The position numbers and the translations under genes are program-made. From Kineosporia sp. R_H_3 (GTDB lineage Bacteria > Actinomycetota > Actinomycetes > Actinomycetales > Kineosporiaceae), in the NCBI RefSeq assembly GCF_002198675.1, contig NZ_MWLL01000181.1, forward strand, positions 2,916 to 41,152: DNA of 38,237 nucleotides, given 5' to 3'. The notes beneath the pieces were generated by a model, which was given only the letters and a program-made list of their open reading frames with translations, did not search any database and had not been told where the DNA came from. Positions 1 to 38,237 of the stretch are shown one piece after another. Each line of letters begins with the position of its first letter. Position 1 is the first letter of the stretch.

Positions 1-1055
1 TGCTGGACGGTGGGACCGGTCGTTTCGACACCGCCCTGACCGCCGCGTCCCTCGCTGTGGACGCGGAGGCTGAGGTGAGGCGTCGGCGGCGGAACCGGAA
101 GGGTCGCCGGGTGAGCATCCAGACCGCAGACGACGGCGCCGCCCTGTTCACCGCCGTCGGCCCGGGTGAGGCGATCACCGCCGCCTACAACGGTCTGGAC
201 GCGGCGGCCAGGTATCTGCGCCGGCACGGCGACCCACGGACCCTGGACCAGTTGCGGCACGACCTGTTCGTGACCGGCTGCACCAGCGGCTACCTCCCGG
301 TCCCCGCCGACGTGCTGCCGGTCCCGCCCGGCTGCGTCCCCGATGACGGCACAGCACCGGCGGCCACGGCTCCGGTCCCCGAGACCGGCACGTTCGGGAC
401 TGACAGTGGTCCGTCGGAGAACGGTGACGACGAGTCCGCGCCGGCGTGGTTCACCAGCACCTGGCCCGACGTCCAGGTCACCGTCAACGTCACCGTGTCC
501 GCCGAGACCTTGATGGGCCTGGTCGACGACCCCGGCACCCTGCAGGGGTACGGGCCGATCCCCGCCGACGCCATCCGCGACCTGGTCACCAACGGTGTCT
601 TCCGGTGCGTGGTCGTGGAGGGTGAGCACGGCACCGTCCTCGGGGTCGGGAAGAGCACCTACACGCCCGGGTACGTCGCGAGTGAACGGTTGAAGCTCCT
701 GGTCGAGCACGCCTACCCGACGTGCACCGGGCCCAACTGCGGGAAAGCGGCCTGGCGCTGCGACCTCGACCACCAAACCCCCTACGGCCACGGCGGCGCC
801 ACGTGCGAGTGCAACACCCGCCCGTTGTGCCGCGCCTGCCACCGGCTCAAGACCGCCGGACTCCTCGTCCCGCAGCAACGCCACCACCCCGGCGATCCAC
901 CGGGCACGACCCTGTGGACCACCCGCACCGGACGCACCTGGACCGTGCTCCCGCACGCCCCGCTGCCACCGCGCTCTGCGGTGCAGGTGGCGTCGGACGG
1001 AGCCACTCGCCGTCCGGTCCCGGCAGCCACGGCGGACGAACCTCCACCGTTCTGA
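1..1055 (+). CDS. DUF222 / HNH endonuclease domain protein (13E12-repeat type), 5' partial
   Basis: The frame is open from the left edge (first full codon at position 3), so the N-terminus lies outside the window. The visible part begins in a DUF222-like helical region rich in Arg (RRRRRNRK near residue 25 of the visible frame). It ends in an HNH-type zinc/nuclease module: paired cysteines in CTGPNCG, then the core DLDHQTPYGHGGATCECN and PLCRACHRLK. Proteins with this DUF222-HNH layout (the 13E12 repeat family) are multicopy in actinobacterial genomes. They are assumed to be nucleases, but the cellular role is not established. The C-terminal tail is Pro/Thr rich. Multicopy genes like this can seed recombination, which fits the gene debris downstream. 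The family is clear; the substrate is unknown. Confidence 0.85.
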   Translation, partial: LDGGTGRFDTALTAASLAVDAEAEVRRRRRNRKGRRVSIQTADDGAALFTAVGPGEAITAAYNGLDAAARYLRRHGDPRTLDQLRHDLFVTGCTSGYLPVPADVLPVPPGCVPDDGTAPAATAPVPETGTFGTDSGPSENGDDESAPAWFTSTWPDVQVTVNVTVSAETLMGLVDDPGTLQGYGPIPADAIRDLVTNGVFRCVVVEGEHGTVLGVGKSTYTPGYVASERLKLLVEHAYPTCTGPNCGKAAWRCDLDHQTPYGHGGATCECNTRPLCRACHRLKTAGLLVPQQRHHPGDPPGTTLWTTRTGRTWTVLPHAPLPPRSAVQVASDGATRRPVPAATADEPPPF

Positions 1056-1132
1056 CCGGCCACGTGTCCCGCCCGCGATCTCCGCTCCGCGTGCGCTGTC
1101 CGGGGTGGACCGAACGAGCGGCACAATGGCGC

Positions 1133-1921
1133 ATGATGCCTGCGCTGCACACCGGTGACGCCGACACGCTCGCCACCATCGACGAGATGGTCGCGGCCAA
1201 TCTGGCGGTGCTCGGCGACCGGCTCGTCGGCGTCTACGTGTACGGCTCGCTCGTGACGGGCGACTTCGATCCCGTCGTCAGCGACATCGATCTCGTTGCT
1301 GTGCTCACCGACGCGCTCGACGTCGGCGACTACGACCCGCTGCGTGCCGCGTACGCGGGTGTCACCGCCGCCCACCCGCGGTGGCACAACCGCGTCGAGC
1401 TCGCCTACATCCCGCTCGCCGAGCTGCGCACCTACCGCGCCGACTACGAGCAGCCGATGTTCAGTCACGGCGACGGCTTCGAGGTCTGCACCGTCGGGGT
1501 CGACTGGCTGTTGAACCGCGAGACGCTTCGTCGCTGCGGTGCTGCGCTGTACGGACCCGAGCCCGCACGCCTCATCGACCCGCTCCCACCAGCCGCTGTG
1601 ACGGAGCTCGTCCGCGAGCTCGCCGTCATGTGGCGCGACTGGGTCGCCGGCGACGTCGCGCCGCTCGGGTACCTCGGCTACCGGGCCTACGCGGTGCTCA
1701 CGCTGTGCCGTTGCGCCTACACATCGGCACACGGCGGCGCCGTGACGTCCAAGCGCGCCGCAGCAGCGTGGGCAGCGGTGAGGCATCCGGCCTGGGCTCC
1801 GCTCCTGGCGCGTGCGCTGGAGATCTACGGCGCAGGTGGCGGGCCCGGCCCCGACGACGTCCTCCCCGTCCGCGACGTGCGGCGCTTCTCGACGGCAGTC
1901 CTCGCCGACGCGGTGCGGTAG
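1133..1921 (+). CDS. AadA-like aminoglycoside nucleotidyltransferase family protein
   Basis: This 262-residue protein has the size and two-part layout of AadA/ANT(3'')-type adenylyltransferases. The N-terminal nucleotidyltransferase fold carries the GS...DxD signature (YGSLVTGDFDPVVSDIDLV, about residues 36-54), whose two aspartates bind Mg-NTP. The C-terminal helical half has the family's LTLCR...SKRAAAAWA...ALEIY pattern. The family transfers AMP to hydroxyls of streptomycin or spectinomycin, but chromosomal relatives often have no proven drug substrate. Two consecutive ATGs (1133, 1136) are possible starts. There is no purine-rich ribosome site, and CACAAT lies 5 nt upstream (1122-1127), so expression may be leaderless. 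The gene stands alone on the plus strand with no mobile-element markers. Family assignment is strong; a resistance phenotype is not shown. Confidence 0.8.
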   Translation: MMPALHTGDADTLATIDEMVAANLAVLGDRLVGVYVYGSLVTGDFDPVVSDIDLVAVLTDALDVGDYDPLRAAYAGVTAAHPRWHNRVELAYIPLAELRTYRADYEQPMFSHGDGFEVCTVGVDWLLNRETLRRCGAALYGPEPARLIDPLPPAAVTELVRELAVMWRDWVAGDVAPLGYLGYRAYAVLTLCRCAYTSAHGGAVTSKRAAAAWAAVRHPAWAPLLARALEIYGAGGGPGPDDVLPVRDVRRFSTAVLADAVR

Positions 1922-1952
1922 CGCCCGCCGCGGGAGGAGCGCCCAGGACCCG

Positions 1953-2092
1953 GCCATGGCCGACCCGATCAGCACCTCGACGGCCGCGTGCTCGCCCGGC
2001 ACTACTACGCGGACGCCGTCGCCCCACTGCTCCGTACCCACCGGCCGGGGCTGCTGCACGCCGCCGGACGGCTCGGGTCCGGGTCCGGGCCC
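1953..2092 (+). pseudogene. Truncated DUF4037 (nucleotidyltransferase-like) N-terminal fragment
   Basis: One frame reads HLDGRVLARHYYADAVAPLL followed by LLHAAGRLGSGS, which resembles the opening of DUF4037 proteins (LARxFYxxVVxPLL ... PGLPHAAxxLGxGSDVLGFD). The similarity stops inside a GGGTCC repeat, and the rest of the domain, including the expected DVLGFDT...DHDWG segment, is absent. No good start codon precedes it in this frame. I read it as a gene remnant broken at the repeat. The call rests on recalled family patterns. Confidence 0.5.
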
Positions 2093-2105
2093 CGGGTCCG
2101 GGTCC
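2075..2105. repeat. Degenerate GGGTCC hexamer repeat at a homology break
   Basis: Four copies of GGGTCC (2075, 2081, 2094, 2100) flank a GGGCCCC core. The repeat coincides with the point where DUF4037 similarity ends, so replication slippage or recombination here is a plausible cause of the truncation. Confidence 0.6.
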
Positions 2106-2129
2106 GCGAACCTCAGCCGACGCCGCCGT

Positions 2130-2405
2130 CACGCATCCGGTCCGCCCGCGCCGGCGGCGGGATCGCCTCCGACCACGTCGGGAAGGACTGGCCTTGGCCA
2201 CAGACGGGGCCGACCAGGCGCCTCGGCCGTGCGGCCGGTCGAGAGCACCGGCGGTCGCCTGCGGACCGCCCGTGGCACGCCGGAGGAGTCCGCGCCCCGC
2301 TCGTGGCCGACCAGGTGTGCACCAACCCGGCCCTGGCATGACGCCGTGTGCGTGTAGGCCGCTACCCCGGTGACATCGCCGACGGCGAACGTCCGCCGGC
2401 TCGGA
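2130..2405 (-). pseudogene. Decayed partial copy of the flavoprotein disulfide reductase at 3863-5314
   Basis: Read on the minus strand, the region contains VGDVTGVAAYTHTAS, SSGVPRAV and RPPVLSTGRTA. These match VGDVTGVAPYTHTAS, YSGVPRAV and QPPVFSVGRTA in the intact reductase. The extreme C-terminus then resumes in another frame as FPTWSEAIPPPA (intact copy: FPTWSEAIRPPA). About 225 nt corresponding to the dimerisation domain are therefore missing near position 2205, with a frameshift at the junction. The N-terminal FAD and redox-cysteine part is also missing. Even the DNA matches closely: GATCGCCTCCGACCACGTCG occurs at about 2160 and about 3910. This is a dead duplicate; the MFS gene lies between the two copies. 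Confidence 0.85.
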
Positions 2406-2549
2406 CACCGTCTGCCCGACACCGCCCACGCAGGTGGCGTGTGACGGAACCCTTCGCTGTCAGTCCTTCCCCGGCAGGCCCCTCCCGGCAGGCGATGGCG
2501 CGGCCCCGCCGGTGCGCACCGCGCGCGGGGCAGCCCGCCGCCGGCGGCC

Positions 2550-3800
2550 ATGATGGGCGAGATGGCGACGAGGGAGAGGCTGCGCGACCGTCCGGGCTTC
2601 CGCGGCTTCTGGGCCGCGGCCACCGTGTCGGCCTTCGGCAGCTACGTCACCACGCTGGCGGTGCAGGTCGTCGTCGTGGTGACGTTGCACGAGGGCGCGA
2701 CCGCGGTCGGGCTGGTGAGCTCGGCCCGGTGGTTGCCCTACCTGCTGGTCGGGCTGCTCGTCGGGGTGCTGGTCGACCGGTCCCGGCGACGGGGGCTGTT
2801 GGTGGGCGCCGATCTCGGACGCGCGGCGCTGCTCACAGCGATCCCGGTGCTCGCGGTGACCGGGCACCTGTCGATCGCTCTGCTCATGGTGGTCATGGCG
2901 GGGTTCGGCCTGCTCTCGCTCGTGCACGACGCCGCGTCGCAGTCGCTGGTCCCTCGGCTGGTGCCGGCCCGGCTGCTGACGCGGGCCAACGCCCGGCTGG
3001 ACCAGAGCGATGCGGTGGCGCAGACCTCGGGACCGGCCCTGGCCGGTGCCCTCGTCTCGGTGCTCACCGCGCCGTGGGCGGTGCTGGTGGACGCCGTGAG
3101 CTACCTCGCGTCCGGACTGCTCCTGCTCCGCGTCCCGGTCGAGGAGCCTCCGTCACCACCCCGTTCGGGACGCGGGGTCGCCCGTGAGGCGGCGGAGGGG
3201 CTGCGGTGGATCTACGGGCACCCGGTCCTGCGGCCGCTCGCCCTGAGCGCCCACGGCTGGTTCCTCAGCTCGGCCGCCGCGGGCGCCGTCCTGCCGCCGT
3301 ACGCCCTGCGGACACTGGGCCTGAGCCCCTTCGGGTTCGGGCTCGCCCTCGCGGTGGGCGGCGTCGGGGGACTGCTCGGCGCCCTGATGGCGGCGCGCCT
3401 CGGCTCGGACCTGGGCACGGGCCGGGTGGTCGTCGGCGCCCGGGTGACGACGGCGGCCGCCTGGGCGCTGGTCGCGCTGAGCACCGAGGGCTGGCCCGGC
3501 TGGCTGCTGCTCGGCCTCGGGCAGCTGGTGCTCGGCCTGTCGATGGGCGCCGAGAACGCGAACGAGATGGGCTACTGGCAGGCGGTGACGCCCGACCGTC
3601 TGCAGGGCCGGACGAACGCCACGAGGCGTTCGGTCAACCGGGCGATGATCGTGGTCGGCGCGCCGCTCGGCGGCCTGCTGGGTGACGCGTTCGGCTTCCG
3701 GACCGTGCTCGCCGCGGCCGCCGTCGGCTTCCTGCTGAGCGCGCTCGGCCTCGGGATGAGCGGGTTCCGCCGGGTGCGGCTCCCGCTTGAGCACCCCTGA
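2550..3800 (+). CDS. MFS transporter, probable drug/siderophore exporter type
   Basis: A 416-residue integral membrane protein with about twelve hydrophobic segments, the normal size for the family. The N-terminal pattern (RPGFRGFWAAATVSAFGSYV, then a long hydrophobic helix) and the loop GVLVDRSRRRGLL after helix 2 fit the EntS-like MFS_3 group. Its members export small molecules using the proton gradient. The later segment QGRTNATRRSVNRAMIVVGA is also typical. ATGs at 2550, 2553 and 2562 are all possible starts and none has a strong ribosome site. The gene lies between the dead and live copies of the flavoprotein reductase and runs convergently with the live copy. Nothing in the window identifies the substrate. 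Confidence 0.85.
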   Translation: MMGEMATRERLRDRPGFRGFWAAATVSAFGSYVTTLAVQVVVVVTLHEGATAVGLVSSARWLPYLLVGLLVGVLVDRSRRRGLLVGADLGRAALLTAIPVLAVTGHLSIALLMVVMAGFGLLSLVHDAASQSLVPRLVPARLLTRANARLDQSDAVAQTSGPALAGALVSVLTAPWAVLVDAVSYLASGLLLLRVPVEEPPSPPRSGRGVAREAAEGLRWIYGHPVLRPLALSAHGWFLSSAAAGAVLPPYALRTLGLSPFGFGLALAVGGVGGLLGALMAARLGSDLGTGRVVVGARVTTAAAWALVALSTEGWPGWLLLGLGQLVLGLSMGAENANEMGYWQAVTPDRLQGRTNATRRSVNRAMIVVGAPLGGLLGDAFGFRTVLAAAAVGFLLSALGLGMSGFRRVRLPLEHP

Positions 3801-3830
3801 CCGACCGCAGGGCATCAGCGGCCGGGCGTT

Positions 3831-3856
3831 GCAGTGGTCCGGCGCAGTGGTCCGGC
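3831..3856. repeat. Tandem 13-nt perfect direct repeat
   Basis: GCAGTGGTCCGGC occurs twice head to tail (3831-3843 and 3844-3856), in the short gap between the convergent MFS and reductase genes and ending 6 nt from the reductase stop codon. It may be a slippage scar. Confidence 0.8.
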
Positions 3857-3862
3857 GGATCC

Positions 3863-5314
3863 TCAGCGGCCGCCGCGCACCCGGTCCGCGAGCTCCTGCG
3901 CGGGCGGCCGGATCGCCTCCGACCACGTCGGGAAGGCCCGCACGTGGTCGGCGAGGACGTCGACCGTGATCCGGGCCCGCACGGCGAGCGCGAGCTCGCC
4001 CGCCCAGGAGTCCGCGTCCGGCCCGACCGCGGTCGCGCCGACGAGCACGCCGGACGCCGCGTCGCAGACCAGTTCCAGCCGACCCTCGGAGCGCTCCTCG
4101 AGGAAGGCCCGTGCGGTGCCGCCCACGTCGAACCGTGCGCACAGCACCTCGGGGTCCGGCGAGCCGTCGGGACCGGCCGCCGTCCGGCCGACCGAGAACA
4201 CCGGCGGCTGCGTGTAGACCGCCCGCGGGACGCCCGAGTAGTCCGAGTCGCGGCCCCGGCCGAGCAGGTGCGCCGCGACGACCCGGCCCTGGTACGACGC
4301 CGTGTGCGTGTACGGCGCGACCCCGGTGACGTCCCCGACGGCGAAGACGTCCGGCAGCCCCGCCCCGTCCGCACCGACCACCCGGCAGCGGCCGTCGACG
4401 TCGACCGGTGACCCGTCGTCGACCTCGACGCCGAGCACGTCGAGACCCAGCCCCGCCGTCCGCGGCGCGCGGCCGGCCGCGACGAGCACCCGGTCCGCCT
4501 CCACCGTCGACCCGTCTGACAGGTGCAGGAGCAACCCCTTGCCCGGCAACGGTTCCGCGCGCTCGGCGCCGGCCCCGGTCCGGACGTCGACCCGGACGGC
4601 GCGCAGCGCCTCCGCGACCGCGTCGCTGACCCAGCCGGGCTCCTTGCCGAGCAGCGAGCCCTCGGGTTCGACGAGCGTCACGGCGACCCCGAACGACGCG
4701 TACACCTGGGCCAGCTCGCAGCCCACCGCCCCGCCACCGAGGACGACGAGACGCTCCGGCAGCAGCGGGGACGACAGCGCCTCGTCGCTCGTCCACGTCG
4801 GGACGCCGTCCAGGCCGTCGACCGGCGGCGGGACGGGGGCGCTGCCGGTCCCGAGCACGAGGGCCCGGCGCCAGCCGATCCGCCGCACCCCGCCCGCCGC
4901 GGCCTCGACGAGGACGGTGCCGCCACCGGCCGTCCCCCGACCGACGACCCGGCCGCGGCCGCGCAGGAGCGTCACCCCGGCCTCGGCGAGCGACGCCGCC
5001 GTCGACGCGTCGTCCCGGTGCTCGGACGCCTCGTCCCGGCGCCGGACGGCGTCCGCCCAGGCCTGCTCGTGCCGCGCCCCGCCGCCGGGCCCCGCCTCCC
5101 GCTCCACGTCGCGCCGGTGCCGGCCGGCCGCGAGCAGCAGCGCCTTGCTCGGCACGCACGCGACGTACGGGCACTCGCCGCCGACGAGGCCGCTCTCGAC
5201 GACCGCGACGCTCCGGCCCGCTCCCGCGAGCGCCTGCGCGACGACCTCGCCGCCCGAGCCGGCACCGATGACGACCGCGTCGAACACCGCGTCGCCGACC
5301 TCGTCCTGAGTCAT
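3863..5314 (-). CDS. FAD-dependent pyridine nucleotide-disulfide oxidoreductase (Lpd/MerA-like)
   Basis: This 483-residue flavoprotein has the class-I disulfide reductase layout. The FAD-binding GxGxxG is at residues 17-22 (GAGSGG), the redox-active pair C48-PYVA-C53 is in GGECPYVACVPSK, a second Rossmann motif is VVLGGGAVGCELA, and the FAD-contact segment is VFAVGDVTG. The catalytic His of true dihydrolipoamide dehydrogenases (HPTxxE near the C-terminus) is replaced by Phe in FPTWSE. The C-terminal Cys pair of mercuric reductase is also absent. It is therefore probably an NAD(P)H-dependent reductase of another acceptor, like mycobacterial LpdA-type proteins, and not a dehydrogenase-complex E3. 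The start is the ATG at 5314 with GGGA just upstream. A broken paralogue lies at 2130-2405. Confidence 0.85.
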   Translation of the reverse strand: MTQDEVGDAVFDAVVIGAGSGGEVVAQALAGAGRSVAVVESGLVGGECPYVACVPSKALLLAAGRHRRDVEREAGPGGGARHEQAWADAVRRRDEASEHRDDASTAASLAEAGVTLLRGRGRVVGRGTAGGGTVLVEAAAGGVRRIGWRRALVLGTGSAPVPPPVDGLDGVPTWTSDEALSSPLLPERLVVLGGGAVGCELAQVYASFGVAVTLVEPEGSLLGKEPGWVSDAVAEALRAVRVDVRTGAGAERAEPLPGKGLLLHLSDGSTVEADRVLVAAGRAPRTAGLGLDVLGVEVDDGSPVDVDGRCRVVGADGAGLPDVFAVGDVTGVAPYTHTASYQGRVVAAHLLGRGRDSDYSGVPRAVYTQPPVFSVGRTAAGPDGSPDPEVLCARFDVGGTARAFLEERSEGRLELVCDAASGVLVGATAVGPDADSWAGELALAVRARITVDVLADHVRAFPTWSEAIRPPAQELADRVRGGR

Positions 5315-5485
5315 TCCCGCATGGTCCCCAGGCCCGCCCTGGCGTGCCCGTCGAGTCGCCAGGTGCGGCCGTCGTGACGCGGGCGGTGCCCGAAGTGTCC
5401 GCCTCGATGTGCCCCCGGCCGCGAACCGTGTTGGCCTGTCATGGACGGCGCCACCCGGTGCCGCCGGACGGAGAGGTGAACCGAC

Positions 5486-5659
5486 ATGGGCATCGACGAC
5501 AAGGCTGCGAACAAGGCCGACGAGCTGACGGGCAAGGCCAAGGAAGGTCTCGGCCGCGCGACCGACAACGAGCGTCTCGAGTCCGAGGGCCGCGCCGACC
5601 AGTCCAAGAGCGACATCAAGCAGGCCGCGGAGAAGGTCAAGGACGCGTTCAAGCGCTGA
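5486..5659 (+). CDS. CsbD family stress-response protein
   Basis: A 57-residue, highly charged, soluble protein beginning MGIDDKAANKADELTGKAKE and ending KVKDAFKR. Length and Lys/Ala/Asp/Glu-rich helical composition match the CsbD family, including the family pattern of N-terminal KxxELxGKxKE and GRxxDNxRLExEG. CsbD proteins are induced by general stress (sigma-B type) in Gram-positive bacteria; the molecular function is unknown. A clear ribosome site GGAGAGG (5470-5476) lies 9 nt before the ATG, and a strong hairpin follows the gene, so it looks like a monocistronic unit. Confidence 0.9.
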   Translation: MGIDDKAANKADELTGKAKEGLGRATDNERLESEGRADQSKSDIKQAAEKVKDAFKR

Positions 5660-5700
5660 CCTGCACCGAGCACGACCCGCACGACCCGCACGAGAACCAC

Positions 5701-5732
5701 GACGGCACCGGGGCTCCCGCACCGGTGCCGTC
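5701..5732. terminator. Hairpin terminator after csbD, between convergent genes
   Basis: GACGGCACCGG (5701-5711) pairs perfectly with CCGGTGCCGTC (5722-5732), an 11-bp stem with a 10-nt loop. It lies 41 nt past the CsbD stop and 9 nt before the 3' end of the oppositely oriented epimerase gene, so it can serve both. There is no T-tract, as is usual in high-GC actinobacteria. Confidence 0.75.
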
Positions 5733-5741
5733 GTCGTGCTC

Positions 5742-6695
5742 TCAGGCCGCGCGCCGGCCCTGCTGCTCGCCGCGGACGGCCTCGACCATCTCGCGCAGGA
5801 TGTCGTCCCATGGGGTCGGCTCCAGGTGCAGAGCGGCGCGGGCGGCGCTGGAGTCCATGACCCAGGGCCGCTCGTGCTGGTGCATCACCTCGGGCAGCTC
5901 CCGCAGGAACGGCACGAACGCCCGGCCGGCGGACCGGACGACGGCGGGGATCCGCCGGACGCCGACCGCGGGCACCCCGGCGACCCGGCACATGTCCTCG
6001 ACGACCTGCCGAACCGGCACGGCGTCGTGCGACGGCACGTGCCAGGGCCGGCCCCAGGCCTGCTCGGTCGCGGCGGCGGCGACGAGGGTGCGGGCGACGT
6101 CACGGGTCGCGGTCCAGGTGTGGACGACGTCCGGCTCACCGAGCACGTAGGCCGCCTTGCCCGCGAGCATCCGCCGCAGCGTGCCCTCGGTGATCTGGCT
6201 CTGCGCGTGCGGCCCGAGGTAGTCCGAGCCGCGGACCTCGGTCACCCGCACCCGGCCCGCCTCGTGCGCCGCGAGCGCGTCGAGCCACATCTGCCGCCGC
6301 ACCCGCCCCTTCGTCCCGGTCGCCGCCATCGGCGTGCTCTCGGTCATGGGGGCGTCGACCGGTCCGTAGACGTAGAGGTTGGAGACCGTGGCGAGTACCG
6401 CGCCGGCCGACTCCGCGGCCTCGAGCAGCGTCGCGGCGATCGGCGGCCAGTCGGTCGCCCAGCGGTGGTACGGCGGGTTGACGCAGTTGTAGAGCGCGGT
6501 CGCGCCCCGGGCGAGGTCGGTGAGCCGGGCGCCGTCGGCGGCGTCCGCCGCGACGAGCTCGACGCCGGCCCGGCGTGGCCCGGAGCCGGAGCGGGTGACG
6601 ACCCGGACGGCGTGCCCGGCGTCCGCGAGGAGCCCGGCGACCGCCGTCCCCACCGCCCCGGCACCGACGACGACGTGGAGCTGCTGCTGCGACAT
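5742..6695 (-). CDS. NAD(P)-binding epimerase/dehydratase family protein (extended SDR, atypical)
   Basis: This 317-residue protein opens with a Rossmann nucleotide-binding motif (VVVGAGAVGTAVAGLLADAGH, about residues 8-28). It then shows the SDR-like segments VVTRSG, VAADAADG and SNLYVYGP, the last containing the YxxxK-region Tyr but with weak match to the catalytic Lys. A C-terminal substrate domain includes the region around DVVHTWTATRDVARTL. Proteins of this type reduce or isomerise nucleotide-linked or small organic substrates with NAD(P)H; the substrate cannot be inferred here. The ribosome site GAGAGGA is 8 nt before the ATG. The gene is divergent from a TetR regulator and shares with it a region carrying two palindromic operators, which strongly suggests local, ligand-controlled repression. 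Confidence 0.8.
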   Translation of the reverse strand: MSQQQLHVVVGAGAVGTAVAGLLADAGHAVRVVTRSGSGPRRAGVELVAADAADGARLTDLARGATALYNCVNPPYHRWATDWPPIAATLLEAAESAGAVLATVSNLYVYGPVDAPMTESTPMAATGTKGRVRRQMWLDALAAHEAGRVRVTEVRGSDYLGPHAQSQITEGTLRRMLAGKAAYVLGEPDVVHTWTATRDVARTLVAAAATEQAWGRPWHVPSHDAVPVRQVVEDMCRVAGVPAVGVRRIPAVVRSAGRAFVPFLRELPEVMHQHERPWVMDSSAARAALHLEPTPWDDILREMVEAVRGEQQGRRAA

Positions 6696-6735
6696 GACCC
6701 GATCCTCTCGACTGTTCGATCAATGCTCCAAAACA

Positions 6736-6748
6736 AGAGCACTGCTCT
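6736..6748. promoter_or_regulatory. Operator 1, palindrome AGAGCA-C-TGCTCT
   Basis: A perfect 6-1-6 palindrome, AGAGCACTGCTCT, in the divergent epimerase/TetR promoter region, 41 nt upstream of the epimerase start. An extra TGCTC (6724-6728) and AGAGCA half-site (about 6756) lie nearby. The form suits a dimeric TetR-family repressor. Confidence 0.65.
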
Positions 6749-6786
6749 CTGTGGAAGAGCATGCGCCCGATCGAGACACAAAGTCA

Positions 6787-6799
6787 AGAGCGGTGCTCT
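6787..6799. promoter_or_regulatory. Operator 2, palindrome AGAGCG-G-TGCTCT
   Basis: AGAGCGGTGCTCT matches operator 1 in 11 of 13 positions. The palindrome is near-perfect (one mismatched pair), and its centre is 51 bp from that of operator 1. It lies 41 nt before the likely GTG start of the TetR gene, so the regulator probably also represses itself. Confidence 0.65.
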
Positions 6800-6840
6800 C
6801 GGTTGTTGTCAGTGCTCACGCGGCGGGCCATCATGAGGAC

Positions 6841-7587
6841 GTGCCGCAGAACGAGAGCGTCGAGGACCGGCCCGTGCTGGGCGTCCGGGCCCGGGCCAGG
6901 GTCGAGCTGACCCGCGCCATCGTCGAGACCGCCCGCCGCCATCTCGCGCAGGACGGCCCGGCGAACCTGTCGCTGCGGGCCGTCGCGCGCGAGCTGGGGA
7001 TGGTCTCCTCGGCGGTCTACCGCTACGTGCCGAGCCGCGACGACCTGCTGACGCTGCTCATCATCGAGGCCTACGACGCGCTCGGCGCCGCCGCCGAGAA
7101 GGCCGAGGCCAAGGTGCCGCGCACCGACCTCGACGCGCGCTTCGTCGCCGTCGGGCGCGCCGTCCGCGCCTGGGCGATCGAGCACCCGCACGAGTACGCG
7201 CTCATCTACGGCTCACCCGTGCCGGGGTACGCGGCCCCGCAGGACACCATCGCGCCGGCCACCCGGGTGCCGACGATCCTCATCGGGATCCTCGCCGACG
7301 CGGTGGCGGCGGGGGTCTACGACCCGGCCGCCGCGCCCGGGGTCCCGGCCGCCGTCCGTCGCTCGCTCGGCCCGGTGCGGGCCGCGATCCCGGACGTCGT
7401 GCCCGACGACCTCGTGGTCCGCGGCCTCATGGCGTGGAGCACGCTGCTCGGCCTGGTCTCCATGGAGCAGTTCGGCCAGTTCCACAACGTCCTCGCCGAG
7501 GCGGCCTCGCAGCGCGAGGCGTTCTTCACCGAGGCGTTGCGCCGGACGTCCGCGGTGACGACGCGGACGCCGGCTGCTCGCCCGTGA
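6841..7587 (+). CDS. TetR/AcrR family transcriptional regulator with WHG-type C-terminal domain
   Basis: A 248-residue repressor if the GTG at 6841 is used. The GTG at 6874 (237 residues) has a better-placed GAGGA 7 nt upstream and is a real alternative. The DNA-binding helix-turn-helix spans about residues 23-68, with the family pattern AIVETARRHLAQDGPANLSL, VARELGMVSSAVYRYVPSRDDLLTLLI. The C-terminal ligand/dimer domain contains AWSTLLGLVSMEQFG, the Trp-...-Gly signature of the WHG (TetR_C_33-like) group. It is divergent from the epimerase gene, and paired AGAGCR-N-TGCTCT palindromes lie in the shared upstream region. The inducer is probably the epimerase's substrate or a related compound (inference). 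Confidence 0.88.
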   Translation: MPQNESVEDRPVLGVRARARVELTRAIVETARRHLAQDGPANLSLRAVARELGMVSSAVYRYVPSRDDLLTLLIIEAYDALGAAAEKAEAKVPRTDLDARFVAVGRAVRAWAIEHPHEYALIYGSPVPGYAAPQDTIAPATRVPTILIGILADAVAAGVYDPAAAPGVPAAVRRSLGPVRAAIPDVVPDDLVVRGLMAWSTLLGLVSMEQFGQFHNVLAEAASQREAFFTEALRRTSAVTTRTPAARP

Positions 7588-7741
7588 CCGGTGCGGGCCC
7601 CGGCTCTGACGGTCCGGACGGCTCGGACGGTGGCCCTGCGACGGCGTCGTGCCAGCAGGTGCGGGGGCAGCCGCACGGCTTCGCCGGGCGGCCGCGACGC
7701 GGTCGGGGGAGGCCCGGCAGCGCGGAGCCTGGTGCACCCAT
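7526..7741 (-). CDS. Possible small Cys-containing protein (low confidence)
   Basis: An ATG-initiated 71-codon frame downstream of ppa on the same strand. It contains RPRRGRPAKPCGCPRTCWHDA, with three cysteines spaced C-x-C-x3-C, followed by a Pro/Ser tail. The Cys cluster looks non-random, but there is no ribosome site, and the 3' end overlaps the last 62 nt of the tetR gene on the opposite strand. It is either a small metal-binding protein or a chance frame. Confidence 0.2.
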   Translation of the reverse strand: MGAPGSALPGLPRPRRGRPAKPCGCPRTCWHDAVAGPPSEPSGPSEPGPAPVTGEQPASASSPRTSGATPR

Positions 7742-7806
7742 ACGGGAGGTGTCGGCCGCGCGGCCCCCGAACTTCAGTGCTCGCGCGACCTGCGGTGCCG
7801 GCGACC

Positions 7807-8316
7807 TCAGTGGTGGAGGCCGCTCTCCGGGTTGTCCGCGAGCCGCTTGCGCGACGCCGCGATCTCGGCGTAGGCCCCGGCCCGGTCCGCCCAATGGGCG
7901 CCCTCGACGCTCTTGCCCGGCTCGAGGTCCTTGTAGGTCTCGAAGAAGTGCTGGATCTCCAGACGGTCGAACTCGCTGACGTCCGTGAGGTCCTGGATGT
8001 GGTTCATCCGCGGGTCGCCCGCGGGGATGCACAGCACCTTGTCGTCGCCGCCGGCCTCGTCGCGCATGTGGAACATGCCGATCGCGCGGCAGCGGATGAG
8101 GCAGCCCGGGAACGTCGGCTCCTCGAGGATCACCAGCGCGTCCAGCGGGTCGCCGTCCTCGCCGAGGGTGCCCTCGATGAAGCCGTAGTCGTGCGGGTAG
8201 CGCGTCGAGGTGAAGAGCATCCGGTCGAGCCGGATCCGGCCCGTCACGTGGTCCACCTCGTACTTGTTCCGCTGCCCCTTGGGGATCTCGATCGTCACGT
8301 CGAAGGAATCGGCCAT
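7807..8316 (-). CDS. ppa: Inorganic pyrophosphatase (family I)
   Basis: This 169-residue soluble enzyme hydrolyses PPi to two phosphates, pulling biosynthetic reactions forward. The length is normal for bacterial family I. It begins [19 protein letters not shown] (the substrate-binding KxxxKYE region) and contains [19 protein letters not shown], which holds the DxDPxD metal-binding signature, then [13 protein letters not shown] and [20 protein letters not shown] precedes the ATG at 8316. It is divergent from dacB, an arrangement seen in many actinobacteria. Confidence 0.96.
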
Positions 8317-8448
8317 GTTCGCTCTCCCGTTCGCGGGCGTCCTCGCCCGCATCCTGTGAAGGCGCGAACGACGCGCCGTACGTCACCGTGTGCAGCCGTC
8401 CACACACTAGTGTCCTGCCCGAGGGTGGGTCGGCCGTCTGGGGGTCAT

Positions 8449-9999
8449 GTGCGTCACGTCGCTGCGCGGACGTTCCGTGCTGCCCTCGTGGGCACGGCCG
8501 CCGCCGTCGCGCTCGCGGCGTGCGTCCCGCAGCCGCCCGCGGGCACCGCGGCGGGCAGCACGTCCTCCGCGTCGTCCGGCCCGGCGACGACGGCCACGTC
8601 GGCCACGACGGCCACGACGACGTCGACGCCGGTCCCCGCGACGTCCTCCGCCGCACCGCCGACGACCACCTCGGGCGCACCCGCGCCGTCCGCCCCGACG
8701 AGCACGACGGCGACCGAGACCCTGGGCCCGCCGCCGGCGAGCGACTTCGTCGCCCCGGCACCGGAGCCGGTGCTCGCGGCCCTCACCGGGTCGGCCCCGG
8801 TGCCGACCGCCGCGGGCCTGTCCCGGCGGCTCTCGGCGCTGCTCTCCGACCCCGGGCTCGGCGCCCGGGTCGAGTACGACATCACCGACGTCGAGACCGG
8901 CGAGAACCTCCTCGCCCGCGGCGCGCAGACCCCGGCCACCCCGGCGTCGACGACGAAGCTGCTCACCGCCGTCGCGGCGCTGTCCGTGCTCGGCCCGCAG
9001 GAGCGGCTCGCGACCCGGGTCGTCGCCGGGGCGGACGACGCGACGATCGTCCTCGTCGGCGGCGGCGACATGCTCCTCGCGACCGGCCGGGGCGACCCGA
9101 CGAAGGTCGTCGGCCACGCCGGCCTCACCGACCTCGCCGCCGGCACCGCCGCGGCCCTGCGGTCGGCCGGCCGCACCCGGGTCGCGCTGCGGCTCGACGA
9201 CAGCCTCTTCAGCGGCCCGCGGGTCTCGCCCGCTTGGAGCCCCGCCGACCTCGTCTCCGGCTTCGTGGCCCCGGTGGCGCCGCTGGCCGTCGAGAGCGGC
9301 CGGGCCTCCTCGGGCGACCCGGCCACCGCGAGCGACCCGGCCCTCGCCGCCGCGAACGCGTTCGCCACGCTCCTCGACAAGCGCGGGATCACGGTGACCG
9401 GGGTCGGCCGCGGCCGCGCCCCGGACGGCGCCCCGGCCGTGGCCGAGGTGCTGGGCGCCCCCGTCCAGGACGTCGTCGAGCACATGCTCGACGAGAGCGA
9501 CAACACCGTCGCCGAGGTCCTCGCCCGGCTCGTCGCGGCCCGCGGCGACCGGCCGCCGACGTTCGACGGCGCCGGGCAGGCCGTCATCGACGCGGTCGCG
9601 GAGCTCGGGGTGCCGACGGCGGGCGCGCGGTTCACCGGCGGCAGCGGGCTCGGCCGCGGCGGCGTCATCGCCCCCCGCACCCTCACCGCGACGATCGTCC
9701 TGGCCGCCTCCGAGAAGCACCCCGAGCTGCGGGCGACCCTGACCGGCCTGCCCGTCGCGGGCGTCACGGGCACCCTCGCCGAGCGGTACTCCGGGGCTGG
9801 CCAGGGCCGTGCGGTCGGCGTCGTCCGGGCCAAGACCGGCACCCTCACCGGCGCCAGCAGCCTCGCCGGCACCGTCGTCGACGCCGACGGCCGGCTCCTC
9901 GCGTTCGCCGTCGTCGCCGACCGGGTCACCTCGACCGGTGACGCCCGCGACGCCCTCGACTCCGTCGCGGCCGCGCTCGCGGGGTGCGGCTGCTCCTGA
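8449..9999 (+). CDS. dacB: D-alanyl-D-alanine carboxypeptidase/endopeptidase (PBP4 type), lipoprotein
   Basis: A 516-residue penicillin-binding protein of class C that trims or cleaves peptidoglycan cross-links. All three active-site motifs are present: S167-TTK, S350-DN and K462-TG. The N-terminus is a signal peptide ending in the lipobox ALAAC (Cys 25), so it should be a membrane-anchored lipoprotein. About 80 residues of low-complexity Ser/Thr/Ala/Pro linker follow before the enzyme domain. The GTG at 8449 has GGGGG shortly upstream; an in-frame GTG at 8425 is possible. It is followed after 37 nt by the zincin-like gene and then tilS, a conserved actinobacterial order. Gene name by family and context. 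Confidence 0.92.
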   Translation: MRHVAARTFRAALVGTAAAVALAACVPQPPAGTAAGSTSSASSGPATTATSATTATTTSTPVPATSSAAPPTTTSGAPAPSAPTSTTATETLGPPPASDFVAPAPEPVLAALTGSAPVPTAAGLSRRLSALLSDPGLGARVEYDITDVETGENLLARGAQTPATPASTTKLLTAVAALSVLGPQERLATRVVAGADDATIVLVGGGDMLLATGRGDPTKVVGHAGLTDLAAGTAAALRSAGRTRVALRLDDSLFSGPRVSPAWSPADLVSGFVAPVAPLAVESGRASSGDPATASDPALAAANAFATLLDKRGITVTGVGRGRAPDGAPAVAEVLGAPVQDVVEHMLDESDNTVAEVLARLVAARGDRPPTFDGAGQAVIDAVAELGVPTAGARFTGGSGLGRGGVIAPRTLTATIVLAASEKHPELRATLTGLPVAGVTGTLAERYSGAGQGRAVGVVRAKTGTLTGASSLAGTVVDADGRLLAFAVVADRVTSTGDARDALDSVAAALAGCGCS

Positions 10000-10023
10000 C
10001 CGCGCACGCGGCCGGGCGGCACG

Positions 10024-10029
10024 TACGGT
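10024..10029 (+). promoter_or_regulatory. Candidate -10 box TACGGT (leaderless-type)
   Basis: TACGGT fits TANNNT and ends 7 nt before the ATG at 10037, placing the transcript start at or next to the start codon. No clear -35 is visible. The gene could also be cotranscribed from dacB. Confidence 0.35.
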
Positions 10030-10036
10030 GGGGGAC

Positions 10037-11125
10037 ATGAGCGCCCAGCCCGCCGAAGGTCGTCCGGAGCCCGTCGACCTCCTCGTCGACTGGGACCTCG
10101 CCGCCCGGACCGCCGCCGTCGTCGGCCGGCCGGGTCCGCAGCTGCCGCGCGCCGAGGCCGCGCTCGTCGTCGCCGACCTGCGGTCCGCCGCGCACCGAGC
10201 CGCCCCGCACGTCGCCCGGGTCAGCGGGCTGTCCGCCCCGGCCGGCGAGGGCGTCCTCGTCGTCGACCGCCCGGGCTGGGCCCGGGCCAACACCGACGCC
10301 TTCCGCACCCTGCTGGCCCCGGTCGTCGCCGAGGCCTTCGAACGCCGCGATCACCGGCCCGGCGCCGCGGTCACGGCGGTCGGCAGCCGGGTCACGGCGG
10401 CCGAGATCGGCGGGCTGCTCGGGTTCCTCTCCGGGCGCGTCCTCGGCCAGTACGACGCGTTCGGCGACGGTCCCGGGCGGCTGCTCCTGGTCGCGCCGAA
10501 CGTCGTCCAGGTCGAGCGCGAGCTCGCCGTCGACCCGGCGGACTTCCGGCTGTGGGTCTGCCTGCACGAGGAGACCCACCGGGTCCAGTTCACCGCGAAC
10601 CCCTGGCTCGCTCCGCACCTCGTCGGCCAGGTCCGCGGGCTCGTCGGCCAGCTCATGGTCGAGCCGTCGCAGGTCGCCGAGCGGCTCGCCTCGGTCGCCC
10701 GCAACCTGCCCGAGGTGCTCCGCGGCGGGTCGTCCGGTTCGGGCGCACCGCTGCTCGACGCCGTCCAGACCCCGGAGCAGCGCGCGGGCCTGGCCCGGCT
10801 CACCGCGGTGATGTCGCTGCTCGAAGGGCATGCGGACGTCGTCATGGACGAGGTCGGGCCGCAGGTCGTCCCCTCGGTGGAGACGATCCGCTCCCGGTTC
10901 ACCAAGCGCCGGGCCGGCCGCGGCGCCGTCGACCAGCTGCTGCGCCGGCTGCTCGGCCTCGAGGCGAAGATGCGCCAGTACGCCGACGGGGCACGGTTCG
11001 TCCGGGAGGTCATGGCCCGGGTCGGCACCGACGGCTTCAACCGGGTCTGGGAGTCGCCCGACACGCTCCCGATGCCCGTCGAGATCGCCGACCCGGTCGC
11101 GTGGGTGCGCCGGGTCCACGGCTGA
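10037..11125 (+). CDS. Zincin-like metallopeptidase (DUF2342, 'coenzyme F420 biosynthesis-associated')
   Basis: A 362-residue protein of the DUF2342 family, whose members are labelled F420-biosynthesis-associated from phylogenetic profiling but whose substrate is unknown. It contains HEETH in [16 protein letters not shown] (about residues 176-180), a zincin HExxH in which the second Glu replaces the usual x. A further acidic/His segment is [14 protein letters not shown] (about residues 258-271), which may supply the third zinc ligand. No signal peptide is evident, so it is likely cytoplasmic. It lies between dacB and tilS and ends 7 nt before the tilS GTG, suggesting one transcript. Confidence 0.85.
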
Positions 11126-11132
11126 CCGGCCC

Positions 11133-12200
11133 GTGGCGGGCCCGCACCCGGCCGTCGCGGCGGCCCGGACGGCGGTCCGTGCCGCGCTCGCGCAGGTTTC
11201 GGCCGGTCCCGTGCTCGTCGCGTGCTCGGGCGGCGCGGACTCGCTCGCGCTCGCCGTCGCGACCGCCTTCGTCGCGCCGCGGGCGGGGCGCACCGCCGGC
11301 GCCGTCGTCGTCGACCACGCCTGGACGCCGGGCTCCGCGGCCGTCGCCGGGCGCGCGGCGCAGCAGTGCCGGGGGCTCGGCCTCGACCCCGTCGAGGTCG
11401 TGCCGCTGCCCGCGGCGGCCCCGGCCGGCCCCGACGGCGGGCCCGAGGCCGCCGCCCGCGAGGGCCGCTACGCCGCCCTCGCCGCCGCCTGCGCACGGCA
11501 CGGGGCGGTCGCCGTCCTCGCCGGCCACACCCTCGACGACCAGGCGGAGTCGGTGCTCCTCGGCCTCGCCCGCGGATCCGGCGGCCGGTCGCTGGCCGGG
11601 ATGGGGACGGTCCGCCGGCTGCCCGTCGCAGGTCCCGCGGACGCCGTGGTGCCGCTCCTCGTGCGGCCCTTCCTCGGGCTGCGCCGGGAGCGGACGGAGG
11701 AGGTCTGCCGGCAGGCCGGTCTCGAGCCCTGGACGGACCCGGCGAACACCGACCCGGCCTACGCCCGGGCCCGGGTGCGGGCCGCGGCGGCGCTGCTGTC
11801 CGACCTGCTCGGCCCGGGGCTGCCCGAGGCCCTGGCCCGCACGGCCGACCTGCTCCGCGAGGACGTCGACGCGCTCGACGCCGCCGCCCTCGACCTGCTC
11901 GCCGCGGCGCTCGCCGCGGCCGCGACGGACGGCGGCGGCCCGCAGGCCGGCCCGCAGGCCGGGCCGCTCGCCCTCGACGTGGCCGTCCTCGCCGCCGCAC
12001 CGGACGCCGTCCGCCGGCGCGCGCTGCTCGTCGCCGCCCGCCGGGCCGGCTGCCCGGCGGGCGCGCTGGCACGGCGGCACGTGCTCGCGCTCGACGCCCT
12101 CGTCGTCGCGTGGCGCGGCCAGGGCGAGGCACACCTGCCGGGTCACGTCACGGGCCGCCGGGTCTGTGGCAGGCTTCTGCTCGCCACCGGCACCCGGTGA
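11133..12200 (+). CDS. tilS: tRNA(Ile)-lysidine synthetase
   Basis: A 355-residue ATP-dependent enzyme that converts C34 of the tRNA-Ile CAU anticodon to lysidine, so the tRNA reads AUA and is charged with isoleucine. The PP-loop ATP motif is C31-SGGADS, and the second signature [20 protein letters not shown] follows around residue 130. The segment [18 protein letters not shown] is also typical. The protein is shorter than long E. coli-type TilS, as in other actinobacteria. The GTG start at 11133 is chosen because it follows the previous stop directly and gives the usual N-terminus. The 3' end leads into hpt. Confidence 0.93.
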
Positions 12201-12223
12201 ACCGGTCCGACCGACGGAGTGAC

Positions 12224-12778
12224 GTGGACGCCAGCGACATGGGCAAGGACCTCGAGCGGGTCCTGCTCACCGAGGATCAGATCCAGCAGCGGCTGTCCGA
12301 GATGGCCGCGCGTATCGACGAGGACTACGCGGGCCGGGACCCGCTGCTCGTCGGCGTGCTCAAGGGCGCCGTCATGGTCATGGCCGACCTCACCCGCCAC
12401 CTGCACCAGGCGGTCGAGGTGGACTGGATGGCGGTGTCGTCCTACGGCTCGGGGACGAAGTCCTCGGGCGTCGTCCGGATCATGAAGGACCTCGACCGGG
12501 ACATCACCGGCCGGGACGTCCTCGTCGTCGAGGACATCATCGACTCGGGCCTGACGCTGTCCTGGCTCCTGACGAACCTGCGCTCGCGCGGGGCCGCGTC
12601 CGTCGAGGTCTGCACCCTCCTGCGCAAGCCGTCGGCCGCGAAGGTCGAGGTCGACGTCCGGTACGTCGGGTTCGACATCGAGAACGAGTTCGTCGTCGGG
12701 TACGGGCTCGACTACGCCGAGCGCTACCGCAACCTGCGCGAGGTCGGCACCCTCGCACCGCACGTCTACACCGCCTGA
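12224..12778 (+). CDS. hpt: Hypoxanthine phosphoribosyltransferase
   Basis: A 184-residue purine salvage enzyme (hypoxanthine or guanine + PRPP to IMP or GMP). The PRPP-binding signature [18 protein letters not shown] is at about residues 99-116, with E103-D104 and D107. The upstream loop [16 protein letters not shown] and the flexible-loop segment [11 protein letters not shown] are also typical. The GTG at 12224 is preferred, with GGAG just upstream; an in-frame ATG at 12239 lacks any ribosome site. It lies 23 nt past tilS; the tilS-hpt-ftsH order is conserved in many Gram-positive bacteria. Confidence 0.95.
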
Positions 12779-12835
12779 CGGACGCCGCGGCGACGGGTGC
12801 GCCCCGTGTGACGTTTGCGTCGCGTGCGCACCGGC

Positions 12836-12861
12836 GGAACACTGGACACGGGCCACCCGTT
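12836..12861 (+). promoter_or_regulatory. Candidate ECF-sigma promoter (GGAAC-N18-GTT) upstream of ftsH
   Basis: GGAAC (12836-12840) and CGTT (12858-12861) are separated by 17 nt, matching the GGAAY-N18-GTT pattern known for thiol/heat-stress ECF sigma factors (SigR/SigH type) and resembling SigE-type promoters. It would give a leader of roughly 110 nt before ftsH. This is inferred from spacing and hexamers only. Confidence 0.4.
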
Positions 12862-12981
12862 GCACAGCACGACGTCGGCCGCCAGGCAAGACCGGCGGAC
12901 CGTGATCGTCGACAGATGTCGCGGTGTACCGTCGTTGGCCTTACCGCGAGCAGGAGGGACGGGGCGAACCGCCCCCGGTGA

Positions 12982-15003
12982 ATGGACGTCAAGAGAATTG
13001 TGCGCGGGCCCGTCATCTGGGTCATCGCGGCCGTCGTCGTCGTGCTCATCGGCTCCCAGGTGCTGCGGGGCGAGCAGTACGCGCCCGTCGACACCTCCGA
13101 CGCGATCCAGCTGATCCAGGACAAGCAGGTCAAGTCGGCCAAGGTCATCAACGGCGACCAGCGCGTCGAGCTCACGCTGACGAAGCCGTTCAAGGGCCAC
13201 GACGCCGTCTCGGCGCACTACGTCGACGCGCGCGGGGCCCAGATCGTCGACCTGCTCAACCAGAACAAGCCCGTCGAGGGCTTCACCGACGAGGTCCCCA
13301 AGAACTCCTGGCTGGTCAGCCTGCTCGCGACCTTCCTGCCGCTGCTGCTCATCCTCGGCCTCTTCTGGTTCATCATGGGCCAGATGCAGGGCGGGGGCTC
13401 CCGCGTCATGCAGTTCGGCAAGTCCAAGGCGAAGCTCGTCAGCAAGGACATGCCGAAGGTGACCTTCGCGGACGTCGCGGGCGCCGACGAGGCGGTCGAG
13501 GAGCTCCAGGAGATCAAGGAGTTCCTCGCCGAGCCGGGCAAGTTCCAGGCCGTCGGCGCGAAGATCCCCAAGGGCGTCCTGCTCTACGGCCAGCCCGGTA
13601 CCGGCAAGACGCTCCTCGCCCGGGCCGTCGCCGGCGAGGCGGGCGTGCCGTTCTACTCGATCTCCGGCTCGGACTTCGTCGAGATGTTCGTCGGTGTCGG
13701 TGCCAGCCGGGTCCGCGACCTCTTCGACCAGGCCAAGGCGAACGCCCCGGCCATCGTCTTCGTCGACGAGATCGACGCCGTCGGCCGGCACCGCGGCGCG
13801 GGGCTCGGCGGCGGCCACGACGAGCGCGAGCAGACCCTCAACCAGCTCCTCGTCGAGATGGACGGCTTCGACGTCAAGACGAACGTCATTCTCATCGCGG
13901 CGACGAACCGCCCCGACATCCTCGACCCCGCCCTGCTGCGCCCGGGCCGCTTCGACCGGCAGATCGCCGTCGACGCCCCGGACATGCAGGGCCGGCACCG
14001 GATCCTCCAGGTGCACGGCAAGGGCAAGCCGATGGCGCCGTCCGTCGACCTGCTCGCCGTGGCGCGCCGCACGCCGGGCTTCACCGGCGCCGACCTCGCG
14101 AACGTCCTCAACGAGGCCGCGCTGCTCACCGCCCGCGCCGGCGCCCGGGTCATCGACGACCAGGCCCTCGACGAGGCGATCGACCGCGTCGTGGCCGGGC
14201 CGCAGAAGCGCACCCGGATCATGAACGAGAAAGAGAAGAAGATCACCGCGTACCACGAGGGCGGGCACGCCCTCGTCGCGGCGGCCCTGCGGCACACCGA
14301 CCCGGTCACGAAGATCACGATCCTGCCGCGCGGCCGGGCCCTCGGCTACACGATGGTCATGCCGACCGACGACAAGTACTCCACGACGCGCAACGAGATG
14401 CTCGACCAGCTCGCGTACGCGCTCGGCGGCCGGGTCGCCGAGGAGCTCGTCTTCCACGACCCGACGACCGGGGCGAGCAACGACATCGAGAAGGCGACCG
14501 CGATCGCCCGCCGGATGGTCACCCAGTACGGCATGTCCGAGCGGGTCGGTGCGATCAAGCTCGGCCAGGAGCAGGGCGAGGTCTTCCTCGGCCGCGACTA
14601 CGGGCACCAGCGGGACTACTCCGAAGAGGTCGCGAGCGTCGTCGACGAGGAGGTCCGCCGGTTCATCGAGTCGGCGCACGACGAGGCCTGGGAGGCGCTC
14701 GTCGAGAACCGCCACATCCTCGACGAGCTCGTCATCGCGCTCTTCGAGAAGGAGACGCTCAACGCCGCCGAGATCGCCGAGATCTTCACCGGCGTCGTCA
14801 AGCGGCCCGAGCGCCCGGTGTGGCTGTCGAGCGACCGCCGCGCGGTCTCCGACATCCCGCCGGTCCCGACGCCCGCCGAGCGTGCGGCGTCCAACGGCAA
14901 CGGCACGGCGCACGCCGCGTCGCCGGCCGGTGCCCCGGGCGGGGTCGCCTTCGACGGCGGTGTCTCCTTCGACGCCGACCCCGAGCACGGGGGCCTGCGC
15001 TGA
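12982..15003 (+). CDS. ftsH: ATP-dependent zinc metalloprotease FtsH
   Basis: A 673-residue membrane-anchored AAA+ protease that extracts and degrades membrane and regulatory proteins. Transmembrane helices lie at about 10-28 and 110-132, with a short extracytoplasmic loop between. The AAA domain follows with Walker A at 203-210 and Walker B IVFVDEID (D262-E263). The second-region-of-homology segment is [20 protein letters not shown], and the zinc site is H425-EGGH. HEGGH in place of HEAGH is usual in actinobacteria, but the Walker A reads GQPGTGKT where nearly all FtsH have GPPGTGKT. The start fits the conserved MDVKR opening, although the AGGAGG site (about 12951) is unusually far upstream. 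The tail after about residue 610 is variable Ala/Gly-rich. folE follows within 8 nt. Confidence 0.97.
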
Positions 15004-15011
15004 TCGACCCG

Positions 15012-15620
15012 GTGACGCTGCCGGACCAGGTGTCCGGCGGCGTCGAGGGACGGCCGCCCTACGACGCCCCGCGCGTCGAGGCGGCCGTCCGCGAGATCCT
15101 CCTCGGCATCGGCGAGGACCCCGACCGCGACGGGCTGCGGGACACCCCGGCCCGGGTGGCGCGGGCCTACGCGGAGATGTTCGCGGGCCTGCGCCAGACG
15201 CCGCGCGAGGTGCTCTCGACGACGTTCGACCTCGGCCACGACGAGATGGTCCTCGTCAAGGACATCGAGGTCTTCTCCTGCTGCGAGCACCACCTCGTGC
15301 CGTTCCACGGCGTCGCTCACGTGGGCTACGTGCCCTCGCAGGACGGCCGCATCACCGGGCTGTCGAAGCTCGCCCGGCTCGTGGACCTCTACGCGAAGCG
15401 GCCCCAGGTGCAGGAGCGGCTCACGACGCAGGTCGCCGACGCGCTCATGGAGATCCTCGAGCCGCGCGGCGTCATCGTCGTCTTCGAGTGCGAGCACCTC
15501 TGCATGTCGATGCGCGGCGTGCGCAAGCCCGGCTCCCGGACGGTCACCTCGGCCGTCCGCGGCCAGCTCCGGGACGCCGCGACCCGGGCCGAGGCGATGA
15601 GCCTCATCCTCGGCCGGTAG
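15012..15620 (+). CDS. folE: GTP cyclohydrolase I
   Basis: This enzyme converts GTP to 7,8-dihydroneopterin triphosphate, the first step of folate synthesis. It has 202 residues from the GTG at 15012; a GTG at 15030 would give 196. The zinc ligands are visible in [11 protein letters not shown] (C91, H94) and HLCMSMRGV (C164). The substrate segments [20 protein letters not shown] and LTTQVADAL are intact. The start is 8 nt after the ftsH stop, so the two genes are probably cotranscribed. In many actinobacteria folP comes next; here folP is about 7 kb away. Confidence 0.95.
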
Positions 15621-15639
15621 CGCCGCCCGCAGCGGCCGG

Positions 15640-16593
15640 TCAGCCCCGGTCGAGAACGGCACCCGCCGCCTGCGCGTCGCACACGAGGACGTCGACGAGC
15701 CGCCCCCGGAGCGCCCCGTGCACCGGGTCGGCCTTGTCCGCCCCGACGGCGATCCCCACGACCGTCGGGATCGCGGCGATCTCCGCGAGCGTGAGCCCGA
15801 GGACGCGGTCGTCGACCGGCCCGCGGACCGGCGCCCCGGTCGCGTCGAAGTAGCGGCCGGCGATGTTCCCCACCGGGCCCGAGGCCCAGAACTCCTGTCG
15901 CTCGCGGGCCGACGCGTCGACCGCGCCGAGGATCGCCGCCGACGACCCGGCGACGACGCTGCCGATCCCGACGAGCGCGAGGTCCGCGCCCCGCGCCGTG
16001 GTGAGCGCCTCGACGATGGCCGGTTCGGCGGTCATCGCCCGGCGCGCCTCCAGGGTCGCGAAGCCGGCCGGCGCGTGGAAGTAGCGGTACGTCGCGCCGA
16101 GCCGGGTCGCGAACTCGCGGACCAGCTCCTGGCTCGTCACGAACGACGCGCGCCCGGAGACCCCGCCGACGAGCTGGACGACCTCGGTCGACGACATCAC
16201 CGTCGGGGTCACCGCCGCCACGACGGCCTGCAGGCCCTCGCCCCACGACATCGCGATCGTCATGCCGTCCCTGAGCTGCTCGCGCAGCCAGGTCCAGGCG
16301 AGCTCGCCGACGAGGTCGACGGAGCGCACCCCGACCTCGTGGACGTGGCTCGCGACGACCGCGGCCGTGAGCCCGAACCGCTCGACGAGCGCGCGCTCGA
16401 GCGTGAGGTCGCGCCGGACCCGCTCGTGGATCCGGATCTCGACGATGCCGCGCTCCTGGGCGGCGGTGAGCATCCGGGAGACGTTCGAGCGGCTCGTGCC
16501 GAGCAGGCCCGCGATCTGCGCCTGCGAACGGTTCTCCCGGTAGTAGAGCTTCGCGACCTGGATCAGAGAGGCCTCGTCGCGGGGCGAGCTCAC
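15640..16593 (-). CDS. SorC/DeoR-type sugar-binding transcriptional regulator
   Basis: A 317-residue regulator. The N-terminal helix-turn-helix (about residues 8-48: ASLIQVAKLYYRENRSQAQI, GTSRSNVSRMLTAA) is followed by the SorC effector domain with GVRSVDLVGELAWTWLREQL and MSWGEGLQAVVAAV. ADLALVGIGSV and the C-terminal GIAVGADKADPVHGALRG are also present; the family binds phosphorylated sugars and controls sugar uptake or catabolism. The GTG at 16593 is chosen because GGGAGG lies 6 nt upstream; the GTG at 16611 lacks this. No sugar genes adjoin it. It is convergent with folE and divergent from the SulP gene, which is therefore a candidate target (inference). Confidence 0.88.
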   Translation of the reverse strand: MSSPRDEASLIQVAKLYYRENRSQAQIAGLLGTSRSNVSRMLTAAQERGIVEIRIHERVRRDLTLERALVERFGLTAAVVASHVHEVGVRSVDLVGELAWTWLREQLRDGMTIAMSWGEGLQAVVAAVTPTVMSSTEVVQLVGGVSGRASFVTSQELVREFATRLGATYRYFHAPAGFATLEARRAMTAEPAIVEALTTARGADLALVGIGSVVAGSSAAILGAVDASARERQEFWASGPVGNIAGRYFDATGAPVRGPVDDRVLGLTLAEIAAIPTVVGIAVGADKADPVHGALRGRLVDVLVCDAQAAGAVLDRG

Positions 16594-16706
16594 GCGGGAC
16601 CTCCCGGGCACGGCGTCGTCGGCGCCGCGCGGGCCGCGTCGGCGGACCCCATTCTCGCGCCCGGACCGCCGCTGCGGGCGCGACGTCCCGTCACCCGGGG
16701 TGTCCG

Positions 16707-18614
16707 GTGCTGCACACTCCTGGGGTGGGCGTCGGGCTGAACACGGGGTGGATGCGCCGTTACCGGCGCACGAACCTGCGCGCCGACCTGACGGCGGGGC
16801 TCGTCGTCGCGGCGCTCGCGGTGCCGCAGGCGCTCGGCTACGCCGTCGTCGCGCACGTCCCCGTCGAGGTCGGGCTCTACACCCTGCCGCCGGCGCTGCT
16901 CGCGTACGCCCTCTTCGGGTCCTCGAGGCTGCTCGTCGTCGGGCCGGTGTCCACGGTGAGCGTCCTGTCCGGCTCGCTCGTCGCCACGCTCGCCGGTGGC
17001 GACACCGCGCGCGCCGTCGAGCTCACGAGCTCGCTGGCCGTCGTCGCCGGGATCGTCCTCGTCGCCGGCGGGCTGCTCCGGGTCGGCTGGGTCGCGGAGT
17101 TCCTCAGCGAGCCGATCCTCTCCGGGTTCGTCACCGGCCTCGTCGTCCTCATCGTCGTCGGCGAGATCCCGGGCCTGCTCGGGCTCGGCACCCCGCAGGG
17201 CAACGTCCTGAGCCGGATCGGTGCGCTCGTCGGCGGCCTGCCGGACGCGAACTGGGTCACCGCGCTCGTCGGCGCGCTCGCCCTCGCCCTCCTCTTCGGC
17301 GGCAGCCGGGTCGACCCCCGGGTGCCGTGGAGCCTCGTCGTCCTCGTCGCCGGGGTCGTCGTCGCCCGGACGGCGGGGCTCGAGGCGCACGGCGTCGCAC
17401 TCATCGGCCACGTCCCCTCCGGCCTGCACCTGCCGCAGCTGCCGATCCCGGCGGCCGACGACGTGCCCGCCCTCGTCACCGGCGGCCTCGCGATCGGCGC
17501 GGTCGGTCTCGCCGAAGGGCTCGCCGCGGCCCGGCTGTTCGCCGCCCGGTCCGGTGCCCACGTCGACGCCGACACCGAGCTGCTCGCGCACGGTGCCGCC
17601 GACCTCGCGGCCGGGCTCGCCGGCGGGATGGGCGTCGCCGGCAGCCTGTCGAAGACCGCGGCCGCGGCCCGGGCCGGCGCCCGGACCCAGATGGCCGGCC
17701 TCGTCGCCGCCGCGGCCGTCGTCTCGGTCCTGCTCTTCCTCGCCCCGCTCGTGTCCGCGCTGCCGAAGGTCGTCCTGTCCGCGATCGTCGTGCACGCGGT
17801 CTGGGGCCTGGCCCGGGTGCGGGCCTTCGCCCGGTACCGGGCGATCCGGCGCAACGACGTCACCGCCGCGACGGTGGCCCTCGTCGGGGTCCTCGCGCTG
17901 GGCCCGCTCGCCGGGCTCGGGGTCGCCGTCGCGCAGTCGATCCTGGGCCTGGTCTACCGCTCGATCCAGGTGACGATCGACGAGATGGGCAAGGTCCAGG
18001 GCGAGAAGGCGGCCTGGGGCGCCGTCGCCCGGCACCCGGACCGCAAGACGGTGGACGGCGTCCTCGTGCTGCGGCTGTCGGGCCCGATGTTCTGGGCGAA
18101 CGCGGCGACCGTCGTCGACGAGATCGCGCTCGCCGTCGCCGACCACCCCGGCACCCGCGTGCTCATCCTCGACCTCGAGGCGACGAACCAGCTCGACACG
18201 ACGACCGTGGACCGGCTCGCGGCGCTGCTCACCCGGCTGCGCTCCGAGGGCGTCGACCTCTACCTGGTCCGGGTCTTCGAGGACGTCCGCACGGTGATGA
18301 CCCGCTCGGGGTTCATGGCCGACCTCGACCCGACGGGCCGGATGTGGCACTCGATCTCCGCCGGCGTCCGGGCGGCCCGCAAGGCGATCCGCGCGGCCGG
18401 GCCGGACGGCGTCCCGGTGCCGGTGCTCGAGGGGCCGTACCCGGCCGCGGGGACCGTCGCCGAGGTGCCGGCGGAGGAGGAGGACGAGGTCCTGGAGGCG
18501 GTGGGCGCGGACGGCGCCTCCGCGGACACCGACGAGGAACGGATCGCCGCCCGCCACGAGCACGAGCCGGCCCCCGGTCGGCGACCGCGACCGCGGCCCC
18601 GAGCCGGTGCGTGA
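16707..18614 (+). CDS. SulP family inorganic anion transporter with STAS domain
   Basis: A 635-residue membrane protein. Residues about 25-420 form a 10-14-helix transporter domain opening with the family signature LRADLTAGLVVAALAVPQAL GYA and containing the STVSVLSG and AATLAGG regions. A cytoplasmic STAS domain spans about 450-560 (GVLVLRLSGPMFWANA, then ILDLEATNQLDTTTVDRL). An acidic/Pro-Arg tail follows. SulP proteins carry sulfate, bicarbonate, chloride or dicarboxylates; the substrate is not predictable here. In-frame starts at 16725 (GTG) and 16752 (ATG) are possible, the ATG lying just before the conserved part. The gene is divergent from the SorC regulator. Confidence 0.88.
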   Translation: MLHTPGVGVGLNTGWMRRYRRTNLRADLTAGLVVAALAVPQALGYAVVAHVPVEVGLYTLPPALLAYALFGSSRLLVVGPVSTVSVLSGSLVATLAGGDTARAVELTSSLAVVAGIVLVAGGLLRVGWVAEFLSEPILSGFVTGLVVLIVVGEIPGLLGLGTPQGNVLSRIGALVGGLPDANWVTALVGALALALLFGGSRVDPRVPWSLVVLVAGVVVARTAGLEAHGVALIGHVPSGLHLPQLPIPAADDVPALVTGGLAIGAVGLAEGLAAARLFAARSGAHVDADTELLAHGAADLAAGLAGGMGVAGSLSKTAAAARAGARTQMAGLVAAAAVVSVLLFLAPLVSALPKVVLSAIVVHAVWGLARVRAFARYRAIRRNDVTAATVALVGVLALGPLAGLGVAVAQSILGLVYRSIQVTIDEMGKVQGEKAAWGAVARHPDRKTVDGVLVLRLSGPMFWANAATVVDEIALAVADHPGTRVLILDLEATNQLDTTTVDRLAALLTRLRSEGVDLYLVRVFEDVRTVMTRSGFMADLDPTGRMWHSISAGVRAARKAIRAAGPDGVPVPVLEGPYPAAGTVAEVPAEEEDEVLEAVGADGASADTDEERIAARHEHEPAPGRRPRPRPRAGA

Positions 18615-18853
18615 CCGCTCGGTGACTGCGACGGCACCCTGGGGCGGCTCGGACGCACTCCTGTAACACGTCCGAAACCTGTTGCGCCCCAAGGGGTCTC
18701 GGCGACCTCGTGAAGGCCTCCACGTTCGGCCGACCCCGCGTTGTTTCTCGGGGGGCGATAGGCCAGAATGACGCCACCACCCGGTCCGGCAGCGTCCATG
18801 CGACCCGTGTGGCCCCGCACCGCCGCACCACCCTTTCGCACCGAATCCCTTGC

Positions 18854-18869
18854 ACGGCCGTACGGCCGT
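18854..18869. promoter_or_regulatory. 16-nt palindrome, tandem ACGGCCGT
   Basis: ACGGCCGTACGGCCGT is a perfect 16-nt palindrome made of two 8-nt palindromes, 102 nt before the fusion-gene start. A related inverted repeat with the same half-site lies 44 bp downstream, so the two may bind one regulator. GC-rich palindromes of this length can arise by chance. Confidence 0.45.
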
Positions 18870-18897
18870 CAACCCGTCGTTCCCGCGCCCGGCGGGG

Positions 18898-18913
18898 ACG
18901 GCCGGTCGGCCGT
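18898..18913. promoter_or_regulatory. Inverted repeat ACGGCCG-GT-CGGCCGT
   Basis: Half-sites are identical to those of the palindrome at 18854-18869, with a 2-nt spacer. It abuts TTGCGT (18913-18918) and lies just before the candidate -35 element TTGCAC, a position suited to a repressor or activator. Confidence 0.45.
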
Positions 18914-18971
18914 TGCGTGTTGCACCACCACCGACGTTCGCTCTATCGGGTAGTCAGGGGTCGTCCCGAAC

Positions 18972-21035
18972 ATGGTCCTTCCGCACGCACGCACCGCCCC
19001 TGCCGACGAGGCGCCCGTCGAGGTCGTCGCCTACTTCGGCGACGACCCGCTGCGCGCCTACCAGCTGCGCCAGTGGCTCCCCGTCCTCGAGCAGCTCGAC
19101 CGGGTCCACCGCGTCCTGCTCGTCCTGCGGGACCCGGCCACCGCCTGCGCCGTCGCGTCCCAGACCCGGCTGCCGCACGTCCTCGTGCCGAGCTTCGGGG
19201 AGCTCACCGAGCTCTACCGGCGGGTCGAGGCCAAGGTCGCGGTCTACGTCAACAACTCGGCGAAGAACTTCCAGTCGCTCGTCGCCCGGTCGATGGTCCA
19301 CGTCCACGTGAACCACGGCGAGAGCGACAAGATCTGCATGGTGAGCAACCAGGTCAAGGCCTACGACCGGGTGTTCGTCGCCGGCGAGGCCGCCGTCGCG
19401 CGGCACCGCGCCGCCCTCATCGGCTTCGACCTCGACCGGCTCGTCCCCGTGGGCCGGCCGCAGCTCGACCTCGTGCCGCCGACGACGCTGCCGTCCAGCG
19501 GGCGCCGCACGGTGCTCTACGCCCCCACCTGGGAGGGCGAGGAGCCGTCGAACTGCTACACGAGCGTCGACGTCATGGGGCCGCGGATCGTCGCGGAGGC
19601 GCTGCGGGTGCCGCAGGTCCGCCTCGTCTACAAGCCGCACCCCCGGGTCGTCTCCAGCACGACGCCGCTCGTCGTCGCGGCGCACCAGGAGATCCTCGAC
19701 CTGCTCGACGCCGCGAACGCCGTCGACCCGGACGCCGGGCACGTCTACGCGCCGGCGGCCGACATCCTCGGCGTCTTCGGCGCCTGCGACCTCATGGTCA
19801 CCGACGTGTCGTCGGTGGGTCTGGACTTCCTCTACCTGCACGTCGGCAAGCCGCTGCTCGTCGCCGACCGGTTCGCCGACCCGACCCGGCTGCGCGAGGC
19901 GGCGCCGGTGAGCCGCTGCGCGGACGTCGTCGTCCCGGCGACCCTCGACGGCCTGGCCGGGCTCATCGACTCCCGGCTCACGCACGACCGGCACGCCGCG
20001 GCCCGGCTGCAGATGCGCCGGCACTACTTCGGCGACCGGCCGGTCGGGCAGAGCACCCGCGACTTCGTGACCCGGATCGGCGAGATGGTCGCCCTGCGGG
20101 ACCGGCAGGTCCGCGAGCGCGCCGAGTCCCCGGACGCCGTGGCGGCGGCCGCGCTCGGTGCACCCGGCTCGTTCGGCGACCCGCGGCTGGACGAGGCGTG
20201 GACGAGCGGGGACACGCCGCGGACGACGCCGGCGCACCCCGCCGGCGCCGCCGGTCCCACGGACCAGGACCCGTCGGCCCAGGGGGAGCCCGCCGCGCCC
20301 GGGCGCCGGCCGGCCGCCGTCCAGGCCGTCGTGCTCGCGGCAGGGATGGGGACCCGGCTCGGGATGCCCTTCCCGAAGCCGCTCACGCCGCTCTCCGACG
20401 GGCGCAGCATCATCGCCCAGCAGCTGGACAACCTCGGTGAGACGTTCGGCACGGCCCTGCGCACCACGGTCGTCGTCGGGTTCCGCCCCGACCTCGTCAT
20501 GGGTGCGCTCGCCCCCGAGCACCCCGTGAGCTTCGTGCTCAACGAGCGCTACGAGCGGACGAACACGTCGAAGTCCCTGCTCGCGGCGCTGCGCGCCTCC
20601 GGCCCGGGCGGCGTCCTGTGGCTCAACGGCGACGTCGTCTTCGACGGCCGGCTCCTCGGGAAGGTCGCCCCGCTGGTCGCTGCGGAGCAGAGCTTCGTCT
20701 GCGTCAACGACGCGGCATGCGGCGACGAGGAGGTCAAGTACCGGGTCGACGACTACGGTTTTGTTACCGTGTTGTCGAAGAGCGTTACCGACGGTCTCGG
20801 CGAGGCTGTCGGGATCAACTACATCGCGTCGCAGGACAAGGCGGCGCTCGTCGAGCACCTCGAGGCCTGCGCGGACCAGGACTACTTCGAGCGCGGGATC
20901 GAGACCGCGATCGAGAAGGGTCTGAAGGTTCGCCCGGTCGACATCTCGGAGTACTTCGCCGTAGAGGTCGACTTCACGGCAGACCTGGAGCGTGCGAACC
21001 AGGAGGTGAGCAGGACCGTCACGTCCGCCGCGTAG
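18972..21035 (+). CDS. Fusion: TagB/TagF-like glycerophosphotransferase + LicC-like cytidylyltransferase
   Basis: A 687-residue two-domain protein. Residues about 20-400 resemble CDP-glycerol:polyglycerophosphate glycerophosphotransferases: VNHGESDK, VLYAPTWEGEE, LVYKPHPR, and ADILGVFGACDLMVTDVSS followed by KPLLV. A Pro/Ala/Gln linker (about 405-448) leads to a nucleotidyltransferase domain. That domain holds the AVVLAAGMGTRLGMPFPKPL NTP loop, NERYERTNTSKSLLAAL and LWLNGDVVFD, typical of NTP_transf_3/LicC-type phosphocholine or alditol-phosphate cytidylyltransferases. Such a fusion could make CDP-activated phospho-alditol or phosphocholine and transfer it to a cell-surface glycan or lipid. 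No membrane segment is visible. A GDPD gene follows 51 nt later. The acceptor and head group are unknown. Confidence 0.8.
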   Translation: MVLPHARTAPADEAPVEVVAYFGDDPLRAYQLRQWLPVLEQLDRVHRVLLVLRDPATACAVASQTRLPHVLVPSFGELTELYRRVEAKVAVYVNNSAKNFQSLVARSMVHVHVNHGESDKICMVSNQVKAYDRVFVAGEAAVARHRAALIGFDLDRLVPVGRPQLDLVPPTTLPSSGRRTVLYAPTWEGEEPSNCYTSVDVMGPRIVAEALRVPQVRLVYKPHPRVVSSTTPLVVAAHQEILDLLDAANAVDPDAGHVYAPAADILGVFGACDLMVTDVSSVGLDFLYLHVGKPLLVADRFADPTRLREAAPVSRCADVVVPATLDGLAGLIDSRLTHDRHAAARLQMRRHYFGDRPVGQSTRDFVTRIGEMVALRDRQVRERAESPDAVAAAALGAPGSFGDPRLDEAWTSGDTPRTTPAHPAGAAGPTDQDPSAQGEPAAPGRRPAAVQAVVLAAGMGTRLGMPFPKPLTPLSDGRSIIAQQLDNLGETFGTALRTTVVVGFRPDLVMGALAPEHPVSFVLNERYERTNTSKSLLAALRASGPGGVLWLNGDVVFDGRLLGKVAPLVAAEQSFVCVNDAACGDEEVKYRVDDYGFVTVLSKSVTDGLGEAVGINYIASQDKAALVEHLEACADQDYFERGIETAIEKGLKVRPVDISEYFAVEVDFTADLERANQEVSRTVTSAA

Positions 21036-21086
21036 GCACCCGGAGCCGCTCCGGTCCCCCTGCGCGGGCCGGAAGGGCGGCGCTCT

Positions 21087-21878
21087 ATGAGTGCCAACGG
21101 TGTCTTCGGCCCGAGCACAGCGTTGCTCGGCCACCGCGGCTGCGGCCGCGGCCTCGTCGAGGGGTTCCGCGAGAACTCGCTCGACTCCTTCCTCGCTGCC
21201 GTCTCCTTCGGGGTCGACTGGCTCGAGGTGGACGTCCGCCGCACGCGGGACGACGTCCTGGTCGTGGTCCACGACCCGGCCCGGGACGACGGCGTGTTCT
21301 GGGCCGACCTCACCGGCGCCGAGGCGGTCGCGAGCGGTCTCATGACGCTCGAGGGACTCATGGAGGCCCTCCCCGAGGGGATCGGCGTCGACTTCGACGT
21401 CAAGACCTCCCTCGAGGACGCCCCGCTCGACCGCTCCCGGACGACGATGGGCCTGCTCGGGCCGGTGCTGCGCCGCGAGTCCTCGCGCCGTCCGGTGCTC
21501 GTGACGTCCTTCGACGCCGGTGCCCTGGAGATCTGCCACGAGCAGGCCCCGGGCGTCGCCCGCGGGCTGCTCACGTGGGTCGAGTTCCCCGTCGGGCACG
21601 CGGTCGCCTCGGCGGCGCACCTCGGCGTCCAGGTGCTCGCCCTCCACGGCGGGTCGCTCAAGCCCAACCGGCGCGAGCCCGAGCACCTGCAGCGGCCGCT
21701 GCACAAGGTGGTGGACGTCGCGCACGCGAGCGGGCTGGAGCTCATGGCCTGGTGCCCCGGGGTCGCCTTCGCCCGCCGGCTCGTCGCGGCCGGCGTCGAC
21801 GCCCTGTGCGTCAACGACGTCCCGACGGTCGTCCGCGAGCTGCGCGAGCGCGAGGTCGGGACGGCTCTGTCGGCCTGA
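21087..21878 (+). CDS. Glycerophosphodiester phosphodiesterase (GDPD family)
   Basis: A 263-residue TIM-barrel hydrolase that splits glycerophosphodiesters to sn-glycerol-3-phosphate and an alcohol. Catalytic and metal residues are visible: H16 in GHRG, E29-N30, E47/D49 in LEVDVRR, and the second catalytic histidine H62 in VVHDP. Later segments VDFDVKTS, LVTSFDAG and VNDVPTV also fit. There is no signal peptide, so it probably acts in the cytoplasm. GGAAGGG (21071-21077) is a good ribosome site. It lies 51 nt after the fusion gene and probably forms an operon with it. It could recycle released or misdirected glycerophosphate units, or modify the product (inference). Confidence 0.9.
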   Translation: MSANGVFGPSTALLGHRGCGRGLVEGFRENSLDSFLAAVSFGVDWLEVDVRRTRDDVLVVVHDPARDDGVFWADLTGAEAVASGLMTLEGLMEALPEGIGVDFDVKTSLEDAPLDRSRTTMGLLGPVLRRESSRRPVLVTSFDAGALEICHEQAPGVARGLLTWVEFPVGHAVASAAHLGVQVLALHGGSLKPNRREPEHLQRPLHKVVDVAHASGLELMAWCPGVAFARRLVAAGVDALCVNDVPTVVRELREREVGTALSA

Positions 21879-21925
21879 CCGCGTGTCGCGCCCGCCCCGC
21901 GGGCCCGATCGATGGGATAAACGCA

Positions 21926-21962
21926 GCAAGGCCCCTCGCAGTATGCGTGCGAGGGGCCTTGC
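21926..21962. terminator. 15-bp perfect hairpin, terminator of the fusion-GDPD operon
   Basis: GCAAGGCCCCTCGCA (21926-21940) pairs perfectly with TGCGAGGGGCCTTGC (21948-21962) around a 7-nt loop, 47 nt past the GDPD stop. There is no T-tract. It is the strongest hairpin I found in the window. Confidence 0.85.
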
Positions 21963-22367
21963 CATGGTCGACGTCGTCGTCCGCACGGACGCCCGGCCTC
22001 GCCCTCGAGGGGGATCGGCCGGACACCGTCGCGGACGGGTCGTCGAACCGACGGTCACCTGCCCCGGCCGGTGCCGAGGGCTCCGTCCTGGTCGGGTGAC
22101 CGCGGGTCGTGCGGACGGGTCCGCTCGCCCCGCGCCGTCGGTGCGCGGTGGTCCCGGACACCGGTTGCTGCGTCCTCACCCGGGTCTCCCCGCGATCGGT
22201 CGCGCTCGCCGGCGCCGCCCCGGTGGGCCGCCCGGACGAACCGGACGTCTCCACCGGATCCCCCGGAGATCCTCCGGGTTCGACCACCGTTCCCGGTGGC
22301 GTGGGAGATTTCTACGCCTGTCCGGGGGCGGCCGCAAGCCCTTCTCGACAACTTTCTTCGGGGCCGA

Positions 22368-22390
22368 AACCCGTTGTGGGTCAACGGGTT
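22368..22390. repeat. 9-bp inverted repeat AACCCGTTG / CAACGGGTT
   Basis: A perfect 9-bp stem (22368-22376 with 22382-22390) with a 5-nt loop TGGGT, immediately before the DnaA-box-like cluster. It follows no gene, so a terminator role is less likely than a protein-binding or structural site. Confidence 0.5.
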
Positions 22391-22408
22391 CCGCAATTCT
22401 CCACGGCC

Positions 22409-22505
22409 TGTGGACGAACCTGTGGGAAACGTGTGCAGAACTGCCTCGCAGCGGTGGACAGGCTGTGTGCGACAGGGGGGTCACATGTGCACAAGGTGTG
22501 GACAG
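22409..22505 (+). other. Cluster of DnaA-box-like sequences (TGTGGACA-type), same orientation
   Basis: TGTGGACGA (22409), GGTGGACAG (22453), TGTGCACAA (22486) and TGTGGACAG (22497) match the actinobacterial DnaA box TGTGGACAA in 7-8 of 9 positions. The weaker TGTGGGAAA (22421) and TGTGCAGAA (22432) lie between them. All point the same way. This is not a canonical oriC (no dnaA, dnaN or rpmH nearby). It could be a DnaA-titrating or regulatory site, or another factor's sites. Confidence 0.4.
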
Positions 22506-22591
22506 GAGCCCTTCGTGAGCACGCGACGCCGCTGCGCGACCGCGTAGAAAAAGTCACGCCACGGTCGGTCCGTGCCGCGGGCGGCAGGTCC

Positions 22592-22597
22592 TAGGGT
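22592..22597 (+). promoter_or_regulatory. Leaderless-type -10 box TAGGGT for folP
   Basis: TAGGGT ends 6 nt before the folP GTG (22604), so transcription should begin at the start codon. This supplies the folP operon with its own promoter now that it is separated from ftsH-folE. Confidence 0.5.
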
Positions 22598-22603
22598 GGC
22601 CGT

Positions 22604-23530
22604 GTGAGTGACGTCCTCGGGCTGCCGAAGCACCTCGCCGATCTCGGCAGGTGCCTCGTCATGGGCGTCGTCAACGTCACCCCGGACTCCTTCAGCGACG
22701 GCGGGCTCTGGTTCGAGCCCGAGGACGCCGTGGCCCACGGGCTCGCGCTCGTGCGCGCCGGCGCCGACGTCCTCGACGTCGGCGGCGAGTCGACGCGCCC
22801 CGGGGCACCCCGGATCCCGCTCGCGGAGGAGATGCGGCGCGTGCTGCCCGTCGTCCGCGGGCTGCGGGCCGAGGGGGCGGTCGTCAGCATCGACACGATG
22901 CGGGCCGAGGTCGCCGACGCCGCGCTCGCCGTGGGCGCCCACATCGTCAACGACGTGAGCGGGGGCCTGGCCGACCCGACGATGGCGAGCCTCGTCGCGG
23001 ACGCCCGGGTGCCGTTCGTCGCGATGCACTGGCGCGGCCAGAGCGACCGGATGGAGCAGCTCACGCACTACGACGACGTCGTGGACGACGTCGTCGCCGA
23101 GCTCACCGCCCGGCTCGACGCGCTCGTCACGGCCGGTGTCGACCCGCGCCAGGTGGTCCTCGACCCGGGCCTGGGCTTCGCCAAGAAGCTGCACCACAAC
23201 TGGACCCTGCTCGCGCACCTGGACGCGCTGGCGGCCATCGGGCGGCCGCTGCTCGTGGGGGCGTCGCGCAAGCGGTTCCTCGGTGCGCTCGTCGCCGGGC
23301 CGGACGGCGCACCCGCGCCGGTCGAGGAGCGGGACGCCGCCACCGCCGCGACGAGCACGCTCGCCGCCGCGGCCGGGGCGTGGGGGGTCAGGGTGCACGA
23401 GGTGCGCCCGTCGGTCGACGCGGTCAAGGTGGTCGCCGCGGTCGACGCCGCCCGGAGGGCCCGACCGGGCCCGCCCGAGCGGGCCGGCGTGACATCACGG
23501 GCCACCGTGTCGCAACAGGAGTGGGGATGA
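22604..23530 (+). CDS. folP: Dihydropteroate synthase
   Basis: A 308-residue cytoplasmic enzyme joining p-aminobenzoate to dihydropterin pyrophosphate, the sulfonamide target. Signatures are VMGVVNVTPDSFSDGG near the N-terminus, DVGGESTRPGA, the core INDVSGG-like HIVNDVSGGL, LDPGLGFAKKLHHNW, and the C-terminal GASRKRFLG. The C-terminal extension (ARRARPGPPERAG onward) is variable. The GTG start is set by the TAGGGT box 6 nt upstream and the usual N-terminus. Its stop overlaps the folB start by four bases (ATGA), indicating translational coupling. Confidence 0.96.
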   Translation: MSDVLGLPKHLADLGRCLVMGVVNVTPDSFSDGGLWFEPEDAVAHGLALVRAGADVLDVGGESTRPGAPRIPLAEEMRRVLPVVRGLRAEGAVVSIDTMRAEVADAALAVGAHIVNDVSGGLADPTMASLVADARVPFVAMHWRGQSDRMEQLTHYDDVVDDVVAELTARLDALVTAGVDPRQVVLDPGLGFAKKLHHNWTLLAHLDALAAIGRPLLVGASRKRFLGALVAGPDGAPAPVEERDAATAATSTLAAAAGAWGVRVHEVRPSVDAVKVVAAVDAARRARPGPPERAGVTSRATVSQQEWG

Positions 23531-23985
23531 TGCTTCCACCGGTTCTCGACGACCACGGGCGGCCCCTGGACCAGATCCGTATCGTCGGGCTGACGGCGAC
23601 CGGCCACCACGGCGTGTTCGAGCACGAGCGCCGCGACGGCCAGGCCTTCACCGTCGACGTCATCCTCCACCTCGACATCCGCGCGGCCGCCGCGAGCGAC
23701 GACCTCGACGACACCGTCGACTACGGGTCGCTCTCGGTCGACCTCGCGGACGCCGTCCGCGGGACGCCGCTCAACCTCATCGAGACCCTCGCGTCGAGAC
23801 TGGCGCTCATGTGCCTGGCCGACCCGCGGATCGCGGTCGCGGACGTCGTCCTGCACAAGCCGCAGGCGCCGATCCCGGAGTCGTTCGCCGACGTCATGAT
23901 CGTCGTGCGGCGCAGCCGGGCCGACCTGGAGAGCCGCGACCCGCAGCAGGAGCTGTCCTGGATGCAGGAGGGCCCGCCACGGTGA
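23527..23985 (+). CDS. folB: Dihydroneopterin aldolase
   Basis: A 152-residue enzyme cleaving dihydroneopterin to 6-hydroxymethyl-dihydropterin and glycolaldehyde. Typical segments are DQIRIVGLTATGHHGVFEHERRDGQ (the active-site Glu region), DTVDYGSL, LIETLASRLA, and the catalytic-Lys segment VVLHKPQAPIP. AGGAG (23517-23521) precedes the ATG, which overlaps the folP stop. The C-terminus after about residue 125 extends past the core domain. It overlaps folK by four bases (GTGA). Confidence 0.95.
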   Translation: MMLPPVLDDHGRPLDQIRIVGLTATGHHGVFEHERRDGQAFTVDVILHLDIRAAAASDDLDDTVDYGSLSVDLADAVRGTPLNLIETLASRLALMCLADPRIAVADVVLHKPQAPIPESFADVMIVVRRSRADLESRDPQQELSWMQEGPPR

Positions 23986-24530
23986 CCTCGCCGGACGACA
24001 CCCCGGACCGGCCGGTCGCGGCGGTCGTCGCCCTCGGCGCGAACCTCGGGGACAGGTTCGGCGCGCTCCGCTCGGCCGTCGGCGGCCTCGACGCGTTCGA
24101 GGGCGTCCGGGTGCGTGCCGCCTCCGCGGTGTTCGAGACCGACCCGGTCGGCCCCGAGCAGCCCGACTACCTCAACGCCGTCCTGCTCCTGCAGACCCGG
24201 CTCTCCGCGCTCGAGCTGCTCGCGGCCTGCCAGCAGGTCGAGAACGACCACGGCCGGGTCCGGACGGTGCGCTGGGGCGCCCGGACGCTCGACGTCGACG
24301 TCGTCGACTACGACGGCCTCGTCGTGACGACCCCGGTGCTCGGGCTGCCGCACCCGCGGGCCGCGGAGCGGGCGTTCGTCCTCGTGCCGTGGCTCGACGT
24401 CGACCCCGACGCGGTGCTGCCGACGCCGGCCGGCCCGCGCCGCGCCGCCGACCTGCTCGCCGGGCTTCCCGCCGCGGACGTCGCGGGCGTGCGGGCGCGG
24501 CCCGACCTCGTGCTCGAGGTCCCGGTATGA
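23982..24530 (+). CDS. folK: 2-amino-4-hydroxy-6-hydroxymethyldihydropteridine pyrophosphokinase
   Basis: A 182-residue kinase that transfers pyrophosphate from ATP to 6-hydroxymethyl-dihydropterin, making the FolP substrate. The N-terminal VVALGANLGDR, the middle SAVFETDPVGPEQPDYLNAV, and the signature RWGARTLDVDVVDYDGLVV followed by LPHPRAAERAFVLVPW are intact, including the paired metal-binding aspartates of LDVDV. The GTG start overlaps the folB stop by four bases, and the 3' end overlaps the next ATG the same way. Confidence 0.95.
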   Translation: MTSPDDTPDRPVAAVVALGANLGDRFGALRSAVGGLDAFEGVRVRAASAVFETDPVGPEQPDYLNAVLLLQTRLSALELLAACQQVENDHGRVRTVRWGARTLDVDVVDYDGLVVTTPVLGLPHPRAAERAFVLVPWLDVDPDAVLPTPAGPRRAADLLAGLPAADVAGVRARPDLVLEVPV

Positions 24531-24991
24531 CGCCCGCCCGGCCCTGGCCCGCGGTGCTCGCCGCCGTCGTCGTCACGGCGCTCGGCTGGGCCGGTCTGCG
24601 GCTGTGGACGCGCAGCGGCGGGACGTACGTGCCGCTGCCGTGGACGGCGGTGGCCGGGACGGCGGCCCTCGCGCTCGTCGTGCTCGCCCTCGGCACCCCG
24701 GTGCGGCGCTGGGTCTCCGGCCGCCGCGACCACGCGCTCGACCCGCTCGTCGCCGCCCGGACCGTCGTCCTCGCCAAGGCGGCCGCGTACGGCGGTGCGC
24801 TGCTCGTCGGCTGGTACGCCGCCCAGGCCCTCGTGATCCTGCCCGACGTCGTCGGCGCCCGCCGGACCCGGCTCGTGCTCGCGGCGCTCGCGGCGATCGC
24901 CTCGCTCGGGGTGTCCGTCGCCGGGTTCGTCGTCCAGCGTTGGTGCCGGGTGCCCCCCGACGACGAGGGCGGCACCGCCCGCGACGCCTAG
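24527..24991 (+). CDS. DUF3180 family membrane protein
   Basis: A 154-residue protein with four hydrophobic helices (about residues 7-27, 41-60, 85-106, 118-137) and a short charged tail (PPDDEGGTARDA). It matches the actinobacterial DUF3180 family by size, topology and its fixed position after folK. Function is unknown. The ATG overlaps the folK stop (ATGA), so it is cotranslated with the folate genes. Its 3' end overlaps the convergent small membrane gene by four bases. Confidence 0.85.
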   Translation: MTPARPWPAVLAAVVVTALGWAGLRLWTRSGGTYVPLPWTAVAGTAALALVVLALGTPVRRWVSGRRDHALDPLVAARTVVLAKAAAYGGALLVGWYAAQALVILPDVVGARRTRLVLAALAAIASLGVSVAGFVVQRWCRVPPDDEGGTARDA

Positions 24992-25182
24992 ACCGGCTGC
25001 TGCGGGTCCCCCTCGGGCGGGCCGGACCCGTTGCGCCGCAACCGGTACACCTCGGCGTCGAGGCGGCGGATCCGCGGCGCGGCCCACAGGTACCGGCCGA
25101 CGACGGCGCCGAGCAGCGCCGCCGCGAGCAGCAGCAGCCCGAGCTGGCCCACGAGGAACACCAGGCCGTCCAACGCGTTCAC
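24988..25182 (-). CDS. Small single-pass membrane protein coupled to the OmpA-domain gene
   Basis: A 64-residue frame starting with a GTG that overlaps the stop of the upstream OmpA-domain gene (GTGA). One strong helix (DGLVFLVGQLGLLLLAAALLGAVV, split here as two runs: DGLVFLVGQLG and LLLLAAALLGAVVGRYLW) is followed by a basic segment PRIRRLDAEVYRLRRN and a Gly/Pro/Gln tail. I recognise no family. The translational coupling and shared strand suggest a partner of the OmpA-domain protein. Confidence 0.6.
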   Translation of the reverse strand: MNALDGLVFLVGQLGLLLLAAALLGAVVGRYLWAAPRIRRLDAEVYRLRRNGSGPPEGDPQQPV

Positions 25183-25874
25183 GTGCGCGGGCTCCCTTCG
25201 ACGACGACCTCGACGCGCCGGTTCTTCGCCCGGTTGTCGGCGGAGATGTTGGGCACCGCCGGCCGCAGCGACGAGAAGCCGGTGGCGTCGATCCGGCCGG
25301 CGTTCGCGCGGCGGCTGCGCAGGTACTCCGACACGGCGACGGCGCGCTGCAGCGACAGCGGCTGGTTGCGGGTGTCGAAGCCGGTGTTGTCGGCGTGCCC
25401 GCCGATCTTCAGCGCCGTCGCGGGGTGGGTCCGCAGCCACAGGACGAGGACGTCGAGCCGCGCCCGGGCGGCCCGGTCGAGCGAGGCGGAGTTCGTCGCG
25501 AACCGCACCGTGACCGTCTGTGCGGCGGCGGGGGCGTCGGTGCCGCCGGTCGTGCCGCCAGGTGCCGCGCCGGCGGCGGCCGCGGCGGGTGCGCAGGGGG
25601 CGGCGTCTGCGGCGTCCGCCGGGTCCGCGACGCGCACGACCCGGGTGCCGTCGACCCCGGCGAGCGCGGCGGCGGCCTCGGTCATCCGCCCGAGGTCGTC
25701 GACCGCGACGAGGGTGGCGTCCCGGCCGGACCAGGTGACCGTGGTGCCCGCGGCGAGCCCTGCGTCCGCGAGCGCCGCGCAGCCGCGGACCTCGAGGTCG
25801 GCCTCGGTGCGCAGCGCCGTCCACAGCGAGCCGCCGACGACGGTCGCGGCGAGCAGCCCCGCGACGACCGGCAC
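25179..25874 (-). CDS. OmpA/MotB C-terminal domain protein, membrane-anchored
   Basis: A 231-residue protein with an N-terminal hydrophobic anchor (VVAGLLAATVVGGSLW), a middle domain, an Ala/Pro/Gly linker, and a C-terminal OmpA-like peptidoglycan-binding domain (about 120-228). That domain shows VRFATNSASLD, GGHADNTGFDTRNQPLSLQR, AVAVSEYL and NRAKNRRVEVVVE. Such domains bind diaminopimelate in peptidoglycan, so the protein probably tethers membrane to wall. The frame stays open upstream of the GTG at 25874 to a stop at 25997, with a plausible basic cytoplasmic segment ([16 protein letters not shown]) but no ATG, GTG or TTG, so a rare start (for example ATC near 25961) is possible. It is coupled to the small membrane gene downstream. 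Confidence 0.82.
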   Translation of the reverse strand: MPVVAGLLAATVVGGSLWTALRTEADLEVRGCAALADAGLAAGTTVTWSGRDATLVAVDDLGRMTEAAAALAGVDGTRVVRVADPADAADAAPCAPAAAAAGAAPGGTTGGTDAPAAAQTVTVRFATNSASLDRAARARLDVLVLWLRTHPATALKIGGHADNTGFDTRNQPLSLQRAVAVSEYLRSRRANAGRIDATGFSSLRPAVPNISADNRAKNRRVEVVVEGSPRT

Positions 25875-26026
25875 CGCGGCGACGGGGCCCGCGGCCGTGC
25901 CCGGCCGCGGGCGCGCACGTGCACGGCGGCGTCCGGGGGCCGGGGCGTTCTCGGTGTCGATACCTGCGGGACGCGCCCTGGGCCCGAGAGGTTGTCACGC
26001 CGTCCGGCAGACGCCGTGGCGGGCGC

Positions 26027-27055
26027 TCAGCCTCCGGCCGGGACCGGCCTCGCCGACCCGCCGGCGCCGCGGCGCAGGGCCGCGTGCAGCGCACCGGGGG
26101 TCACCACGCCGACGACGGCGCCCGTCTCGTCGACGACGGGCAGCCGGGCGTCGTCACGCGCCGCGAGGGCGGTGAAGGCGTCCCGCACGCTCGCGCCGAG
26201 CCGCAGCGGCGGGACGCCGGCCGCCGGTCCGCCGGCGAGCGGGCCGGCCGGCTCGAGGTCCTCGGCGAGCAGCGGCGTCACGGCCATCCGGCGGACCCCG
26301 GCGTCCGCCCCGACGAACGCGGCGACCGCGTCGTTCGCCGGCGCCGCGAGCAGCGTCGCCGGGTCGGCGAGCTGGTCCAGCCGGCCGCCCGGCCCGAGGA
26401 CGGCGACCCGGTCGGCGACCCGGACGGCCTCGTCGAGGTCGTGGGTCACGAACAGGGCCGTCGTGCCGAGCCTGGTCCGGATCGTCGTGAACTCGTCCTG
26501 GAGCCGCTCGCGCTGCACCGGGTCGACGGCGCCGAACGGCTCGTCGAGCAGGAGCACGGGCGGGTCGGCGGCGAGCGCACGGGCCACGCCGACCCGTTGC
26601 TGCTGGCCGCCGGAGAGCTCGTGCGGGTAGCGGTCGGCGTAGGTGGCGGCGGGCAGGCCGACGAGGTCGAGGAGCTCGCCGACCCGCTGCCGCACGAGGG
26701 TCCGGTCCCAGCCGAGGAGCTCCGGGACGGTCGCGACGTTCTCGCCGACCGTCCGGTGCGGGAACAGGCCGACGCGCTGGATGACGTAGCCGATCCGGCG
26801 GCGCAGCCGCACCGGGTCGGTCGCGGTGACGTCCTCGCCGTCGAGGAGGATCCGCCCGCTCGTCGGCTCGACGAGCCGGTTCACCATCCGCAGCGTCGTC
26901 GACTTGCCGCAGCCCGACGGCCCGACGAGCGCGACGACCTCGCCGCGGTGCACGTCGAGGGACAGGTCCCCGACGGCGACCGTGCCGTCGGGGTAGCGCT
27001 TGCCGACGCCGTCGAGGGCGATCATGACGTCCGGGTCGACCATGGTCCCCACCAT
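26027..27055 (-). CDS. Glycine betaine/choline ABC transporter, ATP-binding protein (OpuCA/ProV-like)
   Basis: A 342-residue ATPase that powers osmoprotectant uptake. Walker A is VGPSGCGKSTT, followed by the Q-loop VIQRVGLFPHRTV, ABC signature LSGGQQQRVGVARAL, Walker B VLLLDEPFGAVD and the H-loop VTHDLDEA. Residues about 240-335 hold one recognisable CBS-like unit (LRLGASVRDAFTALAA, ARLPVVDETGAVVGVVT), where OpuCA usually has two, so the ionic-strength sensor may be reduced. ATGs at 27055, 27043 and 27025 are possible starts. It is divergent from the two permease genes and the binding protein. Confidence 0.9.
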   Translation of the reverse strand: MVGTMVDPDVMIALDGVGKRYPDGTVAVGDLSLDVHRGEVVALVGPSGCGKSTTLRMVNRLVEPTSGRILLDGEDVTATDPVRLRRRIGYVIQRVGLFPHRTVGENVATVPELLGWDRTLVRQRVGELLDLVGLPAATYADRYPHELSGGQQQRVGVARALAADPPVLLLDEPFGAVDPVQRERLQDEFTTIRTRLGTTALFVTHDLDEAVRVADRVAVLGPGGRLDQLADPATLLAAPANDAVAAFVGADAGVRRMAVTPLLAEDLEPAGPLAGGPAAGVPPLRLGASVRDAFTALAARDDARLPVVDETGAVVGVVTPGALHAALRRGAGGSARPVPAGG

Positions 27056-27140
27056 CGCCTGCCACCGGGCGGGCGCAACCCAGGACGGCGCGACCGCGGG
27101 CGGCGCGACGCCTCGCCGGGTGCCCGCGCGGGGTCGGGCC

Positions 27141-27146
27141 TAGCGT
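27141..27146 (+). promoter_or_regulatory. Leaderless-type -10 box TAGCGT for the permease operon
   Basis: TAGCGT ends 7 nt before the GTG at 27154, in the 98-nt gap between the divergent ATPase and permease genes. No clear -35 is seen. Confidence 0.4.
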
Positions 27147-27153
27147 CGGACGG

Positions 27154-27846
27154 GTGATCCCCTCCGCCGCCGTCCCGCGCGCCGCGAGCTGCCTGCTCGA
27201 GAACGCCTGGGTGTGCCCGGAGTACCTGACGTCCAGACGCTCGGAGCTCGTCGACGCGGTCGTCGCGCACCTGCAGATCACGGTCGTGTCGGTCGTCGTC
27301 GGCGCGCTCGTCGCGCTGCCGCTGGCCCTGCTGGCCCGCCGGGTGCGCGCCCTGCGGCCCGTCGTCCTCGGGGCGTCGACGGCGCTCTACACCGTGCCGT
27401 CGCTCGCCCTGTTCTCCCTGCTGCTGCCGTTCACCGGGCTGTCCCGCACGACGGTCGTCGTCGGGCTCGTCCTGTACTCGCTGACCGTCCTCGTGCGGAC
27501 GGTGCTCACCGGGCTCGAGGGCGTGCCCGAGGAGGTCCGGGACGCCGCGCGCGGCATGGGGTTCGCGCCGTCCGCGCTGCTGTGGCGGGTCGAGCTGCCG
27601 CTCGCGCTGCCGGTCGTCGTCTCCGGGCTGCGGGTCGCGACGGTCTCGACGGTCGCCCTGACGACGGTCGGCACGATCGTCGGCAACGGCGGCCTCGGCG
27701 ACCTCGTCTACGACGGGCTGCGGACCGACTTCCGGGCCGAGGTGCTCACGGCGTCCGTGCTGTGCGTCGCGCTCGCGCTCGTGCTCGACGCCGTCCTCCT
27801 CGTGGCCGGCCGGCTGCTCGTGCCGTGGCGGCGGGGGGTGGCCTGA
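27154..27846 (+). CDS. Glycine betaine/choline ABC transporter permease (OpuCB-like)
   Basis: A 230-residue inner-membrane permease with about five helices and the binding-protein-dependent permease signature EEVRDAARGMGFAPSALLWRVELP. The opening ENAWVCPEYLTSRR is typical of OpuCB-type permeases. The GTG start fits the -10 box 7 nt upstream. The second permease begins immediately after its stop codon with no gap, so the two are translationally linked. Confidence 0.9.
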   Translation: MIPSAAVPRAASCLLENAWVCPEYLTSRRSELVDAVVAHLQITVVSVVVGALVALPLALLARRVRALRPVVLGASTALYTVPSLALFSLLLPFTGLSRTTVVVGLVLYSLTVLVRTVLTGLEGVPEEVRDAARGMGFAPSALLWRVELPLALPVVVSGLRVATVSTVALTTVGTIVGNGGLGDLVYDGLRTDFRAEVLTASVLCVALALVLDAVLLVAGRLLVPWRRGVA

Positions 27847-28572
27847 GTGGGGTGGCTCACCGGCGCCCTCGCCTGGCTCGCCGACGGTGCGCACTGGCAG
27901 GGTGCGGACGGCGTCCCGCAGCGTCTGCTCGAGCACGTCGGGCTGTCGGCGGCGGCCGTCGGCATCGGCTGCCTCGTCGCCCTTCCGCTGGGCCTGTGGC
28001 TCGGGCACGTCCGGCGCGGCGGCGCCTTCGCGGTCGCGACGGGCAACCTCGCCCGGGCCGTCCCGACGTTCGCCGTCCTCGTGCTGCTCGCGCTGGCGCC
28101 GTCCCCGTTCGGGCTCGGGACGACGTCCACGCTCACCGCGCTCGTCCTGTTCGCGGTGCCGCCGCTGCTGACGAACGCCTACGTCGGCGTCCTCGAGGTC
28201 GACCCGGCAGCTGTCGACGCGGCCCGCGGGATGGGCCTGACGTCGTCCCAGGTGCTGCGCCGGGTCGAGCTGCCGCTCGCCGTTCCGCTCGTCATGAACG
28301 GGGTGCGGCTCGCGGCCGTCCAGGTGGTCGCGACGGCGACGATCGCGGCGCTGGTCGCCGGCGGCGGCCTCGGCCGCATCATCGTCGAGGGCTTCGGCCG
28401 GCAGGACCAGGCGCAGCTGCTCGCCGGGGCGTTCCTCGTGCTCGCCCTCGCGCTCGCCGTCGAGGGCGGGATGGAGCTGCTCCAGCGCCGGGTGGACCCG
28501 CTGCGCCGGGCGCGCGGCCGGCAGCGCGTCGCCGCCGACGCCCACCTGGACGTGCGGAGCGGTTCGTCCTGA
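27847..28572 (+). CDS. Glycine betaine/choline ABC transporter permease (OpuCD-like)
   Basis: A 241-residue permease with about five helices and the EAA-loop motif AAVDAARGMGLTSSQVLRRVEL. GNLARAVPTFAVLVLLAL and ATIAALVAGGGLGRIIVEGF are further family segments. The GTG directly follows the stop of the first permease (TGAGTG). The C-terminal tail is basic. A 16-nt palindrome lies just after its stop and overlaps the start region of the binding-protein gene. Confidence 0.9.
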   Translation: MGWLTGALAWLADGAHWQGADGVPQRLLEHVGLSAAAVGIGCLVALPLGLWLGHVRRGGAFAVATGNLARAVPTFAVLVLLALAPSPFGLGTTSTLTALVLFAVPPLLTNAYVGVLEVDPAAVDAARGMGLTSSQVLRRVELPLAVPLVMNGVRLAAVQVVATATIAALVAGGGLGRIIVEGFGRQDQAQLLAGAFLVLALALAVEGGMELLQRRVDPLRRARGRQRVAADAHLDVRSGSS

Positions 28573-28575
28573 TAT

Positions 28576-28591
28576 CGCATGGATCCATGCG
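28576..28591. promoter_or_regulatory. 16-nt perfect palindrome CGCATGGATCCATGCG at the binding-protein start
   Basis: The palindrome begins 4 nt after the permease stop and includes the possible ATG at 28587. It has lower GC than its surroundings. It could be an operator giving separate control of the binding protein, or an mRNA hairpin masking its start. Confidence 0.5.
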
Positions 28592-29633
28592 TCCTGCCCC
28601 GATGAAGACCTCGACGAGTACCCGGACGAAGACCCCGGCGAAGACCTCGTCGAAGGCCCGTCTGTCGATCCTGCCCCTGGTCCTGCTGACCGCCGTCGGC
28701 CTCGCCGCGTGCGGCGGCTCGTCCAACGCCTTCGGCAGCGGGTCGTCCGCCCCGGCGCCGTCGGCGGGAACGCCGTCGGCGACCGGCTCGGGCGGTGACG
28801 AGAAGACCCTCACCGTCGGCGGGGCGAACTTCACCGAGATGCTCGTCATGGAGCAGATGTACGGCCAGCTGCTCACGGATGCCGGCTACACCGTCGACTA
28901 CAAGACCGCCGACAACCGGGAGATCTACGCCAAGAGCCTCGCGAGCGGCGAGATCGACGTCGTCCCGGAGTACGCGGCGACGATGGCCGAGTACCTCAAC
29001 CGGGCCGAGAACGGCCCGGACGCCGCGACGATCGCGACGAACGACGCCGCGGCGACCGTCGCGGCGATGGCGCCGCTCGCCGCGAAGCAGGGGTTCACGG
29101 TGCTCGAGCCGTCCCCGGCCGCCGACCAGAACGGCTTCGCCGTGACGCAGGAGTTCTCCACGGCGAACAGGGTGACGACGCTGTCCCAGCTCGCCGCGCT
29201 GAAGAAGCCGGTGCGCCTGGCGGCCGTCGTCGAGTGCGCCGACCGGCCGTTCTGCGCACCCGGGCTCGAGAAGACCTACGGGCTGGACGTCTCCGAGGTG
29301 CTCCCGCTCGGCTTCGGCAGCCCGCAGGCCAAGCAGGCGGTGCTCACGGGCAAGGCCGACCTCGTCCTCGTCGGGACGACGGACGGCACGCTCGGCGCCC
29401 AGAAGCTCGTCCTGCTCGAGGACGACAAGGGCCTGCAGCTCGCGGACAACCTCGTGCCGGTCGTCAACACCGCCTCGGCCGGCGGGGGCGGCGTCGCCGC
29501 CGTGCTCGACCCGCTGTCGAAGGCGCTGACGACGCAGGACCTCGCGCGGCTCAACGCCGAGGTCGACGCGCAGCGCAAGAAGCCCGAGGACGTCGCGAGG
29601 GCCTACCTGCAGAGCAAGGGCCTGCTCGGGTAG
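28587..29633 (+). CDS. Glycine betaine/choline ABC transporter substrate-binding lipoprotein (OpuCC-like)
   Basis: A 348-residue lipoprotein. The basic N-terminus (TKTPAKTSSKARLS) and hydrophobic stretch end in the lipobox GLAAC, so Cys is the lipid-modified first residue. A Ser/Gly/Ala linker follows. The OpuAC-type ligand domain starts TLTVGGANFTEMLVMEQMYG, with NREIYAKSLASGEIDVVPEY and LVLVGTTDGTLGAQKLVLLE characteristic. It binds a quaternary ammonium osmolyte outside the membrane. Starts at 28587 and 28602 are both possible; neither has a ribosome site. Confidence 0.9.
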   Translation: MRPAPMKTSTSTRTKTPAKTSSKARLSILPLVLLTAVGLAACGGSSNAFGSGSSAPAPSAGTPSATGSGGDEKTLTVGGANFTEMLVMEQMYGQLLTDAGYTVDYKTADNREIYAKSLASGEIDVVPEYAATMAEYLNRAENGPDAATIATNDAAATVAAMAPLAAKQGFTVLEPSPAADQNGFAVTQEFSTANRVTTLSQLAALKKPVRLAAVVECADRPFCAPGLEKTYGLDVSEVLPLGFGSPQAKQAVLTGKADLVLVGTTDGTLGAQKLVLLEDDKGLQLADNLVPVVNTASAGGGGVAAVLDPLSKALTTQDLARLNAEVDAQRKKPEDVARAYLQSKGLLG

Positions 29634-29657
29634 CAGGTCGGGGAGCAGACTGGCGTC

Positions 29658-30173
29658 GTGATCCTGCCGAAGGAGCGCGACCCCAGGCTCGTGACGGTCC
29701 GGCGCGGCGGCACGCTGACGGACGAAGACCACCACCTGCTCGCGCTGTGGGCGGCGGCGTGCGCGGAGCACGTCCTCGGGCTGTTCGAGGCCGCCCGGCC
29801 GCAGGACCCGCGGCCGCGGCAGGCGATCGAGGTGGTCCGGGCGTGGACCCGCGGCGAGGTGATGATGTCGCGGTCGCGCGCCGCGGGCGGGCACGCGATG
29901 GCCGCCGCGCGCGACCTGCGCGGCGCTCCCCGGCACGCCGCGTACGCCGCCGGCCAGGCGGCCGTCGTCGCCCACGTCGCCGAGCACGACCTCGGGGCGG
30001 CCGCCTACGCGATCAAGGCCGTCCGGGCCGCCGTGCCGGCCGCGGAGGCGGAGGCCGCCGGGCGCCTGGAGTGCCGGTGGCAGCGGGAGCTGCTCCCGGC
30101 CGCGGTGCGCTCGCTCGTGCTGGAGGACCAGCGGCGGCGCAACGCCATCTGCTGGTCGGTGTTCGACTGCTGA
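29658..30173 (+). CDS. Imm5-like 'putative immunity protein'
   Basis: A 171-residue, Ala-rich, helical soluble protein. It matches the family annotated as Imm5-like immunity proteins through LTDEDHHLLALWAAACAEHV, HAMAAARDLRGAPRHAAYAA, GQAAVVAHVAEHDLGAAAYA and the C-terminal LVLEDQRRRNAICWSVF. Some members sit beside polymorphic toxins, but many actinobacterial copies stand alone, as here. Its job is unproven. The GTG at 29658 is preceded by CAGACT 8 nt upstream (possible leaderless -10) and lacks a ribosome site. Confidence 0.75.
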   Translation: MILPKERDPRLVTVRRGGTLTDEDHHLLALWAAACAEHVLGLFEAARPQDPRPRQAIEVVRAWTRGEVMMSRSRAAGGHAMAAARDLRGAPRHAAYAAGQAAVVAHVAEHDLGAAAYAIKAVRAAVPAAEAEAAGRLECRWQRELLPAAVRSLVLEDQRRRNAICWSVFDC

Positions 30174-30221
30174 CCGCCGTCCCGGCTGCGGCCTGGCCGG
30201 TCGCCGAGCGTGATCGTGAGG

Positions 30222-30257
30222 CGTGTCGGGGACGCGTGTCGCGGGTCGGCCGACACG
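30222..30257. terminator. Possible weak hairpin after the Imm5-like gene
   Basis: CGTGTCGG (30222-30229) can pair with CCGACACG (30250-30257) across a 20-nt loop. The remaining intergenic sequence (30174-30421) shows no gene-like frame. Confidence 0.3.
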
Positions 30258-30407
30258 GCGCGTGGCCGGGCCGGTGCGGCCGCCTCGGGCGAACGGGGGA
30301 CGCCCGGCCAGCGTGACCAGGCCTGCGATGCGCCTGTGACTGCTGTGACTTGTGGGACACGCCGGAATGTTGACGCTCGGTTACCGGGTGAACGCCCGGA
30401 ACGGTCC

Positions 30408-30413
30408 TAGGGT
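30408..30413 (+). promoter_or_regulatory. Leaderless-type -10 box TAGGGT
   Basis: CCTAGGGTG matches the folP -10 region exactly (CCTAGGGTGG against CCTAGGGTGT) and ends 8 nt before the GTG at 30422. Confidence 0.45.
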
Positions 30414-30421
30414 GTGCCCTC

Positions 30422-31543
30422 GTGAACGGTCAACACTCCGAGCAGGTGACGCGCGCCTGGGGCCCCACGGCGGCCGCGGCTGTCGTCGCCTGTCTTCCCC
30501 CCGCAGCGATGGCCACCAGCATCGGATGCGCCGGCCTCGGCCTGGCGATGGACAGCACGGCGGTCGCCGCATCGGGCGCCGTCGCGGCCACCGTCGGCAT
30601 GGTCGCGCAGCGCTCCGCCGGGCGACGGCTGCGCCGCCGTCTGCGTCAGGAACGCGCCCGCAACCGCCTCGAGCTGCACGACCTCGAGATCCGGCTCGAG
30701 CAGGCGACCCGGCACCTCGCCGAGGCCGTCGCGCTCGCCGAGGCGGCGACCCGGGCGATGTCCGGCGCACCGCTCGTCCTCACCGCGGAGGGCGCCGTCG
30801 TCGCGAAGACGCTCACGCCCGCGGCGCAGGCCGCCCTCGTCGCGGAGCCGGCCGCACAGCCGGTCGCCGCGCCGGTCGTGGAGCCCATGGCGCCCGTGGC
30901 CCCGGTCGCACCGGTCGCCGTCCCGGAGCCGGCGCGCGTCGTCGTCCCGGCCGCCGAGGCCGACACCGAGGTCATCGAGGCGGTCCCGGCGCTGCCCGCC
31001 GGGGCGCCGGAGGGGCTCGACCTGCCGGTGCTGCCGCGCCGGGTCGCTGCCGCCGCCGTCTCGGAGCACCTCAGGGACGCCGCCCGGGTCAACGCCGAGG
31101 TCGCCGGCCGGGTCGCCGCCCGGCTCGCGGACCCCGTCTTCGGGCAGCCCGTCGTCCCGGCGACGCCGGCCGACCTCTTCACACCGGCCAACGGCCTGCC
31201 GGTGGCCGGTCCCGAGGCGGACGACGCGGGCTGGTTCGCTCCGCGCCGGTCCGGCAACGGCCTGCCGCCCGCACCGCTCAGCCCGGCCGTGGGCATCTCG
31301 CTCCCGGTCTCGTCCGGCCCGATGTCCGGCAGCGGCATGCCGCCCGGCCAGCGGGAGCCGGTGAGCGGTGCGCTGACGCTCGTCGGGGCGCAGGCCCGGG
31401 AGACCCGGCTGCCCGCGCGTCTCGCGGACGCCCGCGTCGTCGACCTGTCGACGCTCGCGCACCCCGAGTCGAGCGGCCTCATCGTCGTCCGGCGGGGCGG
31501 CCGGCACGCGGCGCCCCCGGTGGCCGCCGACCACGTCGCCTGA
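30422..31543 (+). CDS. Unrecognised membrane/coiled-coil protein with Pro-Val-Ala linker
   Basis: I do not recognise this 373-residue protein. Two short hydrophobic segments lie near residues 15-35 and 42-64. A basic, coiled-coil-like stretch follows (RRLRRRLRQERARNRLELHD, continuing to about 112), then a long low-complexity Ala/Pro/Val/Glu region with repeated APV/VAP units (about 130-200), and a variable C-terminus ending HAAPPVAADHVA. The layout suggests a membrane-anchored scaffold or wall-spanning protein with most of the chain on one side. It has its own TAGGGT promoter and a terminator shared with nuoD. Confidence 0.6.
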   Translation: MNGQHSEQVTRAWGPTAAAAVVACLPPAAMATSIGCAGLGLAMDSTAVAASGAVAATVGMVAQRSAGRRLRRRLRQERARNRLELHDLEIRLEQATRHLAEAVALAEAATRAMSGAPLVLTAEGAVVAKTLTPAAQAALVAEPAAQPVAAPVVEPMAPVAPVAPVAVPEPARVVVPAAEADTEVIEAVPALPAGAPEGLDLPVLPRRVAAAAVSEHLRDAARVNAEVAGRVAARLADPVFGQPVVPATPADLFTPANGLPVAGPEADDAGWFAPRRSGNGLPPAPLSPAVGISLPVSSGPMSGSGMPPGQREPVSGALTLVGAQARETRLPARLADARVVDLSTLAHPESSGLIVVRRGGRHAAPPVAADHVA

Positions 31544-31588
31544 CCCGGCGGCGGCACCGGCCGCACGACCGGCCCGCAGAACCGTTGC

Positions 31589-31614
31589 GCCGCAGCACCT
31601 CCGGGTGCTGCGGC
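31589..31614. terminator. Bidirectional hairpin terminator between convergent genes
   Basis: GCCGCAGCACC (31589-31599) pairs perfectly with GGTGCTGCGGC (31604-31614) around TCCG, in the 86-nt gap between convergent stops (31543 and 31630). Confidence 0.85.
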
Positions 31615-31629
31615 GTGCTGCGTCCGTGG

Positions 31630-32802
31630 CTACTTGTCGACGTCCCCGACGACGAAGAACGTCGAGCCGAGGATCGCGACCATGTCCGAGACGAGGCAGC
31701 CCGGCAGGATCTCGCTGAGCACCTGGACGTTGTTGAAGGACGCCGAGCGCAGCTTGAGCCGCCACGGCACCTTGTCGCCGTTCGACACGAGGTAGTACCC
31801 GTTGACGCCCAACGGGTTCTCGGTCCAGCGGTAGACGTGCCCCTCGGGCACCCGGAGCACCTTGGGCAGCCGGACGTTGATCGGGCCCTGCGGCAGCGAC
31901 CGCAGATGGTCCACGCAGACCTCGACGAGGTCGAGCGAGACGTGCACCTGCTCCAGGAGCACCTCGAGGCGGGCCAGGCAGTCCCCGGCGGTGCGCCCGA
32001 CGACGCGCCCCGGCCCGCCCGGGCCGAACAGCGGGCCGTAGGCGAGGTACGGGTCGTCGCGGCGCAGGTCGATGTCGAGGCCGCTCGCGCGGGCGATCGG
32101 GCCGCTCACCCCGTACGCGGCGGCGAGGTCGGCGGACAGGACGCCGACACCGGCCGTCCGGGCGCGGACGATCGGGTTGCCGACGACGAGTGCCTCGAGC
32201 TCGGGCAGCCGGCGCCGGACGGCCTCCACGGCGGAGTCGACGCGGGCGAGCCAGCCCGCGGGCAGGTCCTCCTTGAGACCGCCGACCCGGTTGAACATGT
32301 AGTGCATCCGGCCGCCGGAGATCTCCTCCATGACGGCCTGGAGCTCCTCCCGCTCGCGGAAGGCGTAGAAGACCGGTGTGATCGCGCCGAGCTCGAGCGG
32401 GTACGAGCCGAGGAACATCAGGTGGTTGAGCACCCGGTTCAGCTCGGCGAGCAGGGTCCGGGCCCAGACCGCCCGCTCCGGCACCTCCATGCCGAGCATC
32501 TCCTCGGCGGCGAGCACGACGCCGAGCTCGTTGGCGAACGCCGACAGCCAGTCGTGCCGGTTCGCGAGGACGACGATCTGCCGGTAGTCGCGGACCTCGA
32601 AGAGCTTCTCGGCACCGCGGTGCATGTACCCGACGATCGGCTCGGCGGAGACGATCTGCTCGCCGTCCACCCGGATCCGCAGCCGCAGGACGCCGTGCGT
32701 GGCCGGGTGCTGCGGCCCGATGTTGAGCACCATGTCGGCCGTGGCGAGGCCGCCGGCACCCACCCCGACGGTGAGCTCGCGACGCTCGGCGGCTGTGTCC
32801 AC
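31630..32802 (-). CDS. Orphan NADH-quinone oxidoreductase subunit D-like protein (NuoD2 type)
   Basis: A 390-residue homologue of the 49-kDa complex I subunit, with no other nuo gene nearby. The core [44 protein letters not shown] and the C-terminal [18 protein letters not shown] are present. By alignment to Thermus Nqo4 from memory, quinone-site His38 is kept (H36) but Tyr87 is Trp (W85) and Asp139 is Glu (E137). The Arg methylated by NDUFAF7 in the mitochondrial homologue is kept (R62 in HRGAEK). A MidA/NDUFAF7-type methyltransferase lies 2.1 kb upstream on the same strand. The start is the GTG at 32802, with CAGACT upstream. It may be a specialised paralogue with altered quinone handling. 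Confidence 0.85.
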
Positions 32803-32889
32803 GCGCCGAGTCTGCCAGCCGACGGGAACCGGTGTCCCGCGGGTCACCGTCCATCCGGCGACGACCCCGCTGCGTGAGAGGCTGGCGCC

Positions 32890-33402
32890 ATGTCTGAGCA
32901 CCCGGCAAGCCCGCGGGCGGCCGAGCCCTTCGAGCCGGACGGCGTGCGCTGGTCCGCGGTCTCCCCGCGCCTGGCGTCCGCCCGCCGGGTGAGCGGCTGC
33001 GTGCCCCTGGCGGTCCTCGGCCTCGGCTGCGCCGTCGCCGCTCTCGTCGTGCCCTGGTCGCAGTTCTGGCTGCCCGCCGGGTTCTTCCTCGCGGCGACGG
33101 TCTGGACGTGGTGGCTCGCCGGCCGCCAGGCCGCGGCCTGGGCGTACGCCGAGCAGGAGGACGACCTGCTCGTCCGCAGCGGCATCATGTTCCGCCGCAT
33201 CGTCGTCGTGCCGTACGGCCGGATGCAGTTCGTCGACGTCCACGCCGGCCCCGTCGACCGGCTCTTCCGGATCGCCCGCGTCCAGCTGCACACCGCGTCC
33301 GCGGCGAGCGACGCCGCCATCCCCGGGCTGCCGCCCGAGGAGGCCGCGCGGCTGCGTGACCGGCTCTCCTCCCGCGGGCAGTCCCGGCTGGCAGGGCTCT
33401 GA
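32890..33402 (+). CDS. PH domain-containing membrane protein (YdbS-like)
   Basis: A 170-residue protein with two membrane helices (about 36-55 and 58-76) followed by a bacterial PH (bPH_2) domain. The pattern is [36 protein letters not shown] and [10 protein letters not shown]. These pairs (YdbS/YdbT in Bacillus) affect resistance to some bacteriocins; the mechanism is unknown. The next gene starts at the base after its stop codon, so the two proteins are probably made together. Confidence 0.85.
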
Positions 33403-35031
33403 GTGGCCGAGCAGCCGGTGACGGAGCGTCCCGCGTCCGGTCCGCCCTCGGGCCGCCCCGCGGCGGCGGACGGCGCCTGGCACCGGGTGCACCCGCTGAC
33501 CCCCGCGGTGAAGTCGTGGTCGGCGCTCGTCGTCGTCCTCGTCGTGATCGCCCAGGAGTTCGGCCGCGAGGCGGTCGGCGGCAGCGGCGGCAGCAGCAGC
33601 GACGGCGGTGGCGGGCCCGGTGAGGCCCCCTTCGACATCCGCGACCTCGGCGGCGGCGTCCTCGCCGGCGGAACGGCCCTCGTCGCGCTCGTCGTCCTGC
33701 TCGCCGTCGGGTTCGCCTGGCTGTCCTGGCGGATGACCCGGTACCGGCTCACCGACGAGGCGCTGGAGCTGCACCAGGGCGTGCTCTCGCGGCGGCAGCG
33801 GGCCGCCCGGATCGACCGGCTGCAGGCGGTGGACGTCGTCCAGCCGCTCGTCGCACGCATCTTCGGGCTGGCCCGGCTCAACGTCGAGGTCGCCGGCTCC
33901 GGGGACTCCAAGATCGAGCTCGCCTACCTGACGCACGACCAGGCGATCGGCCTGCGGGCGCACCTGCTCGCCCGCGCCGCCGGCGTCACCTACTCGACGA
34001 CCGAGGCGCCGGAGGCTCCCGAGCACGCCGTCTTCGAGCTGCCCGTGCAGCGGCTGCTCGGCTCCGTGGTCCTCTCCGGCGCGTTCGTCACCGCCGTCGT
34101 CGGCGGGCTCGGTCTCGTCGTCGGGGCCGGGGTCGCCGCGGCCTTCGGCGCCCCCTTCGGCTCGGCGTTCGCCGGCGTGTTCCCGATGGCGCTCGCCGTC
34201 GGCGGCATCCTCTGGAGCCGCTTCACGAACGGCTTCGGCTTCCGGGTGGCGTCCTCGCCGGACGGCGTCCGGCTCCGGCACGGCCTGCTCGAGCAGCGCA
34301 GCCAGACGGTGCCGCCGGGCCGGGTGCAGGCGGTGCGCCTGCGGCAGCCGCTGCTGTGGCGGCGCCCCGGGTGGTGGAACGTGCGCGTCAACGTCGCCGG
34401 CTACGGCGCGGGCGGCGAGCAGCAGGGCGAGGGCGAGACGACGCTGCTGCCCGTCGCGGACCGCAACGAGGCGCTCCTCGTGCTCTCCATGGTCGTGCCC
34501 GACCTCGGCGTCGCGCCGGGGGAGGACCCGCGGTGGCTCGTCGGCACCGCGATGGACGGCGCCGGGCCGGACGGCGGGTTCGTCACCGCGCCCCGGGAGG
34601 CGCGCTGGCTCGACCCGTTCGCCTGGCGCCGGACCGGCTACCGGGTCACCGACGAGGTGCTGCTCGTGCGCCGCGGCTGGCTGCACCGCGAGGTGGACGT
34701 CGTCCCGCACGCGCGCACCCAGAGCCTCGGCGTCCGGCAGGGGCCGGTGCAGCGCCGGCTGGGCCTGGCGACCTTCGCGGTGCACTCGACGCCGGGGCCC
34801 GTCGCGCCGGTCGTGCCGCACCTGTCGTCGGCGCAGGCCGCCGCGCTGCTCGCCGAGCAGTCGGTCCGGGCCCGCGCCGCCCGGCTCGCCGCCGGGCCGG
34901 AGCGGTGGATGGCCGGCCCGGGCGACGACCTCACACCGGGCCCGGAGCGCGCGGATCCGGCGGACCCGGGGGGCCCGGCGGCTCCGGCAGCACCGGCTGC
35001 GGACGGCCCGCCGCCGACAGCAGCCAGCTGA
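33403..35031 (+). CDS. PH domain-containing membrane protein (YdbT-like)
   Basis: A 542-residue partner of the preceding protein, with repeated bPH_2 units: [20 protein letters not shown] with [31 protein letters not shown] with [12 protein letters not shown]; and [20 protein letters not shown] with [15 protein letters not shown]. Between them lie hydrophobic helices. The three DNA/amino-acid-similar units suggest internal duplication. A Gly/Ser linker is near residue 65. The Pro/Ala/Gly-rich C-terminal tail is encoded by DNA that also encodes, in antisense, the Pro-rich tail of the methyltransferase (34931-35031). Confidence 0.85.
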
Positions 35032-36076
35032 ACCCGCCGAGCCCGTCGGGGTCGAGCAGCTCCGCGACCGCGGAGCGCTCCGCGAGCGCCCGCAGGATCG
35101 TGGCCGCCGGCAGCGGCGCGCCGGACGGGTCGTGCGACCCCGGGTGCGCGCCCGGCCCGGCCGACAGGCCCAGGGAGCGCAGCGCGCCGCGCTGACGGAC
35201 GACGACGCCCGCGGACGCACCGGCGGCCCCGGCCGCCGCCGCGACGGCGTCGAGCGCGACGTGCGCGGTGACGTCGCACGAGCCGTCGGGCACCGGGTCG
35301 ACGAGGAGCCCGCCCCGGTAGCCGGCGAGGCTGCCCGCCGGTGGCCGGGTCGCCGCCGTGTGGGCGTAGTCGACCGCGAGCAGCACCGCGCCGTGCGGCG
35401 TCGCGGCGCAGCGGGCCGCGAGCGCCGACCACAGGGCGTCCCGGGGGCGGCCCACCTCGGCGCGGGTCCCCGTCGGGCGGCCGTCGAGCGGCCACCAGCG
35501 GGCGAGCCAGGCCGCGTCGTCCGGCCCGGGCGGGTCGCCGAGGCGCTCGCGCCCGGTCGCCGGGTCGACGAGCACCTCGCGGACGGCGCCGGTGCCGTCG
35601 ACCTCCACGACCGGGCACGGGACGACGTCGAGGAGCTCCCAGCCGACGACGAGCGCGTCGTCGAGGAGCGGGAGGTCGGCGAGGAGGGCCTGCAGGCCGG
35701 CCGACCAGCCCACCCGGTCGGGCAGCGTCGCGGGCCGGGGGACGACGTCGCAGCCGTGCAGGCCCAGCGGCACCGGACCGTCCGCGGCGTCCTCGAGCGC
35801 GGCCAGCGCGACGAGCAGCTCGCCGCGGCCGGCCCCGACGTCGACGACCCGGGAGCAGCCCGTCTGCCGGGCCAGCCGGGCGAGCGCGCGGGCGAGCGGC
35901 CCCGGCGCGGCGTGGGACGCCGTCCGGAAGTGCCCGGCCGGACCCTCGGGGCGCCGGTAGAACCCGGCGGGCCCGTAGAGGGCGTCCGCCCAGGCGGTCA
36001 CCCAGGGGGCGTAGTCCTGCGGGCGTACGCCGACCCGGCGCGGGTCCGACTGCGGGTGACTGCCGTCGACGTCCAC
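34931..36076 (-). CDS. SAM-dependent methyltransferase, MidA/NDUFAF7 family
   Basis: A 381-residue methyltransferase of the Methyltransf_28 group. The N-terminal YGPAGFYRR...GHFRTASHA matches the family's GPxGYY...DFxTSP region. SAM motif I is [18 protein letters not shown] (about 77-94), followed by [15 protein letters not shown] (the NELLDALP-like post-motif), and VLLAVDYAH later (family: DYG). Human NDUFAF7 dimethylates an arginine of NDUFS2, the NuoD homologue, during complex I assembly; an orphan nuoD lies nearby on the same strand. The GTG at 36076 is 19 nt from the divergent kinase gene. The 3' end overlaps the PH gene by 101 nt. Confidence 0.8.
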
Positions 36077-36082
36077 GCTGCC

Positions 36083-36088
36083 TACCCT
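36083..36088 (+). promoter_or_regulatory. Leaderless-type -10 box TACCCT for the kinase gene
   Basis: TACCCT ends 7 nt before the ATG at 36096. It sits in a 19-nt gap shared with the divergent methyltransferase gene, so control of the two is likely linked. Confidence 0.45.
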
Positions 36089-36095
36089 GGCAGGA

Positions 36096-37358
36096 ATGGA
36101 GAGCACCCGCCCCGAGGTCCAGCCCGCCGCCGGTCCGGCGGCCGGCCGGTCCGCCCGCCGGCTGCCCCGGCCGCCCCGGGGCGACACGGTGCTGGCCGTC
36201 GTCGTGCTCGGGTTCAGCCTTCTCGCGCTGGCCGGCTACACCGGCGCGACGGGCTGGGCCCTGCTGCTCACCGTGGCCCTGTGCGCGCCGCTGGCCTGGC
36301 GGCGCAGCCACCCGGAGCCGGCGGCCGGGGTCGTGTTCGCCGCGGCGGCGCTCCAGGTGCTCAGCCCCGGGGTCGGTCCGCTCGTCGCGGACGTCGCCGT
36401 CCTGCTCGCGATCTACGCCCTGTCGGCGTACGGGGCGGACTGGGCCCGCCCGGTCGCGCTGCTCGTCGGCCTCGGCGGTGCGCTCGTCGCCGTCCTGCGC
36501 TACGGCTCGTCGATCTGGTCCGGGCAGAACCTCGGCTCGGCCCTGGTGTCGCTGGTCTTCCTCGTCGGCTTCCTCGGCATGGTCGTGCTCGTCGTCTGGG
36601 GGTTCGGCGTCCTGCGCCGGTCCCGGGTGGCGCGGACCGAGGCGGTCCAGGAGCGGGCCCGGCTCGTCGAGGTCGAGCGCGAGCAGCAGCTGCGGCTCGT
36701 CGCCCAGGCCGAACGGGCCCGGATCGCCCGCGACCTGCACGACGTCGTCGCGCACTCGCTCGCGGTGATGATCACCCAGGCGGACGGCGGCCGGTACGCC
36801 GCCCGGAGCAACCCCGACAGCGCCGTGCAGGCCCTGGAGACGATCGCCGAGACCGGTCGCACCGCGTTGTCGGAGATGCGCCGGCTGCTCGGCGTCCTGC
36901 GGGACGAGGCCCCTGCCACGTCCGCCACGGCACCCCAGCCGGGCCTGGAGGACCTCTCGGCCCTCGTCGACGGGCTACGGTCCGGGGGGCTGGCCGTGAC
37001 GCTCGAGTCGCGCGGCGAGCCGGCCGCGCTGCCGCAGGGGATGGGGCTGGCGGCCTACCGGATCGTCCAGGAGGGGTTGACGAACGTGCTCAAGCACGCC
37101 GGTCCGCAGGCGACGGCGCGGGTGCACCTGTGGTGGTCGCCGTCCGCGCTCACGGTCGACGTCGTCGACGACGGTCGCGGGGCCGCCGCGGTGGCGCCGG
37201 ACGACGGGCCCGGCCACGGCCTGCTCGGCATGCGAGAGCGCGCCGCGGTCTACGGTGGCAGCGTCCAGGCCGGGCCGATGCCCGGCGGCGGGTTCGGCGT
37301 CCGGGCGGTCTTCCCGCTCGCGTTCACGCCGACGGCGATGCCGGGGGTGCGGGCGTGA
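36096..37358 (+). CDS. NarL-type sensor histidine kinase (HisKA_3)
   Basis: A 420-residue membrane kinase with about five helices between residues 30 and 170, little extracytoplasmic loop, a short coiled segment (about 175-208), and a dimerisation/phosphoacceptor domain. Its H-box is ERARIARDLHDVVAHSLAV (phosphorylated His near 215). The HATPase domain has AYRIVQEGLTNVLKHAG, VVDDGRG and GHGLLGMRERAAVYGG. Stimulus is probably sensed in the membrane. It overlaps the regulator gene by four bases (GTGA), so the pair is coupled. Confidence 0.92.
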   Translation: MESTRPEVQPAAGPAAGRSARRLPRPPRGDTVLAVVVLGFSLLALAGYTGATGWALLLTVALCAPLAWRRSHPEPAAGVVFAAAALQVLSPGVGPLVADVAVLLAIYALSAYGADWARPVALLVGLGGALVAVLRYGSSIWSGQNLGSALVSLVFLVGFLGMVVLVVWGFGVLRRSRVARTEAVQERARLVEVEREQQLRLVAQAERARIARDLHDVVAHSLAVMITQADGGRYAARSNPDSAVQALETIAETGRTALSEMRRLLGVLRDEAPATSATAPQPGLEDLSALVDGLRSGGLAVTLESRGEPAALPQGMGLAAYRIVQEGLTNVLKHAGPQATARVHLWWSPSALTVDVVDDGRGAAAVAPDDGPGHGLLGMRERAAVYGGSVQAGPMPGGGFGVRAVFPLAFTPTAMPGVRA

Positions 37359-38065
37359 GCGAGCAGGGTGCGGTCGGTCAGGGGGCGGACGCCGAGGGTG
37401 CGGGCGGCCGGCGGATCCGGATCCTCCTCGTCGACGACCAGGCGCTCGTCCGTGCCGGGTTCCGGATGGTCATCGACAGCCAGCCCGACCTCGAGGTCGT
37501 CGGCGAGGCCGCGGACGGTCTCGCGGGCGTGCAGGCGGTGCAGCGGCTCGCCCCCGACCTCGTCGTCATGGACGTGCGGATGCCCGTCCTCGACGGGATC
37601 GAGGCGACCCGCCGGATCGTCGCCCTGCCGGACCCGCCGCGGGTCGTCGTCCTCACGACGTTCGACCTCGACGAGCACGCGCTCGCCGCGATCCGGGCCG
37701 GGGCGAGCGGCTTCCTGCTCAAGGACGCGCCGCCGGAGGACATGCTCGCCGCCCTGCGGACCGTGCACGCCGGGGACGCCGTCATCGCGCCCTCGACGAC
37801 CCGCCGGCTCCTCGAGCACCTCGCCCCGCACGGCTGCGACCCGGTCGCGCTGCAGTCGGTCGAGCACCTCACCGAGCGCGAGCGGGAGGTCCTCGTCGCG
37901 ATGGCGCGGGGCTGGTCGAACTCCGAGATCGCGACCCGGCTCTTCGTCGCCGAGGGCACGGTGAAGACCCACGTCGGGCGGATCCTCGCCAAGCTCGACG
38001 CCCGGGACCGGGTGCAGGCCGTCATCGTCGCCTACGACGCGGGGCTCGTGCGTCCCGGCGGCTGA
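37355..38065 (+). CDS. NarL/LuxR-type response regulator
   Basis: A 236-residue cognate regulator. The receiver domain spans about residues 20-140, with the acidic pair in ILLVDDQ, phosphoacceptor D73 in VVMDVRMPVLDG, the Thr of VVLTTFD, and Lys in FLLKDAPPE. The LuxR-type helix-turn-helix is near the C-terminus (LTEREREVLVAMARGWSNSE, then GTVKTHVGRILAKL). The GTG start overlaps the kinase stop. The target is likely the gene starting at 38168, whose upstream region has a GGGTAC direct repeat. Confidence 0.92.
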   Translation: MSEQGAVGQGADAEGAGGRRIRILLVDDQALVRAGFRMVIDSQPDLEVVGEAADGLAGVQAVQRLAPDLVVMDVRMPVLDGIEATRRIVALPDPPRVVVLTTFDLDEHALAAIRAGASGFLLKDAPPEDMLAALRTVHAGDAVIAPSTTRRLLEHLAPHGCDPVALQSVEHLTEREREVLVAMARGWSNSEIATRLFVAEGTVKTHVGRILAKLDARDRVQAVIVAYDAGLVRPGG

Positions 38066-38080
38066 CGCGGGTCCGACGGC

Positions 38081-38100
38081 GGGTACGACCCAGGGGGTAC
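38081..38100 (+). promoter_or_regulatory. Direct repeat GGGTAC-N8-GGGTAC, candidate response-regulator site
   Basis: GGGTAC at 38081-38086 and 38095-38100, 14 nt apart start to start, lie between the regulator stop and the next gene. A site for the adjacent NarL-type regulator is plausible but unproven. Confidence 0.3.
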
Positions 38101-38167
38101 CGCCCGCCGGCGGGAACACCACCGGCGAGGGACGATCCGGCGGCCGGTCCGCTGCGACCGTCGAGGT

Positions 38168-38237
38168 ATGACCGAACCCGTCAGCACGAACCCCTGGAAC
38201 GCCGGCGTCCCCGGCGTGCACGGTCCGCAGGGCGGCG
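38168..38237 (+). CDS. Start of an unidentified gene, truncated by the window end
   Basis: ATG at 38168 opens a frame reading MTEPVSTNPWNAGVPGVHGP that runs off the window. It follows the two-component system on the same strand and may be its target. The fragment is too short to name. Confidence 0.5.
   Translation, partial: MTEPVSTNPWNAGVPGVHGPQGG

Follow-up and report, generated by a model that had tools for sequence, protein, structure and literature searches.

The window analysed here is a 38,237-nucleotide stretch from Kineosporia sp. R_H_3. The genome around it is actinobacterial (7.26 Mb in 270 contigs). Its closest named relative is Kineosporia sp. A_224, with 98% identity across the fusion gene described below. 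Two genes on the plus strand form the cassette under study. The first joins a transferase (GPT) to a cytidylyltransferase-like domain (CyT), and the second encodes a protein of the GDPD family. The features of the region are the following:

12982-15003, strand not given: ftsH
ends at about 15620: folE-like frame, recognised by eye only
18854-18869, no strand: 16-bp perfect palindrome ACGGCCGTACGGCCGT, about 100 nt 5' of the start codon
18972-21035, plus strand: fused GPT-CyT reading frame, 687 amino acids, ATG start, single frame
18972-20201, plus strand: GPT, PF04464-type GT-B transferase, approximately residues 1-410 (PF04464 match, GT-B model)
20202-20303, plus strand: linker between the halves, low-complexity and Ala/Pro-rich as judged by eye, separating the two aligned domains
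20304-21035, plus strand: CyT, PF12804-type cytidylyltransferase-like domain, stop codon included (PF12804 match, fold, invariant residues)
21087-21878, plus strand: GDPD, glycerophosphodiester phosphodiesterase family, 263 amino acids, ATG start (PF03009, 71.8 bits against a cut-off of 23.6)
21926-21962, plus strand: terminator-like hairpin without a T-run, 15-bp perfect stem, 7-nt loop
22604-23530, strand not given: folP
after folP: folB- and folK-like frames, recognised by eye only

The G+C content by codon position fits both frames as real genes: 0.97 at the third and 0.47 at the second position in the fused frame, 0.95 and 0.50 in the GDPD frame. The full fusion matches end to end in four genomes (G000, G001, G002, G007). 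The frame is open across both halves in all of them, so the fusion is not a sequencing frameshift. A chance layout or a frameshift is ruled out by this open frame, by the recurrence of the layout and by the CyT tree described below. The fused gene and the GDPD gene after it are genuine, and other genomes conserve the module. An earlier reading of the sequence alone had described a TagB/TagF-like transferase and a LicC-like nucleotidyltransferase in one polypeptide, with a glycerophosphodiesterase downstream. It named both families correctly: the PF04464 and PF12804 matches exceed their cut-offs, and the GDPD gene is present 51 nt after the fused frame with its PF03009 match. The whole fusion found no match among PDB sequences; the profiles of the separate halves did match. 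In the structure model, the confidence drops below 50 from residue 396, at the linker.

The same reading gave the cassette a palindromic control region and a strong terminator, inside a conserved folate locus. The palindrome ACGGCCGTACGGCCGT is real and is a possible operator. Its control role is unproven: when the region was shuffled 2000 times, 1.6% of the shuffles gave a palindrome of such length, and the window contains five more of at least 16 bp at other places. The hairpin is terminator-like, with its 15-bp stem and a folding z-score of -4.1, but it has no T-run, and for this reason the T-tract scan gave no terminator. Exact copies of both elements occur in the near-identical genomes of loci L026 and L027; none was found in L028. 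The sigma-70 promoter scan and Rfam gave no match in the window. The folate genes do surround the cassette, with genes for a SorC-type regulator and a SulP permease separating it from the folE-like frame. The cassette does not keep this setting: in a related genus it is placed elsewhere.

The GPT half matches PF04464 at residues 176-296 (31.4 bits, cut-off 22.1), covering only the C-terminal part of the profile (190-290 of 367). Its structure model has a GT-B fold with a mean pLDDT of 88.7. Compared with TagF, the model gives Z 21.1 (3.6 A over 314). Other GT-B enzymes tie with TagF and TarL: a capsule multienzyme has Z 21.2, TarL 19.9, and UDP-GlcNAc 2-epimerases reach 22.4. The fold therefore shows a GT-B enzyme only, and the TagB/TagF-like label comes from the PF04464 match. 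The alignment of the approximately 410 residues covers only positions 351-724 of the 729 of TagF, leaving out the extra N-terminal part that precedes the GT-B domain. For this reason we do not call GPT a TagF polymerase. Residues H115 and H223 are invariant in 35 alignment rows, and we take them as candidate counterparts of the two catalytic histidines of TagF. Compared by hhalign with the PF04464 polymerases of the same genome, GPT aligns weakly (probability 85); the second histidine is aligned and the first histidine motif is out of register.

The CyT half matches PF12804 at residues 452-579 (57.1 bits, cut-off 27), and its model has a mean pLDDT of 90.8. The top fold match is PntC (Z 28.0, 2.4 A over 233 residues). 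GlmU (26.1) ranks between PntC and LicC (25.6), and the inositol-1-phosphate enzyme of 4mnd follows (24.9). The profile search against solved structures likewise puts PntC first (E 6.4e-9, positions 4-226 of 228), then GlmU, LicC and the inositol enzyme. Residues R18, K25 and D110 are invariant in 37 alignment rows. Paired by motif, they are the counterparts of R16, K26 and D112, given in PMC12275187 as active-site residues of the Thermotoga inositol-1-phosphate cytidylyltransferase. The PF12804 profile, the modelled fold and this motif would place CyT in the LicC/PntC/IPCT/CpgD (COG1213) class, and it is very probably a cytidylyltransferase. All 37 rows match GlmU profiles of NCBIfam weakly, below their cut-offs, and no row reaches an equivalog cut-off among the NCBIfam matches listed. 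Thus, sequence profiles do not settle the nucleotide and the substrate of CyT.

Several head groups can be compared using the gene content of the genome. A phosphonate is unlikely because no PEP mutase was found there, and we reject this route. More precisely, the two strong PF13714 matches score only 28.5 and 34.9 against an equivalog cut-off of 319.55, and both lack the EDKXXXXXNS motif named in PMC6697681. A third, weak PF13714 match resembles PanB by eye. Phosphocholine seems less likely than glycerol phosphate. In relation to the CDP-ribitol route, four proteins match PF01128 (IspD/TarI type), three of them over the cut-off. For the pair encoded on contig C258 the best match is ispD, in each case below the ispD cut-off. 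Ribitol thus stays among the candidate substrates. Glycerol-3-phosphate is the best-supported substrate and probably the true one. CyT matches PF12804 and not PF01467, the family of the TagD fold. It would do the same job as TagD without belonging to the same family.

In the survey of named loci, which took the best 80 of 399 relatives, GPT is present in 51, CyT in 77 and both in 48. When both are neighbours, they are fused in three loci and separate genes in 45, including L043, where the second gene lies on the other strand. An actual fusion was observed in the genus of the window and one related genus only (four genomes, the window included). In Pseudonocardiaceae, GPT and CyT are adjacent in nine loci, and GDPD comes next in eight of them. 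In the ninth (L047) no GDPD was found at the threshold, and it keeps its operon label in the CyT tree. This tree has 73 rows and was made by a quick method with a midpoint root; L001-L004 and L120 (copies of other loci) were left out, and identical or short sequences were skipped. The four fused and nine operon rows form one group (SH-aLRT 95), and so do the fused rows alone (SH-aLRT 91). The fusion is a local event of one genus and a relative.

The GPT-CyT pair also appears in 20 Nanopelagicales-type loci with a LytR-CpsA-Psr protein. By scanning one or two members per cluster, we named this protein and the other neighbours: glycosyltransferases, a GT2-PF04464 protein, CDP-alcohol phosphotransferases and, in one set, an ABC-2 permease. 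These are envelope-polymer loci. CyT without GPT adjoins CDP-alcohol phosphotransferases in many loci, which would fit another CDP-alcohol too.

A CyT that makes CDP-glycerol would be expected to take the place of TagD. The genome of the window has three PF01467 genes, which are NadD, CoaD and RibF, and no match to TIGR01518 (glycerol-3-phosphate cytidylyltransferase). The absence of TagD was checked gene by gene in this genome, and by the list of PF01467 matches in the other three genomes with the fusion. One PF01467 match of G007 (63 bits) has no family assignment. Genus g3, of the same family as the window, has GPT beside GDPD in all six genomes and no CyT relative at E 0.001 in any of them. 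All six carry a PF01467 gene whose best NCBIfam match is TIGR01518, at 123-130 bits (cut-off 165.4).

This analysis was extended to 216 genomes of the class. All genome searches scored a limited number of the candidates from a first look: up to 20 in the search behind the four fusion genomes and the lack of CyT in genus g3, up to 9 for GPT and up to 13 for CyT in the class. Misses are therefore possible. GPT reaches at least 480 bits in 18 genomes, and the next score is 414.5. Seven of the 18 have CyT, nine have a TagD-like gene (at least 100 bits), none has both and two have neither; both bit-score lines were chosen by us. With GPT at 300 bits or more, the set grows to 29 genomes: 16 with CyT, 10 with a TagD-like gene, none with both and three with neither. 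The nominal P values of no overlap are 0.001 and 1.4e-5, and both ignore kinship; eight of the nine TagD genomes are one genus, and nine of the 16 CyT genomes are one family. Any GPT match is found in 70 genomes; of the 41 with weaker matches, which are outside the count, none has CyT and four have a TagD-like gene over 100 bits. CyT or a TagD-like gene is present in 44 of the 216 genomes. Across the whole sample, 2.2 genomes with both would be expected, so finding none is not remarkable (P 0.09).

With a looser line of E 1e-15, a TIGR01518 match of 60-67 bits turns up in four genomes that carry CyT (G016, G048, G095, G224), of which two belong to the 29. These may be HldE-type genes. Actinobacterial TagD-like genes mostly stay below the TIGR01518 cut-off of 165.4, and one of the 216 genomes exceeds it (G018). 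In the two GPT genomes without CyT or TagD, the gene of a divergent PF12804-type protein directly adjoins GPT and GDPD. Against the CyT profile these two proteins score 77 and 79 bits, and the Pfam run covered L169. Further genes at L169 encode a GT2-PF04464 protein (336.6 bits) and an ABC ATPase together with an ABC-2 permease. In family f7, all three genomes have a TagD-like gene beside a second GPT, near a CDP-alcohol phosphotransferase. CyT has neighbours of this kind in other loci. G018, the genome over the TIGR01518 cut-off, is one of these three. From this distribution we infer that the fusion is a TagD substitute joined to its user.

In the GDPD protein, H16, E47, D49 and H62 are invariant in 15 alignment rows, and presumably they are the catalytic residues. 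The family cleaves glycerophosphodiesters to glycerol-3-phosphate. Inspection by eye found no evident signal sequence or export signal in the protein. The trimming or recycling first attributed to it is therefore unlikely as trimming outside the cell, and fits better as supply or clean-up inside. The sequence-only reading would have been refuted by homologues that never keep company with GDPD genes. This is not the case: GDPD adjoins GPT in 11 of the 80 named loci (best 80 of 399 relatives) and in the six genomes of the sister genus g3.

The best explanation of these results is that the cassette makes and spends CDP-glycerol, which we consider probable on balance. GDPD would convert cytosolic glycerophosphodiesters to glycerol-3-phosphate. 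The C-terminal half would join this with CTP to give CDP-glycerol, replacing the unrelated TagD missing from the genome. Then, still in the cytosol, the N-terminal half would take glycerol-phosphate from CDP-glycerol and attach it to an envelope glycan, and the fusion would hold the intermediate local. Activation and transfer, proposed already from the sequence alone, are well supported by the gene linkage and by the distribution against TagD. That the N-terminal half uses the product of the C-terminal half is highly probable. A single addition or priming step, and not long polymerisation, is the probable role of GPT. Whether GDPD is the glycerol-3-phosphate supply inside the cell is an even call; we put this reading first, with clean-up as a near rival.

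This near rival keeps activation and transfer as proposed, and GDPD would clear a by-product or mis-made glycerophosphodiester, or merely share transcription. It is less probable than supply, and a reading to take seriously. GDPD remains beside GPT where CyT lies elsewhere (G063) or where TagD is used (genus g3), which ties it to GPT. In the class sample, it is beside GPT in five of 18 genomes, from four of seven families (f1, f22, f26, f27). In the other 13 (f46, f41, f7) it was not found beside GPT, using a narrow profile built from 15 close relatives that may miss others. On the other side, 18 loci with CyT and no GPT have another, recurring GDPD-family gene nearby (one member scanned), so that GDPD is linked with activation as well.

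The identity of the activated group admits a different answer, less probable again. CyT could activate another phospho-alcohol (inositol-1-phosphate, ribitol-5-phosphate, 2- or 3-phosphoglycerate, phosphocholine), and GPT would transfer that group. Solved relatives act on aminoethylphosphonate, phosphocholine and inositol-1-phosphate, and CpgD of the same class takes phosphoglycerate, according to PMC12275187. The CyT genes without GPT sit next to CDP-alcohol phosphotransferases, the kind of partner to which the inositol enzyme of 4mnd is joined. The GT-B matches of GPT include TarL, which uses CDP-ribitol. However, TagD-like genes replace CyT in other GPT genomes, and both kinds of gene occur near CDP-alcohol phosphotransferases. 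We consider this alternative unlikely. The sequence-only reading had itself named a contrary case: a sugar-1-phosphate nucleotidylyltransferase fused to a GT-B glycosyltransferase, two unrelated families. It is very improbable. The weak GlmU matches in every CyT row and the fold ties of UDP-GlcNAc 2-epimerases and glycosyltransferases with TagF point in its direction. Nevertheless, GPT passes the PF04464 cut-off, PntC is the best match of CyT by profile and by fold, and the displacement of TagD would be left unexplained.

The proposal that CDP-glycerol is made and spent here has close parallels. TagD works with TagB and TagF in the synthesis of wall teichoic acid in Bacillus and Staphylococcus. 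There, CTP and glycerol-3-phosphate give CDP-glycerol, which a PF04464 GT-B transferase spends (see also PMC12275187). The cassette would follow the same two steps, and we regard it as a variation on this scheme and not as a new kind of system. It differs from it in the activating domain, which is PF12804 instead of PF01467 and is fused to the transferase. It also has a linked GDPD, and its transferase lacks the part before TagF residue 351. With PntC, LicC and the inositol-1-phosphate cytidylyltransferases, CyT shares the fold and the active-site Arg, Lys and Asp; unlike them, it has a PF04464 transferase as partner, in a genome without PEP mutase for phosphonate.

CpgD of Caulobacter, a COG1213-class enzyme unrelated to TagD, makes CDP-glycerate for an envelope-lipid pathway, according to PMC12275187. 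CyT is proposed likewise as a COG1213-class enzyme activating a three-carbon phosphate. In contrast, CpgD is described there as stand-alone, with phosphoglycerate as substrate and a role in the sphingolipid pathway. The Archaeoglobus IPCT-DIPPS protein (4mnd) also joins a cytidylyltransferase to the user of its CDP-alcohol, although its partner is an integral-membrane CDP-alcohol transferase and that of the cassette is a GT-B enzyme. PF12804 domains fused to PEP mutase are described in PMC6697681, two of them shown active on aminoethylphosphonate. Our searches of the open-access literature listed no paper on a CDP-glycerol synthase of PF12804/COG1213 or on a GPT-CyT fusion.

Tentatively, and somewhat short of an even chance, PF12804/COG1213 would contain a second, unrelated class of CDP-glycerol synthase that replaces TagD in several actinobacterial families. 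Here it would be fused to the transferase and fed by GDPD from membrane-lipid turnover, so that one operon puts lipid-fed glycerol-phosphate on an envelope glycan. If this is true, actinobacteria without TagD, seemingly unable to make CDP-glycerol, could do so through an enzyme whose present annotation goes no further than NTP-transferase-domain protein. The predictions of cell-envelope polymers for environmental actinobacteria would change.

In relation to the acceptor, a search of the genome for TagA (PF03808) found none, so the standard linkage unit is not supported in this role. Three more PF04464 proteins are encoded elsewhere in the genome, each joined to a GT2 domain, and these are likelier polymerases than the fused GPT. 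The fused enzyme may prime or decorate a glycan. Finally, two more CyT relatives are present elsewhere in the same genome, and the cassette is not the sole gene set of this kind.

The window's genome carries two further relatives of the cytidylyltransferase-like domain (CyT, PF12804) that forms the C-terminal half of the fusion protein:

Contig C53, 6313-11173: locus L106, stand-alone CyT, 57% identity to the fused CyT half
Contig C180, 2347-7015: locus L107, second and divergent CyT relative, 33% identity

At L106, a CDP-alcohol phosphotransferase gene and the stand-alone CyT gene are in divergent arrangement. At L107, the divergent relative overlaps, or lies after, a DUF5941/CDP-alcohol phosphotransferase region. 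It is possible that this locus represents another CDP-alcohol pathway of the same genome.

Contig C258 (locus L129) encodes two IspD-family genes 11 kb apart, and both score below the ispD equivalog cut-off:

C258, 2601-3281: IspD-family gene
C258, 13932-14609: IspD-family gene

The same contig carries a relative (57%) of the regulator located between folE and the cassette:

Window, 15640-18614: SorC/DeoR-type sugar-binding regulator and SulP permease

This order, with regulator and permease both between folE and the cassette, is retained only in L026 and L027, which are near-identical genomes.

The TagB/TagF-family transferase (GPT, PF04464) is present as two paralogues per locus in L112, L118, L119, and L169. 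Their scores are well apart (about 235-330 versus 510-550 bits). At CyT loci without GPT (18 loci within L068-L105), a second GDPD-family gene is repeatedly nearby (cluster 25), a family label based on the scan of one member, from L071.

In the CyT tree, the records L048, L056, L061, L071, and L079 cluster with Nanopelagicales rows; their titles give them as MAGs of Bifidobacterium breve or as Rubrivirga sp. The organism names on these records are probably wrong.
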